The notes below the pieces were generated by a model. The model did no database searches, had not been told where the DNA came from, and was given only the letters and a program-made list of their open reading frames with translations. A DNA stretch of 64,000 nucleotides from Candidatus Paraluminiphilus aquimaris (lineage in GTDB: Bacteria > Pseudomonadota > Gammaproteobacteria > Pseudomonadales > Halieaceae), in assembly GCF_026230195.1 (NCBI RefSeq), contig NZ_CP036501.1, positions 1,116,001 to 1,180,000 on the forward strand, written 5' to 3'. Below, one piece after another: positions 1 through 64,000 of this stretch. Position numbers and translations under genes: made by a program. Numbering within the stretch: position 1 is the stretch's first letter; each line of letters begins with the position of its first letter.

Positions 1-1
1 G

Positions 2-772
2 GCGTCTTCCATTGAGGACCTACGCGGTGCTGAGCCTGATGCATTGCTTGTGGCAATGACCAAGTCAAATTGGGAGTCAGAGAGTCGCATTGTTATCGAC
101 GGGCGTGTGTTGCCAAGGTGGCCTCATGAGGTGTTTGCTGCGGGCGAGCAGAGCGATATACCCCTTATGCTCGGCTTTCTTGCCGACGAGGGCTACGAGC
201 TTTTTGAAGTGGAGAGCGCCTTAACAGAAGCCGAACTACAGGGGTTTTTGGAGTATGTGGGGGGTAAGCGAGCGGCTGAGCTCAAGGCGGAATACGACGC
301 GTCGAGCATGACGCCAGGTGAGCTCAAGCATGCAATCTCCACAGACTTATTCATGGCTTATGGTATGCGGCAGTGGGCCTCATACCACGCCGATGCAGGC
401 CAAGATACCTACCTGTATTTTATGGATCACGTACCACCTGCGTTTCACATTTACATGCCAGATCAACCATTCTTGGCGCTTGAGGAGGGGCCCCGAAGCG
501 GTGGGGCCTATCATTCGGGCGACTTGGCCTATGTATTTGGCACAATCGACAAGGTGGGTTATGACTGGACCGACACGGATCGCATGGTCTCAGCGCAAAT
601 GATGGCGTATTGGACCCACTTTGCGAGAACGGGTAGTCCCAATGTGCCCGGACAGTCTGACTGGCCTGCGTTTGACACTGTGGATCTCCACACCCGCGTT
701 ATAAATAGTGCGCCGACAACGGTGAACGGTGTGAGAAACACCATAATGAGCATATTCGCGAGCGCGGAGTAG
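2..772 (+). CDS. Type-B carboxylesterase, C-terminal part (5' end outside window)
   Basis: The reading frame is open from base 2, so this is the last 256 residues of a longer gene; family members are usually about 500-560 aa. The alpha/beta-hydrolase core after the nucleophile elbow is visible. The catalytic His lies in the conserved motif GGAYHSGDLAYVFG (His codon at 512-514), and the likely acidic triad residue is the Glu of LADEGYELF. The nucleophile Ser (GESAG) would be upstream of the window. Such enzymes hydrolyse carboxylic esters and are often exported in marine bacteria; export cannot be judged without the N-terminus. The tail SDWPAF and the 'YWTHFARTGSPN' block are typical of this family. 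The amidase gene follows on the same strand after about 95 bases. Confidence 0.93.
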   Translation, partial: ASSIEDLRGAEPDALLVAMTKSNWESESRIVIDGRVLPRWPHEVFAAGEQSDIPLMLGFLADEGYELFEVESALTEAELQGFLEYVGGKRAAELKAEYDASSMTPGELKHAISTDLFMAYGMRQWASYHADAGQDTYLYFMDHVPPAFHIYMPDQPFLALEEGPRSGGAYHSGDLAYVFGTIDKVGYDWTDTDRMVSAQMMAYWTHFARTGSPNVPGQSDWPAFDTVDLHTRVINSAPTTVNGVRNTIMSIFASAE

Positions 773-866
773 AAGGGCACTGGGTGCCGAGGCCTATGGG
801 TAGCCGCTTCAGCGACCTAAGGGCCGCTGTTGGTTTTTGTTAGTCGTTTTCACTGGGAGCGCATTT

Positions 867-2453
867 ATGAGAAGACTATTCATCACAACATCGATCGCAT
901 TCATCCTTGGGGGCTGTGGTGCCCAAGATGAATCAGCGCACGCCACACAGGCTAAATCGGTCCCGACGGCGCCTGATGTGGTGTCGATGACACTACCTGA
1001 ATTAAGTGTGGGCTTGGCGAATGAAGCGTTTTCGTCGGTCGACCTCGTTCAAGCTTACCTAGGACGAATTGAGCGCATTGATCGGGCTGGCCCTAAACTC
1101 AATGCGGTTATTTCGGTGAACAAAGATGCCCTGAAGCTTGCTCAAAAAAGCGACTTGCGGCGCGGAGAAGGGCGTGCGCTCAGTCCTCTCGATGGTATTC
1201 CTGTGCTGCTCAAAGACAATATAGAGTCTAGAGATCAGCTTGCGACCACTGCCGGCTCAACAGCGCTTCTTGACAATGTCACGGGGCGAGACAGCCCCCT
1301 TGTGGCGGCGCTTCGCGCATCGGGTGCGATTATTCTCGGCAAGACTAATCTGAGTCAGTGGGCGAATTTTCGGTCTTCCCACTCCGTTTCGGGATGGTCG
1401 TCAGTGGGTGGCTTAGTCAAGAATCCACACGTGCTAGATCGACAAGCCTGCGGTTCAAGTTCTGGGTCAGCGGCCGCAGCCGCAGCTAGCCTTGCAGCGG
1501 CGACGGTGGGTACTGAGACCAACGGCTCGATCATCTGTCCCTCGCAGGTAAATGGCGTGGTGGGACTGAAGCCTACGCATGGGCTTTTGCCCATTGAGCA
1601 CATTGTTCCTATTGCGGCCACGCAGGACACGGCGGGGCCCATCACCAAGTCGGTGGTAGGGGCCGCGCTCATGCTGGATGGGATGACCGGGTGGCAGAAC
1701 GATTACGCTGGTTCGTTGGACGCCAGTGTCATCAAGGGAATGCGCATCGGTGTTCTGGATTTTTCACGCAATGACAGCCCCCGTCTGAATGCGCAGTTCG
1801 ACGCAGCGATTGCCCGAATGGCAGCCGCAGGCGCAACGCTTGTTCGCATCGAGGGAAATGACACACCACCTGAGTTCTGGGGAGCAGCGCGCTTAGTATT
1901 AGGCGCCGAGTTCAAGGTGTTCCTAACTGAATACCTGAGCGGATCACCCGCCGATATTCCCATTCGCAGTCTCGCTGAGCTCGTTGCGTTTAATAACGAC
2001 AACGCTGAGGTCGAGCAGGCTGTCTTTGGTCAGGACATCCTCGAGTCGTCGCTGGATGCGCCCGCCATGGAAAGTGATACTTATCAGGACGCATTGGCAC
2101 TGATCCGCAGAACCACCCGCGACAACGGTATCGACGCGCTACTTCGCGAACATGATATTCAGGTCTTAATGGGCCCCAGTGGTCCGGTTTCCCCACGAGT
2201 CGATGTCGTCAACGGTGATGTTTGGCCAGCTTGGGCGGGTGCAGGCGCAATGGCTGCCATCAGTGGCTACCCCAATCTGACGGTACCTATGGGGACGATT
2301 GCAGGCGTGCCAGTGGGTGTCTCGTTTATGGGCGGTCGTGGGGCTGACGCGCTGTTGTTATCTGTCGGAGTGGCCTTCGAGGCGTCGGGATCTGGATCTC
2401 CCGAGCCCCAATATAAGCCCTCAGTGGAGGCTGAGGACATGCGGGCGCTGTAG
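867..2453 (+). CDS. Amidase-signature lipoprotein (528 aa)
   Basis: Amidase-signature hydrolase anchored as a lipoprotein. The ATG at 867 is chosen because it has a GGGAG Shine-Dalgarno at 855-859 and begins a lipoprotein signal peptide ending in the lipobox LGGC near residue 17; the frame also extends upstream to a TTG at 837. The Ser-cisSer-Lys triad can be placed: Lys in VLLKDN (about 116), cis-Ser in CGSSSGSAA (about 198) and nucleophile Ser in GTETNGSI (about 221). The family cleaves amide bonds (carboxamides, aryl amides, peptide amides); the periplasmic location argues against the GatA role. The exact substrate cannot be read from sequence. It lies between an esterase and a convergent lipoprotein gene. 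Confidence 0.9.
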   Translation: MRRLFITTSIAFILGGCGAQDESAHATQAKSVPTAPDVVSMTLPELSVGLANEAFSSVDLVQAYLGRIERIDRAGPKLNAVISVNKDALKLAQKSDLRRGEGRALSPLDGIPVLLKDNIESRDQLATTAGSTALLDNVTGRDSPLVAALRASGAIILGKTNLSQWANFRSSHSVSGWSSVGGLVKNPHVLDRQACGSSSGSAAAAAASLAAATVGTETNGSIICPSQVNGVVGLKPTHGLLPIEHIVPIAATQDTAGPITKSVVGAALMLDGMTGWQNDYAGSLDASVIKGMRIGVLDFSRNDSPRLNAQFDAAIARMAAAGATLVRIEGNDTPPEFWGAARLVLGAEFKVFLTEYLSGSPADIPIRSLAELVAFNNDNAEVEQAVFGQDILESSLDAPAMESDTYQDALALIRRTTRDNGIDALLREHDIQVLMGPSGPVSPRVDVVNGDVWPAWAGAGAMAAISGYPNLTVPMGTIAGVPVGVSFMGGRGADALLLSVGVAFEASGSGSPEPQYKPSVEAEDMRAL

Positions 2454-2473
2454 GCCCGCTTCATGACAAGCGA

Positions 2474-4411
2474 TCAGTCCTCCGAAAGCTCGATGGGCGC
2501 CTCGTCTAGGCGCACCCAATGCCTTGCATCCAGAATGTACCGGGTTTGAACATCGTCAAGGTAGTCGAAAAAATTATGGGTGTGTCCCACGAAAAACCGG
2601 TTGTCTTCAACAGCAAAAATATCCCAGAAACGACGGTTATAGATGACGCACCCTTCGAGCTCATCTGACGCACACGGGTCATAATTATCAGGCCCGTTAT
2701 TTCGGTAAAAGTTGATCGTCAGATTCTCAAATTCGTTAGTCCAGTCACCGGTATTGATCCGCGATTCACTGACGGTAACGATTCCGTCTCCATCTTGGTC
2801 TTCGGTCCATACACTGCGTGCCGTTCCATCCGCATTGATGTCGATCCAGAATTGAGAGTTACGATCGTCCAACCAGCTCCATTCGAGTGTGTAAACGCCG
2901 GGCGTAAAGGCATTCGCATCAACTTCACGTTTTCCGCCAAAGGCCACGTTCATTCCCACTACGAAATCAGAAGCGTCGCGTTCGATCACGCCCCACACTC
3001 GATTAGCAAGCGGCAAATACTCCAACGTTGTTCCATGCTCTGTGGTGATCAGGAGGTGGCCATCGGGATTGGCTCGCCATGAAAAGCTTCCAATCTCGGC
3101 GCCGGCTCCGGCATTTGCCGGATCAAAGATCATGAAGTCGAAAGTGATGTCACGACGGTAAAAACGACCATCGGGATAGTCCTCGGACCATCGACCCGGG
3201 ATCGGCAGAATCCAATCTGAAATATCCGCTTGTGGTTGGTCAAAGGCATCACCGGTTGAGGCAAAAAATGCTTTTGCACCGCGGCCAGCGTCTTTGTCGT
3301 CGTATCTGTCGAAGGGCTGCGCCTCGAGAGCATCAGCATTATCTGGATAGCGCTTCATGAAATAGTCGACAATGTTGACTACATCATAATCAGACTGCTC
3401 AGATACAAAGGTTAAGTCTGTTTTCGTGAGAACGATTTCCTCCCTAACTTCTTCCTCTATGCCATCGCCATCGATATCAATCTTCACTGTCTTCGACTCA
3501 ACAACCCAGTTGTCGTAATAAAGCTCGGTCGTTTTCTCCGCTTCAGTCCACGCAAACTCCCTCATCTCGTTCTGACTGTTGGTGAAGCGAATACCGGTGC
3601 CGTCGGGCAAGAACTGGTAGGCCGATGACCGATACCCTGGCTCAAAAATAAATACATTTTCGAGCGACGCCGGTCGCTGAAGCATGATCGTCGCGGCGCT
3701 CTCAATGGTTTCCATCTTGGCATCGACTTTTATGGTGCCCCCGGCGGCGTTCATCATTTCGACGGCGCTATGAAGTGCGTCAATGGAAGTTGCCAGGTCC
3801 ATGGTGGTTGTGCCATCAGGAATCATTCCCGATTTCATATCAGGGTTGTTGATGGCTAGGCGGATGGCCGAGGATGCAATGAGGAGCTCTTCTGCATTGA
3901 TATTTAACGTGGCGTTTCGCCACGCGACCGGCGAATCAGCCATAACACCGCTCTGCTCGATCATTGCCAGGCCAGCGGCTGCCGTGGTCATCTCTGAAAT
4001 ATGGGTTGCAGCGTACTCGTTGACCGTCAGTATATTGTCACTGCCAGCCAACGACTTCAGTGCTGATACCGCTCCGAGCACACTTTTAAATTCAATGAAG
4101 TCCTGACTACCCTGGCCTTGCGCATTTACGACTGCAAATCCGCTTTCGGAGACATCTTCATTTAAGGTGAGCTCATATCTACCTTGAGCATCGGTGGTTG
4201 TGGTGAACGTCTTCCCCGACAGGGAGAGGGAAACTAAGGTTCCCTGATCGAGGAAGCCAGGCACCGTACCCTCGATGACAAAGGGTGCTGGGGGTGTCGT
4301 TACGACAGGCTCGGGGGCACTGTCGTAGCCCGATCCGCCTCCGCCGCAGGCGGTGAGGCTGCCCGCAAAGGCAATAAGACCATAAGTAAATGATGTTGAG
4401 CGCGGGGACAC
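2474..4411 (-). CDS. Large lipoprotein of unknown function (645 aa)
   Basis: Not assigned to a named family. Residues 1-22 form a lipoprotein signal (lipobox LTAC) followed by a Gly-rich linker. Residues about 43-90 resemble a carboxypeptidase-regulatory-like beta domain (IEGTV...DAQGRYEL), which often acts as a surface spacer. Three Asp-rich loops of the DxDxDG type (near 312, 535 and 551) look like calcium-binding sites. The rest is acidic, aromatic-rich and probably beta-structured. A substrate-binding or surface role is possible but unproven. The gene is convergent with the amidase and has a perfect inverted repeat at 4442-4461 just upstream of its ATG, a candidate operator or leader hairpin. 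Confidence 0.8.
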   Translation of the reverse strand: MSPRSTSFTYGLIAFAGSLTACGGGGSGYDSAPEPVVTTPPAPFVIEGTVPGFLDQGTLVSLSLSGKTFTTTTDAQGRYELTLNEDVSESGFAVVNAQGQGSQDFIEFKSVLGAVSALKSLAGSDNILTVNEYAATHISEMTTAAAGLAMIEQSGVMADSPVAWRNATLNINAEELLIASSAIRLAINNPDMKSGMIPDGTTTMDLATSIDALHSAVEMMNAAGGTIKVDAKMETIESAATIMLQRPASLENVFIFEPGYRSSAYQFLPDGTGIRFTNSQNEMREFAWTEAEKTTELYYDNWVVESKTVKIDIDGDGIEEEVREEIVLTKTDLTFVSEQSDYDVVNIVDYFMKRYPDNADALEAQPFDRYDDKDAGRGAKAFFASTGDAFDQPQADISDWILPIPGRWSEDYPDGRFYRRDITFDFMIFDPANAGAGAEIGSFSWRANPDGHLLITTEHGTTLEYLPLANRVWGVIERDASDFVVGMNVAFGGKREVDANAFTPGVYTLEWSWLDDRNSQFWIDINADGTARSVWTEDQDGDGIVTVSESRINTGDWTNEFENLTINFYRNNGPDNYDPCASDELEGCVIYNRRFWDIFAVEDNRFFVGHTHNFFDYLDDVQTRYILDARHWVRLDEAPIELSED

Positions 4412-4441
4412 GAGAGGTTCCTTATTTTAAGGTTACTAAAA

Positions 4442-4461
4442 CAGATACGACAACGTATCTG
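4442..4461. promoter_or_regulatory. Perfect 8-bp inverted repeat upstream of lipoprotein gene
   Basis: CAGATACG and CGTATCTG flank a 4-base spacer ACAA. The repeat sits 31 bases upstream of the minus-strand ATG at 4411. It could be an operator for a dimeric repressor or a 5' leader hairpin. Apart from this repeat, the 4412-4736 gap holds no convincing gene on either strand. Confidence 0.4.
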
Positions 4462-4736
4462 ATTTGGTGCGTAAAAACCTGCATGAAGAGGGCCGTTGTA
4501 TTGGACACAAACTGAACTTCAGGGAGTCCTGACACCGGGAAAAGAGCGATTTTGCACTAAAGGGCGCGATCTGAGTTCCGCACCGAATGAGTGAAAAGGA
4601 GTCAAATCAGACACTGCTCAACGAAATTCATAGACAAGCTTGGTAAGCGATGTAGATTTTGGTTCGGGGCAGCGTTTGCGGTTCCACTTCGCTAACGTTC
4701 AGAGCTCCACAGACAATACTAATCTGGGGCAAGACA

Positions 4737-5525
4737 ATGAAAGCATTTAAGCAAGTTGTATTAGGTTCCGTTGTATTCGCAATATCGCCGTTCCTAGCGG
4801 CAGATGACCACGCAACATTTACCGGAGGAATGGATCCCACAGAGCCGATGTCGGTTCAGGCGAATCTTTGCACGTTAAATGATGGCGTTTCTTTGAGTGA
4901 CTATGAAAAATTCTTCGACCGATATCGAAAATGGGCGAAGAAAAATGACGCTGAGGTAGCGTCGGTCCGGCAGTTCCCCCTCGCTACCCACAACAATGCC
5001 ATGAACCCCTATCCCGCTGACTTTGTCGATTTCTTAGTCACGGATTTTGAGAACGCGGGGACCTCTTGGGACAAGTGGTTGTCCGGTAAGTCAGGTCAGA
5101 AACTCAATGCGCAGTGGCAAGAGATGGCGTCGTGCAACGTTAAATTTGCACCGATGTTTACGATGTGGGCCGATGTGCCGGCAATGAATGCCGACAACGA
5201 CCGAGTGGTGACGTGGAATTGGTGCACACGAAAAGACGGCGTGTCTCACGATGATCTAAATGCCGCTCACGCACAGTTTGTTAATGACAACCCTGACGGT
5301 ATTGGAAACATAGCCTGGTTCATGATGTATCCAAACATTGGCGGAGGTGATGCAGCCGGTGAGTTCGCCCACGTCGTTGTTTATCCCGATATGGCAGGTT
5401 TGATGGAGCACCAAGAATGGTACGCCAAGGGCGGATGGCGCGGTCGGATGGATTACTACCAAATGGTGGACTGTACGGGCGAGGCGTTGATGACGGAGCA
5501 GGTTCTGGGTCGTCCCGGCGCTTAA
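4737..5525 (+). CDS. Exported protein with two similar repeats (262 aa)
   Basis: No family recognised. The ATG at 4737 starts a clear Sec signal peptide ending near FLAADD; the frame runs upstream to 4659 but without a signal-like start. The mature part contains two related units. Each opens with a cysteine block (CTLNDGVSLSDYEKFF and CTRKDGVSHDDLNAAH) and closes with a Trp-rich helix and Cys (DKWLSGKSGQKLNAQWQEMASC-like and HQEWYAKGGWRGRMDYYQMVDC-like ends). This pattern is compatible with a tandem dimeric alpha/beta-barrel (ABM-like) fold, but that is inference. Four Cys at the unit borders could form disulfides in the periplasm. An intrinsic terminator follows at 5546. Confidence 0.8.
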   Translation: MKAFKQVVLGSVVFAISPFLAADDHATFTGGMDPTEPMSVQANLCTLNDGVSLSDYEKFFDRYRKWAKKNDAEVASVRQFPLATHNNAMNPYPADFVDFLVTDFENAGTSWDKWLSGKSGQKLNAQWQEMASCNVKFAPMFTMWADVPAMNADNDRVVTWNWCTRKDGVSHDDLNAAHAQFVNDNPDGIGNIAWFMMYPNIGGGDAAGEFAHVVVYPDMAGLMEHQEWYAKGGWRGRMDYYQMVDCTGEALMTEQVLGRPGA

Positions 5526-5545
5526 GCCTATGGGCATTCTCAATA

Positions 5546-5568
5546 GCCGCGCTTGTCGCGGCTTTTTT
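5546..5568 (+). terminator. Intrinsic terminator after the duplicated exported protein
   Basis: GCCGCG and CGCGGC form a 6-bp stem around CTTGT, followed directly by six T. It ends the 4737-5525 transcript. The rest of the 5526-5867 gap shows no gene or further clear signal. Confidence 0.85.
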
Positions 5569-5867
5569 ATGCGGGCTTATTGAGGCGTGCTTACTTGTGT
5601 TGCGGGTTACCTGTGCGCGTCGGATGCCATGAACGCCCTCTAACATTGCATCATTGCACCCATTAGCTACCGAGGCGTCACAAGTGAACCCTCCTTTCGT
5701 TTATTCGGCTGTTGTTGGAAATGCACAGCGTGGGGTATCGAAGAGGGCGGCGTTTGAGACTTAACTTTGCACTCAGGGGTCGCGAGCGCTACCGTAGCGG
5801 AAATCAAAAAATAATCAGCGTTCAAATCTGCTGCGCTGGCATACAAATACCAAGAGGAGATCAACCC

Positions 5868-6713
5868 ATGGCCTACGAATGCTTTGATTTAAATGTTTCA
5901 GAGGGCATTGCCCACATTCGTTTTAATCGTCCAGAGAAGGCGAATTCAATGATTCCTGCCTTTTGGACTGAACTACCGGCTGTGGTGAATGAACTCTCTC
6001 GCGATGCCGCGTGTCGGGTCATCGTGCTTTCTGCAGAAGGACGACACTTTTCTTCTGGCATGGATATCTCAGTGTTTACTGAGGGTGGCTTGGACGGTCC
6101 AGAGAATGGCAGTCGATTCGTGCGCGCGGAGGCGTTTAGGCATCACTGTATGGCGTTGCAGGATGCGTTCACTTGTCTTGAAGAAGCGCGAATGCCAGTA
6201 CTGGTTGCAATTCAGGGGGCTGCGGTAGGTGGCGCGATGGACTTGATTACGGCCTGTGACTGTCGCTATGCAACGCGTGATGCGTTTTTCTCCGTCCATG
6301 AAACGGCAATTGGTATGACGGCCGATGTGGGCACCTATCCGCGCTTGGTGAAACTGATTCCAGAGGGGTGGGCGCGTCAAATGTCTTACACCGCTGAGCG
6401 AGTCAGTGCAGAGAAGGCGCGTGACATCGGGCTGGTTAACGATGTTTATGATTCGGCAGAAGACATGCTCGAGGCAGTCATGAATATCGCGCGTCAAATT
6501 GCCGCTCATGCGCCGCTTGCGGTTTCTGGAGCCAAGCGCATGGTGAACTATGCAAGAGATCACAGCACCGCTGATGGGCTTGACTACATTGCGACATGGA
6601 ACGCCTCCATGCTCGATGGCGAAGCCATTCGCAACACGTTTATGGCGCAGGCCAAAGGTGAAACACCGCAGTATGAGGAACTATTGGCGGTGAAGAAGGC
6701 GGCCGGCGAGTAG
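5868..6713 (+). CDS. Crotonase, delta(3,5)-delta(2,4)-dienoyl-CoA isomerase type (281 aa)
   Basis: Crotonase-fold enzyme most like ECH1, which shifts conjugated double bonds in dienoyl-CoA during breakdown of unsaturated fatty acids. The ATG at 5868 follows an AAGAGGAG ribosome site; the longer open frame upstream has none. The three acidic residues of ECH1 are present with identical spacing: Asp125 (GGAMDLITACD), Glu145 (VHETAIG) and Asp153 (TADVGT) match rat Asp176, Glu196 and Asp204. The oxyanion-hole segments (GRHFSSGMD and AAVGGAMD) are also seen. The protein lacks any targeting signal and is cytosolic. An M19 dipeptidase-like gene starts 10 bases downstream, probably co-transcribed. Confidence 0.9.
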   Translation: MAYECFDLNVSEGIAHIRFNRPEKANSMIPAFWTELPAVVNELSRDAACRVIVLSAEGRHFSSGMDISVFTEGGLDGPENGSRFVRAEAFRHHCMALQDAFTCLEEARMPVLVAIQGAAVGGAMDLITACDCRYATRDAFFSVHETAIGMTADVGTYPRLVKLIPEGWARQMSYTAERVSAEKARDIGLVNDVYDSAEDMLEAVMNIARQIAAHAPLAVSGAKRMVNYARDHSTADGLDYIATWNASMLDGEAIRNTFMAQAKGETPQYEELLAVKKAAGE

Positions 6714-6723
6714 CCGCTAACCC

Positions 6724-8004
6724 ATGGGCAGCATGGTGAATAACCTCATAATAAAGGTGGTCCTGGCGTTTTTGACGGCAGTACTCCCGCTTGTCGCGTC
6801 GGCAAACCCTGACGAGGGACTTCTCGAGCGAGCGCGTGATATTCATGGGCAAAGTTTAACGCTCGACGCGCACGCAGATATTGAAATCCCGGGGAAACCC
6901 TCCATGTACGTGGGTCCAGACGGACTCTCGAAAGTCGCGCCACAAAAAATGCGGGATGGTCAGCTTGATGCGGTCGTAATGGCAATTGCCGTTGGACCCA
7001 AAGCGCGAACTGGACCCGGTTTCACCGAAGCGCGGCGTATTGCAGACGAAAAACTGAGGGCGGTTAAGGCGCTCGTTGAAGACACCCAAAATCAGACACG
7101 TCTTGTTACAAGCGCGGACGAGTTGCTGGCGACCGTCGCTCAAGGAGACCGGGCTATCATCTTGAGTGCCCAAAATGCGCTTATTTTTGGCATGGACGCC
7201 ACCGCGATTGATCATTTTTACAGTCAAGGTGTTCGGATGTTCGCGCTGACACACATGGGGCATAACGACTTTGCAGACTCGTCTCGCCCCTTGTTCAACG
7301 CGGCAACGGGTGAGCGAGAGGTCAGCGCCGAACATGGAGGGCTGTCGGCACAGGGAGTCGAAGCCATCAAACGCTTTAACGCGTTAGGTGCCGTGATTGA
7401 TGTCTCGCAGTTATCCACTGAAGCGACGCTACAGGTTGTGAGAGAGTCCCAAGCGCCAGTTGTTGCCAGTCATTCAAACGTGCGCGCATTAACCGATGTG
7501 AGCCGCAACCTGAGTGATAACGAAATACGGCGTATCGCAGCAATCGGTGGCGTGGTACACGTAGCGCCGTTTGCGGGTTATTTGTTTGATTCACAAGACC
7601 CCGCGATCGACGGTGCGATCCGCAAGATGCGCCGCGAGGCGGGTATCGATGAGGATTACCTGTATCCGTTTGAACTTTATTGGGAAATCACAGACCCCAC
7701 GGTTAAAAGAACGTTTTTGCGTGGGGTGCGTGCTTTACTGGGTCCAATTTCACTCGACACGATGCTCGACCACATTGACTATATTGTGACTCTTGTGGGC
7801 GTTGATCACGTCGGCATTGGTACGGACTTTAATCATGGGAGTGGTATCCCCGGCTATAACGACGCCAGTGAGTCTTTGAACGTCACACTGGGCCTACTCC
7901 AGAGAGGCTATTCAGAGGCTGATATTCAAAAAATTTGGGGGGGCAACTTCGTTCGAGTTTGGAAAGCGGCAGAGAAGCAACGAACGATACCCAATGAGTC
8001 CTGA
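6724..8004 (+). CDS. Exported M19 (renal dipeptidase-like) protein with altered zinc ligands
   Basis: Membrane-dipeptidase family protein, 426 aa, usual family length, with an N-terminal signal peptide ending near VASANP. The start may be ATG 6724 or ATG 6733; neither has a strong ribosome site. Conserved elements are LDAHAD (His50, Asp52), THMGHNDFADS, ASHSNVRAL (His250) and GIGTDFNHG. Two usual zinc ligands differ: the bridging Glu block reads LSAQNAL with Gln150, and the IDLSH block reads IDVSQ with Gln229. Classical M19 enzymes are dizinc dipeptidases; this one may bind a single metal, use other substrates or be inactive. It follows the crotonase gene closely. Confidence 0.88.
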   Translation: MGSMVNNLIIKVVLAFLTAVLPLVASANPDEGLLERARDIHGQSLTLDAHADIEIPGKPSMYVGPDGLSKVAPQKMRDGQLDAVVMAIAVGPKARTGPGFTEARRIADEKLRAVKALVEDTQNQTRLVTSADELLATVAQGDRAIILSAQNALIFGMDATAIDHFYSQGVRMFALTHMGHNDFADSSRPLFNAATGEREVSAEHGGLSAQGVEAIKRFNALGAVIDVSQLSTEATLQVVRESQAPVVASHSNVRALTDVSRNLSDNEIRRIAAIGGVVHVAPFAGYLFDSQDPAIDGAIRKMRREAGIDEDYLYPFELYWEITDPTVKRTFLRGVRALLGPISLDTMLDHIDYIVTLVGVDHVGIGTDFNHGSGIPGYNDASESLNVTLGLLQRGYSEADIQKIWGGNFVRVWKAAEKQRTIPNES

Positions 8005-8419
8005 AGTCGAAGCCTGAGACGAGGTGAGTCTGCCTCGCCAGAAACGATAAAACGCCCGACCAGTCGACGCGTATCGTGTGCGTCCTCGGGCATTCACTCC
8101 CAACGCACCTGATTACCAACACCCAAAGCCCTTTTGGGGTACAAGCCGCTTCCCCATTGCAGTTATGGGTGTAGGTGTCGCAAGACTGAGGCTCGACTTC
8201 TTGGCGTCGTCAGAACTTGGCTTTGACGAACGACCCGAAGGTTCGGTATTGCTCGCTGTCAGCGTAGGCCTGCCGAACGGACCCCTCAAAACTGCCGACA
8301 TGCTTCATTAAGTCAGGTCCGCCGAGGGCGGAGCTTTCAACGGCGCCGTCAACATTTTGTCTTTAGATAAGCGCTGTTCTTAGGTGGCTATGGTGACGCC
8401 TTCGCGTACACTCATTCCG
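8005..8419. other. Gap with one possible small ORF and no other clear gene
   Basis: About 415 bases between the M19 gene and the Ca-repeat protein. The only coding-like element is the 32-codon minus-strand ORF at 8210-8308. Weak hairpins occur (CGAGG/CCTCG near 8019-8036; ACCCAAA/TTTGGGG near 8120), without T tracts. Confidence 0.5.
8210..8308 (-). CDS. Possible 32-aa small protein or gene remnant
   Basis: Minus-strand ORF starting ATG at 8308 and ending TGA at 8210. It opens MKHVGSFEGSVRQAY and ends SFVKAKF. The same frame remains open upstream to a TAA at 8363-8365 and reads sensibly (VDGAVESSALGGPDL), so it could also be the 3' end of a decayed gene. No strong ribosome site precedes the ATG (only a GCGGA stretch). 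No homologue recognised. Codon choice resembles the neighbours. Confidence 0.35.
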   Translation of the reverse strand: MKHVGSFEGSVRQAYADSEQYRTFGSFVKAKF

Positions 8420-9241
8420 ATGACACCACAATTATTCAGACAGGGTTTGGTTTCGATCTTCGTTGCGGCGTTGAGTCTGCTTAGCGTGATCTCGGTTGCG
8501 GGGGTTCATGCAAGTGAGCCCAAGTCTGAGTCGGTCGTATCCACGCAGTCGACAACGCCGATCGCGCCGGAGATTATGTTTTTTATCCTAAAGGGCAATG
8601 GGGATGGCGGCGAAGACACCGTCCAAATTACAGATACAGACGCCGACGGTGTGGCGGACGCAGACGATCTATGTGCCAACACCCCAGCGGGTGCCGCGGT
8701 GAATGCGCAGGGGTGTGCGGACTCTCAAATCGATGACGATGGCGACAGTGTCACTAATGACCTTGATCAGTGCCCGTCGACGCCCACGGACGAAACTGCG
8801 GATGCCGTCGGATGTTCTCCCTCGCAGCTGGATTCTGACGACGATGGTGTATCAGATGACCTTGATCAGTGTCCCAATTCTTCTTCAGGCGTCGTTGTAG
8901 ACGACTCGGGCTGCGAGGATACGAGTGGCTCCTTGCAAGATGACTATACACAGAATGTAAATCCGCTTATCGCCGATTTTCAGCGTGGCTGCACAAGTTC
9001 GGGCTGCCATGGCCGGGTGGGCGCACCTGGTGGACTGAGCTTATATGGTGCAAGTGTTACTGGTAGTCCTCAGCAAAACTACGACTCGATGGTCTCCTAC
9101 ATCGATCGCAGCAGTGCATCCCGACTCCTTGGTAAGTTATCAGGAACACTTGGTCATGGTGGTGGTGTTCGCTACGGGACTCAGACGTCGGGCTACCAAG
9201 TGATTAAAACATGGGCTGAGGCGGTTGAAGTGCGTCCGTAA
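8420..9241 (+). CDS. Exported protein with thrombospondin-3-like Ca repeats and a cytochrome-like tail
   Basis: 273 aa. The ATG at 8420 is preferred because it begins a normal signal peptide ending near VHASEP; ATG 8390 in the same frame is possible. Residues about 75-165 hold Asp-rich TSP3-type repeats (DTDADGVADADDLC, DDDGDSVTNDLDQC, DSDDDGVSDDLDQC) that bind calcium in known proteins. The C-terminal part has CTSSGCHG, a CX4CH variant of the haem c motif, followed by Gly-rich sequence as in small cytochrome-like surface domains. An electron-transfer role outside the inner membrane is inferred. The gene is convergent with apbE, which supports a redox setting. Confidence 0.8.
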   Translation: MTPQLFRQGLVSIFVAALSLLSVISVAGVHASEPKSESVVSTQSTTPIAPEIMFFILKGNGDGGEDTVQITDTDADGVADADDLCANTPAGAAVNAQGCADSQIDDDGDSVTNDLDQCPSTPTDETADAVGCSPSQLDSDDDGVSDDLDQCPNSSSGVVVDDSGCEDTSGSLQDDYTQNVNPLIADFQRGCTSSGCHGRVGAPGGLSLYGASVTGSPQQNYDSMVSYIDRSSASRLLGKLSGTLGHGGGVRYGTQTSGYQVIKTWAEAVEVRP

Positions 9242-9287
9242 CCGATTGTCGTGACGACAAAGAGAGAGGCGCTCTCGCAAGAATGCC

Positions 9288-10208
9288 TCAGCGATTAGCT
9301 AAGGGTCCCTCGAGCTGGCCGAATTCATTAATAATCAACCACGGTAGGTCCGCAGCTAGCAGCCACGCCTTAGCGCTTTCACTGCCTTTTAGGCACGCGA
9401 TGGTGGCAACGGCGCCAGCCATGAGTGCATTTTCACCAACGACGCTTACGCTGATTGCGCCCGCTACCGGGTAACCTGTCTTTGGGTTCAGGAAGTGGCT
9501 GTATCGCACTCCTTTATGCGTGAAGAAGCGTTGATAGGATCCGCTACTGGTGAGGGCTGCGTCCTTTAACTCGATTGTGGTCACGGGTTTATCGGGCTGA
9601 CTGGGGTCAGCTACACCAATCCGCCATGGCATATCGTGGTCATTTGTGCCGCTCGCAAAAACATCGCCGGCGAGCTCGACAATCGCGTCGTTAAATCCGC
9701 GCTGCCTCAGTAATTTCACCGCCAGATCCACAGCATATTCCTTGACGACGCCGCCCAGGTCCAGCGAGGTGGTGGCTTCGGGCAGATACACGCCATCAGC
9801 ACTAATGTTAACCTTGTGCCAGCCGATGCGATTAAGGAGGGTGGGCAGTCTTTCGGGCACATCAATCTGGCCACTTTGTAGATTCCAGACCGTGTTTAGT
9901 GTGCCAGCGGTTGGGTCAAATAGACCATCGCTTTGTTCGTGCAGTCGACTGCAAACGTGGAGTAGTCCTCGTGTTTCATCGTCTACTGTAGTGACGGTAC
10001 CTGACCCTGCGTTGCGGTTTATCTCACTAATGACACTCCCTTCGACATAGCGGCTGTACTTCGCTTCAAGACGGTCGAGTTCTGCTCTCACTTCGTTACA
10101 GGCGTCCTCAGCCCGCTCGCGCATCGGCGCAATATGACGAAGGGTAAGCGAGGCCGGCCCTCCCATGACACGAAACTGCTGTTGGGTGAAGCTGCTTGGC
10201 TCAGTCAA
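9288..10208 (-). CDS. apbE: FAD:protein FMN transferase (ApbE family, 306 aa)
   Basis: ApbE enzymes transfer FMN from FAD to a Ser/Thr of exported redox proteins. Family signatures are present: LDLGGVVKEYAVD (about 149-161), ALTSSGSYQRF (about 218-228) and HFLNPKTGYP (about 238-247). No signal peptide or lipobox is visible at this start, so it may act in the cytoplasm or need another start. Its ATG overlaps the stop of the DUF3570 gene by 8 bases, indicating translational coupling. DUF4266, DUF3570 and ApbE genes form one minus-strand operon, so the likely flavin acceptor is encoded beside it. Confidence 0.92.
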   Translation of the reverse strand: MTEPSSFTQQQFRVMGGPASLTLRHIAPMRERAEDACNEVRAELDRLEAKYSRYVEGSVISEINRNAGSGTVTTVDDETRGLLHVCSRLHEQSDGLFDPTAGTLNTVWNLQSGQIDVPERLPTLLNRIGWHKVNISADGVYLPEATTSLDLGGVVKEYAVDLAVKLLRQRGFNDAIVELAGDVFASGTNDHDMPWRIGVADPSQPDKPVTTIELKDAALTSSGSYQRFFTHKGVRYSHFLNPKTGYPVAGAISVSVVGENALMAGAVATIACLKGSESAKAWLLAADLPWLIINEFGQLEGPLANR

Positions 10209-11394
10209 AGCGCCACGACACTCCGACCGTCATGCGCCAGAAGTCCACTAGGGCGGGAGACTCTTCGCCACCCGATAAACCCCAGCTATGTTCACTCATG
10301 TAGCGTTCGACTTGACCTTCGAACTGCCAGTCGCCGACGGCTAAGACACCCCGAACACCTGCTGTGAGCGCCCCGTAAGAGGAAAGACGAAAATCGTCAG
10401 CATAATAACGCTCATCAAGCTGAGCTCTCGTTGAGAAGAAATCAGCCTGTTCTTGGCTGTAGTAGCGAATATACGGCTTTAGACTATGTCCTCGTATTTC
10501 CTGGTGCCAGGCGACTTCCGCAGTGTGAGAATGAGTGCCCCAGCTGTCGTCGTAGTAACGGTAATCGAGGTGAAGTGATCCCTGCGCTTCAATAAAGTGC
10601 CGGCGATAACCGGTGCTTATCGCGAAGCGTTCGTGCTGGTCGGGTCGCTGGTCAAACAGCTTGTAGGGGTCAGATAAATAACCGTCACTCACTGTGTAGC
10701 TAAGCCCGACTCGCATGAGCGCGGTGCTGGACAGAATTTGGCTCATGCCGAAATAGACTGACTGGGTGTCCAGAGATCCTCTCTCTATCGATACCGGTAT
10801 ATTGCCTTGCTCTGGCTCTAAAGAATCGTTCGAGCTGCTGAGTGATGTTGTCCAGGTTCTCGCATTGTCCTCACTGTTCCAAGAGGCATCAAATGCCCAT
10901 GAGGTGGCTTCGTAATCGTCTTCTTTGGACTGTGCCACGTTAAATCCAGCATTACCGTCCGCCCAAAAATAGCGGGTAGTAACACCGACTTCGACACGCT
11001 GATCGGAGATGCTCGCGCCGCTCGTAATCACCCCGGGATCACCGTCAACATTGGTACCGATAAACCAAGGTGAGGCGCCGCTCATGACATCATTTTGCAC
11101 ATCGAGCGCAACGGACCACGATCCACCTACCGGCGTCTCGAACCAGAATTGGGTTATATCGATGTCGTAGCGATCCCTGCTCCCAAAGATGAAGGTCGAC
11201 TCGGCCAGTTGATCCTCGTCGTAATGGGAATATCGGATACCCATTTCGGAATAGGCGGGCGGTGCGTCAGCTTGCGCTGACTGATAAGCGGGTATTGCTG
11301 CAATAGCGGTACCCAGGGCTTGTACTATCGGACTTTTGGCGCTGAGCTTTTGCGGCGCGCGGGACATTGGCGACTGATTCTTAGTTACAGCCAC
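10201..11394 (-). CDS. DUF3570 family outer-membrane protein (about 397 aa)
   Basis: Predicted beta-barrel or beta-rich exported protein: alternating aromatic strands (GIRYSHYDED, LDYRYYDDSWG, WRMTVGVSWRFD) and a C-terminal aromatic residue before Asp. GTG at 11394 is chosen because GGAGG lies five bases upstream; the frame extends to GTG 11418, and ATG 11367 lacks a ribosome site. A signal-like segment (IVQALGTAIAAIPAYQSAQAD) follows. The motif DVMSGASPW (about 102-110) matches the Asp-x-x-Ser-Gly-Ala-Ser pattern used by ApbE for flavin attachment. Start overlaps the DUF4266 gene by 14 bases; apbE overlaps its end. Confidence 0.82.
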   Translation of the reverse strand: MAVTKNQSPMSRAPQKLSAKSPIVQALGTAIAAIPAYQSAQADAPPAYSEMGIRYSHYDEDQLAESTFIFGSRDRYDIDITQFWFETPVGGSWSVALDVQNDVMSGASPWFIGTNVDGDPGVITSGASISDQRVEVGVTTRYFWADGNAGFNVAQSKEDDYEATSWAFDASWNSEDNARTWTTSLSSSNDSLEPEQGNIPVSIERGSLDTQSVYFGMSQILSSTALMRVGLSYTVSDGYLSDPYKLFDQRPDQHERFAISTGYRRHFIEAQGSLHLDYRYYDDSWGTHSHTAEVAWHQEIRGHSLKPYIRYYSQEQADFFSTRAQLDERYYADDFRLSSYGALTAGVRGVLAVGDWQFEGQVERYMSEHSWGLSGGEESPALVDFWRMTVGVSWRFD

Positions 11395-11623
11395 ATCCAC
11401 CTCCGGCGGCCTTTGCACCTCCCGAGGAGGCCTCTTTACTGGTGTAAACGTGACCCGCTAAGCGCCCCTCGCGCGGGAAGTTATCCCACTGCATGCCGGT
11501 TTTTGCTAAATAACCTCTTTCCCAGGCGGGCACCTCTTCAATGCCTGCGCACCCAGACATAATAAGCAGTAAGCCAATGGAGACAAAGGCGGCCCGCTGT
11601 GGTCTTAAAGCAAGGATACGCAT
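11381..11623 (-). CDS. DUF4266 small lipoprotein (80 aa)
   Basis: First gene of the DUF4266-DUF3570-apbE operon. It has a lipoprotein signal (lipobox MSGC, near residue 25), a conserved central part (VPAWERGYLAKTGMQW) and the family's hallmark C-terminus GGGCGCN, a Gly/Cys tail with CxC. The tail could bind metal, form a disulfide or be modified; its role is not known. The small size and location suggest an accessory subunit of the DUF3570 complex. A near-palindrome CTGATAATCAG lies 23-33 bases upstream of the ATG. Confidence 0.88.
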   Translation of the reverse strand: MRILALRPQRAAFVSIGLLLIMSGCAGIEEVPAWERGYLAKTGMQWDNFPREGRLAGHVYTSKEASSGGAKAAGGGCGCN

Positions 11624-11645
11624 GAGAAACGCCTATTTTGGAAAG

Positions 11646-11656
11646 CTGATAATCAG
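11646..11656. promoter_or_regulatory. Near-perfect palindrome upstream of the DUF4266 operon
   Basis: CTGATAATCAG is symmetric except for its central base. It lies in the divergent region between the DUF4266 and DUF2306-like genes and could be an operator. Nothing else in 11624-11849 is convincing apart from a short GCCC/GGGC hairpin followed by a T-rich stretch near 11740-11762. Confidence 0.3.
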
Positions 11657-11849
11657 TTTAATGGTCCTTGAGGTGAAGCAAAAGGCTCGTCGAACTGATT
11701 GACAGACAATAGGGTTGAGTCTTCAGCACCACGACGCCCTAAGGGCTCGCCTATTTTTTTTCTTAGCGTGCTGGTTCATGATGCACTTGGAATAGGAGGG
11801 CCCTAGGCTCGGCTCGAACAAAAACAATAATCAAAAAAGGCTACGAACT

Positions 11850-12716
11850 ATGCCACTCAGCGTGATGGGTTTTTATGGTGCGGTCCTCGTGTGGGGCGCG
11901 CTCATCAGTCGAGGTTTGTTCAGGCCAAAACAGTGGCCGCTCATTGCGGGCTTTGGGTTGGTCTTGCTGCTGTTTCTCAATATCAGATACGTGTTGGAGG
12001 GTGCGCCGGCTGGGATTGCGTTTTTCATTAGTCTCTATGATTTCTTCGACAACCTGGGTTTGCCTGCGGGCGAGGTGCCGTCGGCAATGACTACCTGTTC
12101 CAACAATGCATGTTCTTTGTGGGGGGGAACCTTTGAACTGCATCAGAGCTGGGGTGTGGCCTTCTTTGATCGATTTGTCGAGGCACCGTTACTGCGAACC
12201 AATGCGCTTTATGTCCACTTGGTTTGTAACTCAATCGTTTTCGTACTGATGCATATTCAGCTGTTTCGGCCGGGTCACAGTGTTGAGGGAGCAGGGCATG
12301 CTTGGGTGGGTCGACTGACCCTGATGTTCCTCACGATCGGGACGGTTGCCGCGTTGTTCCTGGCCAGTGAACATAATGCGGTTAAATCCTACGGTGGGAT
12401 TTGGGCAGAGTGGGGCTTTTACTCGATGTCGCTGTGCGTTTACGGTGCGGCTGTCATGGGGGCGCGCACGGCTATTCGAGGGGACTGGGAGCGACATCGT
12501 ATCTGGATGATCCGCTTTGTCGGGGCCATGTATGGCGCGTTTTGGGGATTCCGTGTGCTGCTTGTTATCACGGGGCCGCTACTTCGTGAGTGGGAAAGTG
12601 CCTCGCTGCTGATCTCTATCTGGGCCTCTGCGCCCTTAGGTTTAGTTATTGCAGACGGCCTGCGCCGCCACTGGGATCGGCAAGTGGCAACTCCCGCACC
12701 GTTGGCCACTCAATAA
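11850..12716 (+). CDS. DUF2306-like membrane protein (288 aa)
   Basis: Multi-pass inner-membrane protein with about seven or eight hydrophobic segments. The block HRIWMIRFVGAMYGAFWGFRVLL and histidines in helix ends (LHQSW, NALYVHLVCNS, LMHIQL) resemble DUF2306 proteins, where such residues could bind haem or metal; function is unknown. A loop with TTCSNNACSLWGG holds two Cys that may pair in the periplasm. It starts ATG 11850 and is divergent from the DUF4266 operon, so it may share the redox setting. Confidence 0.65.
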   Translation: MPLSVMGFYGAVLVWGALISRGLFRPKQWPLIAGFGLVLLLFLNIRYVLEGAPAGIAFFISLYDFFDNLGLPAGEVPSAMTTCSNNACSLWGGTFELHQSWGVAFFDRFVEAPLLRTNALYVHLVCNSIVFVLMHIQLFRPGHSVEGAGHAWVGRLTLMFLTIGTVAALFLASEHNAVKSYGGIWAEWGFYSMSLCVYGAAVMGARTAIRGDWERHRIWMIRFVGAMYGAFWGFRVLLVITGPLLREWESASLLISIWASAPLGLVIADGLRRHWDRQVATPAPLATQ

Positions 12717-13058
12717 CGCCCCGTCGATTCTTGCCAAGACACTCAAGACGGTAGGAAAACCCTCCGAAGGCTGTTCCCTCCCGTCAGTGCGCAGCGTCGA
12801 CACCGATACGGCGGTATGGGAGCGAAGTGGTTGAGTGGTCTCCTCGGAACTTTCTATCTAATGAGTAAGCGACGCCAAGCACTAATATGAGACACTTGCG
12901 GCCTCGGCCTTCCTCTTTTCGGATATCCCCACACTAGGGAGATGAACCCGTTCCAATGACGGGTTAGGCGAGCGGTCCACTTGCTAGCCGTGAGAAGGCT
13001 CAAAGACAGGCAAGTGGGTAATGTAGGTAAGTAGGTAATTGAATAAAAAGTCTCCCAA
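12717..13058. other. Gap before yheS with a hairpin
   Basis: Contains the perfect inverted repeat AACCCGT (12945-12951) / ACGGGTT (12959-12965) with a 7-base loop, but no T tract. A 24-codon ORF at about 12816-12890 starting MGAKWLSGLLG is too short to call. No promoter is obvious upstream of the TTG start at 13059. Confidence 0.4.
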
Positions 13059-15020
13059 TTGATCATCCTAGACGACATCACCCTCCGCCGAGGGCCCAAA
13101 CTCTTAATAGAGGGCGGCTCTGCCACGTTACAGCCGGGCCAGAAGCTTGCGCTCATTGGGGCGAATGGCACGGGCAAGTCGAGCTTGTTCGCCATGCTCA
13201 TGGGAGCACTCGCCGCCGATAGCGGCACTATCCGCGGTATGGCAGGACTTCGACTGGCGCACATGGCGCAGGAGCTCGAGGCCAGCACCGCAACAGCACT
13301 GAATTTCGTGATGGCAGGCGATGCCGCTGTGTTCGCGCTTGTTCAATCAATTGCTAAAGCGGAGCGTGACGAGGACTTCGAGCACGCGGCATCGCTCTAC
13401 CAGGATCTCGACGCACTTGATGGCTACGACGCACAGCGTCGTGCCGAACAACTGCTGCTGGGCTTGGGCTTCTCTTCATCTGAACTCAGTAACGCCGTTA
13501 CCGATTTTTCGGGTGGTTGGCGCGTGCGCCTCAATTTGGCGCGGGCGTTGATGACGCCCTCCGATGTGCTCCTGCTCGATGAGCCCACAAACCACCTGGA
13601 TCTCGACACCATGTTGTGGCTTGAGCAGTGGTTGCTTCGCTATGAAGGTACGTTGCTCATGATCTCTCATGACCGTGATTTCATTGATGCCATTTGCGAT
13701 CGCACCTTGAGTTTGGAGGGGCAGGGGCTGGTGACTTATCGCGGTGGCTATTCAGCGTATGAGAAGCAACGTGCCGAACGCATGGCTCAGCAACGGGCAC
13801 AGTTCGCGCGTCAGCAGCGCGAGATTGCGCACATTGAAGACTTTGTGCGTCGGTTCAGGGCGAAGGCAACCAAGGCTAAGCAGGCACAAAGTCGTCTAAA
13901 AGCACTCGAGCGCATGGAGACACTGGCGCCAGCGCATGCAGACTCGCCTTTTTATTTTCAGTTTCCCGAGCCGGGTAAGACCAGCGATCCCTTGCTGTCA
14001 GTCGATGAACTGACCCTAGGTTATGGCGAGGAAGCTGTCTTAGAGCGTGTGTCATTCTCACTCCACCCCGGCGACCGAATAGGCCTATTGGGTAAGAATG
14101 GCGCGGGAAAGTCCACGCTGCTTAAGGGCTTAATGGGGGCCCTGCAAGCTAAGAGCGGAAGGCGAGTTACGGGTGCACATTTGCGCATTGGTTATTTCGA
14201 TCAGCAACAGTTAGACGTACTCGATCTCGATGCGAGTCCGCTCCTGCATTTGCAGCGACTCAGCCCAAATGCTCGCGAGCAAACCATCTTTGATTTTTTG
14301 GGTGGGTTTAATTTTAAGGGTGATCGTGCCAAGGAGATCATCCGACCGTTTTCGGGAGGCGAGAAAGCACGATTAGCGCTGGCTATGGTGGTTTGGCAGG
14401 ACCCAAACGTGCTTATTCTCGACGAGCCCACTAACCACCTCGATTTGGAAATGCGTCATGCGCTAGCAATGGCCTTGCAAGGGTATACCGGCGCCATTGT
14501 CCTCGTCAGTCACGATCGCCACCTACTTCGCCATGTTGTCGAGTCGCTCTGGTTAGTCGAGGGCGGCTCGGTAACCGAATACCCCGATGACTTACCGACT
14601 TACGAGAAATGGGTTCTAGCGGGCGATAAAACCTCAAAACAGTCGGGTGCTGGTGAAGCCAAGAGCGCAACGCCAAAGCCGGGTGCGACCAATAAGGCGG
14701 CGCCAAGCAGCACGAGTGCGGGGGACCTCGCGCGTGAAAAGGGCGTGAAAGGCAAGGAGCTGCGTCAAAGCGGCGCGGAGCAACGCGTGCGTTTGAAGCC
14801 ACTGCGTCAAGCATTGCAGAAAACAGAGAAACAACTCGAGCGTCTTCAAAATGAGCTAGCGAAACTACAGGAAGCGCTTGCTGACCCTGCTCTTTACGAG
14901 GCAGACCAGCGAGATCGGCTCGCAGCCATTGTAAAAGACGAAGGCGCTTTGAAGGCGGAAGTCGAGGGGGTAGAAGAGCAGTGGATGGAACAGCAACAGG
15001 CACTCGAAGATGCGAGCTAG
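13059..15020 (+). CDS. yheS: ABC-F family ATPase YheS (653 aa)
   Basis: Soluble protein with two fused ABC domains and no membrane part; ABC-F proteins bind the ribosomal E site and affect translation. Domain 1 has Walker A GANGTGKS, the signature FSGGWRVRLNLARAL, Walker B DVLLLDEPTNHLD and ISHDRDF; domain 2 has GKNGAGKS, FSGGEKARLALAM, LILDEPTNHLD and VSHDRH. FSGGW in the first signature is typical of YheS. A charged coiled-coil C-terminus (about 520-650) follows. The TTG start at 13059 gives the expected N-terminus MIILDDITLRRG, though no ribosome site is visible before it. The DUF1415 gene overlaps its end by 11 bases. Confidence 0.93.
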   Translation: MIILDDITLRRGPKLLIEGGSATLQPGQKLALIGANGTGKSSLFAMLMGALAADSGTIRGMAGLRLAHMAQELEASTATALNFVMAGDAAVFALVQSIAKAERDEDFEHAASLYQDLDALDGYDAQRRAEQLLLGLGFSSSELSNAVTDFSGGWRVRLNLARALMTPSDVLLLDEPTNHLDLDTMLWLEQWLLRYEGTLLMISHDRDFIDAICDRTLSLEGQGLVTYRGGYSAYEKQRAERMAQQRAQFARQQREIAHIEDFVRRFRAKATKAKQAQSRLKALERMETLAPAHADSPFYFQFPEPGKTSDPLLSVDELTLGYGEEAVLERVSFSLHPGDRIGLLGKNGAGKSTLLKGLMGALQAKSGRRVTGAHLRIGYFDQQQLDVLDLDASPLLHLQRLSPNAREQTIFDFLGGFNFKGDRAKEIIRPFSGGEKARLALAMVVWQDPNVLILDEPTNHLDLEMRHALAMALQGYTGAIVLVSHDRHLLRHVVESLWLVEGGSVTEYPDDLPTYEKWVLAGDKTSKQSGAGEAKSATPKPGATNKAAPSSTSAGDLAREKGVKGKELRQSGAEQRVRLKPLRQALQKTEKQLERLQNELAKLQEALADPALYEADQRDRLAAIVKDEGALKAEVEGVEEQWMEQQQALEDAS

Positions 15021-15597
15021 TAAGGGCGACACCGCGGACACCGAAAAAGACAGCGTAGTAGAGGCTACGGAGCGAAAAACACGTGCATGGCTCGCCGCGT
15101 TTGTTGTGGGACTCAACCTCTGTCCGTTTGCTCGACCCGTTGTGGGATCCGATGCCTTGCGCATCGAAGTCTGCCAAGCGACCGACCCAGAGGGTATAGC
15201 CCGTGCCTTGGTAAATGAAATCGCGGTCATCCAAAACGCGTCCGAGGCGGAGGTGGCGACTACGCTGGTGGTATTCCCAAACGCATTGACAGAGTTTGAG
15301 GCCTATCTAGAATTTCTAGATAACGCTGAGTTGCTGCTTGAGGAGATGAATCTGCAGGGTGTTCTGCAGCTGGCGAGCTTTCACCCCGACTACCAATTTG
15401 CGGGTGAGCCTGTTGACGCCACAAGCCATTTTACTAATCGCGCACCGTTCCCAATTATTCATCTACTTCGTGAGGCTATGGTGACACGGGCGCTCGACGG
15501 CTTCCCAAACCCAGAGGAAATACCTGAGCGCAATATCCTCACGCTTGAAGGTTTGGGTCATGAGCGCATTCAGGCAATGCTTGCAGCGCTAGGCTGA
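15010..15597 (+). CDS. DUF1415 family protein (195 aa)
   Basis: Small cytosolic protein of the DUF1415 family, common in Gammaproteobacteria and of unknown function. Characteristic blocks are present: TRAWLAAFVVGLNLCPFARPV near the N-terminus, QLASFHPDYQFAG with DATSHFTNRAPFPIIHLLRE, and the C-terminal GLGHERIQAML. The conserved Cys in LNLCPFA and His in SFHPDY are possible active or metal-binding residues (inference). The start codon lies inside the yheS 3' end (11-base overlap), suggesting translational coupling. Confidence 0.9.
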   Translation: MRASKGDTADTEKDSVVEATERKTRAWLAAFVVGLNLCPFARPVVGSDALRIEVCQATDPEGIARALVNEIAVIQNASEAEVATTLVVFPNALTEFEAYLEFLDNAELLLEEMNLQGVLQLASFHPDYQFAGEPVDATSHFTNRAPFPIIHLLREAMVTRALDGFPNPEEIPERNILTLEGLGHERIQAMLAALG

Positions 15598-15604
15598 TAC
15601 GCCG

Positions 15605-15664
15605 CTCTCCGGTAGCGGAGAGGTGAGTGCATACGCTAGGGTAAAAGTCCGGCAGTATGCACTC
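15605..15664. repeat. Two nested hairpins between convergent genes
   Basis: CTCTCCG/CGGAGAG (15605-15622, 4-base loop) is followed by a perfect 10-base inverted repeat GAGTGCATAC (15625-15634) / GTATGCACTC (15655-15664). They lie between the ends of the DUF1415 and MFS genes and probably act as a bidirectional transcription end, though no T tract follows. Confidence 0.55.
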
Positions 15665-15668
15665 GCAT

Positions 15669-17123
15669 TCAGCCCGGGTTGCGGTCAACCATGTCTTTAC
15701 TCAGTCTTGGCCACGTCAGCAAGAAAAAGAGCGAGCAGACAGCGTAGAGGCTGGCGGTAATGAGTATTGCCGACTGAAGGCTCTGCGCGTAGACCGCACC
15801 GCACGCCTCTTGCAAGTTTGAATCCAAAAGCCCAATCACCTTCGGGTGGCACTGGTTGCGAGAGAGTTCCTCGACGGTCACACCAAGCTCAGTAATCCCA
15901 TTAACAAAGAAGACGTCGGATATCGCGCCAATGAACAGGGGCCCAAACCCGTAGCCTAGTAGATTGACGATGAACAGAAGCACGGCGGTCGCGGTTGCAC
16001 GGACACGCATGGTCACAACGCCCTGTCCAATGGTGTATTGCGCCGCGAGATAACCGTATTTTGAGAAGCCGGCAATGCTCAAACCGATACCTGCCCACAG
16101 CAAGCTTTCTGTCGTAAACGCAAAGAGATAGAAAGGGACTGAAATGCCAAGGCCTATGGCGGGTACCCAAGCAATAGCTCCTGGGTATATTTTGTAGAGC
16201 CTGGTGGCAATCCAGCCAGTTCCGAAGGTGCCAAAGGCTGCCGCAAGGGCGACCGGTGTATTAATCCAAATAGCGGCTTCGCCTGCAGTGATGCCGTGTG
16301 ATCGCACAAAGAAAATAGATTGGAAGGAGCTGATGCCATAGCCGCAGAACGCGGCAATCGTGGCGCCTGCGGTCATGAGCCAAAAGGCAGGCTTCTTCGT
16401 CAACTCTTTGAGAGCTTCCCCTAATGCCACCTCGTCTTTAGGTTCGGTGCCCGTTGGGTCGGTGTATCCGCGCGGCGGCTCAGTGACGGTTAGTTTGAAA
16501 ATAATGGCAATGAGGAGGCCCGGTAAGCCGAGAACAAAGAAGGCGGCTCGCCAGTCAAAGGCGTCGGTAACCCAGCCGCCGATGAGATTGGCAAATAATC
16601 CTCCGAGCGTTACCCCCATCGCATAGACACCGAGGGCTTGCGAGCGATCTCTCGGTGCGTAGTAATCTGCAATGAGTGAGTTTGCCGGCGGCGTGCAGCC
16701 CGCTTCGCCAATGCCAACCCCCACACGACATAGCAGCAAGATCCAGAACGCACCAATGGTCATCGAGCCAATCGTTACCTCGGTAGCCAAACCACACAGC
16801 GCAGTCATCATTGACCAGAGCGCAATACAGACCGTCATAATCCACACGCGGTGACCCGTATCAGCGACTCGCGCCAGTGGGATGCCAACAATCGTATAAA
16901 GCAGTGCGAACCCAAACCCGGTTAGCAAGCCAAACTGCGTATCTGAAATACCTAATTCCGGGACAAGCTCGGGACCGACCACGGCGAGTAGACCGCGATC
17001 GACAAAATTTAAGATGTAAATCAGTGTCAGCGCGGAGAGAACATAGGTTCGGTAGGGCTTCGTGCCAAAGCCCGTGTTGTTGCCAGGGCCCCCTGGCTCT
17101 GCAGGGGAGGTTACTGCTGTCAT
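15669..17123 (-). CDS. MFS transporter, spinster-like (484 aa)
   Basis: Twelve hydrophobic helices in two halves and the MFS loop motifs (IPLARVADTGHR after helix 2; LLCRVGVGIGEAGCTPPANSLIADYY around helices 4-5) place it in the major facilitator superfamily. The N-terminal ILNFVDRGLLAVV and the GEAG motif are typical of the spinster-like branch common in lipid- and aromatic-degrading marine and soil bacteria. Substrate unknown; an organic acid or lipid-like compound is plausible. It has a possible TetR-type operator (AACGATCGTT) 24-33 bases upstream of its ATG. Confidence 0.88.
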   Translation of the reverse strand: MTAVTSPAEPGGPGNNTGFGTKPYRTYVLSALTLIYILNFVDRGLLAVVGPELVPELGISDTQFGLLTGFGFALLYTIVGIPLARVADTGHRVWIMTVCIALWSMMTALCGLATEVTIGSMTIGAFWILLLCRVGVGIGEAGCTPPANSLIADYYAPRDRSQALGVYAMGVTLGGLFANLIGGWVTDAFDWRAAFFVLGLPGLLIAIIFKLTVTEPPRGYTDPTGTEPKDEVALGEALKELTKKPAFWLMTAGATIAAFCGYGISSFQSIFFVRSHGITAGEAAIWINTPVALAAAFGTFGTGWIATRLYKIYPGAIAWVPAIGLGISVPFYLFAFTTESLLWAGIGLSIAGFSKYGYLAAQYTIGQGVVTMRVRATATAVLLFIVNLLGYGFGPLFIGAISDVFFVNGITELGVTVEELSRNQCHPKVIGLLDSNLQEACGAVYAQSLQSAILITASLYAVCSLFFLLTWPRLSKDMVDRNPG

Positions 17124-17146
17124 GTGAGAATTTCCCTAAAGAAATT

Positions 17147-17156
17147 AACGATCGTT
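17147..17156. promoter_or_regulatory. Palindrome AACGATCGTT upstream of MFS gene
   Basis: A perfect 10-base palindrome within TTAACGATCGTTAT, directly upstream of the minus-strand MFS start. The AACG..CGTT shape is frequent in TetR-family operators. The remainder of the 17124-17465 gap shows no gene. Confidence 0.4.
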
Positions 17157-17465
17157 ATTGGTCTTATTAATGGCCTCGCTTATCAAGAGGAAACACGGCC
17201 ACTTCTTGTGTTGTTTACGGCAATGAGTATGACCACACATGCCTTTAGAAGTCACGAGTTGGTTTTAACTTCTCTCCCCAAAACGCCGTCGTGGCGCTCT
17301 GAACTGACCTTACACACCCGTCATTAATCCTTCCCTCAGCCCAAGCGTAGGGTTTCACCGTGTCGGGGTTCGCATTTTCGTTATTTTGTTCTTCGCCCTA
17401 AAACGGCAGTACTTGAATGCCGGGGTGTTGGGGGTATCTTGAGCAGGGAGAAAAGAGGGGGTGTC

Positions 17466-19226
17466 ATGCTTGTCGGCTCGGTTACAAAGTTTTTGAAAGG
17501 TGGGTTGTCGCCGGCTCATGTTTGGGTGAGCGTTAGTCTAGGGTTCCTCTTAGGAATGCTTCCAGACTACGGTGCCAGCGCGGGTCTGGTCGCCATTGTC
17601 TTCTTGTTTGCTTCGCTCACACGTGTGAATACGGGGTTATTCGTGCTGTCTTTTGTTGTCGCTAAGACCCTCTTACTGTTGGGCCTACCTTGGCTTTTTG
17701 CGTTGGGCCATTCAGCACTCCAGGGCGTGTTTGGCACGGCGCTGGTGAAGCTAAGCCAGCTACCTCTCTTGGCCTGGTTCGGGTTTGAACGCTATGCGAC
17801 GGTGGGCGCTCTCATTGTCGGTGTGCCGCTTGCGCTGGCCACAGCTTTTATCGTCAATGGCGGTGTTCAAAAAATGCGTAACGCGAGCGCTGGCTTACAA
17901 GCGAATGCAACGTTCGACGCATTCGCACAATCATTTCTCGGTCGGACGGCACTCACTTTGCTGCTTGGCAAGTCGTCCAAAGAAGGCCTGGGCTCTGTGC
18001 TCAACAAATCCGTTCCCTTGTTTCGAGTAAAAGAGGGACTCATTGGCGCTGCGCTCATTGCACTCCTCGCGCTGGGTATTTGGCAATGGGCGAAATCAGA
18101 TCTTAAGAGCGCCTTAGTGCCGGTGCTCGAGCGGGCCAATGGAGCCACGGTGGATATCGACCGCCTGAGCTTGAATATATGGACGGGAACGCTGGATGTG
18201 ACTGGCTTGGAAGTGGCAGACCCGTCTGATCTGTCGGTGAACTTATTCTCGGCCACAGAGTTACGGATTTCGGTGTCCAGTGCGGCCCTGCTTTCCAAAC
18301 GCATTTTGGTGAAGGAAGTTCGAGCTCAAGAGGCTCGCTCTGGTATGCCTAGAATGAGCCCCGGCCAATTGACGGGCCCTTTGATTGGGCCTGTAGCCGT
18401 CACGGCGCCCACGTCAGACGAAGTGGGTAGTTATGTGAAGGATGCAGAGGCCTGGCTCGATCGTTTAAGACAAGTTCAGGCGCTATTGAAGCGTTGGGAG
18501 GGCGTCATTCCAGAGGGCTCTGAGTCTGAGCCCGCTATCGGCTCCCCCAGTTACGCGGAGTGGTTAGACGAACAAATTGCGCAAAGTGGTTACACAGGGC
18601 TGTCATTTACGCCCATTGAAGATAGCTATTGGTCTGCGTTGGCAGAGAAGGTGTCAGTGGATTCAATTCGCATCGCCGCGTTCGCCGACAAGGACCTGTC
18701 CGTTCTGGCTGAAAATCTTGCCTCAAACCCCAAGCAACTCGCCGTCTCTCCGCGCATCGAGATGGCTTCAGACGACGGGTCAATTGGGATGCTCATGCAG
18801 CTCGATGAGTTAAGCGGCGCGGGGGCAAACCAGCTTGAGTTAAGTTTCGACGGCCTAGATGCAAAGAGCACTTTGTCGGCGTTGAAACCGGATATCGCCA
18901 AGCGCGTTAATGGCGGGCAGATCGATCTGAGCCTCGACGGAGAGTTCCGATACGCCGGTGAGGGTGAGTTAACTCTGGATTTACTCGCCACGCTGACAGA
19001 TTCAGAGTTCATCATTAAGCGCCGAAAGCTTCCGGTGGCTAATTTTATGGTGCCCGTTAAGGTCCGGGGGTCATTCGCTGCACCCAAGGTCCGAGTGGAT
19101 AACAAAGCCATGGAAGACCAACTCAAAGGCGTCGCTGAAGATGCCCTTAAGGATGAAGCTAAGTCGAGGGTGGAAGACAAGATTAAGAGCAAGCTGGGCG
19201 ATCGGCTTAAGGGGTTTATCAGATAG
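17466..19226 (+). CDS. Fused DUF2062-like / AsmA-like membrane protein (586 aa)
   Basis: The ATG at 17466 follows a GAGGGGG ribosome site. Residues about 1-150 are a membrane domain (KFLKGGLSPAHVWVSVSLGFLLGM...) resembling the short TIGR03546 family. After another transmembrane segment near residues 190-215 comes a periplasmic part with AsmA-like character (LERANGATVDIDRLSLNIWTGTLDVTGLEVADP...). This matches the TIGR03545 partner, usually a separate gene. The C-terminus is a Lys/Glu-rich helix (EDALKDEAKSRVEDKIKSKL). AsmA-like proteins are linked to lipid transport to the outer membrane; that role here is inference. Not obviously in an operon. Confidence 0.75.
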   Translation: MLVGSVTKFLKGGLSPAHVWVSVSLGFLLGMLPDYGASAGLVAIVFLFASLTRVNTGLFVLSFVVAKTLLLLGLPWLFALGHSALQGVFGTALVKLSQLPLLAWFGFERYATVGALIVGVPLALATAFIVNGGVQKMRNASAGLQANATFDAFAQSFLGRTALTLLLGKSSKEGLGSVLNKSVPLFRVKEGLIGAALIALLALGIWQWAKSDLKSALVPVLERANGATVDIDRLSLNIWTGTLDVTGLEVADPSDLSVNLFSATELRISVSSAALLSKRILVKEVRAQEARSGMPRMSPGQLTGPLIGPVAVTAPTSDEVGSYVKDAEAWLDRLRQVQALLKRWEGVIPEGSESEPAIGSPSYAEWLDEQIAQSGYTGLSFTPIEDSYWSALAEKVSVDSIRIAAFADKDLSVLAENLASNPKQLAVSPRIEMASDDGSIGMLMQLDELSGAGANQLELSFDGLDAKSTLSALKPDIAKRVNGGQIDLSLDGEFRYAGEGELTLDLLATLTDSEFIIKRRKLPVANFMVPVKVRGSFAAPKVRVDNKAMEDQLKGVAEDALKDEAKSRVEDKIKSKLGDRLKGFIR

Positions 19227-19484
19227 ACGTGTGTCTACTTCAGACGTGGTGAGACAGCCCTTTCTTATTCGGACAACTGACAAAACACTCCACAAAAATG
19301 AGACTTTGTGGACCCCGAAAACCCGCTCGAAATTTTGGTTTGGTGGGAAGTGGCACATCCACTCGAGCTGCTCTTAGATAATTCGCCATCCCGCAAATTG
19401 TCGTCGTCATCGGTAATGCCAGTGGTTCGAGGCATCTAAAACGGCTATCTTTTGGCCTTGGAGAACAGGAAGCGCAGCGACACT
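19227..19484. other. Gap with a hairpin
   Basis: CCACAAA (19290-19296) and TTTGTGG (19305-19311) form a 7-bp stem with an 8-base loop, about 65 bases after the preceding stop. No T tract follows. No gene is seen. Confidence 0.35.
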
Positions 19485-20324
19485 ATGAGTAATTTAGTTG
19501 TCAGGCAAATTGACTTCGATGTAGATCAGGCCAAATTTATTTGGAATCCTGACAACCCCTCTTTCTCTGTTTTAATGAATCAAATTACGTTCTTTGTTGT
19601 CGGCTTTGAAAAGTACATGTGCCGTGTGATGCGCGATGCCGAAGCGCACATTACTGACGCGGCCGTGATGGAAGAGGCCCGAGCCTTCCGCATGCAAGAA
19701 GCCATCCACGCCCAAAAGCACATGCGTCATGCCCGAGCCCTCATAGCGCAATATCCGGCATTGCAGGGCGTGCTCGATAAAGTCCTCGCAAGCTACGACG
19801 ATGTCTACAGCACCCACCCATTGGAATACCACTTAGCCTATGCGGGTGGCCTCGAAGCAATTTTCACCCCTTTTTTCAAAATGATTCTGGATCACCGTGT
19901 AGCCCTATTTGAAGAGGGTGAGGCTCAAGTGGCATCGCTTTTTGTTTGGCATTTTTGCGAAGAAATCGAGCACCGAAGTTCCGCCTACGATGTTTACAAC
20001 CACGTGGTAGGCAGTCATTGGTACCGCATTCGAAACACCGGCGCATTTCAAAAGCATACTCGGGATCTTTTCGACATGATCAAGAACGAATTTGAGTTGG
20101 TGGTTAAAGACGTGCCCAAAAACGCTTATTCAGACAACCCCTTTGCGCGCATACCCATACGGGCGCAGTTACGATCAGCCGTCGGTGTCCTGGCCTCACA
20201 GTTCCCCTGGCACGACAGCGTGAACCAGCCTTTGCCCGACTATTATGGCGAGTGGCTTGGCCACTGGGAATCTGGGGCCGATGTTTCTCAAGTTGTCGGT
20301 AAAGTAACGCTCGGTGCTCAGTGA
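19485..20324 (+). CDS. Ferritin-like predicted metal-dependent hydrolase (PF10118/COG3687, 279 aa)
   Basis: Helical protein with the diiron-type signatures of the 'predicted metal-dependent hydrolase' family: RMQEAIHAQKHMRH (Glu, His) and WHFCEEIEHRSSAYDVY (Glu-Glu-x-Glu-His-Arg). ATG 19485 is used; the frame extends upstream to 19452 without a ribosome site, whereas AGGAAG precedes 19485. No signal peptide. The biochemical reaction is unknown; members occur with lipid and hydrocarbon genes. Its stop overlaps the GTG of the following membrane protein, so the two are translationally coupled and probably act together. Confidence 0.85.
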   Translation: MSNLVVRQIDFDVDQAKFIWNPDNPSFSVLMNQITFFVVGFEKYMCRVMRDAEAHITDAAVMEEARAFRMQEAIHAQKHMRHARALIAQYPALQGVLDKVLASYDDVYSTHPLEYHLAYAGGLEAIFTPFFKMILDHRVALFEEGEAQVASLFVWHFCEEIEHRSSAYDVYNHVVGSHWYRIRNTGAFQKHTRDLFDMIKNEFELVVKDVPKNAYSDNPFARIPIRAQLRSAVGVLASQFPWHDSVNQPLPDYYGEWLGHWESGADVSQVVGKVTLGAQ

Positions 20325-21418
20325 CCGTGACTGAGACTGAGTCAGCACTCACGTTTACTCAGCTGGTTGAGCGTCTAGGTGGCTTTACCCCCCAAAATAT
20401 TGAAAGTTGGGCCTTTGTAAAAAGCCCTTTTACGCTGTCCCACTGGACCATGAATGTCGTTGAAGTGTTGCTCATCGTCGGTGCGCTCTGGGGTCTGCGT
20501 CATAGCATCGCCCGTTTTAAGGCAGGCGAGTCTGTCTATTTAGGCTTTTGGCTAGCGTCAGTCATCTTTATGCTGGCGCTGGAAATTCCGGTGTATTTTC
20601 CTGAAAAACTGGGCGCACCCGACAACGCCCTGTTTTTTATTCATAACGAATTTTCAGTGCAGTTCTTCTTTGGGCGAGCGCCGCTGTACATCCTAGCGCT
20701 GTACCCCGCGATTATGTACGCAGCCTTTGTTCTTGTTCGGCAAGCGGGGCTCTTTGACCAACGCTGCGGGGCATTCATTGGAGCATTAGGCGTAGGCGTC
20801 GTTCACCATGTGTTCTATGAGATTTTTGATCACTTTGGGCCCCAGTATGGCTGGTGGACGTGGAACTACCCCAACTTCACCTCTTCCCTCGCCTCGGTGC
20901 CGGTCTCTAGTATGGTGAGCTTTGCCTTTGTGGGGCCGATAGCGCTAACGCTCGCCACACAACTTTTAGTCCCCAAGTCTGTCGCCATGGACAATGCAGA
21001 CGCCAAGGACGCAAGTGGTCGGGTTCGACGCTTCGCGCTGGGCACTCTGCTGGCCGGGCTGTTAACCCCCGTCATTTTTGTGCTGCTCACACTCGACACC
21101 TGGTTCAGTCTACTCGGCATTGAGATGACCCCTCGCTCGGAGATGGTAGCCTCGGTGGCGCTTGTTGGGACGGCGTTACTCCTTACAGTGGGTCAATTGC
21201 TGCGATTAACCACTTTTTCGAGCCGGGGCTTGTGGGCGTATTCCAAAGCTTATCTCGCGCTGTTTCTCGGGGTTTTTGCGGGCCTGTGGTTATATGCGCT
21301 ACCCGATTACTTTTCCGCAGTCGAGGGCGTCACCTCACAGGGGTACCCCATAGGCTCATTGCCCTATGTGCTGGGTTGCAGTGGCTTCGCCATCTTTTTT
21401 CTTTTGCGTGAACTGTAA
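20321..21418 (+). CDS. Polytopic membrane protein coupled to the ferritin-like hydrolase (365 aa)
   Basis: About nine transmembrane helices. Start is GTG at 20321, overlapping the preceding TGA by four bases (GTGA). Conserved-looking polar residues within or near helices include EIPVYFPE, FFIHNEFSVQFFFGRAPLY, VVHHVFYEIFDHFGPQYGWWTWNY and PNF, with His/Glu pairs that could bind a metal. No family name recognised. Coupling with the cytosolic diiron-like protein suggests a two-part membrane oxidase, hydrolase or transporter (inference). Confidence 0.75.
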   Translation: MTVTETESALTFTQLVERLGGFTPQNIESWAFVKSPFTLSHWTMNVVEVLLIVGALWGLRHSIARFKAGESVYLGFWLASVIFMLALEIPVYFPEKLGAPDNALFFIHNEFSVQFFFGRAPLYILALYPAIMYAAFVLVRQAGLFDQRCGAFIGALGVGVVHHVFYEIFDHFGPQYGWWTWNYPNFTSSLASVPVSSMVSFAFVGPIALTLATQLLVPKSVAMDNADAKDASGRVRRFALGTLLAGLLTPVIFVLLTLDTWFSLLGIEMTPRSEMVASVALVGTALLLTVGQLLRLTTFSSRGLWAYSKAYLALFLGVFAGLWLYALPDYFSAVEGVTSQGYPIGSLPYVLGCSGFAIFFLLREL

Positions 21419-21665
21419 CTCTCAATCCCTAGCGAGTGTTTTTACGTGTCTCACGGTTAAAAAAATCTCAATTACATTCATGGGATATTGTCCAAGTGGG
21501 TGAGGGCTCTTCTGATTAACGTGACAATTCAGGCGAACAATAAATTCGTTTAGCTGGCGGGTATTGCGAGCACGTAATAAACATGCAACATTTAGTGCGT
21601 CACTAGGCGGTTCTTGCCCGGCGATTTTGAAGCAAGTAGAAAATTGAGTAATAAGGAAGCTGTAT

Positions 21666-22157
21666 ATGAAAATATTAAAGGCCGCAATAGGCGCAACGCT
21701 CATGTTAAATGCGTCGGTTGCCCTCTCGCAAATAGGTGAAGGGGAAGCCGGTGAAGGGCCAAGCCCGTATGTCGACTGTGGTATCGGTGGTGCGCTCTTC
21801 CCAACCACAAGTTGGGCTGCTGTGACTTCTAACGTGATCTGGGACGCCGGTACTACAGCTGTTACCTCGGCTACGATGAGCCCTGAAACGTGTAACGGTA
21901 AATCAGTAGCAATGGCTGAGTATGTTAAAGGCAGTTATGCCTCACTTGAGATGGATATTATCTCGGGCCGTGGTGCTTATCTGAATGGACTGAGTCAGGT
22001 TTCTGGGTGCGGTGCTGAGCCTTCCGAAGCATTTGTAACTGCTGTACGGAACTCTGTTAAGAACGCTGTGAGTTCTGAGTCTGCGGTGGTGGAGCAAGAT
22101 AAGCAGGCAATGCTTTTCAATGCTGCTTACAACGCTAGCTTGTCCTGCACTTCGTAA
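21666..22157 (+). CDS. DUF3015-like exported protein (163 aa)
   Basis: Signal peptide MKILKAAIGATLMLNASVALS with AAGGAAG as ribosome site. The mature part begins with the DUF3015 pattern CGIGGALFP and a stretch of small residues (TTAVTSATMSPETCNGKS), as in the Pseudomonas proteins, then a helical tail ending SLSCTS. Function is unknown in the family; it is often encoded next to a DUF4105 protein, as here, with only 11 bases between. Four Cys suggest disulfides in the periplasm. Confidence 0.82.
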   Translation: MKILKAAIGATLMLNASVALSQIGEGEAGEGPSPYVDCGIGGALFPTTSWAAVTSNVIWDAGTTAVTSATMSPETCNGKSVAMAEYVKGSYASLEMDIISGRGAYLNGLSQVSGCGAEPSEAFVTAVRNSVKNAVSSESAVVEQDKQAMLFNAAYNASLSCTS

Positions 22158-22168
22158 CAAAGTAGCTA

Positions 22169-23989
22169 ATGATCTTTACTAAGGAGCCAATATGGCTCCT
22201 TTTTTTGGTCTTGCCATTATTTCTGAGTGAATCGGTTTACGCTTTTCCTAAGTACGGTCGAAGTGAGTCCGCTGCTTTTACGGCTCAGTGGTTAGAGATA
22301 CTCCATGCTGACGTTCACGGAGACAGCTTTAAGACGCGAGTGGTGTCTGAAGGCTTTCTCATTACATCTGATTCAACAGTGTTCGACGCTGGTGAGGAAT
22401 TGGTGGCGTCCTTGGAGCATTTTAAAGCAGGGATGGGAGTGTGTTCTCGACCCTCGCGGTACCTCTTTTTGGCTGGGGAATTCGGACTTCCAATTGAGGC
22501 GCTCGAACGATGTGAGTTCCTTGATGATTTGTCATTCTCCGACTTAGAAGGGTCAGATGTCACGGTCGTCTACGCTTCCGGTTACTTGGGAAATCCAGCG
22601 TCGTATTACGGACACATGTTTCTCACCGTAACGCCGCCGTCTTCTTCCAACAAACTTCTAGATAAAGCTATTAACTACGGAGCAATAAATGCGTCTGGAG
22701 ATAATCCTGTGTCGTATATTGCGAAAGGCTTATTTGGCGGATACGAGGGCGCCTTCAGTCTCAGTAGCTACTATGTGTTTGATAATCAGTACAGGACGAT
22801 TGAGAACCGCGATTTATGGGAATATCGCCTTCATCTGGATGACAAAGCGAAGCTGCAACTACTCACCCATATAGCTGAATTATCCAAACACAAGTTCAAC
22901 TATTACTTTATGGGGCGCAACTGTGTCAGTGCCTTTGCCGAAATTATAAATGTCGTAGCTAAGAGAAACTTTGACGCCGCAAACACTGCTTTGGTTTATC
23001 CACATGCTTGGCTGAAGTATCTTGTTAGCGACAGCTCAATTCCTGTCTCTAGTCAATTGGTCCCATCACGCGCCACGGAATTTAGATCGCTCTATAAGAG
23101 ACTCAGTACCACTCAATTGACAGCTATAAATAAATACGACGTTACTGAAGGTCCGGTGCTCTCGGTACAGCAAGACTCTGATGAGGTTGTTGTACTAGAT
23201 ACTCTTTTGCTCTACTCCCAGGCCTTCAAAGACGATGAGACTTTCAGAGAAGACGCCTTACGAGAGGTAACAGCAAAGCGACTCGATATTGACCTAGTGT
23301 CTGAGAGCTATGAGTTCCAGAGAGAGGCGAAACTGGAACCACACATTGGCCGCAATCCGGCAAAACTCAGCTGGGGGCTTGGCTCAACAGATGACGATGT
23401 TGTAAGGCTCTTTAGTTTGCGACCCGCATTTTATGATGAGGCGGACGGAGCGTCCCTCGGTTTCGGCGGCAATGCGCTGGTCATGATTGATAATCTTTTT
23501 TCGCAGGATGACCAGGGCGAAGTCAGGTTAGAGACACTCGACTTACTAGCCATTAATGAGATAAATCCTAAAGCCTCGGGTTTTCGCAATGATGGCAGCT
23601 TGGGATGGACGGGCCACATTTCCTACGAACGTAAAGGGTCGGCGTTCTGTCGTTCGTTATGTGCAGGACTGGAGTCTAAGTTGGGCCTTCTTACTAATAT
23701 CAGTCCCAATGACAGTGGTTCATTGGCACTTGGCGGGGCTTTTTACCTGTCTCAACAGTCTGGCGCTCACTTTCGCGCGTCAGTTTTTGCTAGTGGAATA
23801 ATTAATATCAGTGAAAATATTGCGGTTATTGGCAAAGTAAGTGCCTTTGACCGCTCAACTAGTCATCGGCCGAATACAATAAATCAATTGGGAGTTTCTG
23901 CTTGGATTACGGAAAATTTAAGATTCTCCTTAGAGTATCGAAAGCACAGGCGTGAGAGTGTTTCTGTAAATGTTGACCACTACTTTTAG
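22169..23989 (+). CDS. DUF4105 / Lnb-N-terminal-domain membrane or periplasmic protein (606 aa)
   Basis: Starts ATG 22169 with a signal peptide (PIWLLFLVLPLFLSESVYA). The N-terminal half carries the DUF4105 (Lnb periplasmic) core with the probable catalytic residues: His in ASYYGHMFLTV and Cys in YYFMGRNCVSAFAEI, an NlpC/P60-like arrangement. The C-terminal third (about 400-606) looks like a beta-barrel with alternating strands (FRASVFASGIINI, RFSLEYRKHRRESVSVNVDHYF), so the protein may sit in the outer membrane. It pairs with the DUF3015 gene upstream. The first codons coincide with an intrinsic-terminator hairpin at 22181-22206. Confidence 0.85.
   Translation: MIFTKEPIWLLFLVLPLFLSESVYAFPKYGRSESAAFTAQWLEILHADVHGDSFKTRVVSEGFLITSDSTVFDAGEELVASLEHFKAGMGVCSRPSRYLFLAGEFGLPIEALERCEFLDDLSFSDLEGSDVTVVYASGYLGNPASYYGHMFLTVTPPSSSNKLLDKAINYGAINASGDNPVSYIAKGLFGGYEGAFSLSSYYVFDNQYRTIENRDLWEYRLHLDDKAKLQLLTHIAELSKHKFNYYFMGRNCVSAFAEIINVVAKRNFDAANTALVYPHAWLKYLVSDSSIPVSSQLVPSRATEFRSLYKRLSTTQLTAINKYDVTEGPVLSVQQDSDEVVVLDTLLLYSQAFKDDETFREDALREVTAKRLDIDLVSESYEFQREAKLEPHIGRNPAKLSWGLGSTDDDVVRLFSLRPAFYDEADGASLGFGGNALVMIDNLFSQDDQGEVRLETLDLLAINEINPKASGFRNDGSLGWTGHISYERKGSAFCRSLCAGLESKLGLLTNISPNDSGSLALGGAFYLSQQSGAHFRASVFASGIINISENIAVIGKVSAFDRSTSHRPNTINQLGVSAWITENLRFSLEYRKHRRESVSVNVDHYF
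22181..22206 (+). terminator. Intrinsic terminator lying inside the start of the DUF4105 gene
   Basis: AAGGAGCC (22181-22188) and GGCTCCTT (22194-22201) form a perfect 8-bp stem with loop AATAT, followed by a run of seven T (22200-22206). It lies over codons 5-13 of the DUF4105 frame. Transcripts from the DUF3015 gene would stop here unless ribosomes or a factor block folding. Confidence 0.8.
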
Positions 23990-24044
23990 CAGCAGATAAA
24001 CGCGATTTTTGTTTCATAATTCCGAAAATTGCGATCAGCTGTAG

Positions 24045-24057
24045 CTGGCCTGGCCAG
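24045..24057. repeat. Short palindrome between convergent genes
   Basis: CTGGCC-T-GGCCAG is a 13-base palindrome in the 23990-24228 gap between the DUF4105 gene and the redoxin gene. It may form a cruciform or transcript end. No gene is seen in this gap. Confidence 0.3.
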
Positions 24058-24228
24058 ATGCTTGGTCACCTGTATTGAGTCTCTAGTAGAGCTGGTAGTC
24101 AGTGTGCTCTAGTCCCACAGACATAAGGCGACTTCGCTAGCGTTCGAAGGAGTGGCGCAGCGCGCCCCCAAGGCTGGTGCGCCCTGAGAAAATGGGTGCG
24201 CTAATCAATACAGAAACGGTTGTTATTG

Positions 24229-25389
24229 TTACTTCGAAGAGGCACTGGCTGCTTTTATTTCAACCTGAACGTCCATGGCATCTAAGGTCGCTCTCACGTC
24301 GTACGTAATCCACGCAGCCCAGAGGATTGCGGTCGCTGAAACCCAGGATGCAGGTAGCAAAACGAATGCTAACACCCATAGCGCAATAAAAAACGGCCAG
24401 CGCTTGAAAGCCTTCGCGAATCGTTTCGGTGTTGACTCTACGCCGGGAGAGTAGGCGAACGACCTTATGCCTAGGAACCAAGCGTTCGCCACAAGTGCCG
24501 CGATGAACACAAGTTTTGGCGGCGGTGCCGCATCGATCTCTGGGTTCTCGTCGAGTGGTGCGTGGACCCCATTGTTTCCAGTTTTCAGTGCCTGTTCAAT
24601 GGCGTTCCAAACGTGCACCGGCGTGGGCCTTGCAACGGTGCCGTTGAGATTTTTCTCGGACGGCACGGATCGCCAGCGATAGAGAATCTCACACGATTGA
24701 TTGATCACCAGCACGCCGGGCTGGAAAAAACCCTTAGGATGTTCGACCTTCCAGTTGGCACCGCGCTGCAGAAACTCGGTTTTTCCTCGGCTGGCGTAGA
24801 GAGTCAGCCAGTCGCGATCATTACAAATGCGCGGTATCTCCTGGTGTGGGTCACCAATATTTTCAAAGTTAAGGTCCCAGTGAGTATGCGCTTTATGCGC
24901 AAGATACTGTGGCTCGCTAGTTACGGCGAAGACCTCACCGCCTGCCGCGCGAATCTTCTCGACAACACCGTCGTCAATATAGCTCCGTAACTCGGAGCGA
25001 CAGGGCGGTCACCAAAACCCTCGGTAAAACAGCAGGACCACGAATGAGTGCTGGGCAATGGTCGCGTCAAGCCACGGGAGGCGGGCGCCCGGAGGTGGGT
25101 CGAGCTCAGCCTGTGGCTTATTTTCTTCTGCTGGCTGGCTAACCACAAATTCAATCGACCAAGGGGTGCCCGTGCCGCTAACCCGAAACGAGTGTTGCTC
25201 GCAGCGATCGCCACCACAGAGAATTAGCTTTAAATCACCGGATTGATCGAGAGCGTTATCGGCGTCGATGATGCCCGTTGCGCTAAACGTATCACCCGCA
25301 GCAAGGTCAGAGTCATTGAAAAACGCCACCGCTGCATCAACACGTTCGCTGAGCGCGTAGGGGATTGTTTCGCTGACCTGATGGAGCAT
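24229..25389 (-). CDS. Predicted selenoprotein: redoxin (AhpC/TSA-like) with in-frame UGA at the catalytic position
   Basis: One 387-codon frame runs from ATG 25389 to the stop at 24229, broken only by TGA at 25009-25011 (codon 127). The residues around it read FYRGFW-[UGA]-PPCRSELRSY, the peroxiredoxin/thioredoxin active-site pattern in which UGA replaces the first Cys of CxxC. Downstream the frame continues with normal redoxin features (GGEVFAVTSEP, HPKGFFQPGVLVINQSCEILYRW) and then two hydrophobic segments (about 305-325 and 340-375). A hairpin of bacterial SECIS form starts 10 bases after the UGA. The N-terminal 95 residues (with CGGDRC) are unassigned. The likely role is thiol peroxide or disulfide reduction near the membrane. 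Alternative: a nonsense mutation or sequencing error. Confidence 0.78.
24982..24998 (-). promoter_or_regulatory. Candidate bacterial SECIS hairpin
   Basis: On the minus strand GCTCCG and CGGAGC form a perfect 6-bp stem around the 5-base loop AGTTA. It begins 10 bases after the UGA, and the loop starts 16 bases after it, with a G in the second loop position. These values fit the known bacterial SECIS pattern of a short stem-loop just downstream of the Sec codon inside the coding region. Confidence 0.65.
25009..25011 (-). other. In-frame UGA codon proposed to encode selenocysteine
   Basis: The TGA aligns with the peroxidatic or first redox Cys of the YRG-x-W-C-x-x-C pattern, and the second Cys (codon 130) is kept. 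A random nonsense mutation would be unlikely to fall exactly on this residue. Confidence 0.7.
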
Positions 25390-25452
25390 CGCTGTCTCGC
25401 AGAAGAGCCTGAGCCTATCAAACTAGTTAAAAAGACTATCAGAGGTCAACTT

Positions 25453-25476
25453 AAATACCTTCGGTGACTGGTATTT
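25453..25476. promoter_or_regulatory. Inverted repeat in the divergent region of the redoxin and oxygenase genes
   Basis: AAATACC (25453-25459) and GGTATTT (25470-25476) flank 10 bases. The repeat lies between divergent starts at 25389 and 25578 and may be an operator shared by both genes. Confidence 0.35.
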
Positions 25477-25577
25477 GGAGATAAAGCACAGTAGCCGCTA
25501 GGATGGTCTCGTACTCACGTACCGGAGTAGGCCAACTACACTGATGTGCAGAGGCCTAGCAAAGGAGAACTATAACC

Positions 25578-26552
25578 ATGTCTACTGTGCCGACAATCGA
25601 CTTATCTAATGTTGACGCTGCCGCGCTAGCTGCCATTGACCAAGCCTGTCTTGACCATGGATTTTTTAAGTTAAAAGGCCACGGTCTTAACGACGCTATT
25701 GATGAGATGTGGCGCGAAGCCAGGCGCTTTTTTGCGCTGCCCAGAGACATTAAGCAATCAGTGATGCGTCAGCCGGATCGCGCCTTTGGCTACTTTGATC
25801 GAGAGCTCACCAAGCAGAGGCGCGATAAAAAAGAGGTGTTCGATTACTCAGCGAAACCCGAGCCAATGTTTGGTTCGGGTGGGTCGAGCTACTGGCCTGA
25901 CGATTCTGAGGGGCAGTTGACCGAACACGGTGCAGAGCGCTTTCAAGAGGTGCTTCTCAACTTTTACAAGAAGCAGCACGTTTTGGCGCACGAGATTATG
26001 CAGTTGGTGTGTCGGGCCATGGGCGCACCTGAGGACGCCTTGGATGACCTTTTTGGTGAGCGCCACACCAGCACGGCGCGTCTTAATAACTACCCCACAG
26101 AAGACCCTGTTCCCGAGGATGAGCGCGACTCCACGATTGAACTCGCCTCTGTAGCACTTGGTGAACACACCGACCCCGGCGCTGTCACGTTGCTGCTTCA
26201 GGATGATGTGGGTGGCTTGCAGACCGAAGCAGACTCTGTTGGCTGGGTAGACATTGAGCCCGAGGAACACACCTTCATCATCAACATCGGGGATATCGTG
26301 CAGGTTTGGTCTAATGGGCGCTACAAAGCCGCGGTTCATAGGGTCACTGCTGTACCCGACGGTGGGTCACGACTATCGATGCCGTTCTTCTACATGCCCA
26401 AGGCCGATGCGCTCATCAAGCCGATCACGTCGGGTGAAGACGCGAAATACAGAGCGTTCACTTGGCGCGAGTTCATTAACAAGCGTATTGCCGATAACTA
26501 CGAAAAGGTGGGCGATGAGGATATGCAGGTGACGGATTATCTGCTGGGATAG
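25578..26552 (+). CDS. 2-oxoglutarate/Fe(II) oxygenase, isopenicillin-N-synthase-like (324 aa)
   Basis: Cytosolic non-haem iron oxygenase. The AAAGGAGA site precedes ATG 25578. The iron triad is visible: His197 and Asp199 in GEHTDPG and His254 in AAVHRV; Arg265 and Ser267 in SRLSMPFF match the 2-oxoglutarate-binding RxS. The N-terminal domain (DQACLDHGFFKLKGHGL) is of the DIOX_N type. Substrate is unknown; members hydroxylate or desaturate small molecules, amino acids and metabolites. It is a single gene diverging from the selenoprotein-like redoxin. Confidence 0.9.
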   Translation: MSTVPTIDLSNVDAAALAAIDQACLDHGFFKLKGHGLNDAIDEMWREARRFFALPRDIKQSVMRQPDRAFGYFDRELTKQRRDKKEVFDYSAKPEPMFGSGGSSYWPDDSEGQLTEHGAERFQEVLLNFYKKQHVLAHEIMQLVCRAMGAPEDALDDLFGERHTSTARLNNYPTEDPVPEDERDSTIELASVALGEHTDPGAVTLLLQDDVGGLQTEADSVGWVDIEPEEHTFIINIGDIVQVWSNGRYKAAVHRVTAVPDGGSRLSMPFFYMPKADALIKPITSGEDAKYRAFTWREFINKRIADNYEKVGDEDMQVTDYLLG

Positions 26553-26892
26553 CAGGACCTTTCACTTGCAGGGTAATCGGTAGGGCTTCTGCTGTCGCGT
26601 GCGCTCACTTGTCCAGCTCATTGCTTAATATTTTTCAGAGTCATTAAGGCTGCTTTTCAGATCTTCGTGTGCTCGTCTCTATCAACCGCTAAAACAAAAA
26701 ACGGCCGCCTCGAGAGCTCCAGCACTGAATCGCGCACCGCTCGAGTTCGTTTCGATCTAAAGGAGGTCGCTCTCGGCCTTCCATGGCCTCCCGGGCTGGC
26801 CAACGTCGTGTTGGCCACCCATGCCGTACTCATCTCTGACTGCCGCTTAAAACAAAAAAAGGGCCACCTAGCGGCGACCCTTTTCTGGTTTT
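26553..26892. other. Gap between oxygenase gene and tmRNA with a hairpin
   Basis: Holds the perfect stem TGGCCAAC (26797-26804) / GTTGGCCA (26810-26817) with a 5-base loop and the tmRNA terminator at 26854-26884. No coding signal seen. Confidence 0.4.
26854..26884 (-). terminator. Terminator of tmRNA gene
   Basis: On the minus strand, GGGTCGCC and GGTGGCCC pair (with G-U pairs) around a short loop, flanked by AAAA before and a long T run after, just downstream of the tmRNA 3' end. Confidence 0.8.
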
Positions 26893-27283
26893 TGGTGGAG
26901 GCGGCGGGAGTTGAACCCGCGTCCGCCAGTACTCTGCCTTTGGCTCTACATGCTTAGTTTCCGTTAATTAATTTAACGGCCAACAGCCCAACGGTCAGGA
27001 CGTAGACCGCGATTCTCGTAAAATTTGACGGTGACTCCCGAGACCTAAGCCACCGCGGTCCAGTTCTGAATGACAGTCACACCCGCGATACTGGCATCTT
27101 AGGTTAGACCGCCAGGGCCGAAGCACCTGGATGGTGTTACAAAGGGCTACTTACGCAGCCAGTTGTGCACCGTAGTTGTCGTCATTGGCAACTATTAAGT
27201 TACAGCTTTGGATTAACGTGATTGGCTGTCATCACGGCATGCACCGCAGGTTTCGTTACCGTCGTCGAATCCGTAACGCCCCC
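26893..27283 (-). ncRNA. ssrA: tmRNA (one-piece ssrA, 391 nt)
   Basis: Transfer-messenger RNA that rescues stalled ribosomes with SmpB. The 5' end GGGGGCG at 27283 pairs with CGCCTCC just before the 3' ACCA (26893-26896), forming the acceptor stem; the T-arm sequence GGTTCAACTCC and the 5' segment TTACGGATTCGACG are conserved. The tag frame at 27151-27189 starts with GCC and encodes ANDDNYGAQLAA followed by TAA. The proteolysis signal ends LAA as in other proteobacteria. The pseudoknot region lies between the tag and the 3' domain. smpB is 5.8 kb away. Confidence 0.96.
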
Positions 27284-27346
27284 GTCTGAAAAGTATACAT
27301 CACGCTCTCTAGAGCCACACTGAAATAGTTCACGTACACTCCGCGC

Positions 27347-28027
27347 ATGAAAAATATCCCACCTATTGTCAGAGCGGCTTTTGCCGACATGGTGCCGCTG
27401 TTTCTGCCCGCCTTACCGTTTGCCCTGCTTTTTGGCGTGATGGTGGTTGAGTCTGGTGTCTCGAAGCTCCTTGGCTGGTCGAGTTCCGTCATTATGTTTG
27501 GTGGCTCGGCCCAAATGACATTGATTACGTTGGTGGGAGAGGGCGCTGCGGTGTCCGCCGCAATCACAACAACGCTCATTGTGACGGCCCGACACATTCT
27601 CTACTCGGTCACGCTCGCTCCACGATTTCAGGTGCAGCCTCGATGGTTTCGTTGGCTCGGTCCCTATGTATTGATCGATCAGGTCTTCGCTTTAACGCAG
27701 GTGCGCGACCTCAGCGATGACGACGACTTTCGTCGTTATTACCTAACGGCGGGTTTTACCTTTTGGGGTATGTGGGTGCTATTTACCGGCTTGGGCATTG
27801 TTCTCGCGCCCATCATTCCAGAAGGAATCGGCATAGAGATTGCCATAACGCTCATGTTCCTCGGCCTTTTGCTAATGGCAATTCGGCGTCGGGCCCAAGT
27901 GGTGACAGCGGTACTTAGCGGAGGTATTGCGCTCGTGTTTGCCCATCTCGACAATCAGCTCGGTCTCATCGTTGCGGTAGTGGCCTCGCTTTGTGTGGCC
28001 AGTGTCACCGAATGGAGGCGTTCATGA
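27347..28027 (+). CDS. azlC: AzlC family branched-chain amino-acid exporter subunit (226 aa)
   Basis: Large subunit of the AzlCD exporter. Hydrophobic helices and the family motifs LPALPFALLFGVMV, FGGSAQMTLITLV and TARHILYSVTLAP are seen. AzlCD proteins move branched-chain amino acids or analogues out of the cell. The stop codon overlaps the azlD start (ATGA at 28024), typical of this pair. The start is 64 bases from the tmRNA 5' end, which is transcribed in the opposite direction. Confidence 0.93.
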   Translation: MKNIPPIVRAAFADMVPLFLPALPFALLFGVMVVESGVSKLLGWSSSVIMFGGSAQMTLITLVGEGAAVSAAITTTLIVTARHILYSVTLAPRFQVQPRWFRWLGPYVLIDQVFALTQVRDLSDDDDFRRYYLTAGFTFWGMWVLFTGLGIVLAPIIPEGIGIEIAITLMFLGLLLMAIRRRAQVVTAVLSGGIALVFAHLDNQLGLIVAVVASLCVASVTEWRRS

Positions 28028-28335
28028 GTCTTTTCTGGGGCATCGTGCTGGCCGGCTTGGGGGCCTATACAATGCGCGCATCGTTTGTGGTGCTACTCTC
28101 AGGCGTCACGTTCCCTGACCGAGTTATTCGCATTCTCGATCACGTTGGGCCTGCAGTAATGGCCGCCTTGGTCGTGACGACACTCACCGGTCCCGGTGGG
28201 CAACTCGAGGCCGGTCCCGTTGAGTTTCTGACGCTTGGTATCATGGCTGGGGTGACCTTGTGGCGAAAGGACTTACTCATCGGCCTTCTTGTGGCCCTTG
28301 CCGTATTCTTTGCGTTAAACGCAGTGGTGGCTTAG
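28024..28335 (+). CDS. azlD: AzlD family exporter subunit (103 aa)
   Basis: Small partner of AzlC with three or four helices; the motif AYTMRASFVVL and the ILDHVGPAVMAALVV segment are typical of AzlD. The start is the ATG at 28024 overlapping the azlC stop; a longer in-frame extension to 27991 lies within azlC. The MOSC gene follows after 22 bases with its own ribosome site. Confidence 0.93.
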   Translation: MSLFWGIVLAGLGAYTMRASFVVLLSGVTFPDRVIRILDHVGPAVMAALVVTTLTGPGGQLEAGPVEFLTLGIMAGVTLWRKDLLIGLLVALAVFFALNAVVA

Positions 28336-28357
28336 CAGTGATTGCCAAGGAGAAAGT

Positions 28358-28864
28358 ATGACAAAGCGACCTAACCCCCTCGACCGTTACGCGCGCGACC
28401 TTGCGCCGGGCGAGCTCACGTGGATCGGTGTTCGACCCAGGCGACGTGAGTCCTTACTTTCAGTAAAGTCTACGCAGGCAGTGGCGACGCTCGGCTTAGA
28501 GGGTGATCACCGAATGGGCAAAACGCCCGGCTCCGGGAGGCAGGTATCCATTATCTCTGAGGAGTTCATTGCGCAGGCGGCGCATTTCTTAGGTCGCGAT
28601 GAGATAGACCCCGGACTGTTGCGTCGTAACTTGGTGGTGAAGGGTGTGAATCTCAATGCCTTGCGACGTCAGCGGTTTCAAATTGGTTCGGCTGTGTTTG
28701 AGGCAACCCAGCTGTGTCACCCCTGTGCGCGCATGGAAGAAAATCTTGGCAAAGGGGGTGTCGCCGCAATGATTGGTCACGGTGGCCTGTGCGCTAAAAT
28801 TATTGAATCCGGCGATATTGCACTGGGCGATGCAATTACGGTGCTACCGCCGTTGGAGGGCTGA
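28358..28864 (+). CDS. MOSC domain protein (168 aa)
   Basis: MOSC domains occur in molybdenum-cofactor sulfurases and in YiiM-like proteins that handle sulfur or N-hydroxylated compounds. Seen here: GLEGDHRMGKTPGSGRQVSII (core strand and loop), NLVVKGVNLNALRRQRFQIG and the conserved Cys in LCHPCARME, the putative sulfur carrier. AAGGAGA precedes ATG 28358. Its stop overlaps the HIT gene's start, so the two are translated together. Confidence 0.88.
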   Translation: MTKRPNPLDRYARDLAPGELTWIGVRPRRRESLLSVKSTQAVATLGLEGDHRMGKTPGSGRQVSIISEEFIAQAAHFLGRDEIDPGLLRRNLVVKGVNLNALRRQRFQIGSAVFEATQLCHPCARMEENLGKGGVAAMIGHGGLCAKIIESGDIALGDAITVLPPLEG

Positions 28865-29286
28865 TGGACGATCCTTACGCGTTTGAGCTCGACCCGCAAT
28901 TGCAGGCCGACACGGTGCTTGTTTCAGATTGGCATCTTTGTCAGGTTCGGTTGATGAATGACAGTCGATACCCCTGGGTAATTTTGATTCCAAAAGTCCC
29001 GGGTGTTGCGGAGATTCACGAGCTGGCGAACGAGCAGCAGCATCTACTGCTTGAGGAGTCTATTCGACTCTCTACAGCGCTCGAGCAATTATTCTCTCCG
29101 CACAAGCTAAATGTGGCCGCGCTGGGGAACGTGGTCCGCCAGCTGCACGTTCATCACATTGTGCGTTTTCAAAATGACGAGACATTCCCGAAGCCTGTTT
29201 GGGGTATTGGTGACGCGATTCCCTACGATACGGATGCACTGCGCGATACCGTAAATGGACTTCAGATCGCCTTGGACATTCTTTAA
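28864..29286 (+). CDS. HIT family hydrolase-like protein (140 aa)
   Basis: Histidine-triad fold protein of the short form. The active-site block reads RQLHVHHIVRF: the second and third His of the triad are present, and the first His position is Gln, as in a known gammaproteobacterial subset. HIT proteins hydrolyse nucleoside phosphate or phosphoramidate bonds. Typical N-terminal blocks are CQVRLMNDSRYPWVILIPK and EIHEL. It starts ATG 28864 overlapping the MOSC stop. Confidence 0.88.
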   Translation: MDDPYAFELDPQLQADTVLVSDWHLCQVRLMNDSRYPWVILIPKVPGVAEIHELANEQQHLLLEESIRLSTALEQLFSPHKLNVAALGNVVRQLHVHHIVRFQNDETFPKPVWGIGDAIPYDTDALRDTVNGLQIALDIL

Positions 29287-29392
29287 GCGAGGTGTTTTTA
29301 GTTCGTTACCGCATCACGGGCGGTCATATTTGCCCTGTTCAGGGTAAGGCATTAACCTCGTTGAGCCCTAGTTTTTTGCAATCTGCAAAAAT

Positions 29393-29545
29393 TTATGCGG
29401 CCAAGACCTCATTTTCTACGAGAAAGATTTGGCGGCAGTTACTCTTTTGTTTAAGACGCTGAACGAAGAATTTCGCATGGCTCAATGAGTTAAAAAAGAC
29501 ACTCTGGCGAGCGGTGTTTTCCAACCAAGAAACACTGTAGATCAT
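29393..29545 (-). CDS. Predicted 50-aa small protein
   Basis: ATG at 29545 is preceded by GAGGG with an 8-base spacer (29546-29558), an ideal ribosome site. The protein starts MIYSVSWLENTARQ and ends FLVENEVLAA; the middle is basic and aromatic (SHAKFFVQRLKQKSNCRQI) with one Cys. No transmembrane segment or signal is clear. The palindromes at 29588-29620 lie in its likely promoter or leader. No family recognised. It is too short for standard gene callers and stands alone between the HIT gene and the EF-hand operon. Confidence 0.55.
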   Translation of the reverse strand: MIYSVSWLENTARQSVFFNSLSHAKFFVQRLKQKSNCRQIFLVENEVLAA

Positions 29546-29673
29546 AGCGGTGGCCCTCTTCTTCTAAGCATTTGTCACTGCGCTTTGCTTTTTTAAAAAA
29601 GGGCCCTTTTTATGGGGCCCAACCCAGAAAAGCCACTGTGACTGAGCGCAATTACGTATCACTCGAGAATGAT

Positions 29674-29722
29674 ATTCGCAAAATGCAATTATTATTGCAA
29701 TATTAAATTCGCAAAATGCGAA
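29674..29722. promoter_or_regulatory. Two ATTCGCAAAATGC repeats upstream of EF-hand/sigma operon
   Basis: The 13-base direct repeats at 29674-29686 and 29707-29719 are 33 bases apart, about three helical turns. The second extends to the inverted repeat TTCGC-AAAAT-GCGAA (29708-29722), and TGCAAT/ATTGCA lies between them. The spacing and symmetry suggest cooperative binding of a dimeric regulator upstream of the ATG at 29818. Confidence 0.5.
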
Positions 29723-29817
29723 AAATTAATCATCCCGGTCCGCGACGGGATTTGATATACCGCTGCGTATCAGTAACGTCATGAATAAACGCGCCAGTGG
29801 GCGTAAAGGAGAATGCT

Positions 29818-30321
29818 ATGAATCGACGTCCTCTACTTATGTTAGCTATGGCTGCTGCGCTGAGTTTTCCCGCTGTGGCAATGGATCATGGTGACGAGTC
29901 GCGCGAACCGCACCGGGCGGTCAAGGCCCTTAAGCAGATGGATGCAAACGGCGACGGTATGATCAGCTTCGATGAGTTTCGCCCGCCTGAGGGACGCGAT
30001 ACGCCCGAGATGCGAATGGATAGCGATGGTGATGGCATCCTCAGTCGCGACGAGGTGAGTGCGGCAGCGACTGCGCGAACCGAAGAAGCGCTCGCCCATT
30101 TCGACCGACTGGACGCGGACGGAAATGGTGTCGTCACGCAAAGCGAGCGCCGCCGCAATGCATTTAATCGGATGGACAGCGATGGTGACGGGCTCATTAC
30201 GAAGCGAGAGCTGAAAGAGGCGCGCGGTGAACGCAGGCGGAAGATGCAAGAGCGCGGCGGTCGCCGCGGACATCATCCCAAGGATGGGCACCGAGGTGCG
30301 CACGCTGATAGGCCGAACTAG
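29818..30321 (+). CDS. Exported EF-hand protein with four Ca-binding loops (167 aa)
   Basis: AAAGGAGA precedes ATG 29818; the frame reads upstream to 29797 without such a site. Signal peptide ends near VAMDHG. Four EF-hand loops are visible: DANGDGMISFDEF, DSDGDGILSRDEV, DADGNGVVTQSER and DSDGDGLITKREL, followed by a basic His-rich tail (RRGHHPKDGHRGAH). It likely binds calcium or other divalent metals in the periplasm. It is the first gene of a cluster with an ECF sigma factor, an anti-sigma-like protein and a CpxP-like protein, so it may be both sensor and target. Confidence 0.9.
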   Translation: MNRRPLLMLAMAAALSFPAVAMDHGDESREPHRAVKALKQMDANGDGMISFDEFRPPEGRDTPEMRMDSDGDGILSRDEVSAAATARTEEALAHFDRLDADGNGVVTQSERRRNAFNRMDSDGDGLITKRELKEARGERRRKMQERGGRRGHHPKDGHRGAHADRPN

Positions 30322-30357
30322 GCTTTTATCGATTTCTGTTTGAGTTAACCGATTACA

Positions 30358-30885
30358 GTGCACAGTGACGAGGCAAAGCTGGTCGATCTTGTTTGCAAGG
30401 GGGATCAGCGTGCCTACACCGAGTTGGTGATGCGCCACCTGTCCTCCATTGAGGTGTACGCCAAGCGCATCGTCAGTGATGAGGCGCTCGCACAAGACAT
30501 TGCTCAAGAGGTGATGACGGTTCTTTGGCAGCGGTCGAGTGATTTTAATCCGGCTAAAGCGCGCCTTACGACCTGGCTGCACCGCATCGCACATAATCGG
30601 TGTGTTGATGTGCTGAGAAAGCGAAAACGCGAGGTTAGTCTAGACTCGGATGAGCCGCAGCGAGAGGCATTAGCGCCCGCGCCGAGTACTCTAGCTCAGC
30701 CGTCGATTGATGCAGGGCTTAGACGATTACCTGAGAGCCAGCGCACGGCACTGGTGCTCACTTATTATCAAAACTTATCGAACCGTGAAGTTGCAGAGAT
30801 TATGAATTCCTCGGTTCGCGCCGTAGAGTCCTTGTTGGTGAGGGCGCGCGGTAATCTAAAAAAGCAGCTGGAGGCACAGCAATGA
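30358..30885 (+). CDS. ECF-type sigma-70 factor (175 aa)
   Basis: RNA polymerase sigma factor with regions 2 and 4 only. Region 2 contains ALAQDIAQEVMTVLWQRSSDFNP and the -10 recognition helix (TWLHRIAHNRCVDVLRKRKRE); region 4 contains RLPESQRTALVLTYYQNLSNREVAEIMNSSVRAVESLLVRARGNL. Start is GTG 30358, without a strong ribosome site. The anti-sigma-like gene overlaps its stop (ATGA). The group is typical of sigma factors associated with metal or envelope stress. Target promoters are unknown. Confidence 0.92.
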   Translation: MHSDEAKLVDLVCKGDQRAYTELVMRHLSSIEVYAKRIVSDEALAQDIAQEVMTVLWQRSSDFNPAKARLTTWLHRIAHNRCVDVLRKRKREVSLDSDEPQREALAPAPSTLAQPSIDAGLRRLPESQRTALVLTYYQNLSNREVAEIMNSSVRAVESLLVRARGNLKKQLEAQQ

Positions 30886-31325
30886 GCCTAGAAGATAAAT
30901 CACACAAACGGGCACGTGATGTTGTGGCCGCCTACGGTGCCGAGCCGAGTGCTTGGCCTGACGAGTATCGCGCCGATGTGCATCATGCGCTGTCAGCACA
31001 TGATGACTTAGCGCAGCAGCTGTCTGAAGCGAGGACGTTGGACGACTATTTGAACCAGTCTTCGATTGTTGCCGCTCTGGATGGAGAGCGCGTAGCTAGG
31101 CAAATCGCGCAGCACGTCTCGCAGCAGTCGACATGGCGCGCACGACTCAGTGTTCGTCTCGAAGCCTTGGCAGAGTCGATGTCATCAAATGCTTGGAAAC
31201 CCGCCTTTGCGGCGAGCATTACACTCAGTGCAGGGGTTGCGTTGGGCTCGGCGGCTTACGTGCCGGTTGAGGACTGGTCGGGAGTTGAGCAATACAGCTT
31301 CACCATGGTGGGCGAGGACTATTGA
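30882..31325 (+). CDS. Probable membrane anti-sigma factor (147 aa)
   Basis: Starts at ATG 30882, overlapping the sigma gene stop. The N-terminal cytosolic part is charged and helical (AYGAEPSAWPDEYRADVHHAL); one transmembrane helix (FAASITLSAGVALGSAAYVP) comes near the C-terminus, leaving only about 20 residues in the periplasm. The arrangement fits an anti-sigma protein that sequesters the ECF factor, but no zinc HxxxCxxC motif is present. The identification rests on context. Confidence 0.75.
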   Translation: MSLEDKSHKRARDVVAAYGAEPSAWPDEYRADVHHALSAHDDLAQQLSEARTLDDYLNQSSIVAALDGERVARQIAQHVSQQSTWRARLSVRLEALAESMSSNAWKPAFAASITLSAGVALGSAAYVPVEDWSGVEQYSFTMVGEDY

Positions 31326-31326
31326 T

Positions 31327-31842
31327 ATGAGTCACAGAGCATTGATTGGTTTGGTTGTTGTATCGGTTGCGCTGAATTTATTACTCGCCGGGGTGATCGG
31401 CGGGCATGTGCTTTCAGGGCAAGGGAGGTCCATCCAGCCTTTGGCATGGGCGCTTAGGGATATACCGCCCGATATTCGTGCGCAGGTCCGACCGATTGTG
31501 CGCGCGCATTCGCGCGAGGTGATGTCAGTGCAGCGCGACGTTCGAAGATCCGAGCGTCGACTGCGTCAGCTTATCGAGTCAGACACGTTAAATCGCGAGG
31601 ATTTACAGCAGGCCTTGACTGACATGCGGGGGTCGGCCGTTCGCTATTACGAGGTTATCCATGCGGTGGGATTGGATGTCCTTTTGTCTCTTGAGGTGGA
31701 TGAGCGTATTAAGGCGGCCCCGTACTTGTTTCGCCCGCCGGGCGCTAAGTCGGCGATGAGAAAGGGCGAAGGACGTCCTAGGCCACCTCGGCGTGATGCC
31801 GCCCCAAAACCCGATGAAACGGCGCCGCAGCCACAAAATTAG
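31327..31842 (+). CDS. CpxP/heavy-metal-resistance-like periplasmic protein (171 aa)
   Basis: ATG at 31327 lies one base after the preceding stop. An N-terminal membrane anchor or signal (LIGLVVVSVALNLLLAGVIGGHV) precedes a basic helical hairpin (VQRDVRRSERRLRQLIESDTLNREDLQQALTDMR), the pattern of periplasmic metal-sensor/CpxP-type proteins that restrain envelope-stress systems. The C-terminus is Pro/Arg-rich (RPRPPRRDAAPKP). As last gene of the sigma operon it may sense metals or misfolding and feed back on the anti-sigma. Confidence 0.78.
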   Translation: MSHRALIGLVVVSVALNLLLAGVIGGHVLSGQGRSIQPLAWALRDIPPDIRAQVRPIVRAHSREVMSVQRDVRRSERRLRQLIESDTLNREDLQQALTDMRGSAVRYYEVIHAVGLDVLLSLEVDERIKAAPYLFRPPGAKSAMRKGEGRPRPPRRDAAPKPDETAPQPQN

Positions 31843-31944
31843 TCCTCTTATCGCAACCGCAATTATTCCCGGGTGAATAAATTAGGGTGAGGAAACCTGC
31901 GGGTTGGCCTACTATAGCCGCGCCTAAGAGGAGGGTAGCGGTAC

Positions 31945-32700
31945 ATGGAGTTTGTTTTCGATTTATTGTCGCCACTTCAGCTTGCTGCTGTGGGCGTCAC
32001 GGCGTTCGCCGCTGCGCTCCTCAGAGCGTTTACGGGTTTTGGCTTTGCCATGATCGCAGTGCCCGTCTTCTCTTTACTCCTTTTACCCAATGAAGCGGTG
32101 GTGCTTGCCGCTGCGTTGACGGTCGTTGTGAGTTCAACGAGCTACAAAGAGTGGTGGGGTAAGTTTCCAGTGGATCAGTTCCTGCCAATGATCGCGGGTT
32201 CGTTGGCGGGCACGGCTGTGGGAGTTTATCTCTTAAGCGGTATGTCTCGCTCAGAGTTTCAACTTTGGATTGGTCTGTGCGTTATTGCTGCGACGCTGGC
32301 TACGGCCCTTGTTAAACCATCGACAAAGCAGAGGGTCCCTAAGCCTCTCACAGCCGGTACGGGTGTAGCATCGGGTTTGATGAACGGTGCTTTTGCGATT
32401 CCCGGACCACCGGTGGTGGTCTATGCCATGGCCGTTATTGCCGAGCCCGCTGCGGCTCGCGCCTTTCTTATGGCGTTTTTCTTCGCCTCCAATGTGCTCG
32501 CGGTCATGATGTTCAGTGTCGCGGGAATGGTCACGGCGACGCCGCTGGTGCTGTTGCTCTTAGCATTTCCGCTGAGCTTCTTAGGTGATTTGTTAGGGCA
32601 TTACGCTTTTCGCCGATTTGGCGGCGCGTCTTATCGCCCAGTTGCGCTTTTGGTGGCCCTAGCCCTGGGTGGTTGGAATACCTACGCGGGCTTGCAGTAG
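31945..32700 (+). CDS. TauE/SafE family sulfite/anion exporter-like permease (251 aa)
   Basis: Seven or eight transmembrane helices with the family repeats LLRAFTGFGFAMIAVPVFSLLLLP and ASGLMNGAFAIPGPPVVVYAMA. TauE/SafE proteins export sulfite, sulfoacetate or related organosulfur anions; substrate here unknown. GAGGAGGG lies upstream of ATG 31945. Ends two bases before the convergent smpB stop. Confidence 0.9.
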   Translation: MEFVFDLLSPLQLAAVGVTAFAAALLRAFTGFGFAMIAVPVFSLLLLPNEAVVLAAALTVVVSSTSYKEWWGKFPVDQFLPMIAGSLAGTAVGVYLLSGMSRSEFQLWIGLCVIAATLATALVKPSTKQRVPKPLTAGTGVASGLMNGAFAIPGPPVVVYAMAVIAEPAAARAFLMAFFFASNVLAVMMFSVAGMVTATPLVLLLLAFPLSFLGDLLGHYAFRRFGGASYRPVALLVALALGGWNTYAGLQ

Positions 32701-32702
32701 CC

Positions 32703-33188
32703 TTACTGCTTCACGTTTTCCCGAACAATCCGGGCTTTATCGCGCTGCCAATCGCGCTGCCTTTCTGTGTCGCGCTTGTCATGCTGCTTCTTACCTTGAG
32801 CTATGGCGATCTTGGCTTTCACGAGGTGGCCTTTCCAGTAAAGCGCGGTACAGACACAGGTTTGGCCCTGTTGAGTGATCGCCTGATTGAGCTTGGCGAG
32901 CTCTTTTTTGTGCAAGAGTAGTTTTCGTGAACGAGCTTTTTCTACCACGTAGTGCGTGGATACCGTATCGAGGGGACTTAACTGCGCGCCGAGCAAAAAG
33001 GCCTCGCCTTTGGTCATAACAACAAAGGAATCAGTGAGCTGAACGCGACCGGCTCGAAGCGCCTTGACCTCCCACCCCATAAGGGCGACACCCGCTTCAA
33101 ATGTGTCGAGCAGGTGGTATTCAAACCGAGCACGTTTGTTCTGCGCTATGGTGTTGTCTGCTGGTTTTTTTGTTTTGCCTTTACCCAT
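32703..33188 (-). CDS. smpB: SsrA-binding protein SmpB (161 aa)
   Basis: Binds tmRNA and delivers it to stalled ribosomes. Canonical blocks: IAQNKRARFEYHLLDTFEAGVALMGWEVKALRAGRVQLTDSFV and CTALYWKGHLVKAKIAIAQGKKQHDKRDTERQRDW, ending in the basic tail that enters the mRNA channel. Length is normal. Its partner ssrA is within the window at 26893-27283. Gene order smpB, ratA, rnfH, bamE, fur is conserved in this class. Confidence 0.98.
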   Translation of the reverse strand: MGKGKTKKPADNTIAQNKRARFEYHLLDTFEAGVALMGWEVKALRAGRVQLTDSFVVMTKGEAFLLGAQLSPLDTVSTHYVVEKARSRKLLLHKKELAKLNQAITQQGQTCVCTALYWKGHLVKAKIAIAQGKKQHDKRDTERQRDWQRDKARIVRENVKQ

Positions 33189-33261
33189 CGCCGCATTATA
33201 CGCATGGCGGACTGCACTGTCTGATGTTTATAGTATCGGTATTGTTTAGTGGAAGATTGAA

Positions 33262-34581
33262 TTGGACAACAACGTTCAACAGCCGTGGCGAGGCCAAACC
33301 ACCCTCGTTCTAGCGCTTCTTGCTGTCGCCCTCGGGTTGGGCAATGTCCTCCGTTTGCCGTTCATCATCGGTGAGCAAGGCGGTGGTGCCTTCTTGCTCG
33401 TTTACTGTGCCGTGCTTGCGATCGTGGTGGGGCCTTTGCTCATTGCAGAGTTAACACTGGGAAGTTTGGGGCGCGCATCCCCCATGGGTTCGATTCAATG
33501 GGTGGCGTCGCTTGCGGGGCGCGATACGCGTTGGCGTTGGATTGGCGCGTTGCAGGCGCTACTTGCTTTCTTGGTCGCTACGTTATTGCTGGTGCCGATT
33601 GTCGTGGGGACTGAAGCGGCCTATGCCATCTATCAGGGCCAGTGGGGCGCTGCGAGCGCCGGAGAGATCGTTAGTGCGCTGTCGGAAATTGAAACGGCAG
33701 ACCACCTCAGAATCTTAGCCCTAGTTGTTGGGGTCGTTGTCTTTATTGCGCTACCTGGGCCACAGGTTGTACTGAGTATCGTTGGCTGGATTCTCGTGCC
33801 CCTGATCCTTGGCATGCTCTACGTGGCGCTCGGCTTTGCTTTAGATGTGGGTGATTTATCGGCTGCCAATGAATGGCTTTTTAAGTTTCGTCCAGAGCAA
33901 CTCTCTCGGCAGGGCATTCTAACGGCGGCGCTCGCCGCGTTATCAACACTTGGCGCTGGGGTGGGCATCGGGCTTGTCTTTGGCAGCCGCTCGCCACAAG
34001 GGCTACCGCTCATTCGGTCTGTGGTTGCCGTTGGCATTCTCGACACCGCTATCATGCTCGTCACAGCCATCGTTATTGTGGCGGTTACCGCGGCAGTTGA
34101 TGTGGAGATGACACAGGGCTTGGCGCTACTTGTGGTATCACTGCCCTATGCCTTCGTAAATCTTCCAACGGGCGAGCTTTATGGCTTGTTGATTATGGCG
34201 TCGATCTTGTTATCAAGCCTCGCGGCGCTGATTGCCCTCATCGAACCCATGGTTGCCATATTGCGGCGCGAAATGGAAATACCCCGCTTCATTGCCATGA
34301 GCATTATTGCGCTCTTGTTGTATGGTGCGTCGTCAGTGGCGATTACCGAAGATGGCCTTCGGCAGACCATTGACGGATGGCTGGTACCACTCCTGATTCC
34401 CTGTGTGCTGGGCATTACCGCGCTCTTCACGGGCTGGCGGATTCCCAGGCCCATTTTGCGAGCTGAGAAGTATCGCGAGCCCTTCCTATTATTTTATGGC
34501 TGGTTTTTGTTACTTCGCTGGGTGGCGCCTATTTTGTGTTTCACGCTCGGTATACTCACGCTACTTAGATTGACGAATTAA
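33262..34581 (+). CDS. Sodium-dependent transporter, NSS/SNF family (439 aa)
   Basis: LeuT-like fold sodium symporter: TM1 contains ALGLGNVLRLPFIIGEQGGGAFLLVYC with the unwound GNVLRLP substrate/Na site, and the GPLLIAELTLGSLG block follows. About eleven helices, the usual number for bacterial members is eleven or twelve. The TTG start at 33262 is the first codon compatible with the N-terminus (WRGQTTLVLALLAVA). Substrate probably an amino acid or similar osmolyte (inference). It sits between smpB and ratA, divergent from smpB. Confidence 0.9.
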   Translation: MDNNVQQPWRGQTTLVLALLAVALGLGNVLRLPFIIGEQGGGAFLLVYCAVLAIVVGPLLIAELTLGSLGRASPMGSIQWVASLAGRDTRWRWIGALQALLAFLVATLLLVPIVVGTEAAYAIYQGQWGAASAGEIVSALSEIETADHLRILALVVGVVVFIALPGPQVVLSIVGWILVPLILGMLYVALGFALDVGDLSAANEWLFKFRPEQLSRQGILTAALAALSTLGAGVGIGLVFGSRSPQGLPLIRSVVAVGILDTAIMLVTAIVIVAVTAAVDVEMTQGLALLVVSLPYAFVNLPTGELYGLLIMASILLSSLAALIALIEPMVAILRREMEIPRFIAMSIIALLLYGASSVAITEDGLRQTIDGWLVPLLIPCVLGITALFTGWRIPRPILRAEKYREPFLLFYGWFLLLRWVAPILCFTLGILTLLRLTN

Positions 34582-34591
34582 TGGAGTCAGT

Positions 34592-35038
34592 TTGGCAACA
34601 ACCATAAACAAGACGGCACTCCTGCCACACTCGGCCCAGACCATGTTTGATCTTGTCGCTGACATTGCCCGCTACCCCGAGTTTTTGCCGGGTTGCTCGG
34701 GTGCACAGGTTCTTGAGCAAACAGATAATGAAGTGGTTGCGCGTCTCGATCTGACCAAAGCGGGCGTGACGCAGTCGTTTGTAACGCGCAACACGAACAC
34801 CCCACACACCTCCATTACTCTGGCACTTGAAGACGGTCCCTTTGACTCGCTAGGGGGGGAGTGGCGATTTGACGCGTTGAGCGAGGATGCCTGTCGTGTA
34901 TCGCTCGATCTGTCGTTCCAATTGCGATCCGGTCTGCTTAAGATGGCGGCCAGTCGTTTGTTCGAAAGCGTCGCCAACGATATGGTTGACGCCATGGTGT
35001 TACGTGCGAATCAACTTAAAAAAGAGAAGGCTAATTAG
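34592..35038 (+). CDS. ratA: RatA family START-domain protein (148 aa)
   Basis: Polyketide-cyclase/START-like protein (COQ10/RatA). Signature blocks: FDLVADIARYPEFLPGCSGAQV and LDLTKAGVTQSFVTRN and the C-terminal helix LFESVANDMVDAMVLRA. E. coli RatA is described as a 70S-association inhibitor; the eukaryotic relative binds ubiquinone. The TTG start at 34592 lies seven bases after an ATGGAG segment. rnfH follows after three bases. Confidence 0.92.
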   Translation: MATTINKTALLPHSAQTMFDLVADIARYPEFLPGCSGAQVLEQTDNEVVARLDLTKAGVTQSFVTRNTNTPHTSITLALEDGPFDSLGGEWRFDALSEDACRVSLDLSFQLRSGLLKMAASRLFESVANDMVDAMVLRANQLKKEKAN

Positions 35039-35041
35039 CGC

Positions 35042-35347
35042 ATGTCGGAAATGATCACCGTTGAAGTCGCCTATGCGCTGCCAGAGAAGCAGCGTATAGA
35101 GAGGTTGTCTGTGGCGACGGGGACGTCGGCGCTGCAGGCGGTTGAGCAAGCGAACCTTGGGCGTTTCTTTGATGAACTACCCGACACTTCCGCTATGAAG
35201 CTTGGGATCTTTGGGAAGGCGATTCCCCCCACACATGAGTTGCAGGATGGCGAACGAATCGAAATTTATCGTGACCTACTCATTGACCCGAAAGCGGTTA
35301 GGCGCGCCAGAGCCGAAAAAGCGAAAGCGGAACGCGCGGAGACCTAG
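35042..35347 (+). CDS. rnfH: RnfH family ubiquitin-like protein (101 aa)
   Basis: Small beta-grasp protein (VEVAYALPEKQRIERLSVATGTSALQAVEQ, LGIFGKAIPPTHELQDGERIEIYRDLLIDPKAVRR). The LIDPKAVRR block is the family hallmark. Function is unresolved; encoded with ratA. Its 3' end overlaps the convergent bamE by four bases. Confidence 0.95.
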   Translation: MSEMITVEVAYALPEKQRIERLSVATGTSALQAVEQANLGRFFDELPDTSAMKLGIFGKAIPPTHELQDGERIEIYRDLLIDPKAVRRARAEKAKAERAET

Positions 35348-35784
35348 AGCGCAGTACTTTCGTTAGCCCCTTGGTCAGGCGTTTTTTCTGAGAGTTCTTC
35401 TGATGCGTCATCGGCCGACTCAACGGGGTCAGGCTCTGGCCAGTTCTCGCCAACCAAGTCACCCTCAACGTCGACTAAGACGTCATTTTCAAAGACTACC
35501 GTCAGTCGTCTTCGCAAAAGCGTGTCATTTCCGCGACGAACGAGACGAATGTAATCCCATCGGTCGTTGTTGAACGTATCTTCAACAATTGGGGTGCCCA
35601 GTAGAAACCGAACCTGCCGGCGCGTCATCTCAGGCTTGAGCTGATCAACCATTTCTTGATCGACAATGTTTCCCTGGTCGATATTGATCAGGTAGACGCC
35701 TGGGAAGCCAATGTTATTGCAACCTGAGAGCGCCAGGGTGGGCACGAGAAGAGATAAAAGAATGATCAGACGCGTTCGGTACAC
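35344..35784 (-). CDS. bamE: Outer-membrane assembly lipoprotein BamE (about 146 aa)
   Basis: BAM-complex lipoprotein of the SmpA/OmlA fold. Lipobox LALSGC follows a short signal peptide if the GTG at 35784 is used (MYRTRLIILLSLLVPTLALSGC-like start), with AGGAAAGG upstream; ATG 35820 or 35823 give a longer leader, and the open frame reaches into fur. The core YLINIDQGNIVDQEMVDQLKPEMTRRQVRFLLGTPIVED is diagnostic. The tail after about residue 110 is acidic and Pro/Ser-rich, longer than in E. coli. Divergent from fur with overlapping upstream regions. Confidence 0.93.
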   Translation of the reverse strand: MYRTRLIILLSLLVPTLALSGCNNIGFPGVYLINIDQGNIVDQEMVDQLKPEMTRRQVRFLLGTPIVEDTFNNDRWDYIRLVRRGNDTLLRRRLTVVFENDVLVDVEGDLVGENWPEPDPVESADDASEELSEKTPDQGANESTAL

Positions 35785-35853
35785 TACGATGGCCTTTCCT
35801 GTTAAGACAACGGCTGGCATCATAACTCTATTAACCGTCCTCGAGGAAATCTT

Positions 35854-36267
35854 GTGAGTAATCAAAACGTCGACCTTAAGCGCGCCGGCCTAAAAGTTAC
35901 GCTTCCTAGGTTAAATATCCTCTCTATCTTGAGTGAATCGGCCGGTGAGGGTGCTCACTTAAGTGCGGAAGATGTATACCAGCGACTGCGTGACGCAGGA
36001 GATGACGTGGGTCTAGCAACCGTCTATCGCGTGCTGACACAGTTTGAAACCGCGGGTTTGGTGGAGCGCCACAATTTCGAATCTGGCCACTCGGTGTTCG
36101 AGCTTGCAACCGACGATCACCACGACCATATGGTCGATGTTGATAACAATGAGGTGATCGAGTTTGTCGATGAGGAGATCGAGGCACGGCAACACGCCAT
36201 TGCGGCTGAGCGTGGCTACGAGATCATCGATCACTCGCTGGTGTTATACGTCCGTAAGAAGCGATAA
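35854..36267 (+). CDS. fur: Ferric uptake regulator Fur, cysteine-free (137 aa)
   Basis: Iron-responsive repressor. GAGGAAAT precedes the GTG start at 35854. The winged-helix domain (LKVTLPRLNILSILSESA...DVGLATVYRVLTQFETAGLVERHNFESG) and the metal-binding HHDHMV segment are present, and the C-terminus HSLVLYVRKKR is typical of Pseudomonas-like Fur. The CxxC pair of E. coli Fur is absent (MVDVDNNEV), and no Cys occurs anywhere in the protein. Iron sensing therefore relies on the His/Glu/Asp sites. Adjacent bamE and recN are the usual neighbours. Confidence 0.97.
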   Translation: MSNQNVDLKRAGLKVTLPRLNILSILSESAGEGAHLSAEDVYQRLRDAGDDVGLATVYRVLTQFETAGLVERHNFESGHSVFELATDDHHDHMVDVDNNEVIEFVDEEIEARQHAIAAERGYEIIDHSLVLYVRKKR

Positions 36268-36384
36268 CAAGACGCGTCACAGAAAGAGGCGCGCTCTCGC
36301 TTGCTTTGACGCCTTGCCGTGCTTGCTCTCGCCTTACTGCTAAGGTGTTGCACTGTGAACGTGTCGCGCGATAGGGGTGAGCGG

Positions 36385-38031
36385 CTAATCTGCTGCAAGC
36401 AACTCACGGGCATTCTCACGCGTAGCTTCAGTGACCACGGCACCGCCCAACATTCGACTGAGCTCCTCCACACGTGCATCTCCAGACAGGTAGCTCAGGC
36501 TTGTGGTGACCACCTCATTACCTGCTTTACTCACCTGAATATGCCTGTGACCTTTTGCGGCAACCTGTGGCAGGTGGGTGACGCACAACACCTGAACATT
36601 ACTGGACAGTCTTCTCAGTAATTTTCCGACAACATCAGCCACGGCGCCGCCGACGCCGACATCGACTTCGTCGAAAATCATGGTCGGTGCTGTTGCCATA
36701 TCAGAGACCGCTACTTGCAGGGCCAGCGAGATGCGGGAGAGCTCGCCCCCAGACGCCACTTTGTTGAGCGGGCCGGGTTTACTGCCGGGGTTGGTAGCAA
36801 TCCAGATTTCTATTTCCTCGAGGCCGCGCGGATCGAGCTTGTCAGGTTCAATGGCTATGAAACCCACCTCTAAGGTGCAGCGCTCCATTGCGAGCTGGGC
36901 CAGAAGTTCCATTGCGCGTTCGGCTAATGCCTGGGCACCTGCAGCTCTCTTTTTGCTCAGGGCTTTTGCTGCTTTAAGCCATGCCTGCTCTCGTTCGCTT
37001 ATTTCAAGCTCTAGCTCGTCAAGTCGCTGATTTCCCTGTTCTAGCCCCTCAAGTTCGTCGCTCAGAACCGTGAGATGACTAGCGAGTGCCTCCGCCTTAA
37101 TTCGATGCTTTCTCGCAAGCGTGTAGGCAGCGTCGAGGCGCTTCTCGACTTCTTGAAGTTTCTGCGGGTCGAGCTCGATTCGGTCAAGGTAGCGCCGTAA
37201 CTCTGAGGCGGCTTCCTCAAGTTGTATCTGTGAGGACGCGACCATTTCACGGCTCTCGTCGATTTTTGCCCCTAAACGCTCGTCGCTGAGTGCCGTAACG
37301 GAGGAGCGTAACTGATCGCCCAGTTGAGCACAGTGCTCGGACACCTCATGAACGGTCTCTCTAATCCAGTTGGCATTGCTAAGCAGCGTCTGCTCTGACT
37401 CCAGAGACTCGAGCTCACCTTCGGCGAAGTTCAGTTCGAGAAGCTCCTCGATCTGATAATTGAGAAGGTCTCTTCGCTCTTCAAGCTCTTTGCTAGAGGA
37501 TGCCAAGGCGATGAGCTCTTGCTTGAGTGCGCGGATGGCCTCGGCCTCGGCGGCGACGCCGCTTGCTTCCTCGCCTATTTCGGAAAATTCATCGAGTAAT
37601 TCACGTTGGACGGCACGACGCAGCAGCGATTGATGCGCGTGTTGACTGTGAATGTCTACGAGAAGCTCACCGAGCTCAGAGCACTGTGCGAGCGTTGCGG
37701 GCGAGCCGTTTATGAAGGCCCGGGATCTGCCGTCTGACGTAACGGTGCGGCGAATGAGGCACTCATGACCTTCAAGCAAAGCCGCTCGCTCGAGCCACGC
37801 TTGGGCTAGGGGTAAATGCTCGACCGAGAACAAGGCTGATATTTCTGCTCGGTCTGCCCCAGCTCGAACAGCGCGAGCGTCGGCACGGTCGCCAATGCAC
37901 AAGCCCAGCGCGTCCAACATGATCGACTTGCCAGCGCCTGTCTCGCCCGTCACGCACGTCATACCATCGTGCAACTCAATATCGAGTCGCTGCACAATGG
38001 CGTAGTCGCGTATGGAAAGGTCAGTAAGCAT
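36385..38031 (-). CDS. recN: DNA repair protein RecN (548 aa)
   Basis: SMC-like ATPase for double-strand break repair. Walker A GETGAGKSIMLDALGLCIG near the N-terminus, long coiled coils (about 150-340), and C-terminal signature ASGGELSRISLALQVAVS with Walker B PTMIFDEVDVGVGG. No clear LexA box was seen upstream by eye. Divergent from hrcA. Confidence 0.97.
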   Translation of the reverse strand: MLTDLSIRDYAIVQRLDIELHDGMTCVTGETGAGKSIMLDALGLCIGDRADARAVRAGADRAEISALFSVEHLPLAQAWLERAALLEGHECLIRRTVTSDGRSRAFINGSPATLAQCSELGELLVDIHSQHAHQSLLRRAVQRELLDEFSEIGEEASGVAAEAEAIRALKQELIALASSSKELEERRDLLNYQIEELLELNFAEGELESLESEQTLLSNANWIRETVHEVSEHCAQLGDQLRSSVTALSDERLGAKIDESREMVASSQIQLEEAASELRRYLDRIELDPQKLQEVEKRLDAAYTLARKHRIKAEALASHLTVLSDELEGLEQGNQRLDELELEISEREQAWLKAAKALSKKRAAGAQALAERAMELLAQLAMERCTLEVGFIAIEPDKLDPRGLEEIEIWIATNPGSKPGPLNKVASGGELSRISLALQVAVSDMATAPTMIFDEVDVGVGGAVADVVGKLLRRLSSNVQVLCVTHLPQVAAKGHRHIQVSKAGNEVVTTSLSYLSGDARVEELSRMLGGAVVTEATRENARELLAAD

Positions 38032-38211
38032 AGGCTGTCAGTGTTTTTTGGGCGTAAGCCCGCGTCGTCAATAACCAGCGTTTTTATTTAATAGTGACGT
38101 TATAGCCCAGCCGCAGAAATTTCGGAACAGCAAGTGAAGCAAACCTGCAGATCCTATTCGTTCTTTTCGAGTCAGGTTCGGTGTGCTAAAACCCATGGAG
38201 GAGAATAAAAC

Positions 38212-39246
38212 ATGGCATTTGAAGGTTTATCACCACGAGCAGAGTCCTTACTACGGACGCTCGTCGATATGCATATCCGCGAGGGACAGCCGGTAGGCTC
38301 CAAAGCGCTGCACGTCGAAAGTGGTATGTCGGTTAGCCCGGCAACGATAAGAAATGTCATGTCAGACCTTGAGGATCGCGGGTTCTTGTTGTCGCCGCAC
38401 ACCTCTGCAGGAAGAATCCCTACTGCGCAGGGATACCGGCTGTTCGTCGACAGTCTTCTGCAAATGAGCCCCATTGATGAAAACGCCATTCAAGCGCTCA
38501 AGAGTGAATTAAACCCCTCTCGCCCATCATCGGAGCTGATTGCTTCTGCCTCCAACCTCCTGACCCAAGTGACTTCTCAGGCGGGAATTGTGACCGTTCC
38601 AAAACAAAAGGCATCACAGCTTCGTCAAATTGAATTCCTGCCGCTTTCGGATTCTCGTGTGCTCGTCATTTTGGTCGTGAACGAAAAGGAAGTGCAGAAC
38701 CGTGTCATTGAGTTGTCGAAGCCACTGTCGGAGGAGCAGCTTCGCTCGGCTGCCGATCGGATAAACAGGCGTTACGCGGGCAACGATTTAGCCAGTGTGA
38801 AACAGTTGCTCGTCGCTGAGATGGCAGAGGCGCGCTCGCGCATCGATGAGCATCTTGAGGCCGCATTGCAGTTGGCCAAGGACGCGATGGATGTAGAGGA
38901 CGCAAAAGATGAGTATGTCGTCGCGGGTGAGCGCCGATTGCTTCAGCAGGCGTCCGCTGGTGATATGGATAAGCTGCGCGAGCTCTTCGATGCCTTTGAG
39001 CGCAAGCGCGACCTACTCGAACTTTTAGATCGGTGCTCCCGCGCTGACGGTGTTCAGATCTTTATTGGTGAAGAGGCGGGCTACGAGGTGCTGGGCGACT
39101 ACAGCGTGATCACGGCGCCCTACGCACAGGGCACGCAGCCCGTAGGCGTGCTGGGTGTCATTGGGCCAACGCGCATGGCTTACGAGCGCGTCATCCCACT
39201 CGTCGACATTACCGCCCGACTTCTTACCGCCGCACTGTCGCGTTGA
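38212..39246 (+). CDS. hrcA: Heat-inducible transcription repressor HrcA (344 aa)
   Basis: GGAGGA precedes the ATG. N-terminal winged helix (RAESLLRTLVDMHIREGQPVGSKAL...SPATIRNVMSDLEDRGFLLSPHTSAGRIPTAQGYRLFVD) and C-terminal IGEEAGYEVLGDYSVITAPY are family hallmarks. HrcA represses heat-shock genes through CIRCE operators; only a half-like GTGTGCTAA (upstream of its own gene) is seen, and grpE and dnaK instead have sigma-32 promoters. A terminator-like hairpin follows. Confidence 0.96.
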   Translation: MAFEGLSPRAESLLRTLVDMHIREGQPVGSKALHVESGMSVSPATIRNVMSDLEDRGFLLSPHTSAGRIPTAQGYRLFVDSLLQMSPIDENAIQALKSELNPSRPSSELIASASNLLTQVTSQAGIVTVPKQKASQLRQIEFLPLSDSRVLVILVVNEKEVQNRVIELSKPLSEEQLRSAADRINRRYAGNDLASVKQLLVAEMAEARSRIDEHLEAALQLAKDAMDVEDAKDEYVVAGERRLLQQASAGDMDKLRELFDAFERKRDLLELLDRCSRADGVQIFIGEEAGYEVLGDYSVITAPYAQGTQPVGVLGVIGPTRMAYERVIPLVDITARLLTAALSR

Positions 39247-39332
39247 GCGCGCGGGCCTTGGCTGCGGCAGTGCGAATGCGCTAGCGAGCTCGAGCCGAGC
39301 TTAGCTATTTGTCTCCCCCAGGCTTTTGAATG

Positions 39333-39369
39333 ACACGTGGCAAGCACGCCGTTACCGTGACGTGTTTTT
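39333..39369 (+). terminator. Probable terminator after hrcA
   Basis: ACACGT (39333-39338) and ACGTGT (39360-39365) form the outer stem with CACG/CGTG inside, followed by TTTTT. The remaining 39247-39568 sequence shows no gene. Confidence 0.5.
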
Positions 39370-39568
39370 CCTAGGCCGGGGTGGCGAATCCGCCGCTCCG
39401 CTTGTTTGTTTTCTCAACCTTTTTTCGCCGGCTATGCGCGTGCGCTTAGCCCCTCGCTCAGAAGCCTGCAGCAGTTGTTTTTAGAGCGGTTTTTCGTCGA
39501 TCACGATCTCTGACTGCGTTGTCCTTGGACTCAAAATGTAAATATCCCCAAAAGTTGAGGGTTTTTAC

Positions 39569-39597
39569 CTTGAAAACTTAATTCAACGCCCCATTTA
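39569..39597 (+). promoter_or_regulatory. Sigma-32 promoter of grpE
   Basis: CTTGAAA (39569-39575), 13-base spacer, CCCCATTTA (39589-39597) matches the heat-shock consensus CTTGAAA-N(11-16)-CCCCATNT. It lies about 38 bases before the grpE start. Confidence 0.85.
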
Positions 39598-39634
39598 CCC
39601 CGTATTGAGAGAATTCACTAGCAGGAGACGTTGC

Positions 39635-40204
39635 ATGTCGAGCGAGAACAACGACATTCAAGACAACAAGGAAGAGATGGAATCCCAGGCGGAGGTCGAG
39701 TCGGCTGAGGTTGATACGGCCGATGTTGAGATCGACGAGCTGTCGGAGGTAGAGGCGCTTCAAGAGGAAGTGGCTATGGCCAAAGATGCTGTCCTCAGAG
39801 CACAGGCTGATGCCATCAACGCCCAGCGTCGAGCAGAGATGGAAGTTGAGAAAGCGCGCAAGTTTGCGCTCGAGCGATTCGCGCAAGATTTGCTTCCCGT
39901 CGTCGACAACCTCGAGCGGGCTCTTGAGGCCTCATCGGGCTCAGAGGGTGACGATCTTTCTGCGGTTGTTGAAGGTGTTGAGCTGACGCTGAAGAGTTTG
40001 GTTGATGTGCTGTCGAAAAATGGCATAACCCCGGTCGATCCACACGGGGAGCCCTTTGATCCGCAAGTTGCGCAAGCTATGAGCATGATCGAAAACCCAG
40101 ACGTTGAACCGAATACGGTTATCGCCGTGATGCAAAAAGGTTACCTGCTCAAAGACCGGCTTTTACGGCCTGCCATGGTCATGGTGTCAAAGGCTGCCTC
40201 GTAG
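39635..40204 (+). CDS. grpE: Nucleotide exchange factor GrpE (189 aa)
   Basis: ATG 39635 follows AGGAGA; the frame extends upstream to 39605 without a ribosome site. An acidic N-terminal arm and long helix (VEALQEEVAMAKDAVLRAQADAINAQRRAEMEVEKARKFALERFAQDLLPVVDNLERAL) precede the beta-domain with MIENPDVEPNTVIAVMQKGYLLKDRLLRPAMV. It releases ADP from DnaK. Transcribed from the sigma-32 promoter at 39569. Confidence 0.97.
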   Translation: MSSENNDIQDNKEEMESQAEVESAEVDTADVEIDELSEVEALQEEVAMAKDAVLRAQADAINAQRRAEMEVEKARKFALERFAQDLLPVVDNLERALEASSGSEGDDLSAVVEGVELTLKSLVDVLSKNGITPVDPHGEPFDPQVAQAMSMIENPDVEPNTVIAVMQKGYLLKDRLLRPAMVMVSKAAS

Positions 40205-40255
40205 GGTGTGACTGACAGCACGACAACAATTTTTTAACGCTTTTTGACGGGCGCG

Positions 40256-40284
40256 CTTGAAAAACGAAGAGCAAGACCCATCTA
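40256..40284 (+). promoter_or_regulatory. Sigma-32 promoter of dnaK
   Basis: CTTGAAA (40256-40262), 14-base spacer, CCCATCTA (40277-40284) fits the heat-shock consensus. It lies 48 bases before dnaK. A CCGGG/CCCGG hairpin (40303-40316) sits in the leader just before the ribosome site. Confidence 0.82.
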
Positions 40285-40331
40285 GAGAGACAAGATGAAA
40301 CGCCGGGTGTGCCCGGTTGTAGGAGAGAGAA

Positions 40332-42260
40332 ATGGGAAAGATTATCGGTATTGACCTCGGGACCACCAATAGCTGTGTGTCGGTTCTTGAGAGTGGCAAG
40401 CCTCGCGTTATTGAGAATGCTGAAGGCGGCCGCACCACACCTTCCATTGTGGCGTACGCGGACGACAGCGAAGTCCTCGTTGGTCAGTCAGCCAAGCGTC
40501 AGGCAGTTACCAACCCAACGAATACGTTGTTTGCGGTGAAGCGCCTGATCGGTCGAAGATTTGAAGACAAGGTTGTTCAAAAGGACATCTCCATGGTGCC
40601 TTACAACATTGTTAAAGCCGACAATGGAGATGCTTGGGTTGAAGCGAAGGGCGAGAAGATGGCGCCACCGCAGGTCTCCGCTGAAGTGCTTCGTAAGATG
40701 AAGAAGACGGCGGAAGAGTACCTCGGCGAGTCAGTAACTGAAGCCGTGATCACAGTACCCGCCTATTTCAACGACTCGCAGCGTCAAGCGACGAAAGACG
40801 CTGGCCGTATCGCGGGACTCGAAGTAAAGCGAATCATTAACGAGCCAACAGCGGCGGCACTTGCCTACGGCATGGACAAAGCGCAGGGCGATCGTACGGT
40901 TGCGGTCTACGATCTTGGCGGCGGCACCTTCGATATCTCCATCATCGAGATTGCGGAAGTTGACGGTGAGCATCAGTTCGAAGTACTTGCGACGAACGGT
41001 GATACCTTCCTAGGCGGTGAGGATTTCGACCTGCGCCTGATCGAGTTCTTAGCCGATGAGTTCAAAAACGAGAACGGCATCGACCTGCACAACGACCCTC
41101 TTGCGCTGCAGCGCCTGAAGGAGGCGGCCGAGAAAGCGAAGATTGAGCTGTCGAGCTCGCAGCAAACAGAAGTGAATCTGCCCTACATCACAGCGGATGC
41201 AACCGGTCCTAAGCACCTTGTGGTGAAGCTGACACGTGCCAAGCTTGAGTCTTTGGTGGGCGAGCTTGTTTCGCGCTCTCTTGAGCCCTTGAAGGTTGCG
41301 CTCACAGACTCGGGTCTCTCAGCAAGTGAGATTGACGATGTCATTTTGGTTGGCGGTCAGACACGTATGCCGCTGGTCCAGCAGACGGTAGCGGATTTCT
41401 TTTCAAAAGAGCCTCGCAAAGATGTAAACCCTGATGAAGCGGTCGCCATGGGTGCATCGATTCAAGGTGCGGTCCTTGCGGGTGATGTAAAAGATGTTCT
41501 GTTGCTTGACGTGACACCGCTCACGTTGGGTATTGAGACTATGGGCGGTGTTGCAACACCCCTCATCGAGAAGAACACAACCATTCCGACCAAGAAGTCG
41601 CAGGTGTTCTCTACAGCAGATGACAACCAGACTGCAGTGACTATTCACGTGGTTCAAGGTGAGCGAAAGCAAGCGGCATCGAACAAGTCATTGGGTCGTT
41701 TTGACCTCGCCGATATCCCGCCGGCGCCACGCGGTATGCCGCAAATCGAAGTGACGTTTGACCTTGATGCAAACGGCATTCTGAACGTGTCTGCGAAGGA
41801 CAAGGCTACAGGCAAAGAGCAGTCAATTCGTATCACGGCGTCTGGTGGCCTCTCGGAGGACGACATCGAGCAAATGGTTGCTGATGCAGAGGCAAACGCC
41901 GAAGCTGACAAGAAGTTCGAAGAGTTGGTTACGGCCCGCAACGCGGCAGACGGCATGATCAACGCGGCGAAGAAAACGCTTGAAGAAGCCGGTGAGCACG
42001 CAACCGATGATGAGCGTTCATCAATCGAAGCGGCAATCAGTGAAGCGGAAGAAGCACTCAAGAGTGATGACAAAGACACTATTGAGGCTGCAACCACGAA
42101 GCTTACTGAAGCGACAAGTGGTGTTGCTCAAAAGATGTATGCCGCTCAAGCAGAAGCAGGTGAAGCACCTTCAGAGCAAGCAGCGCCCGAGGACGATGTC
42201 GTTGACGGCGATGTCGTTGATGCAGAGTTCGAAGAGGTTCGTGAAGACGACAAGCGTTAA
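40332..42260 (+). CDS. dnaK: Chaperone DnaK (642 aa)
   Basis: Hsp70. N-terminal [15 protein letters not shown], adenosine block [15 protein letters not shown] and [12 protein letters not shown], substrate domain [15 protein letters not shown], and acidic lid ending [15 protein letters not shown] with the EEVD-like tail. AGGAGAGAG precedes the ATG. Followed by a terminator hairpin before dnaJ. Confidence 0.99.
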
Positions 42261-42307
42261 TTTTTGCGGTCTTGAACCGCTTAGGTTTGTGACACGTTAA
42301 ACGCTGT

Positions 42308-42344
42308 ACGGGTTCTGGCTATGGGTCGGAATCCGTTTTTTTTT
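42308..42344 (+). terminator. Intrinsic terminator between dnaK and dnaJ
   Basis: ACGGGTTC (42308-42315) and GAATCCGT (42329-42336) pair with one G-U, loop 13 bases, followed by nine T (42336-42344). A smaller hairpin GCGGT/ACCGC (42266-42280) lies right after the dnaK stop. Partial readthrough would lower dnaJ relative to dnaK. Confidence 0.8.
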
Positions 42345-42380
42345 AAGTAGGCCGCTCATGTTCGAGTGGCGGGAATGACT

Positions 42381-43502
42381 ATGTCAAAGCGCGATTATTA
42401 TGAGGTGTTGGGGGTCGAGAAGTCGTCTTCAGCACAAGACATCAAAAAGGCGTATCGACGCGTTGCGATGAAGTACCACCCGGACCGCAATCCGGATGAT
42501 GAAAACGCAGACGAAAAGTTCAAGGAAGCGTCCGAAGCATACGAAATTTTGAGCGATGCGGAGAAGCGGCAGGCTTACGATCAATACGGCCATGCGGGTG
42601 TCGATCCACAAATGGGTGGCGGCGGCTTCCAGGGCGGCAGTTTCAGCGACATTTTCGGTGATGTTTTTGGTGACATCTTTGGTGGGGGCGGTGGCGGCAG
42701 ACGTCAGGGCCCTCAGCGAGGCGCTGACCTTCGTTACACCTTGGAAGTATCGCTTGAAGATGCAGTTCGGGGAAAAACGGCAGAGATCAAGGTGCCCTCA
42801 CTGCAGCACTGCGATACCTGTGATGGGTCGGGCGCAAAACCGGGAACGTCAGTCAAAACCTGTGGTACCTGCGGTGGCTCCGGCCAGGTTCGTATGCAGC
42901 AGGGTTTCTTTCAGGTTCAACAAACCTGTCCCACCTGCCGTGGTCGCGGAAAAGTCATCGAATCGCCATGCAATGTTTGTCATGGAGAAGGGCTTGTTGA
43001 GAAAACGAAGACGCTGTCCGTTAAGGTGCCACCGGGTGTCGATACGGGCGATCGTATTCGTCTTAGCGGCGAGGGAGAGGCAGGGCCTTCTGGCGGTCCC
43101 AACGGTGACCTCTATGTGCAGATCTCTGTAAAGCAGCACCCCTTGTTTGAGCGCGACGGTCGAAACCTCTACTGCGAATTTCCCATCAGCTTTGCCGATG
43201 CGGCGCTCGGTGGAGAGCATGAGATCCCCACGCTCGATGGGCGCGTGAAGCTTCGAATACCTGCGGAGACGCAAACGGGGAAGTTATTCCGTCTGCGTGG
43301 GAAGGGCGTTAAGCCTGTGCGTGGTGGCCCCGTGGGAGACCTGCTTTGTCGCGCGGTTGTAGAAACTCCTGTTAACCTGAACGCAGAACAAGCTGAGTTA
43401 CTCGAAAAGTTCCGCAAGAGTCTGGGCGAGAGCGGTGATCAGTCGCCTCGACAATCCAGCTGGTTCGACGGGGTGAAGAGTTTCTTCGAAGGACTGAATT
43501 GA
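42381..43502 (+). CDS. dnaJ: Co-chaperone DnaJ (373 aa)
   Basis: Hsp40 with J-domain ([15 protein letters not shown] in [11 protein letters not shown]), a Gly/Phe region ([20 protein letters not shown]), four CxxCxGxG zinc repeats ([32 protein letters not shown]) and the C-terminal substrate domain. The ATG at 42381 gives the standard N-terminus; upstream in-frame GTG 42366 and ATG 42375 exist. dapB starts on its last base. Confidence 0.97.
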
Positions 43503-44302
43503 TGGCGTTGAGAGTTGCCGTAACGGGTGCGAGCGGGCGAATGGGCCAGGCGGTTGCTCGTGCGGTGATTGCCGACGATGCGGCCGAGTTGGTGGCGTTT
43601 GTTGCGCGGCCGGGCAGCGCACTTGTTGGCACTGAGGTCACAGCATTGCTTGGCGCTGATGCACCCGGCTTGTTGATATCAGAGACGCTCGTGCTCGAGG
43701 GCGTAGATGTCGTCGTCGATTTCACGTTGCCAGAGTCAACACTTCACACTGCGAAGCTTTGCGCGACAGCGGGTATCCCCGTCGTCATTGGCACAACAGG
43801 CTTTTCGGGAGAGGAACTTTCGAGCTTAGAGCGCAGTCTGTCCTCGCTGGCATTTTGCCGTGCAGCTAACTTTAGTACCGGCGTCAATCTCGCCTATCGT
43901 TTACTGACGATTGCAGCTGAGGTCATGGGCGGCGATGCTGACATCGAAATCCACGAGGCACATCACAAACACAAAATCGATGCGCCATCGGGAACGGCGT
44001 TGGCCATGGGGCAGGTAATTGCGGATGCCATGGGAACATCGCTCGATGAGGTGGCGCGCCATGATCGGTCTTCACAACGCGCGGCGCGTGAGCCAGGTTC
44101 GATCGGCTTTTCTGTCACGCGGGCGGGAGACATTGTGGGTGAGCACACCGTGATGTTCGGCACCGAAGGTGAGCGACTCGAAGTCACCCACAAGGCGAGC
44201 AGTCGCCATGCTTTTGCTGCAGGCGCATTGCGAGCTGCACATTTCTTACGGGACAAGCCTGCTGGGAGCTATAGCATGGCCGATGTCCTGGGTCTGTCAT
44301 AA
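43502..44302 (+). CDS. dapB: 4-hydroxy-tetrahydrodipicolinate reductase DapB (266 aa)
   Basis: Lysine/diaminopimelate pathway enzyme using NAD(P)H. N-terminal dinucleotide site VAVTGASGRMGQAVA, catalytic block EIHEAHHKHKIDAPSGTAL (His-His and Lys) and GTTGFSGEE are diagnostic. The start ATG overlaps the dnaJ stop. The usual carA is not next; a thioredoxin-TPR gene follows instead. Confidence 0.97.
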   Translation: MALRVAVTGASGRMGQAVARAVIADDAAELVAFVARPGSALVGTEVTALLGADAPGLLISETLVLEGVDVVVDFTLPESTLHTAKLCATAGIPVVIGTTGFSGEELSSLERSLSSLAFCRAANFSTGVNLAYRLLTIAAEVMGGDADIEIHEAHHKHKIDAPSGTALAMGQVIADAMGTSLDEVARHDRSSQRAAREPGSIGFSVTRAGDIVGEHTVMFGTEGERLEVTHKASSRHAFAAGALRAAHFLRDKPAGSYSMADVLGLS

Positions 44303-44322
44303 AACAACCGTCAGAGGAATTC

Positions 44323-45171
44323 ATGAACGTTATCGATATCGATCAAGAAAACGCGCAACAGTATTTGATCGATGAGTCGTTCAATCGTCCCGTGGTTGTC
44401 GACTTCTGGGCTGATTGGTGTGCGCCTTGCAAGCAGTTGATGCCGCTACTGGAAAAGCTAGCGGATGAATATGCCGGTGCTTTTTTACTGGCAAAGATAA
44501 ACGCCGATGAGCAACAGGGTATCTCTCAGCAGCTGGGCGTCAGAAGCCTCCCTACCGTAATGGTGTTTAAGGACGGTCAGCCTGTTGATGGCTTTGCTGG
44601 CGCGCAACCAGAGACGGCTGTGCGCGAGCTGCTGCAAAAGCACTTGCCTTCACCCTGGGATGCCAAGATTGCCGAGGCCACTGAATTGCTTGATCAAGGC
44701 AATACGGCCGATGCAGTAGGGCTTCTAAGAGCCGCCTGGGAGGAATCGAATAAGCTACTCGATGTCACACTTGCCTATGCTGGCGCGCTGATCGAGGCGA
44801 ATCGTTTAGATGAGGCTGAGCAGGTGTTGGACGAGGTTCGCCTAGTTGATCGAGAGGCCGTGCATGAGCAGCTCATGGCGCAGATTGAACTAAAGCGTGA
44901 AGCGGGTAAGTCTCCAGAGATTGAGGCGCTTGAGCGAGAACTAGGATTAGACGAGTCGAACCACGGCATTCGCGTGAAGTTAGCCGTTCAGCTCTCGGCA
45001 GCATCACACTTTCGCGATGCGCTGGAGCATCTATTGGTTGTTCTGCGATCCGACCGAGACTGGAATAACGGTGAAGCCAAGCGAATGTACCTTGATACAA
45101 TTGCCACAATTGGAAAAGGCGACCCGTTAGCCGCTGAGTATCAGCGAAAACTATTCTCTATACTGTATTAA
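44323..45171 (+). CDS. cnoX: Thioredoxin-TPR protein CnoX/YbbN-like (282 aa)
   Basis: N-terminal thioredoxin domain with full active site DFWADWCAPCKQL and the cis-Pro in GVRSLPTVMVF, then four TPR-like helices (EATELLDQGNTADAVGLLRAAWEE..., LAYAGALIEANRLDEAEQVLDEV...). E. coli CnoX lacks the reducing CxxC, while this one keeps it, so it may act both as holdase and as reductase, as described for other bacteria. AGAGGAA precedes ATG 44323. Placed next to the DnaK cluster, consistent with chaperone work. Confidence 0.9.
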   Translation: MNVIDIDQENAQQYLIDESFNRPVVVDFWADWCAPCKQLMPLLEKLADEYAGAFLLAKINADEQQGISQQLGVRSLPTVMVFKDGQPVDGFAGAQPETAVRELLQKHLPSPWDAKIAEATELLDQGNTADAVGLLRAAWEESNKLLDVTLAYAGALIEANRLDEAEQVLDEVRLVDREAVHEQLMAQIELKREAGKSPEIEALERELGLDESNHGIRVKLAVQLSAASHFRDALEHLLVVLRSDRDWNNGEAKRMYLDTIATIGKGDPLAAEYQRKLFSILY

Positions 45172-45315
45172 ACGAGCGAATTAAGGCTGCTTTAGCCGCA
45201 CTTTTTCTTGCAAACAATTACCAAAAAGCCTACATTCGCTCCGTTGAAAAAACCTACTCAAGGTTCAAATTTGCCGGCATTCCTCGGCGATGACGCACTC
45301 ATGGGAGCATAGACA

Positions 45316-46491
45316 ATGGATATTGCATTAGCAGCAGAAGATCTCGCGTTCCGCGACGAGGTCCGCAACTTCCTCGATACTGAATTCGACGCCGAAATGC
45401 AGGCGCACCTTAAGAGCCGCGGCTCTAAGGGCATGATCGAGTGGCAGAAAAAGCTTTACGCCAAGGGGTGGGTAGCACCCAACTGGCCCGTTGAGCACGG
45501 CGGTACAGGTTGGTCGGCAACTCAAAAGTACATCTGGGAATCAGAGCGGTCGTTGCGTGGTATTCCCGACGTGGTGCCCTTTGGCTTGGTTATGGTGGCG
45601 AACGTTATTATGGCGTTTGGTACGGATGAGCAAAAATCCTATTTCTTGCCGCGTATTCTTCAGAGTGAAGACTGGTGGTGTCAGGGCTATTCTGAACCCG
45701 GTTCGGGCTCGGACCTTGCGAGCTTAAAGACAAAAGCTGAGCGCGACGGTGACGATTACATCATCAATGGCGCCAAGATCTGGACGACCTACGCACAGCA
45801 CGCGGACTGGATTTTCTGTCTTGTTAGAACGGACAACAGTGGTAAGAAGCAGGAAGGCATTACGTTCATCCTGGTCGACATGAAGTCAGAGGGCATCAAG
45901 GTCAACCCCATTATCGGTATCGATAACGAGCACAACCTCAACGAAGTTGAATTCAACAATGTCCGCGTTCCAGCAAAGAACGTTGTCGGCGAAGTTGGAA
46001 AGGGTTGGACTGTGGCGAAGGCGCTGTTGGCGCACGAGCGCACAGGCATTGCTGGCGTTGCCGACATTAAGCGCAACGTTCGCTTATTGCGCGATGCGGC
46101 TGCGGCTGAAGTGAATGGTGGTCAGAGACTACTTGATGATCCGGGGTTTCAGCAGCGTCTTGCGGATATTGAAGTTGAACTGATGGCGCTTGAGTTCACT
46201 GAGCTTCGCACGCTGGCGGCGATGGCGGCAGGTGGATTCCCAGGGCCTGAGTCTTCGCTTTTGAAAATTAAAGGCACCGAGCTTCAGCAGGCGACGCAGG
46301 AGCTTCGCATGGATATCGCGGCGTACTATCAGGGTGTTTTACCAACCGATATGGACCCCGAGGTACTGGGTCATGAGTTCGGATCAGATGCACGTCGGGC
46401 GTTTATGTACGGCCGTGCTGCAACAATTTATGGTGGTTCTAACGAGGTTCAAAAGAACATCATTTCCAAGTATGTACTTGGTCTCGAGTAA
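45316..46491 (+). CDS. Acyl-CoA dehydrogenase, pimeloyl/heteromeric type large subunit (391 aa)
   Basis: FAD-dependent dehydrogenase of acyl-CoA. GGGAG lies before ATG 45316. Seen: QGYSEPGSGSDLASL and KIWTTYAQHADWIF (FAD/substrate sites), and IYGGSNEVQKNII at the C-terminus, where the usual MCAD-type Glu is Gly. Glu241 in LLAHERTG fills the alternative catalytic-base position known from isovaleryl-CoA dehydrogenase. Pairing with the next gene resembles the PimC/PimD or heterotetrameric FadE arrangements. It would feed an acyl-CoA breakdown route with the SDR that follows. Confidence 0.9.
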   Translation: MDIALAAEDLAFRDEVRNFLDTEFDAEMQAHLKSRGSKGMIEWQKKLYAKGWVAPNWPVEHGGTGWSATQKYIWESERSLRGIPDVVPFGLVMVANVIMAFGTDEQKSYFLPRILQSEDWWCQGYSEPGSGSDLASLKTKAERDGDDYIINGAKIWTTYAQHADWIFCLVRTDNSGKKQEGITFILVDMKSEGIKVNPIIGIDNEHNLNEVEFNNVRVPAKNVVGEVGKGWTVAKALLAHERTGIAGVADIKRNVRLLRDAAAAEVNGGQRLLDDPGFQQRLADIEVELMALEFTELRTLAAMAAGGFPGPESSLLKIKGTELQQATQELRMDIAAYYQGVLPTDMDPEVLGHEFGSDARRAFMYGRAATIYGGSNEVQKNIISKYVLGLE

Positions 46492-46521
46492 GGACGCATT
46501 TCCCGAAGGAGCTATGAAAAA

Positions 46522-47664
46522 ATGAACTTCGATTACACAGAAGAACAGCAAATGGTCCGCGATTCGATCGCGCGCTTTGTACAAGATGATTACGACTGGG
46601 ACACGCGACGTGCAATTGTCTCAAGTGATGAAGGCATGAGTCGCAGCAACTGGCAGACCATGGCCGAGTTGGGCTGGTTGTCCATTCCCTTTTCAGAGGC
46701 CGATGGCGGTTTTGGCGGAAACATTGTCGATTTATCCGTTGTTATGGAGGAGATGGGTAAGGGTCTTGTGGTCGAGCCTTTCTTCCCAACGGTTGTCCTG
46801 TTTGGCGGCCTAGTCGCGCGGGCGGGTGACGAGGCACAGCGTGCTTCTATCCTTGAGAGCGTTATTGGTGGTGAGACCTTGGGCGCTTTTGCTTACGTTG
46901 AGCGCCAGAGTCGATTCGCGATTGCCGACTGCAAAACGTCAGCGACGAAAAACGGCGACGGCTACACTCTCAACGGTGAGAAGGTTGTGGTCTTCAACGG
47001 CGAGAACGCAGACACACTGGTCGTACTAGCTCGCACCTCTGGCGACCAATCTGATGAAGACGGTTTGTCACTGTTTGTCGTGGACGCGAATGCCGAGGGT
47101 GTTTCAAAGGTTTGTTACCCCATGATGGACGCGCAGCGCGTTGCAAACATCACGTTTGATAATGTGCAGTTGGATGCCGGTAGCCTCTTGGGTGCTGAGG
47201 GCGGTGCCGCTCCCGTCGTCCACGAAGTAGTCCGCGAGGCGTTGGTTGCGCTGGCATCCGAAGCCGTGGGCATCATGGGTACGTTGAATGCGAAGACGCT
47301 GGAGTACACAAAGACGCGAGAGCAGTTCGGTGTGGCAATTGGTTCGTTCCAGGCCTTACAACACCGAATGGTCGATGCCATGATGGCCTACGAGCAATCT
47401 AAGTCCTTGCTATTCAAAGCGCTCTGCGAATACAAAATCGATCCTGCTTCAGCTGAAGCAACGATCCACGCATTGAAGGTCCTTATCGATCGCAATAGTA
47501 AGCTGATCTATGGCGAAGCCATTCAGATGCACGGCGGTATGGGTATCACTGACGAGCTTGATATCGGTCACTACGCAAAGCGTCTTATGATGATTAACGC
47601 GACGCTTGGCGACGGTAGTTTCCACCGTAGCAAGTTCATCGAAACCACCTACGCGGCGGCATAG
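46522..47664 (+). CDS. Acyl-CoA dehydrogenase, small-subunit type (380 aa)
   Basis: Partner of the preceding dehydrogenase. GAAGGAG sits 10 bases before ATG 46522 (an ATG-AAA-AAA-TGA triplet run overlaps the start but is too close to the ribosome site). Fold blocks: MVRDSIARFVQDDYDWDTRR, SIPFSEADGGFGG, TREQFGVAIGSFQALQHRMVDAM, IQMHGGMGITDELDIGHYAKRL. No clear catalytic Glu is seen at either known position, so it may be the non-catalytic half of an alpha2beta2 enzyme (inference). The SDR gene starts two bases after its stop. Confidence 0.88.
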   Translation: MNFDYTEEQQMVRDSIARFVQDDYDWDTRRAIVSSDEGMSRSNWQTMAELGWLSIPFSEADGGFGGNIVDLSVVMEEMGKGLVVEPFFPTVVLFGGLVARAGDEAQRASILESVIGGETLGAFAYVERQSRFAIADCKTSATKNGDGYTLNGEKVVVFNGENADTLVVLARTSGDQSDEDGLSLFVVDANAEGVSKVCYPMMDAQRVANITFDNVQLDAGSLLGAEGGAAPVVHEVVREALVALASEAVGIMGTLNAKTLEYTKTREQFGVAIGSFQALQHRMVDAMMAYEQSKSLLFKALCEYKIDPASAEATIHALKVLIDRNSKLIYGEAIQMHGGMGITDELDIGHYAKRLMMINATLGDGSFHRSKFIETTYAAA

Positions 47665-47666
47665 AG

Positions 47667-48461
47667 ATGAAGATCGCTGGCAAGGTCTGTGTTGTAACGG
47701 GTGGCGCCAGCGGTATCGGCAAAGCGCTTGCAAGTCGTTTTGTTGCGGAGGGCGCGAGCGCTGTGGTCATAGCTGACCTTAACGGCGATGCGGTCTCTGC
47801 CGTTGCTTCTGAAATTGGCGCTCAATCCTTTGCGGTGGACGTGCGCGACGAGTCTGCCATAGCGGCCATGGTGGCAGCGGTAGAGTCTGAGCACGGTCAA
47901 ATCGATCTGTTTTGTTCTAACGCCGGGATCATTGGCGTCGATGGTGAGCCTTGGTGGGCGACAGGTGCTGACAATGCGCTGTGGCAGCGCATGTGGGAAA
48001 TCCATGTGATGTCCCACGTTTACGCTGCGCGAGCGTGCTTACCGTCTATGATTGCGCGTGGGGACGGATACTTTCTCAACACGGCCTCGGCGGCAGGGCT
48101 GTTAGCGCAGATAGGTTCGGCACCGTATTCGGTTACTAAGCACGCAGCGGTATCGTTTGCTGAGAGCCTCTCTATTACACACGGAGACGATGGCATTAAA
48201 GTCAGCTGTCTCTGCCCCCAAGCTGTGGATACAGCCATGACGGCTGGGACCGAAGGTGGCGGTGTGGCGGGCGTTGACGGCATGTTATCTGCCGATGCTG
48301 TGGCTGACGCCGTTGTGAGTGGACTCGATGCCGAGTCATTTTTGATTCTTCCTCATCCAGAGGTCGAGGATTACCGTCAAAATAAGGCCCGCAGCTACGA
48401 TCGTTGGCTGGGTGGCATGCGAAAACTGAGACGTCTGTTCACGGATCCTGTCGGTCAGTAG
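47667..48461 (+). CDS. Short-chain dehydrogenase/reductase (264 aa)
   Basis: Classical SDR: cofactor motif TGGASGIG, NAG (CSNAGIIG) and the catalytic Ser-Tyr-Lys (NTASAAGLLAQIGSAPYSVTK). It likely oxidises or reduces a hydroxy-acyl or alcohol intermediate in the same pathway as the two dehydrogenases, from which it is separated by only two bases. The C-terminus after the core is unusually basic (NKARSYDRWLGGMRKLRR). Substrate unknown. Confidence 0.9.
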   Translation: MKIAGKVCVVTGGASGIGKALASRFVAEGASAVVIADLNGDAVSAVASEIGAQSFAVDVRDESAIAAMVAAVESEHGQIDLFCSNAGIIGVDGEPWWATGADNALWQRMWEIHVMSHVYAARACLPSMIARGDGYFLNTASAAGLLAQIGSAPYSVTKHAAVSFAESLSITHGDDGIKVSCLCPQAVDTAMTAGTEGGGVAGVDGMLSADAVADAVVSGLDAESFLILPHPEVEDYRQNKARSYDRWLGGMRKLRRLFTDPVGQ

Positions 48462-48471
48462 ACTGCTTGGC

Positions 48472-50196
48472 ATGGACAAACAGTCCCGGCTAGCCCGCAC
48501 CATTCTAAATGGCTTCACGGCCTATTTCGCAGAGTTTGAAAATATCACGCTCTCGGCCCGTACGCGTTTTGAAAACGCGGAATGGCGAGCTGCGCAAGAA
48601 GCGTCAATGCGTCGCATTGATATCTATAAGATCAAAGTGCTTGAGACGATCGACGTCGTTGAATACATCGCGGCGGATCGTTTGCACGATCTGGATTTTT
48701 GGGCAGAGACACGCGATATCTACGCACAGCTCGTGCGCGGCATGACCAATTTTGAAATTGCCGAGACGTATTACAACTCAATCTTTAACTCAGTATTCAA
48801 GCATCGCTGGATTCGCGACGACTATGCGTTCGTATTTTCACCTCAGGGTGACATGCCGCCTGTGGACGTGCGGCGCGTTCTTAATACGTATCGGACACGA
48901 GGGGAAATTCGTCAGGCAGTTGAAGCGATGCTGCTTGAGTATGCGATGTCATATCCCTATGAGGATTTTCAGCGAGAGCTTAATCGCGTTACTGAGGTCA
49001 TGACTGAGGCGGTCGTTGATGCAGGTATCGATAAGCGGGCGGATATTGAACTTCATGCGTTAGAGCACCACTTCTTTCGAAACAAAGCGGCGTATATCGT
49101 GGGGCGCATAGCGGGGAAGGGGCTTCAGATTCCCTTTGTGATACCGATGCTGCATACCGAGAGTGACGAGACACCGGCAATATACCTCGACGCCTGTCTA
49201 CTGGGCTCTGACATCATCTCGAAATTGTTCAGCTTCACCCGAACCTATTTTATGGTGGATGCGTCGATTCCTTCGCAGTATGTGTTGTTTTTGCAGCAGC
49301 TTATGCCCCGTAAAGCGGTATCTGAGATTTACAGTTGTATCGGCCATCACCGACACGGCAAAACCTACTACTACCGAACAGCGACCCGCCATATGCGCGC
49401 GACCGAGGACGCGTTTGTCCCCGCGCCGGGTATCAAGGGTATGGTGATGGCGGTGTTTACGCTGCCATCTTATGAATATGTGTTCAAAATCATAAAAGAT
49501 CGATTTACCCCGCCGAAAGAAGTCACACACCAAGAAGTGCGTGATAAGTATCAGTTGGTAAAACGCTGGGACCGGGCTGGACGGATGGCGGATACGCAGG
49601 AATTCGCCAACTTGGTTTTTGATGCGTCTCGCTTCTCAGAAGAGTTGCTGGAGGAGCTCAACGCAACCTGTCCTTCGCAGTTCGAGATTAGCGGTCGGGC
49701 ACTCATTATCAAGCACTGTTATGTTGAACGGCGCATGCAACCGCTGAACCTTTACTTAAAGGATGCGACGGACGAAGAAGTCGATGCGGTGATGTTCGAC
49801 TACGGCAATGCGATCAAGGAATTAGCCGCTGCAAATATCTTCCCAGGTGACATGCTACTTAAGAACTTTGGCGTCACCCGGCACGGGCGGGTGGTCTTTT
49901 ACGACTACGATGAAATTCAGCCGCTTTTGGAAGTGAATTTTCGAAAAATCCCGCCACCGCGAGACGATTACGAGGAGATGTCGAGCCGTCCTTGGTACAC
50001 GGTTGGGCCGAATGACGTTTTCCCCGAGGAATTCCGGCTCTTTTTCTCCGGTAATGCGCGCGCGAGAAAGGCATTTGATCAGCTTCACAGCGACCTCTAC
50101 GAAGCCTCGTTTTGGACCAATTTACAGGACAAGCTCCGCGATGGCTTTGTGGAGGATTTCTTTCCGTACTCTAGCAAGCTGCGTTTTCAGCGGTAG
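48472..50196 (+). CDS. aceK: Isocitrate dehydrogenase kinase/phosphatase AceK (574 aa)
   Basis: Bifunctional enzyme that phosphorylates and dephosphorylates isocitrate dehydrogenase, directing carbon to the glyoxylate shunt. Diagnostic blocks: APGIKGMVMAVFTLPSYEYVFKIIKDRF (ATP-binding), LIIKHCYVERRMQPLNLYL, and GDMLLKNFGVTRHGRVVFYDYDEIQ (catalytic and metal Asp). Length matches E. coli (578). aceA and aceB are not in the window. It follows the acyl-CoA genes by 10 bases, suggesting joint expression when growing on acetyl-CoA-yielding substrates. Confidence 0.98.
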   Translation: MDKQSRLARTILNGFTAYFAEFENITLSARTRFENAEWRAAQEASMRRIDIYKIKVLETIDVVEYIAADRLHDLDFWAETRDIYAQLVRGMTNFEIAETYYNSIFNSVFKHRWIRDDYAFVFSPQGDMPPVDVRRVLNTYRTRGEIRQAVEAMLLEYAMSYPYEDFQRELNRVTEVMTEAVVDAGIDKRADIELHALEHHFFRNKAAYIVGRIAGKGLQIPFVIPMLHTESDETPAIYLDACLLGSDIISKLFSFTRTYFMVDASIPSQYVLFLQQLMPRKAVSEIYSCIGHHRHGKTYYYRTATRHMRATEDAFVPAPGIKGMVMAVFTLPSYEYVFKIIKDRFTPPKEVTHQEVRDKYQLVKRWDRAGRMADTQEFANLVFDASRFSEELLEELNATCPSQFEISGRALIIKHCYVERRMQPLNLYLKDATDEEVDAVMFDYGNAIKELAAANIFPGDMLLKNFGVTRHGRVVFYDYDEIQPLLEVNFRKIPPPRDDYEEMSSRPWYTVGPNDVFPEEFRLFFSGNARARKAFDQLHSDLYEASFWTNLQDKLRDGFVEDFFPYSSKLRFQR

Positions 50197-50207
50197 GCGA
50201 TTTTTAT

Positions 50208-50915
50208 ATGGCTAATCTTCTTGTAATTAGACACGGTCAAGCGTCGTTCGGCGCCGAAAACTACGACCAACTCTCGCCTTTGGGGCAGCGTCAGGCAGAC
50301 CTTACCGGTCAGTTCTTGGCAAAAATGGGTGTGACATTCAGTGCTGCCTACAGCGGTGACCTCTCCCGGCAGCGTGAAACGGGACAGCGCGTCATTGATC
50401 AGCTTGAGAAGCCCCCCCAACTCATTATCGACCCCCGATTTAATGAAGTGCAGACCGACGAGCAGATTGAGGTAATGATGCCACTGCTCAAGGAGCGTGA
50501 TGCGCGTTTCGCAGACCTCGTTGCGGCGATGGACACAGACACAAAGTCATTTCAAAAGATCATTGAAACGGTCTTTAATTATTGGGTGAGTTCGGACTGT
50601 GATGTTTCCGGCATTCAAAGTTGGGCCGATTACAGCGAGGGTGTGGTCAGTGCGTTTGAGGGGGCTATGGCATCTGCTGCCTCTGGGACCGACACAGCGA
50701 TTTTTACGTCGGGCGGTACCATCGCAACCATTGTCGGGCATGTCTTGAGGTTAACCTCTGACCGTGTCTACGAGTTTTACGAGCCGGTGTTTAACTGCTC
50801 CATTACCCGGATTATTTTTAATTCACGCAAGTGTTCACTCTCAACATTCAACGACGTAGGTCATTTGCAGCTGATGAGTGCTCAGTTAGAAGAGCGGTTG
50901 GTAACGTATCGATGA
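50208..50915 (+). CDS. Histidine-phosphatase-family protein lacking the second catalytic His (235 aa)
   Basis: Phosphoglycerate-mutase-like fold. The phospho-accepting His is in LLVIRHGQASFG, and the Arg of SGDLSRQRETG is kept. The position usually occupied by the second active-site His (VSHGG) reads FTSGGTI, with Ser. This suggests altered or weak phosphatase activity. ATG 50208, 11 bases after aceK; its stop overlaps the next phosphatase gene. Confidence 0.85.
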   Translation: MANLLVIRHGQASFGAENYDQLSPLGQRQADLTGQFLAKMGVTFSAAYSGDLSRQRETGQRVIDQLEKPPQLIIDPRFNEVQTDEQIEVMMPLLKERDARFADLVAAMDTDTKSFQKIIETVFNYWVSSDCDVSGIQSWADYSEGVVSAFEGAMASAASGTDTAIFTSGGTIATIVGHVLRLTSDRVYEFYEPVFNCSITRIIFNSRKCSLSTFNDVGHLQLMSAQLEERLVTYR

Positions 50916-51463
50916 CACAAATTTGGATTGTCAGGCATGGCGAGGCGGCGGCGAGTTGGGAGAAAGATCCTGACCCGGGACTTTCGGAGCTTGGACAACA
51001 GCAAGCCGAAAAAACAGCCCTCGCCTTGTTGGATATAGTGCCCGAAGGCGCGACGCTTCTATCGAGTCCACTAAAACGGGCTCAAGAGACGGCGGCAGCC
51101 TTTGCGCAAAAATACGGTGCGCAGGTCAGTATTGACTCGCGTTTCTCTGAGGTGCGCTCGCCTGTGCCTCTGAGTGGTCGGAAGCTGTGGTTACAAGAAT
51201 TCATGCAGCAGGATTGGTCAGAGCAGACTCAAGACTTATGGGATTGGCGCCACGATATCGTCGCAGGGCTAAGGGGCTGTGAGGGCCCCACCGTCATTTT
51301 CTGCCATTTCTTGGTGATTAACGCCGTGATATCCGAGCTTCAAAACAAATCAGCCGTGCTACAAGTGTTCCCAGCGAACGCCTCTTATCATGAACTTGCT
51401 CTGAAAGATGGAACACTCTCGCTGGTACAGCTAGGCGAGCAAATGCAAACGCGGGTTAACTAG
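50912..51463 (+). CDS. Histidine phosphatase, SixA-like (183 aa)
   Basis: Short histidine phosphatase: IWIVRHGEAAASW with the catalytic His, SPLKRAQETA, and the second His in IFCHFLVINAV. ATG 50912 overlaps the previous stop (ATGA); the frame extends upstream within that gene. Two histidine phosphatases in tandem after aceK may regulate phosphorylation or hydrolyse phospho-metabolites. Ends overlapping the convergent thioesterase by eight bases. Confidence 0.87.
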   Translation: MTQIWIVRHGEAAASWEKDPDPGLSELGQQQAEKTALALLDIVPEGATLLSSPLKRAQETAAAFAQKYGAQVSIDSRFSEVRSPVPLSGRKLWLQEFMQQDWSEQTQDLWDWRHDIVAGLRGCEGPTVIFCHFLVINAVISELQNKSAVLQVFPANASYHELALKDGTLSLVQLGEQMQTRVN

Positions 51464-52313
51464 CCCGATCTCTTCGGATTCGCATCAAGCCCTCCTGGGC
51501 TGTTGATGCTATGAGTTTTCCGTCTCGACTCCACAGCGTGCCCCGGTTGTAGCCTCGACCGCCACCGGACCAGGGACTGTAGGTGTCATAGAGCACCCAA
51601 TCCTGCATGCGAGGTACCTCGTGGAACCAAATGGCATGATCCAGTGAGGCTCCAATAAAGACTTTTTCAGGGCGCTCGTAGGGGAAAGCAGAAAAGGCCG
51701 TGCTGTATAGCGAAAAGTCAGAAATCATGGCTAGGGCCGCTTGCTGCGTTCGCACATTGTCCTCAAAGGGCCCGATGACGCGAAACCATGACTGACTCAC
51801 CGGCTCTTGCGCTTGGGGTAGTCGCTCAGTGACGCGTTCCCGCTCAGTGCCAAAGAGGTCGAGCAGCGTTCGCGGCATATTATTGTCGCGCTCGGCATTG
51901 AGGGCTGCTGCCTCTTCCGGTGAAATGACGTCGGGCATCGATAAAGAATGAGACATGCCTTCTTCATGCACGTGATAAGAAATAGAGGTGTTAAAAATGG
52001 CCTCGCCCTTCTGCCTTGCTACGACGCGGCGTGTGCAAAAAGATCGACCATTTCGGATCGGGTCGACTTCGAGCTCAATTGGTACGTTGGCATCGCCTGC
52101 ACGCAGGAAATAGCAGTGCATGGAGTGTGCCGTTAGGTGCTCCTCGACTGTCTCGTAGGCGGCAAGCAGGCACTGTGCGACCACCTGACCGCCAAAGAGG
52201 CGAAACTGCGGTTTTAAGCTATCGCCAATAAACCAGTAATCGCCAACGCGCTTGGGTGTCACCACGTCCAGGACCTCAGAAAAGGTCAATCTGGGGATTT
52301 CATTTGTACTCAT
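51456..52313 (-). CDS. tesB: Acyl-CoA thioesterase II (TesB-like, 285 aa)
   Basis: Double hot-dog thioesterase that cleaves acyl-CoA to free acid and CoA. Core blocks: RLFGGQVVAQCLLAAYETV, HSMHCYFLRAGD, IRNGRSFCTRRVVARQKGEAIFNTSISY, and the second domain with SLDHAIWFHEV and LYDTYSPWSGGGRGYNRGTLWS, matching TesB family order. Asp in SLDHAIWF is in the catalytic position. It is 29 bases downstream of the double TetR gene on the same strand, forming a likely autoregulated operon. Confidence 0.93.
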   Translation of the reverse strand: MSTNEIPRLTFSEVLDVVTPKRVGDYWFIGDSLKPQFRLFGGQVVAQCLLAAYETVEEHLTAHSMHCYFLRAGDANVPIELEVDPIRNGRSFCTRRVVARQKGEAIFNTSISYHVHEEGMSHSLSMPDVISPEEAAALNAERDNNMPRTLLDLFGTERERVTERLPQAQEPVSQSWFRVIGPFEDNVRTQQAALAMISDFSLYSTAFSAFPYERPEKVFIGASLDHAIWFHEVPRMQDWVLYDTYSPWSGGGRGYNRGTLWSRDGKLIASTAQEGLMRIRRDRAS

Positions 52314-52342
52314 TGTTACCTCGAGCTTTTTACTCTGGGCCG

Positions 52343-53626
52343 TTACCGCGGGCGGAGTCCAAAGAAAAAGACATTAAAAAAGTCATGGGCAGCAGACGTC
52401 ACGTCGTCGAATCGTCGCCATTGGTCAATGTCCGCTGCTGCGTTTATGGCGCTCACTAAAAGAAATCGAGACACCAAGGTGTTTGGGGTTTCCATCGTAC
52501 CCTCGGCTACACCCTGCGAAATGAGTTTATCAATTTTTGCGTGTGTCTCTTCGGAGCGATTGAGCACCTGACGTCGGATATCGCCAGGAAGCGCTGTGAT
52601 TGTATTGTATCGGATGAGTGGCCCACTTTCAGAGTTCTGAAGGCCAAAGATGGCCAGGCAAATATCCCCTAATTTCTCAAGCGGCGGCGTCATCTTGTCG
52701 TCCTGCAGCGAGATGATGCTGTCGAACTGGTCTATGGTGAACTCATAGCACTGAGCGAGTAACGCTTCCTTGCTCGAGAAGTGATAATAGAAGGCACCTT
52801 TGGACACGTCTAAGGACTCGGCAATGTCGTCGAGTGACGTGCCGTTGAACCCTTTGCGATTGAAATGACGTATCCCCGCGCGCAGAAACGCCTCTTGTTT
52901 CATGCGGTTTTGCGCTTCTCGATTGAAGCCTTGGCTCGCGGTGCTTGTTGCCCGAGGGCGAACGTTGCCCAGCGAAAAACCGGCCTCATGGGGAACGAGA
53001 CCATTGGAGAAGAGCGTTCTGACAACTTGTGTTGCCTGTTTTGCGTCGCGCTCTGGCATTTCGTAAAGCCAGTAAAAAGACCAATCCAATGCAGTTAATA
53101 AGGCGCGTGTCGCACTGGTCGTGTGGCAGTCACGAATAACGCCCTTGGCAATTCCGTCGCGCAAATAACCTCTGAAACGCTTAAACACCCTTAGGTAATC
53201 CAGCTCAAGCTCTGTTCGTTGCTCGGTTGGCAATACGGCGAGTTCTAGGGGCGCCGCGTAGTAATCTCCGCGTCCGGCGAGCGAGTCCAAACTTATCTCA
53301 ATATGCCGTTCCATAGCGCGAATGACACGCTCGAGGGGGTCGTCTGTTTCCTGCTCTACCTCGTCTAACGAGCGGTGCAGTCGCTCCATGGCGCTGACAT
53401 AGCACTGATAGATCAAATCTTCTTTTGTTTTGACGTAGTAGTAGAGACTTGTTTTGGTAAGTCCCAAGCGATTTGCAACATCCGCAAGCGTCGTTGACCG
53501 AGCCCCTTTGGTGTTAAAGAGCTTTGCAGCGCGTGACAAAATAGCAGCACGCTTTGCTGAGTGTTGAGCGCCACGACTGAAGGGCGATCCAGTACCCGTT
53601 TTGTTTGGAATTGCAGAATCTGGCAT
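52343..53626 (-). CDS. Tandem TetR-family regulator (two TetR units in one chain, 427 aa)
   Basis: Two complete TetR-type proteins fused head to tail. Helix-turn-helix 1: TTLADVANRLGLTKTSLYYYVKTKEDL; HTH 2: TSLDDIAESLDVSKGAFYYHFSSKEAL (from about residue 265). Each is followed by a helical ligand domain. It likely responds to acyl-CoA or fatty acid ligands, given that a thioesterase lies in the same operon and a crotonase diverges. Palindromes at 53658-53694 between it and the crotonase are candidate operators. Confidence 0.9.
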   Translation of the reverse strand: MPDSAIPNKTGTGSPFSRGAQHSAKRAAILSRAAKLFNTKGARSTTLADVANRLGLTKTSLYYYVKTKEDLIYQCYVSAMERLHRSLDEVEQETDDPLERVIRAMERHIEISLDSLAGRGDYYAAPLELAVLPTEQRTELELDYLRVFKRFRGYLRDGIAKGVIRDCHTTSATRALLTALDWSFYWLYEMPERDAKQATQVVRTLFSNGLVPHEAGFSLGNVRPRATSTASQGFNREAQNRMKQEAFLRAGIRHFNRKGFNGTSLDDIAESLDVSKGAFYYHFSSKEALLAQCYEFTIDQFDSIISLQDDKMTPPLEKLGDICLAIFGLQNSESGPLIRYNTITALPGDIRRQVLNRSEETHAKIDKLISQGVAEGTMETPNTLVSRFLLVSAINAAADIDQWRRFDDVTSAAHDFFNVFFFGLRPR

Positions 53627-53657
53627 CGGACTCGGTTTGGGCTCTTAATGTTGTTTG

Positions 53658-53694
53658 ACGCCGAGGGACATTCCCGGCGTTCGAATATTTGAAC
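53658..53694. promoter_or_regulatory. Two palindromes between the double TetR gene and the crotonase
   Basis: ACGCCG (53658-53663) and CGGCGT (53675-53680) form one inverted repeat; the near-palindrome GTTCGAATATTTGAAC (53679-53694) overlaps it. Both lie in the divergent intergenic region 32-68 bases from the TetR start and upstream of the crotonase, suitable as TetR operators. Confidence 0.5.
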
Positions 53695-53774
53695 TTTAAG
53701 TATTTTTTTTGAACCTGTCCATCCAGACGGACCGACTCGTGACACAATAAGCATTGAAAAGAAGGAGAGAGCAG

Positions 53775-54524
53775 ATGGCAGATTCGATTCGCTTTACTAT
53801 TGATGGCTCCTTAGCTGAGCTGACACTCGCTGCACCCGAGCGTCGCAATGCAATTGGCTCACAGGAAATTCAAGCGGTGAAGGCGGCTCTATCCTCCATT
53901 CCAGAGAGCTGCCGGCTTTTCGTGATTCGCTCCGAGGGCCCGGTATTTTGTGCCGGCGCCAATTTAAAAGAAATAACAGACGGCACCATGAACGGTGATG
54001 ACTTTCAGTCCATGACGAATGCCATCGCAGAGCTTCCGATTCCGACTCTCGCGATTGTCGAGGCGGATGTTTTTGGCGGCGGAGCTGAGCTTTTATTCAG
54101 TTGTGATTTTCGTCTCGCGGTTGAAGGCAAGAAACTTATGATTCCGGCTGCGGCCGTTGGCTTGTGCTACCCGGTAGAGGGTATTCAGCGAATGACTCAG
54201 CGACTAGGGAGCACCTTGGTCAGGCGCTTACTGCTGACAACAGAACCCGTATTATTCAAAACGCTATTCGACTACGGTGCTATCGATTGGTTGGTGACCG
54301 AGGCGTCGGTTGGTGCCCGATCAGCTGCGGTTATCAATAAGCTCACAGGCCTTGCGCCTATGTCGCTTTCCGCGATGTTGCGCATCATAAAAATGGTTGA
54401 GACCAATACGTTTGATCGATCAGAGGCGCAACTACTTGCGGATGAATGCAGTGCGTCAGAGGACTTGCAAGAGGGGTTACGAGCGCAACGTGAGAAACGC
54501 GCTCCTGTCTTTAAGCGCCGTTAG
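53775..54524 (+). CDS. Enoyl-CoA hydratase/isomerase family protein (249 aa)
   Basis: Crotonase fold: [10 protein letters not shown], oxyanion hole [10 protein letters not shown] and the catalytic loop [17 protein letters not shown] with Glu at the first catalytic position. The second usual Glu is replaced ([11 protein letters not shown]), so hydratase activity is uncertain. AAGGAGAG precedes ATG 53775. Divergent from the TetR/TesB operon; its end overlaps the hybrid kinase gene by 14 bases on the opposite strand. Confidence 0.88.
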
Positions 54525-57500
54525 ACCCGTCGACGCCTGTATGTTCTGAGCGTAGCCGAACGTAAGCTGCGAGTAACTGTCGGAGACTCTCTCGTACGAG
54601 CTCGTCCAGTTCGTTGGCCTCTTCTGGTGTGAGTGTGTGGTGATCATCCTTGGCTGATGCCTCGATCTCCGCTAAGCGGTCGCCAAGTACGAATGCACCG
54701 ATATTCCTCGCGGAAGATTTGTATGCGTGCGCCAAGCGGCGTGTTTCTGCTGCATCGCCCTCGCGGGTGGCCATTTCTATTTCGTTTATGAAGGTAGGTG
54801 TCTGCTGCTCGAACAATCCCACAACCTGGTCTACTAAATCCATGCCGGATTCAGGATTGATTTGTGCGATAGCAAGCAGCGTTTCTTCGTTGATTAGCGT
54901 ATCTACATTACTCGCTTTAACAGGCCTTTCTGGAGTTGCTTGGGCATGGGTCAACAGCATTCGTCTGAGATCGCCTGTGGAGAAGGGCTTTACCATAACG
55001 TCGGTCATACCAGCTTGCAGTGCTTCATCGAAGTCACCTGCCGAGGCTGATGCAGTGGCGGCAATAATGGGAAGTTCATAACCTTTGGTACGAATTGCCC
55101 GAGTCGCTTCGAAGCCGTCCATCACGGGCATTAAACAGTCCATAAGCACGATGTCGAATTGCTGCTCATCGACCGCCTGTACTGCGAGTAAACCATTCTC
55201 TACCGCTTTGTATGAGGCGCCTAGGCCCGTCAGCATGCTCTCCACAAGCAGTTGGTTCACGGGATTATCCTCAGCTATCAACACACGCAGACCGTTGAGC
55301 TGTTGCGCGGTATCAGGACTCGTTTCTGACTCGAAGCTGTTAAATGCCTCGCGTAGCGTCGCGCCCGTGACAGGTTTGTGTATGAAGTCCCAGGTTTTGG
55401 TTGCGATTAGCGGGTTGTCGCTGCGTATTTCTGTTAGCAGCAGTCGATGGTCGAACTTATCTTGGTCAGCAAATGCTCTGAGGGTTTCTGTATCGCTGAT
55501 CTCGTCGACAACCACAGCGACGGTATCGAGGGGAGCCTCGTCGGGGTGGCTAATACGTAGCGTCTCAAAACCAAGGCGTAAGGCTTGAGATTGAAAGCTC
55601 AGAGCGAGCTTGTCGTCTTCAGTGCACAGCGCCACCGTACCGCGTTGACTTACGCGTGCCTCAGTTTCTCTGGTCAGTGGGATGGTTATATGAGCGAGCG
55701 TCCCTTTGCTGTTAGGTCCATCAAACAGCTCAAGATTGCCACCCATAAAGGTCATGTAGCTCTTGCAAATAGCAAGGCCAAGACCCGTACCACCAAAGCG
55801 ACGTGTGGTTGTTGCGTCGGCTTGCGTGAATTTGTCAAAAACCTTGTCACGCGACTCTTTTGGGATGCCCACGCCAGTATCGGCTACGGCGATTACAACC
55901 GCGTCGTTCTCATCGAGGAAGGTTTTGATATCAACACTACCAACCTCGGTGAACTTCACAGCATTACCAATAACATTTGTCAGCACTTGTCTGAGTTTTT
56001 GCGCGTCACCACGGTAGGCGCCGGCGACGTTGTAATCGTGAATAACACTGAGCTCTACTGACTTACGCTGCGCGGGCTCACCCTGCAGGTAGGTCACGTC
56101 ATCGACAAGGTCGCAGACGTCGAATAGTTCCTCATCAAGCTCAAGTTTGTCTGCTTCAATTTTAGAAATATCTAAGATTTCATTTATGAGGTTAAGTAAC
56201 GTTTTACCGCTGTTCATAGCGGTGCGCGCGAGCCGCGACTGCCGAGGCGAAACACCTGTATTGAGCAGGAGTTCATTCATTCCAATGATGCCGTGCAGGG
56301 GTGTCCTTATTTCGTGACTCATTACGGCCAAGAATTCAGTCTTGGCTTGGCTTGCCTTTTCGGCGTCTCGTTTAGCCAGTTCTAGCTGATGGGTGCGTTC
56401 TATTACCTGCTGTTTCATTTCAGCTGCACGATCGATGGAGATCTGCAGCGCGCGTCGTGAACGCAGTACAAAGAGCAAAATAGTCAGCAAAATGGCAGCG
56501 GTGTAACCAACATATGCTTGCACCGTTTGGTACCAGGGTGGTGCAACGATAATGGGGAGCGATAAGCCGCCGCGATTCCAGACACCATTACTACCCCGGG
56601 CCGCTAATTCAAGCGTGTAAGATCCTGGGCGCAATGTCGTTAGCTGAACCTTGCCGTCGGTTGATTCCCAATTGTAAATGGGAGTGAGGCGGTGTTCGTA
56701 CTCGATATTCCAGGGGGCACGGTAATCTGCTGCGAAAAACTCCACCGTGGTCAGCGTATCGCTGGCATCGAGTTCTAACATGTCATCGGTTGAGGTGGGG
56801 TAGAAGCTGCGACCCATTATGTCGATCGAGCCAAAGCCCATATCAACCGGTCGTTTATCAAGTGTTTCTAGGCGCCCGTCAAGATAGGTGACGCCTCTCG
56901 GACTTCCAAAGAAAAGCATGCCGTCGGCGCTCTTATAACTTGCACCCGAGTTGTACTCTTCAGCGGTCACACCCAGCCGAGAGGCGAAATGTTGGACCGA
57001 GCCGGTTTCCTCAACGACTCGTGTCAGGCCGTCGTTATGAGCCAGCCACAGAGCACCATTATTGTCGTATTGAATACCAACGATCGCGAGGCTGGGTAGC
57101 TCAAACTGCCGTGAAAGATTCAAAAGCTCGGTGCCTTCACCTGAGGCGTCACGGCTTACGCGATAAATCCCCGAATCATCAGTACCCAGAAGTAGCGAAC
57201 CATCGGGTTCAACCTCAATATCGATGATGGTGGTATCGACCCCTATAGCTTCACTTAATGCCGTGCCATCCACCGATAGCGGTCTTATAGCTGTGAGGGT
57301 GGGGTCGATGACGCCTAAGCTCTGTGACATTCCTACAAATACGGATCCAGCTTTATCCTCGGCGAGGGTAATGGGATAGTCACTTAAGTACTCACCAGGC
57401 GGATTGCGCAGAACTCTTTTCACTCGACCTGATGGAGCGACAATCGCGGTCCCGCCTCCGAACGTCGACACCACGACATCGCCAGAGGAGTGCGGAAGAA

Positions 57501-58863
57501 TAGAAGTCACGCCAGGCGCTTGAAGCGCAAAAGGATTATTTGAATCGAGCGCAATAGCCTCCATTTGGTCGGATACCGTGTTTAGCCGGTACAGCCCTGC
57601 ATCAAAAGTGCCTATCCATAAAATCTCGGCCTGACTCGCGAGAGACATAATTTGATTACTGCGTAGCTCAGGGGTGTTAGCAGTATTAATCCAGCGAAAT
57701 CTTGTTTCGCCCGGCGCGAGTCGACTCAGACCGTCCTGTGTTCCAACCCAAATAGTACCGTCGCTCGTCTGGTGAACCGCGTTAACGTGATTGTGAGAGA
57801 GGTTAGAGTTGGTGGCATTGAAAGCGTCAAACTGCGTCTGCGCGCCTTGCGCGAGACCCGCGCGCGTTCCCACCCAGTAACTACCATCCGAGGACTTATA
57901 AAGCCCTACGATCCAGTTACTGGGAAGGCCAGTGAAGGAATCACCGTAATACCTGAAGGTCCTGCCCGCATCCGCTGTGAACACCAAGCCGTTTTGGGTG
58001 CCTAACCATACGCCCGTATCGTCGCTGTATGCACTTGTAATTAAGTTCGATGGTAGGTCGTCGCTACCCGGCCCTTCAGTTACATGTCTCACAGAATCTC
58101 TTTCAAGATTAACAACAAAGAGGCCACTCGAAATCGTTCCGATGAACACATTTTCGCCATGGATTGCCGCAGAAGTAGTGATTACTGGCGTGTCGATGGC
58201 CGACAGCTTTGCCCGCTCAGCTATGCGGACTTCACCAGTATCTGTGATGCTAAATTCGTAGACGGCCTCAGAATTGATACCGATCATCTTATTCCCAAGA
58301 GGAATAAGTTTTACGATAGGGGTGGCTCTAATTCTTTTGCCCTGTTCTCGAATGTTTGGCTCAGGGAGTTCAAATAATTCCGCGCGACCAACCCCCGGCC
58401 TGTAAAGACCGATAGAGTCCTTAAGACCAATCCATAGTCGGTCCTGACTGTCGAATGCAATCGAGTTAGATTCGCCCTCACTTACAAATGTTACGGGCGT
58501 TTCGAACTGTTGTGTTCCGGGGTTGAAAACCTGAAGAGAGCGAGTAAGCACCCAGAGCCTCCCCGCTGAGGATACGGCTAGCGCCTTTACACCGCCAGGC
58601 TTTAAACCTCCATCATCCGCATTTGCAGCAGTGAAGATATCAACGTCCTCACCCCGCTGGCGCGTTAAGCCCTCTTGCGTTGCGAACCACAGTGCGCCAC
58701 TTCCGTCTTGTGCTATTTCACTGACTTCAATCGAGTTCAGCTTGCTGTTGACTGGGGATTCCCAAAAACTGATATCTGTCGTAGCTTTTGCGAAGGCACA
58801 AAAAACCAGTAAGGTCGCCCCCACTGGCTGCGCTAAGAGTCTTTTGTGCCACGTTGTGTTCAT
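54511..58863 (-). CDS. Hybrid sensor histidine kinase/response regulator with beta-propeller sensor (1450 aa)
   Basis: A signal peptide (about 1-28) is followed by a periplasmic two-bladed-repeat propeller (about 30-700; repeated [39 protein letters not shown]), a Y_Y_Y beta-sandwich (about 705-770), one transmembrane helix (about 775-797), HisKA with His near 849 in [11 protein letters not shown], and an HATPase domain ([18 protein letters not shown]). A degenerate receiver ([11 protein letters not shown]..., no phospho-Asp) precedes a true receiver with DCLMP (Asp near 1241) and an HPt domain ([13 protein letters not shown], His near 1378). HTCS-like sensors of this kind detect extracellular glycans or other polymers. 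Output partner is unknown. Confidence 0.93.
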
Positions 58864-58891
58864 AGCCCCATTATCAAGGGTCTGAACATTA

Positions 58892-58910
58892 CCTCAAGTA
58901 CGGCTTGAGG
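58892..58910. repeat. Hairpin CCTCAAG/CTTGAGG
   Basis: Perfect 7-bp stem around TACGG in the short gap between the hybrid kinase start and the small exported protein's stop. No T tract. Confidence 0.35.
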
Positions 58911-58935
58911 GTGTTTTACGCTGGTCTTAGAAATC

Positions 58936-59262
58936 TTATTTGTCTTTTTTGTCTCGTCGCGAGGGCATTGTTGTGCCACCTGTCGTGCTTGGCCACGTGA
59001 TCACCGAAGGCTTCACCGCAAGACTCTTTGCTTTTACGACGCGCTCTGCAGTTACTTGTGTGCGAACAGGAGTACTGCCCCACTGGAAAGACTTGATCTG
59101 ACTCGCTGCGAGTTCTGTACCAGCGGTCTGAGTCACGGTAGCAGCTGTCTGCGGAACAACTTTTGTTGAAACCATCGCAGCACCCACAGGCTGGCCGGCG
59201 AAGGTGACATTGGACAGTGCGAGAGTAGCTACTGCTGCTGCAACGGTGATTACATTTTTCAT
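58936..59262 (-). CDS. Small exported protein of unknown function (108 aa)
   Basis: Signal peptide MKNVITVAAAVATLALSNVTFAG, then a Thr/Ala/Val-rich, mostly disordered-looking mature part with a basic end (MPSRRDKKDK). No family recognised and no Cys. It lies directly upstream, on the same strand, of the hybrid kinase gene; whether it belongs with it is not known. Confidence 0.7.
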   Translation of the reverse strand: MKNVITVAAAVATLALSNVTFAGQPVGAAMVSTKVVPQTAATVTQTAGTELAASQIKSFQWGSTPVRTQVTAERVVKAKSLAVKPSVITWPSTTGGTTMPSRRDKKDK

Positions 59263-59818
59263 CTTTAGCTCCTAGCGTCTGTGCGCTGAATTAAGTCAAA
59301 ACGCCGATGGCTCTACCTTGGCTATCGGTTGGGTTCAGACTAGGGAGCAGTGGCATCGAGTTACAGTTTGTGAATAACCCACGCGGTTTGATCCGGGTGC
59401 CCAAGATGGGTGAAGACTTTTGGGCAGGATTTTTTAAAAAAGTAGGTTCTTGGGTTTCGAGTTTTTCTTTTTAAGCGCCTTGGGGTGTGGGGTTTAAGTC
59501 CGGCCCCACTGCAAGCCCCTATCTACGCCAATAAATAACCCACAAAAGTCGTTGCCTATTTGCATTGCACATTATTTATACCGCAAAAACAAAATGTGGC
59601 GGACGGGCTCGGTGATCTGACGTGACCCGAAGGTTGGGTATCAGACACCGATGTCAGCCCCCAATCTGTCAGAGGGGTTACACGGTGCATGCGACAACTG
59701 GTGTATCCCGTCTCAAGCACGTGATGCCACATACAGGGAGTCTGCGTGCCTGAGACGACCTAATTACAGCGGTAGATGGGTATGCGCGCCTTCAATCCTT
59801 GCGTCTATATACGCGCGT
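59263..59818. other. 556-base gap with a long inverted repeat
   Basis: Holds the 12-base imperfect inverted repeat at 59710-59756 near the subtilase 3' end. The T- and A-rich central part around 59420-59475 shows no coding or clear regulatory pattern. No gene is supported. Confidence 0.4.
59710..59756. repeat. Long inverted repeat downstream of the subtilase gene
   Basis: GTCTCAAGCACG (59710-59721) and CGTGCCTGAGAC (59745-59756) pair at 11 of 12 positions with a 23-base loop. It may mark the transcript end for the minus-strand operon or encode a structured RNA. Confidence 0.45.
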
Positions 59819-61219
59819 CTATTTATGCGGGTCTAATGTGTAAGCGCCTTCGATAACAGTACCGGGCGATAAACCCTCGAATCGCTCCTCACAGTCAGTG
59901 TCAGTTGCACGAAGTGCAGCACTGATATCAATCAAGCCTCTTCCTTGTGACATCGGTGAGATGGGTGTTTTGCTTTCCCTTGCCAGCGGCCTCGCTGTAT
60001 TTGCAAGTAAGCATTTGACGTCATTATTTGACAGTTCTGGTCTCGCTTCGAGCAACAGTGTTACCAGTCCCGCAACAACCGCTGAGGCCTGTGAGGCACC
60101 ACTCGTTACCCACAGTCCGTCCTTCGTAAATTCCGTTGGTTCGTGGCTTGGACGGCTGACGGTTGGTGGCAAAAATGCCGCGAGACGCGTCCCCGGCGCC
60201 ACAATGTTCGGTTTGATGTGTCCTGAGTGTGTTGGGCCTCTTCCTGAGAAGGGTGCAACGCGAATTTCGCTCGCAGAATTATCGAAAGAAGCCGCTCCGA
60301 CGGTAATCAACCAGGGATTGTTTCCGGGCGCTGTCACCGAGGAAAGGTGGGGTCCTAGATTGCCCGCCGAGACCACCACAACGAGGCCCGCATCCCAAGC
60401 GGCTGTCAGGGCGCGATTGAGGGGATCTAGATTGTAAGGGAGTTCTGTTGATGCGCTGATGGATAAATTAAGGACCCGAATACCGAATCGTTCTTTATTC
60501 ACTGTCACCCACTGAACAGCTCGAATCACGTCTAAAAACTGTGCGCGTTCCTGCGCATCGAAGGCTTTGACAATAACCAGTGACGCAAGGGGTGCTATAC
60601 CCGCCCAATTACTGCCTGCCCCCACAATAAGGCTACTTACATGTGTTCCGTGCCCCGTACTGTCTGAGACGTCACCACCCTCAATATCGGTAACTGAGTT
60701 GTAGCGTGCAATGATTCTTGGAGATGGCTCACCCCAGGTGGCATTTTTTGAGATACCGGTGTCGACGATGGCCAAACCAACACCTTGGCCTGTGAGGCCT
60801 TGCTCGTCTCGAGCAATAAGCGTCTCTAACCAATCGTTCTGAACGGGGGCGCCTCGTTCACTTCGCAACCAATCTGCAGCGTGTTTGGTGATGGCGTACT
60901 CGGGTGCCTCCTCGTCAGATAGCGCGGCATCGATAATGATGTTATCAATCTTCCGATTTTCGGAGAGTTTCTGGATGCTTTGCGGCGACAGTAAAGCGCC
61001 AACGGCGTTAAGTAACGGTAGGTTGTGCGTAATGATGCCGCCCGCTGCCAAAACTTGCGCTTTAGCGAGAGCCTGCGTCTTTGCGACAACCAGTGCGCTT
61101 TTTTGTGGCCGTTCGCTCTCTCTGTCAGGTGCGTTTTGCGTGTGGGTGGGCAGTGGTGAGCAGCCGATTAGAAGTAAACTCAGGATGAGCCCCAGCCAAG
61201 GTCTTGTCCGCAGGATCAT
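59819..61219 (-). CDS. Subtilisin-like (S8) serine protease, lipoprotein (466 aa)
   Basis: Lipobox LIGC follows the signal MILRTRPWLGLILSLLL; start ATG 61219 overlaps the stop of the GGDEF-EAL gene (ATGA). The catalytic triad is visible: Asp in GLAIVDTGIS, His in STGHGTHVSSL, Ser in SGASQASAVVAG; oxyanion Asn in SAGNLGPH. It should be a periplasm- or surface-anchored protease. The overlapping coupling with a c-di-GMP signalling protein is unusual and suggests the protease acts under the same control. Confidence 0.9.
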   Translation of the reverse strand: MILRTRPWLGLILSLLLIGCSPLPTHTQNAPDRESERPQKSALVVAKTQALAKAQVLAAGGIITHNLPLLNAVGALLSPQSIQKLSENRKIDNIIIDAALSDEEAPEYAITKHAADWLRSERGAPVQNDWLETLIARDEQGLTGQGVGLAIVDTGISKNATWGEPSPRIIARYNSVTDIEGGDVSDSTGHGTHVSSLIVGAGSNWAGIAPLASLVIVKAFDAQERAQFLDVIRAVQWVTVNKERFGIRVLNLSISASTELPYNLDPLNRALTAAWDAGLVVVVSAGNLGPHLSSVTAPGNNPWLITVGAASFDNSASEIRVAPFSGRGPTHSGHIKPNIVAPGTRLAAFLPPTVSRPSHEPTEFTKDGLWVTSGASQASAVVAGLVTLLLEARPELSNNDVKCLLANTARPLARESKTPISPMSQGRGLIDISAALRATDTDCEERFEGLSPGTVIEGAYTLDPHK

Positions 61220-63021
61220 CCGTCTTCTGAGTCTAGACCGACAGTTGCGCGGAAGTCGTGTTGACAAAGCCTGGCGAGTTCATCGATCGGCACAGGCTTC
61301 GAGATAAGGTAGCCCTGTATAGAATAACAACCGCGTTCGCGTAGATAGGTTGCTTGTTCTGCCGTTTCAACCCCCTCAGCAACTAAATCAAGCCCTAGCG
61401 CCTGTGCCATCGAAACAATGGCATTGACGATTGCGTTACCTGATTCTGAGCCGAGATCATTAACGAAAGTCCGATCAATCTTCAGCGTGTTGAGTGGGAA
61501 TTGCCGTAAATAATTCAACGATGAGTAGCCTGTGCCGAAGTCATCGATTGCGAGTTTAAAGCCCAAGTTTCTGAGCTGGTGGAGCTTGCCAATACTGTCA
61601 TCACCACTGTTCATGATGGCGCTTTCGGTGAGCTCAAGCGCAATTTTGTATTGAATCTCTAGCTGTTTGAGTGTCGAGGTTAAGCGCTCTACAAAATTAC
61701 TTTGATTAAATTGTAGCGGCGATAGATTTATGGCCAAAGACATCTTACTTGGTAGCTGCCCGGCATAGGCCTTTGCATCGGCATTGACCCGATTCAAAAT
61801 CCAATCGCCAAGCTCATTAATCAGTCCACTTCTCTCCGCCACAGGAATAAATCGGTCGGGTGAGATGGCATTTCCCTGCTCGTCCTCCCAACGCACAAGC
61901 GCCTCTGCACCGATAATGGCACCGGTAAATAAATCGACTTGTGGCTGATAAACCAGCGAGAGTCCCGTTGTGAGTAACGAGTGACGCAGTCCCTCTTCGA
62001 TCGAGAGTTCTTGCGCAGAGTCGTAAGCAATAGAGCTGTCGTACATTCTCGCGCGCTGACGACCTTCCGCTTTGGCGGCGTAGGCCGCGGAGTCGGCGCG
62101 AACAAGTAGTTCTTCAGGTGCACGGCCGTGATCTGGGGCCATCGCAATGCCAATGCTGGGTGTAATGACCAACGTATGACCCGGGATTTGAATCGGTTCA
62201 GACAAACAGTCTATAAGGTGCTCGGCAATTTGGTTGAGTTGCTCTTCGCCGTAGGGGTTTCTGACAATGACTGAAAATTCATCGCCGCCGGGGCGGGCAA
62301 TTTCCAACGCAAAGGCATCGAGTGGATATGTTTTCTTCGCGCCGGGGTATTCGGAAGCGATGGGACCAATCTCAGCCGCGCACGTCTGCAGACGAGACGC
62401 TATTTTCTTGAGGACAAGATCACCGCGCTCATGCCCAATGGAGTCATTGATCCGCTTGAAGTGATCGATATCGATCATGATCAAGCCTGTCTGGCCTTCG
62501 TTCTTTTCGGAGTTGACCAAATTTCTTCGTAACTGCTCGGTAAAGCTACGTCGATTAGGAAGGTCGGTTAAATGGTCAAAGTAGGCCAGATATCGAAGGT
62601 GATCTTCTTTTGATTTAAGTTCTTTGTAGGTGTCGGCAGAGCGCAACATGTATTTGACCAGCCTGCCTAGCAGCGGCCAATTCAAGGGCTTGGTAATGTA
62701 GTGGGTGGCGCCGGCTTCGAACCCCAGGTCAATCGTTTCCTGGTCATCCGCCCCAGTAACAATAAGTATGGGGGTGTCTTCGCTCTCTACCCGGGCACGC
62801 AGATGTCGGCAGGTTTCAATGCCACTGATACCCGGCATATCGACATCCATAAAGACAAAGTCAGGGTTGTTATTGGCGACGAGGTCGAGCGCCTCGTGCC
62901 CGTCTTGGGCTTCTAAGATTCGCATACCCTCCGACTCTAGGCACTGTCGGATAAGAAGGCGTTGCATGCTGTCATCGTCACATACAAGTACCAATGGGTT
63001 GTCGTTTGGTTTTACCACCAA
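61216..63021 (-). CDS. Response regulator with GGDEF and EAL domains (601 aa)
   Basis: Domain order: receiver (DDD...VFMDVDMPGISG, phospho-Asp; Lys in YITKPLN), GGDEF (RPGGDEFSVIV, active-site motif intact), EAL (GAEALVRW, DDFGTGYSSLNYLRQFPLNTLKID, EGVET). Both catalytic motifs look intact, so it could make or degrade c-di-GMP; which dominates is unknown. Start is TTG 63021 (or GTG 63018). No DNA-binding domain. Forms an operon with the S8 protease. Confidence 0.93.
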   Translation of the reverse strand: MVVKPNDNPLVLVCDDDSMQRLLIRQCLESEGMRILEAQDGHEALDLVANNNPDFVFMDVDMPGISGIETCRHLRARVESEDTPILIVTGADDQETIDLGFEAGATHYITKPLNWPLLGRLVKYMLRSADTYKELKSKEDHLRYLAYFDHLTDLPNRRSFTEQLRRNLVNSEKNEGQTGLIMIDIDHFKRINDSIGHERGDLVLKKIASRLQTCAAEIGPIASEYPGAKKTYPLDAFALEIARPGGDEFSVIVRNPYGEEQLNQIAEHLIDCLSEPIQIPGHTLVITPSIGIAMAPDHGRAPEELLVRADSAAYAAKAEGRQRARMYDSSIAYDSAQELSIEEGLRHSLLTTGLSLVYQPQVDLFTGAIIGAEALVRWEDEQGNAISPDRFIPVAERSGLINELGDWILNRVNADAKAYAGQLPSKMSLAINLSPLQFNQSNFVERLTSTLKQLEIQYKIALELTESAIMNSGDDSIGKLHQLRNLGFKLAIDDFGTGYSSLNYLRQFPLNTLKIDRTFVNDLGSESGNAIVNAIVSMAQALGLDLVAEGVETAEQATYLRERGCYSIQGYLISKPVPIDELARLCQHDFRATVGLDSEDG

Positions 63022-63150
63022 GTCTTCATTCCCTTATGTACGCATTGCTTCTCAGTCATGTCATCGGTATTACTTTATTATTAGGTCGTCACCCTAGCTG
63101 AGTCTTTACGCTTCATCACTCACCGGCTGGCGACACAGCCTTACTGAGGC

Positions 63151-63190
63151 AAAGCCTGAACTTCGGGCTTTTACTTCCTTCATATGAAGG
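63151..63190. promoter_or_regulatory. Hairpin and 14-bp palindrome upstream of nadA
   Basis: AAAGCC...GGGCTTTT (about 63151-63172) is a terminator-like hairpin in the plus direction. Right after it comes a perfect palindrome CCTTCATATGAAGG (63177-63190), 36 bases before the nadA start. The palindrome is a candidate operator; the hairpin could be an attenuator. Confidence 0.4.
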
Positions 63191-63226
63191 TAAACTGCGC
63201 GCTACGCATTGTGAAGGCTTTTTTTG

Positions 63227-64000
63227 GTGTCGATTGCAGATCAAAAACTCCGTGAGATACGCGAGCAAGTTCAGACGCATTTAGCGAGCGTACCCGCTCG
63301 GTTGACGCCCGAGCGGCAGTCAGCGTTGGAGAATAAGATTCGTGCACAGTTAGATGCCCATAACGCAGTGATTGTCGCGCATTACTACACCTCACCAGAG
63401 ATACAGGCCCTGGCCGAGGCCACTGGTGGCTGTGTGTCGGACTCCCTGGAGATGGCGCGCTTTGGGCGAGATCATCCCGCTGAGACCCTGCTCGTAGCGG
63501 GCGTACGATTTATGGGGGAGACCGCAAAAATACTGACGCCAAACAAGCGCGTGTTGATGCCTACACTCGAAGCTACCTGTTCGCTCGATGAAGGGTGTCC
63601 TATCGACGAGTTTTCCGCTTTTTGTGATGCGCATCCAGATCGGGATGTGGTCGTCTACGCCAACACCTCTGCGGCGGTGAAGGCGCGAGCCGATTGGGTG
63701 GTCACCTCAAGCATTGCGCTTGACGTTGCCGAGCACCTCGCAGATGAGGGTAAAAAGGTGCTGTGGGCACCCGATCGACATTTAGGCGATTATGTTCGCC
63801 GCGAGAGTGGTGCGGATATTTTGGTCTGGGATGGTGCTTGTATCGTGCACGAGGAGTTCAAGGCCAAAGGCATATTAGATCTCAAAAACGTACACCCAGA
63901 TGCCGCGGTGCTAGCGCATCCAGAGTCGCCTGCCTCGGTACTTGAGATAGCAGACCACATCGGATCAACGACACAAATCATAAGAGCCGCAACCGAATTA
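63227..64000 (+). CDS. nadA: Quinolinate synthase NadA, N-terminal part (cut by window end)
   Basis: 4Fe-4S enzyme condensing iminoaspartate and dihydroxyacetone phosphate to quinolinate for NAD synthesis. GTG start at 63227 lies nine bases after AAGG; an in-frame TGA at 63212 bars longer starts. Signature parts: [59 protein letters not shown] (first cluster Cys), [18 protein letters not shown] and [10 protein letters not shown] (second Cys). The frame is open to base 64000 (258 codons); about 95 residues should remain outside. Confidence 0.96.

Follow-up and report, generated by a model that had tools for sequence, protein, structure and literature searches.

A probable selenocysteine-containing redoxin with a C-terminal hydrophobic tail in Candidatus Paraluminiphilus aquimaris and its relatives

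Selenoproteins built on the AhpC-TSA (redoxin) domain, PF00578, are already known in several forms. Both the Prx-like row in Table 1 of PMC13188914, a table that covers 119 families or subfamilies by that review's count, and Prx-like 1 in the text of the GOS survey (PMC2398784) combine this domain with a UxxC motif (UxxC/UxxU for the Prx-like selenoproteins as a whole), in which selenocysteine (Sec) takes the first position and a bSECIS element follows the UGA. The same survey records selenoprotein fusions, including a Prx-like 3, and counts 2,740 Cys homologues for Prx-like 1. PMC12013277 states that Cys-containing homologues now seem to exist for every known selenoprotein, and that its own method likely misses families without Cys orthologues. 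For the Pseudomonadales, PMC1794560 (2006) gives FdhA as the only selenoprotein.

The gene considered here belongs to a marine member of that order, Candidatus Paraluminiphilus aquimaris, and was first predicted from a stretch of 64,000 nucleotides of its genome (contig NZ_CP036501.1, positions 1,116,001 to 1,180,000), which is called the window throughout; an ordinary tmRNA gene (26893-27283, minus strand) is also present in it. The gene occupies positions 24229..25389 of the window on the minus strand, running from the ATG at 25389 to the TAA at 24231-24229, i.e., 387 codons including the stop, for a whole protein of 386 residues. As originally predicted, its sole internal stop is the TGA of codon 127 (25009..25011, minus strand), located exactly at the place expected for the first Cys of a CxxC redoxin motif, in the context FYRGFW-U-PPC, with U denoting the candidate Sec127. 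The mechanical list of open reading frames presents the gene in two pieces, of 126 aa (25009-25389) and 161 aa (24229-24714), so that the expectation that automatic annotation would split it is borne out.

The joined protein matches PF00578 with 36.2 bits, over a cut-off of 26, across residues 113-185 (24835..25053, minus strand), while at E up to 1 no match is seen for the upstream half alone, and the downstream half alone reaches 12.4 bits. Since the cut-off is passed only when the halves are joined, the TGA splits one domain and its position is not due to chance. In the 7 homologues from the genus (65-88% identity) a start codon lies exactly 126 codons 5' of the TGA in every case, the frame 3' of the TGA is open in all 8 genus members compared, and the mean pN/pS of these 8 (28 pairs) is 0.29 upstream and 0.23 downstream. 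An open frame in all eight, together with low pN/pS on both sides, indicates that no decay has followed the TGA, as the prediction of continued coding had it, and that purifying selection, as judged from these alignments, acts downstream of it.

The selenocysteine machinery, whose presence the original prediction had proposed to check, is complete in this genome (2.72 Mb, a single contig). The genes selA (2328920-2330281), selB (starting at 2330293) and selC, for tRNA-Sec (2332331-2332420; 72.5 bits, gathering score 47), are adjacent on the same strand, and selD is found elsewhere (408 bits), so that all four genes required of a selenoprotein host are at hand. None of selA, selB and selD has an internal stop, and for this reason TGA is, as far as seen, not a general sense codon. 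Formate dehydrogenase was considered as the selenoprotein that might account for the sel genes, and was set aside because none of the three molybdopterin oxidoreductase places (L083-L085) has an internal stop.

Within the genus, 24 of 57 genomes have selA, and all 9 carriers of the gene are among these 24, an association of 1.5e-4 if the genomes were independent, which they are not; selA is also found in all 6 further carriers from the order, bringing the total to 15 of the 15 carriers tested. A tRNA-Sec match of at least 66 bits is present in 8 of the 9 genus carriers, and the ninth, G064 (79% complete, with selA cut short), has a match of only 42 bits, below the gathering score. The tRNA-Sec search returns some match in all 57 genus genomes, 31 of them above the gathering score, and scores near 47-49 bits are therefore no proof of a tRNA-Sec. 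As 15 selA-bearing genomes of the genus are without the gene, including one with a remnant and one partial genome of the same species, its distribution in the genus is patchy. At one locus (L051:12463-14226), an ORF that by reading of its sequence resembles a tyrosine integrase follows the tRNA-Sec; past two stops, it has its first Met some 100 bases beyond that gene, as if an island had entered at selC.

After the UGA there is a bSECIS-like hairpin, GCUCCG-AGUUA-CGGAGC (24982..24998, minus strand). Of the constraints stated in the text of PMC13188914, those compared here are an apical loop of 3-9 nt, an upper stem of 4-16 bp, a G in loop position 1 or 2, and a spacing of 16-37 nt; the hairpin lies within all of them, having a 5-nt AGUUR loop with G second, a 6-bp stem, and 16 nt from the UGA to the apical loop. 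In the first 16 genes aligned, all 96 stem cells pair, and two of the six pairs, the only ones that vary at all, change in a compensatory manner (U-A to C-G and C-G to U-A; 12 compensated cells). None of 500 shuffles reaches the observed paired percentage, the number of compensated cells, or the covariation score, with the other two of the five covariation measures being unremarkable (pairs with two-sided changes, equalled in 222 of 500 shuffles; further pair types, in 467 of 500). When the partner column is slid by 1-3 positions, pairing drops to 23-52%.

Over 42 genes, the stem pairs in 245 of 252 cells, and the seven mismatches (6 G-G, 1 G-A) concern one pair in seven genes, in which Ala is residue 132; 29 genes have the loop AGUUA and 13 have AGUUG. 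Synonymous-codon identity over the ten codons after the UGA is 0.70, against a median of 0.39 for 371 windows of alignment, and the eleven top windows all begin no more than 5 codons from the UGA. Codons 132, 135 and 136 change together, mostly keeping the stem, and for this reason the family offers a good test of how a bSECIS constrains the protein it lies in. Folding of one sequence is less distinctive: over 50 bases it does only somewhat better than shuffles (z -2.1; 4 of 200 equal it), and over 106 bases it is not special (z -0.5), with the hairpin lost in the minimum-energy structure and partly kept in the centroid.

The protein has matches in 14 of the 140 genomes searched from the family, and 9 of these carry it whole or nearly whole, each with the TGA; the others are a tail remnant in G070 and four weak matches confined to the redoxin. 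The profile finds matches in 13 of 390 genomes from the order; in 9 the whole protein is present, at 10 places of which 7 are new, and the remaining four give only short redoxin matches (35-45 bits) with no stop. Matches in the family of G475 come from 53 of 206 genomes and from 64 places, 60 of these new. Excluding the G070 remnant and the redoxin-only matches, and counting L009 and L016, which are the same contig, once, this makes 76 distinct homologous places. An automated stop count finds an in-frame TGA in 75 of them; the 76th (G1389:C566) is a contig fragment that begins past the UGA site, and one place (G1331:C233) has two TAG besides the TGA.

Forty-two distinct genes, from 41 genomes and four family groups, were read base by base, namely those with loci returned by the searches, a selection independent of the TGA. 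All 42 have TGA followed by P-P-C, and none has a Cys codon there. In the first 16 genes the site was located via the TGA itself, and the alignment column later showed TGA in all 16; for the other 30 loci (26 new), TGA, TGC or TGT was accepted, and TGA was found in 30 of 30. In the remaining 33 places, the TGA is positioned by the automated count. Neither a sequencing error nor a frameshift, which had been named as possible refutations, explains a TGA kept in 42 genes of 41 genomes, and decay of the homologues after the site, another such refutation, is contradicted by the purifying selection found there. In G070, which has retained selA, the locus L019 matches the tail only and contains additional stops; it is probably a decayed copy of the gene.

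The profile has Cys at the position of codon 127, and a Cys orthologue should accordingly score equally well. No full-length Cys orthologue was found among the family, order, or G475-family genomes searched. Wider searches at E up to 1e-15 gave none either: the class (369 genomes) yielded only the window genome and a redoxin (L067), and the phylum (398 genomes) only the window genome. Because these samples overlap, few candidates were scored per genome, and many genomes are partial, the case for the absence of a Cys form is fairly strong within the order and weak outside it. Plasmids gave one match, limited to the redoxin, and none of 25 candidate stretches in viral contigs encoded a relative. 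A tree of the 42 proteins, given a midpoint root solely for display, divides into groups of 7 and 35 rows, both of which include the window's family and f40; the paralogues of G385 fall one in each group, at a point where the program warns of long branches meeting. The ORFs in the flanks (about 1.5 kb at most loci, longer for the window and L009) vary from one homologue to the next. Three small clusters are all that recur, each at two or three loci, and since the neighbours are mostly unshared the context gives no function.

The protein has three parts. The N-terminal region, residues 1-95 (25105..25389, minus strand), has no Pfam or NCBIfam match, and the whole 126-aa upstream piece finds none at E up to 1; it includes the pair C58-x4-C63 (25201..25218, minus strand), a candidate second redox centre with both Cys present in 42 of 42 genes. 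The redoxin domain follows, for which 16 of 16 members of profile A2 match PF00578 at E up to 0.1 (best 1.8e-11), and in it the second Cys of the motif, Cys130 (25000..25002, minus strand), predicted to be retained and probably the resolving Cys, is invariant in all 42. The hydrophobic tail covers residues 291-368 (24286..24519, minus strand), as delimited by the hydropathy of the 42 aligned proteins, with a peak at 332-350 (family mean 2.07, Kyte-Doolittle, 19 residues) and a weaker one at 293-311 (1.21 for the family, 1.81 for the window protein); in windows that begin at any of the first 60 residues, the value is at most 0.6. Of the positions that were counted, C58, C63, U127, P128, P129, C130, W106, W126, D180, H182, P218, P224, W239, W304 and F305 are invariant in 42 of 42, and the three-part layout with its four redox residues is common to all of these genes. 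The original prediction of an architecture unlike standard peroxiredoxins holds for this layout and not for the catalytic domain, which is itself AhpC-TSA. AlphaFold2, run on two sequences, yields a poor model (mean pLDDT 50.7), and profile A2 matches none of 177,635 sequences of solved structures at E up to 0.1.

We consider it very probable that Sec is inserted at codon 127, and the original call of a probable selenoprotein is upheld by the sel genes, the constant TGA, and the compensatory changes of the hairpin. Judging from conserved sequence and structure, SelB and Sec-tRNA, guided by the hairpin 3' of the UGA, would perform the insertion. The product would be a thiol/selenol oxidoreductase of redoxin fold, anchored to the membrane through its C-terminal hydrophobic tail. 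By analogy with UxxC chemistry, Sec127 would most likely attack a peroxide or disulfide substrate, and Cys130 would resolve the intermediate as a selenenylsulfide; the conservation of Cys58 and Cys63 suggests that they act as electron donor or acceptor for UPPC. As the N-terminus has no hydrophobic stretch nearby, a cytoplasmic orientation is probable for the catalytic part. The chances that reaction, relay and topology are as proposed are, in our estimate, about even.

Were the UGA an ordinary stop, the locus would be a pseudogene or two separate genes. The mechanical list of a 126-aa and a 161-aa ORF looks just like this, and the patchy distribution in the genus, with G070 holding only a tail remnant that has a further stop, would agree with it; however, the TGA is the same in all 42 genes, which span four family groups, selection is purifying on both sides of it, it splits one catalytic motif, and the hairpin that follows has compensatory changes, all of which make an ordinary stop exceedingly improbable. 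Readthrough as such needs no Sec, and a near-cognate tRNA or a reassigned code could insert another amino acid. This is also highly improbable, given that selA, selB and selD of the host lack internal stops, with TGA not seen as a general sense codon, that all 15 carriers tested have selA, that residue 127 is the position of the catalytic Cys, and that the hairpin fits the bSECIS constraints checked.

The remaining alternative is compatible with Sec insertion and concerns novelty, namely that this is an unlisted member of the known Prx-like UxxC selenoproteins, with accessory regions and no separate identity. PF00578 with UxxC is just what characterizes the Prx-like row of PMC13188914 and Prx-like 1 of the GOS survey; fusions such as Prx-like 3 have precedent in that survey, and two further UGA-containing UxxC redoxins, L072 and L022, were met here. 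On the other hand, all 42 genes have the three-part layout and four invariant redox residues, and the window protein stays under every NCBIfam cut-off. We give this alternative a substantial chance, somewhat short of even. The boldest reading, that of a Sec-only family (a three-part membrane redoxin that combines a dithiol at the N-terminus, the selenol centre UPPC and a membrane tail, and that no lineage has converted to Cys), has in our view equal prospects of being right or wrong.

If it is right, the generalization of PMC12013277 cited above would not hold for the orthologues of this family, and this would suggest a reaction that a Cys form cannot sustain. Selenoprotein finders lean on Cys/Sec pairs and likely miss Sec-only families, and a plain ORF search or standard annotation cuts such genes in two. 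About 75 natural gene places are available, 42 of which were read, with the UGA and the four redox residues constant, and the family thereby offers a good system for studying why selenium is kept.

Several described proteins come close. The motif here, W-U-P-P-C, differs from the PxxxTxxU needed for the Sec form of classical peroxiredoxin according to the text of PMC13188914, and that assignment was rejected. In NCBIfam 20.0 (June 2026) the window protein passes no cut-off; its best score, 19.5 bits against a cut-off of 120, is to the SelL-related redox protein (NF040769), which is thereby excluded as an assignment, although a weak profile similarity extends over residues 112-241 and, of 16 members, 15 have a match to this model at E up to 0.1, the best at 5.6e-6. 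WUPPCR presumably resembles the WCPPCR motif of tryparedoxins.

L067 of G570, a stand-alone Cys redoxin of 213 aa with a CPWC motif, is 31% identical over residues 104-302 (199 residues). The first Cys of its WCPWC aligns opposite U127, in agreement with the predicted placement of the UGA at the first active-site Cys and with the homologue check, in which either Cys or Sec was expected at this codon; P-x-G-x-x-Q-P-G-V and W...PSE.N..G...RP are common to both. L067 has neither the N-terminal region nor the hydrophobic tail, and its host has no selA match. The isolated redoxin domain therefore does exist with Cys, while no Cys form occurs among the full-length proteins sampled.

Another genus of the family (G056) has L022, a UPPC redoxin with in-frame TGA joined to a DsbD_N domain (35.9 bits, cut-off 25). 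This domain, like the N-terminal region here, has a C-x4-C, and the domain order is opposite to that of the window protein. Homology of the N-terminal region with DsbD_N (PF11412) was considered and is not supported, there being no Pfam match and an hhalign probability of 0.1% to the L022 domain, which itself matches no solved structure at E up to 1. A second UGA redoxin of the window genome, L072 (G000:C1:2345050-2345448, outside the window), has FFRAHW-U-PYC and an AhpC-TSA match of 88.6 bits when read through, with N-terminal segments that look hydrophobic by eye.

Among the titles listed by a search of open-licence papers, none is on this family, and no row in Table 1 of PMC13188914 names the layout, although its broad Prx-like and Redoxin rows could include it; as the alignments of the 2008 survey (PMC2398784) are figures, an earlier sighting as metagenome reads is possible. 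By domain and motif, PF00578 with UxxC, the protein is assigned to a known kind and is one of the UxxC Prx-like selenoproteins of PMC2398784 and PMC13188914, as far as the text and tables of these sources define them, sharing with them the AhpC-TSA domain, Sec as the first residue of UxxC, and a bSECIS after the UGA. It differs from them in its N-terminal C-x4-C region and C-terminal hydrophobic tail, and from Prx-like 1, with its many Cys homologues, in having no Cys orthologue in the genomes searched; this three-part layout and the apparent lack of a Cys orthologue look new.
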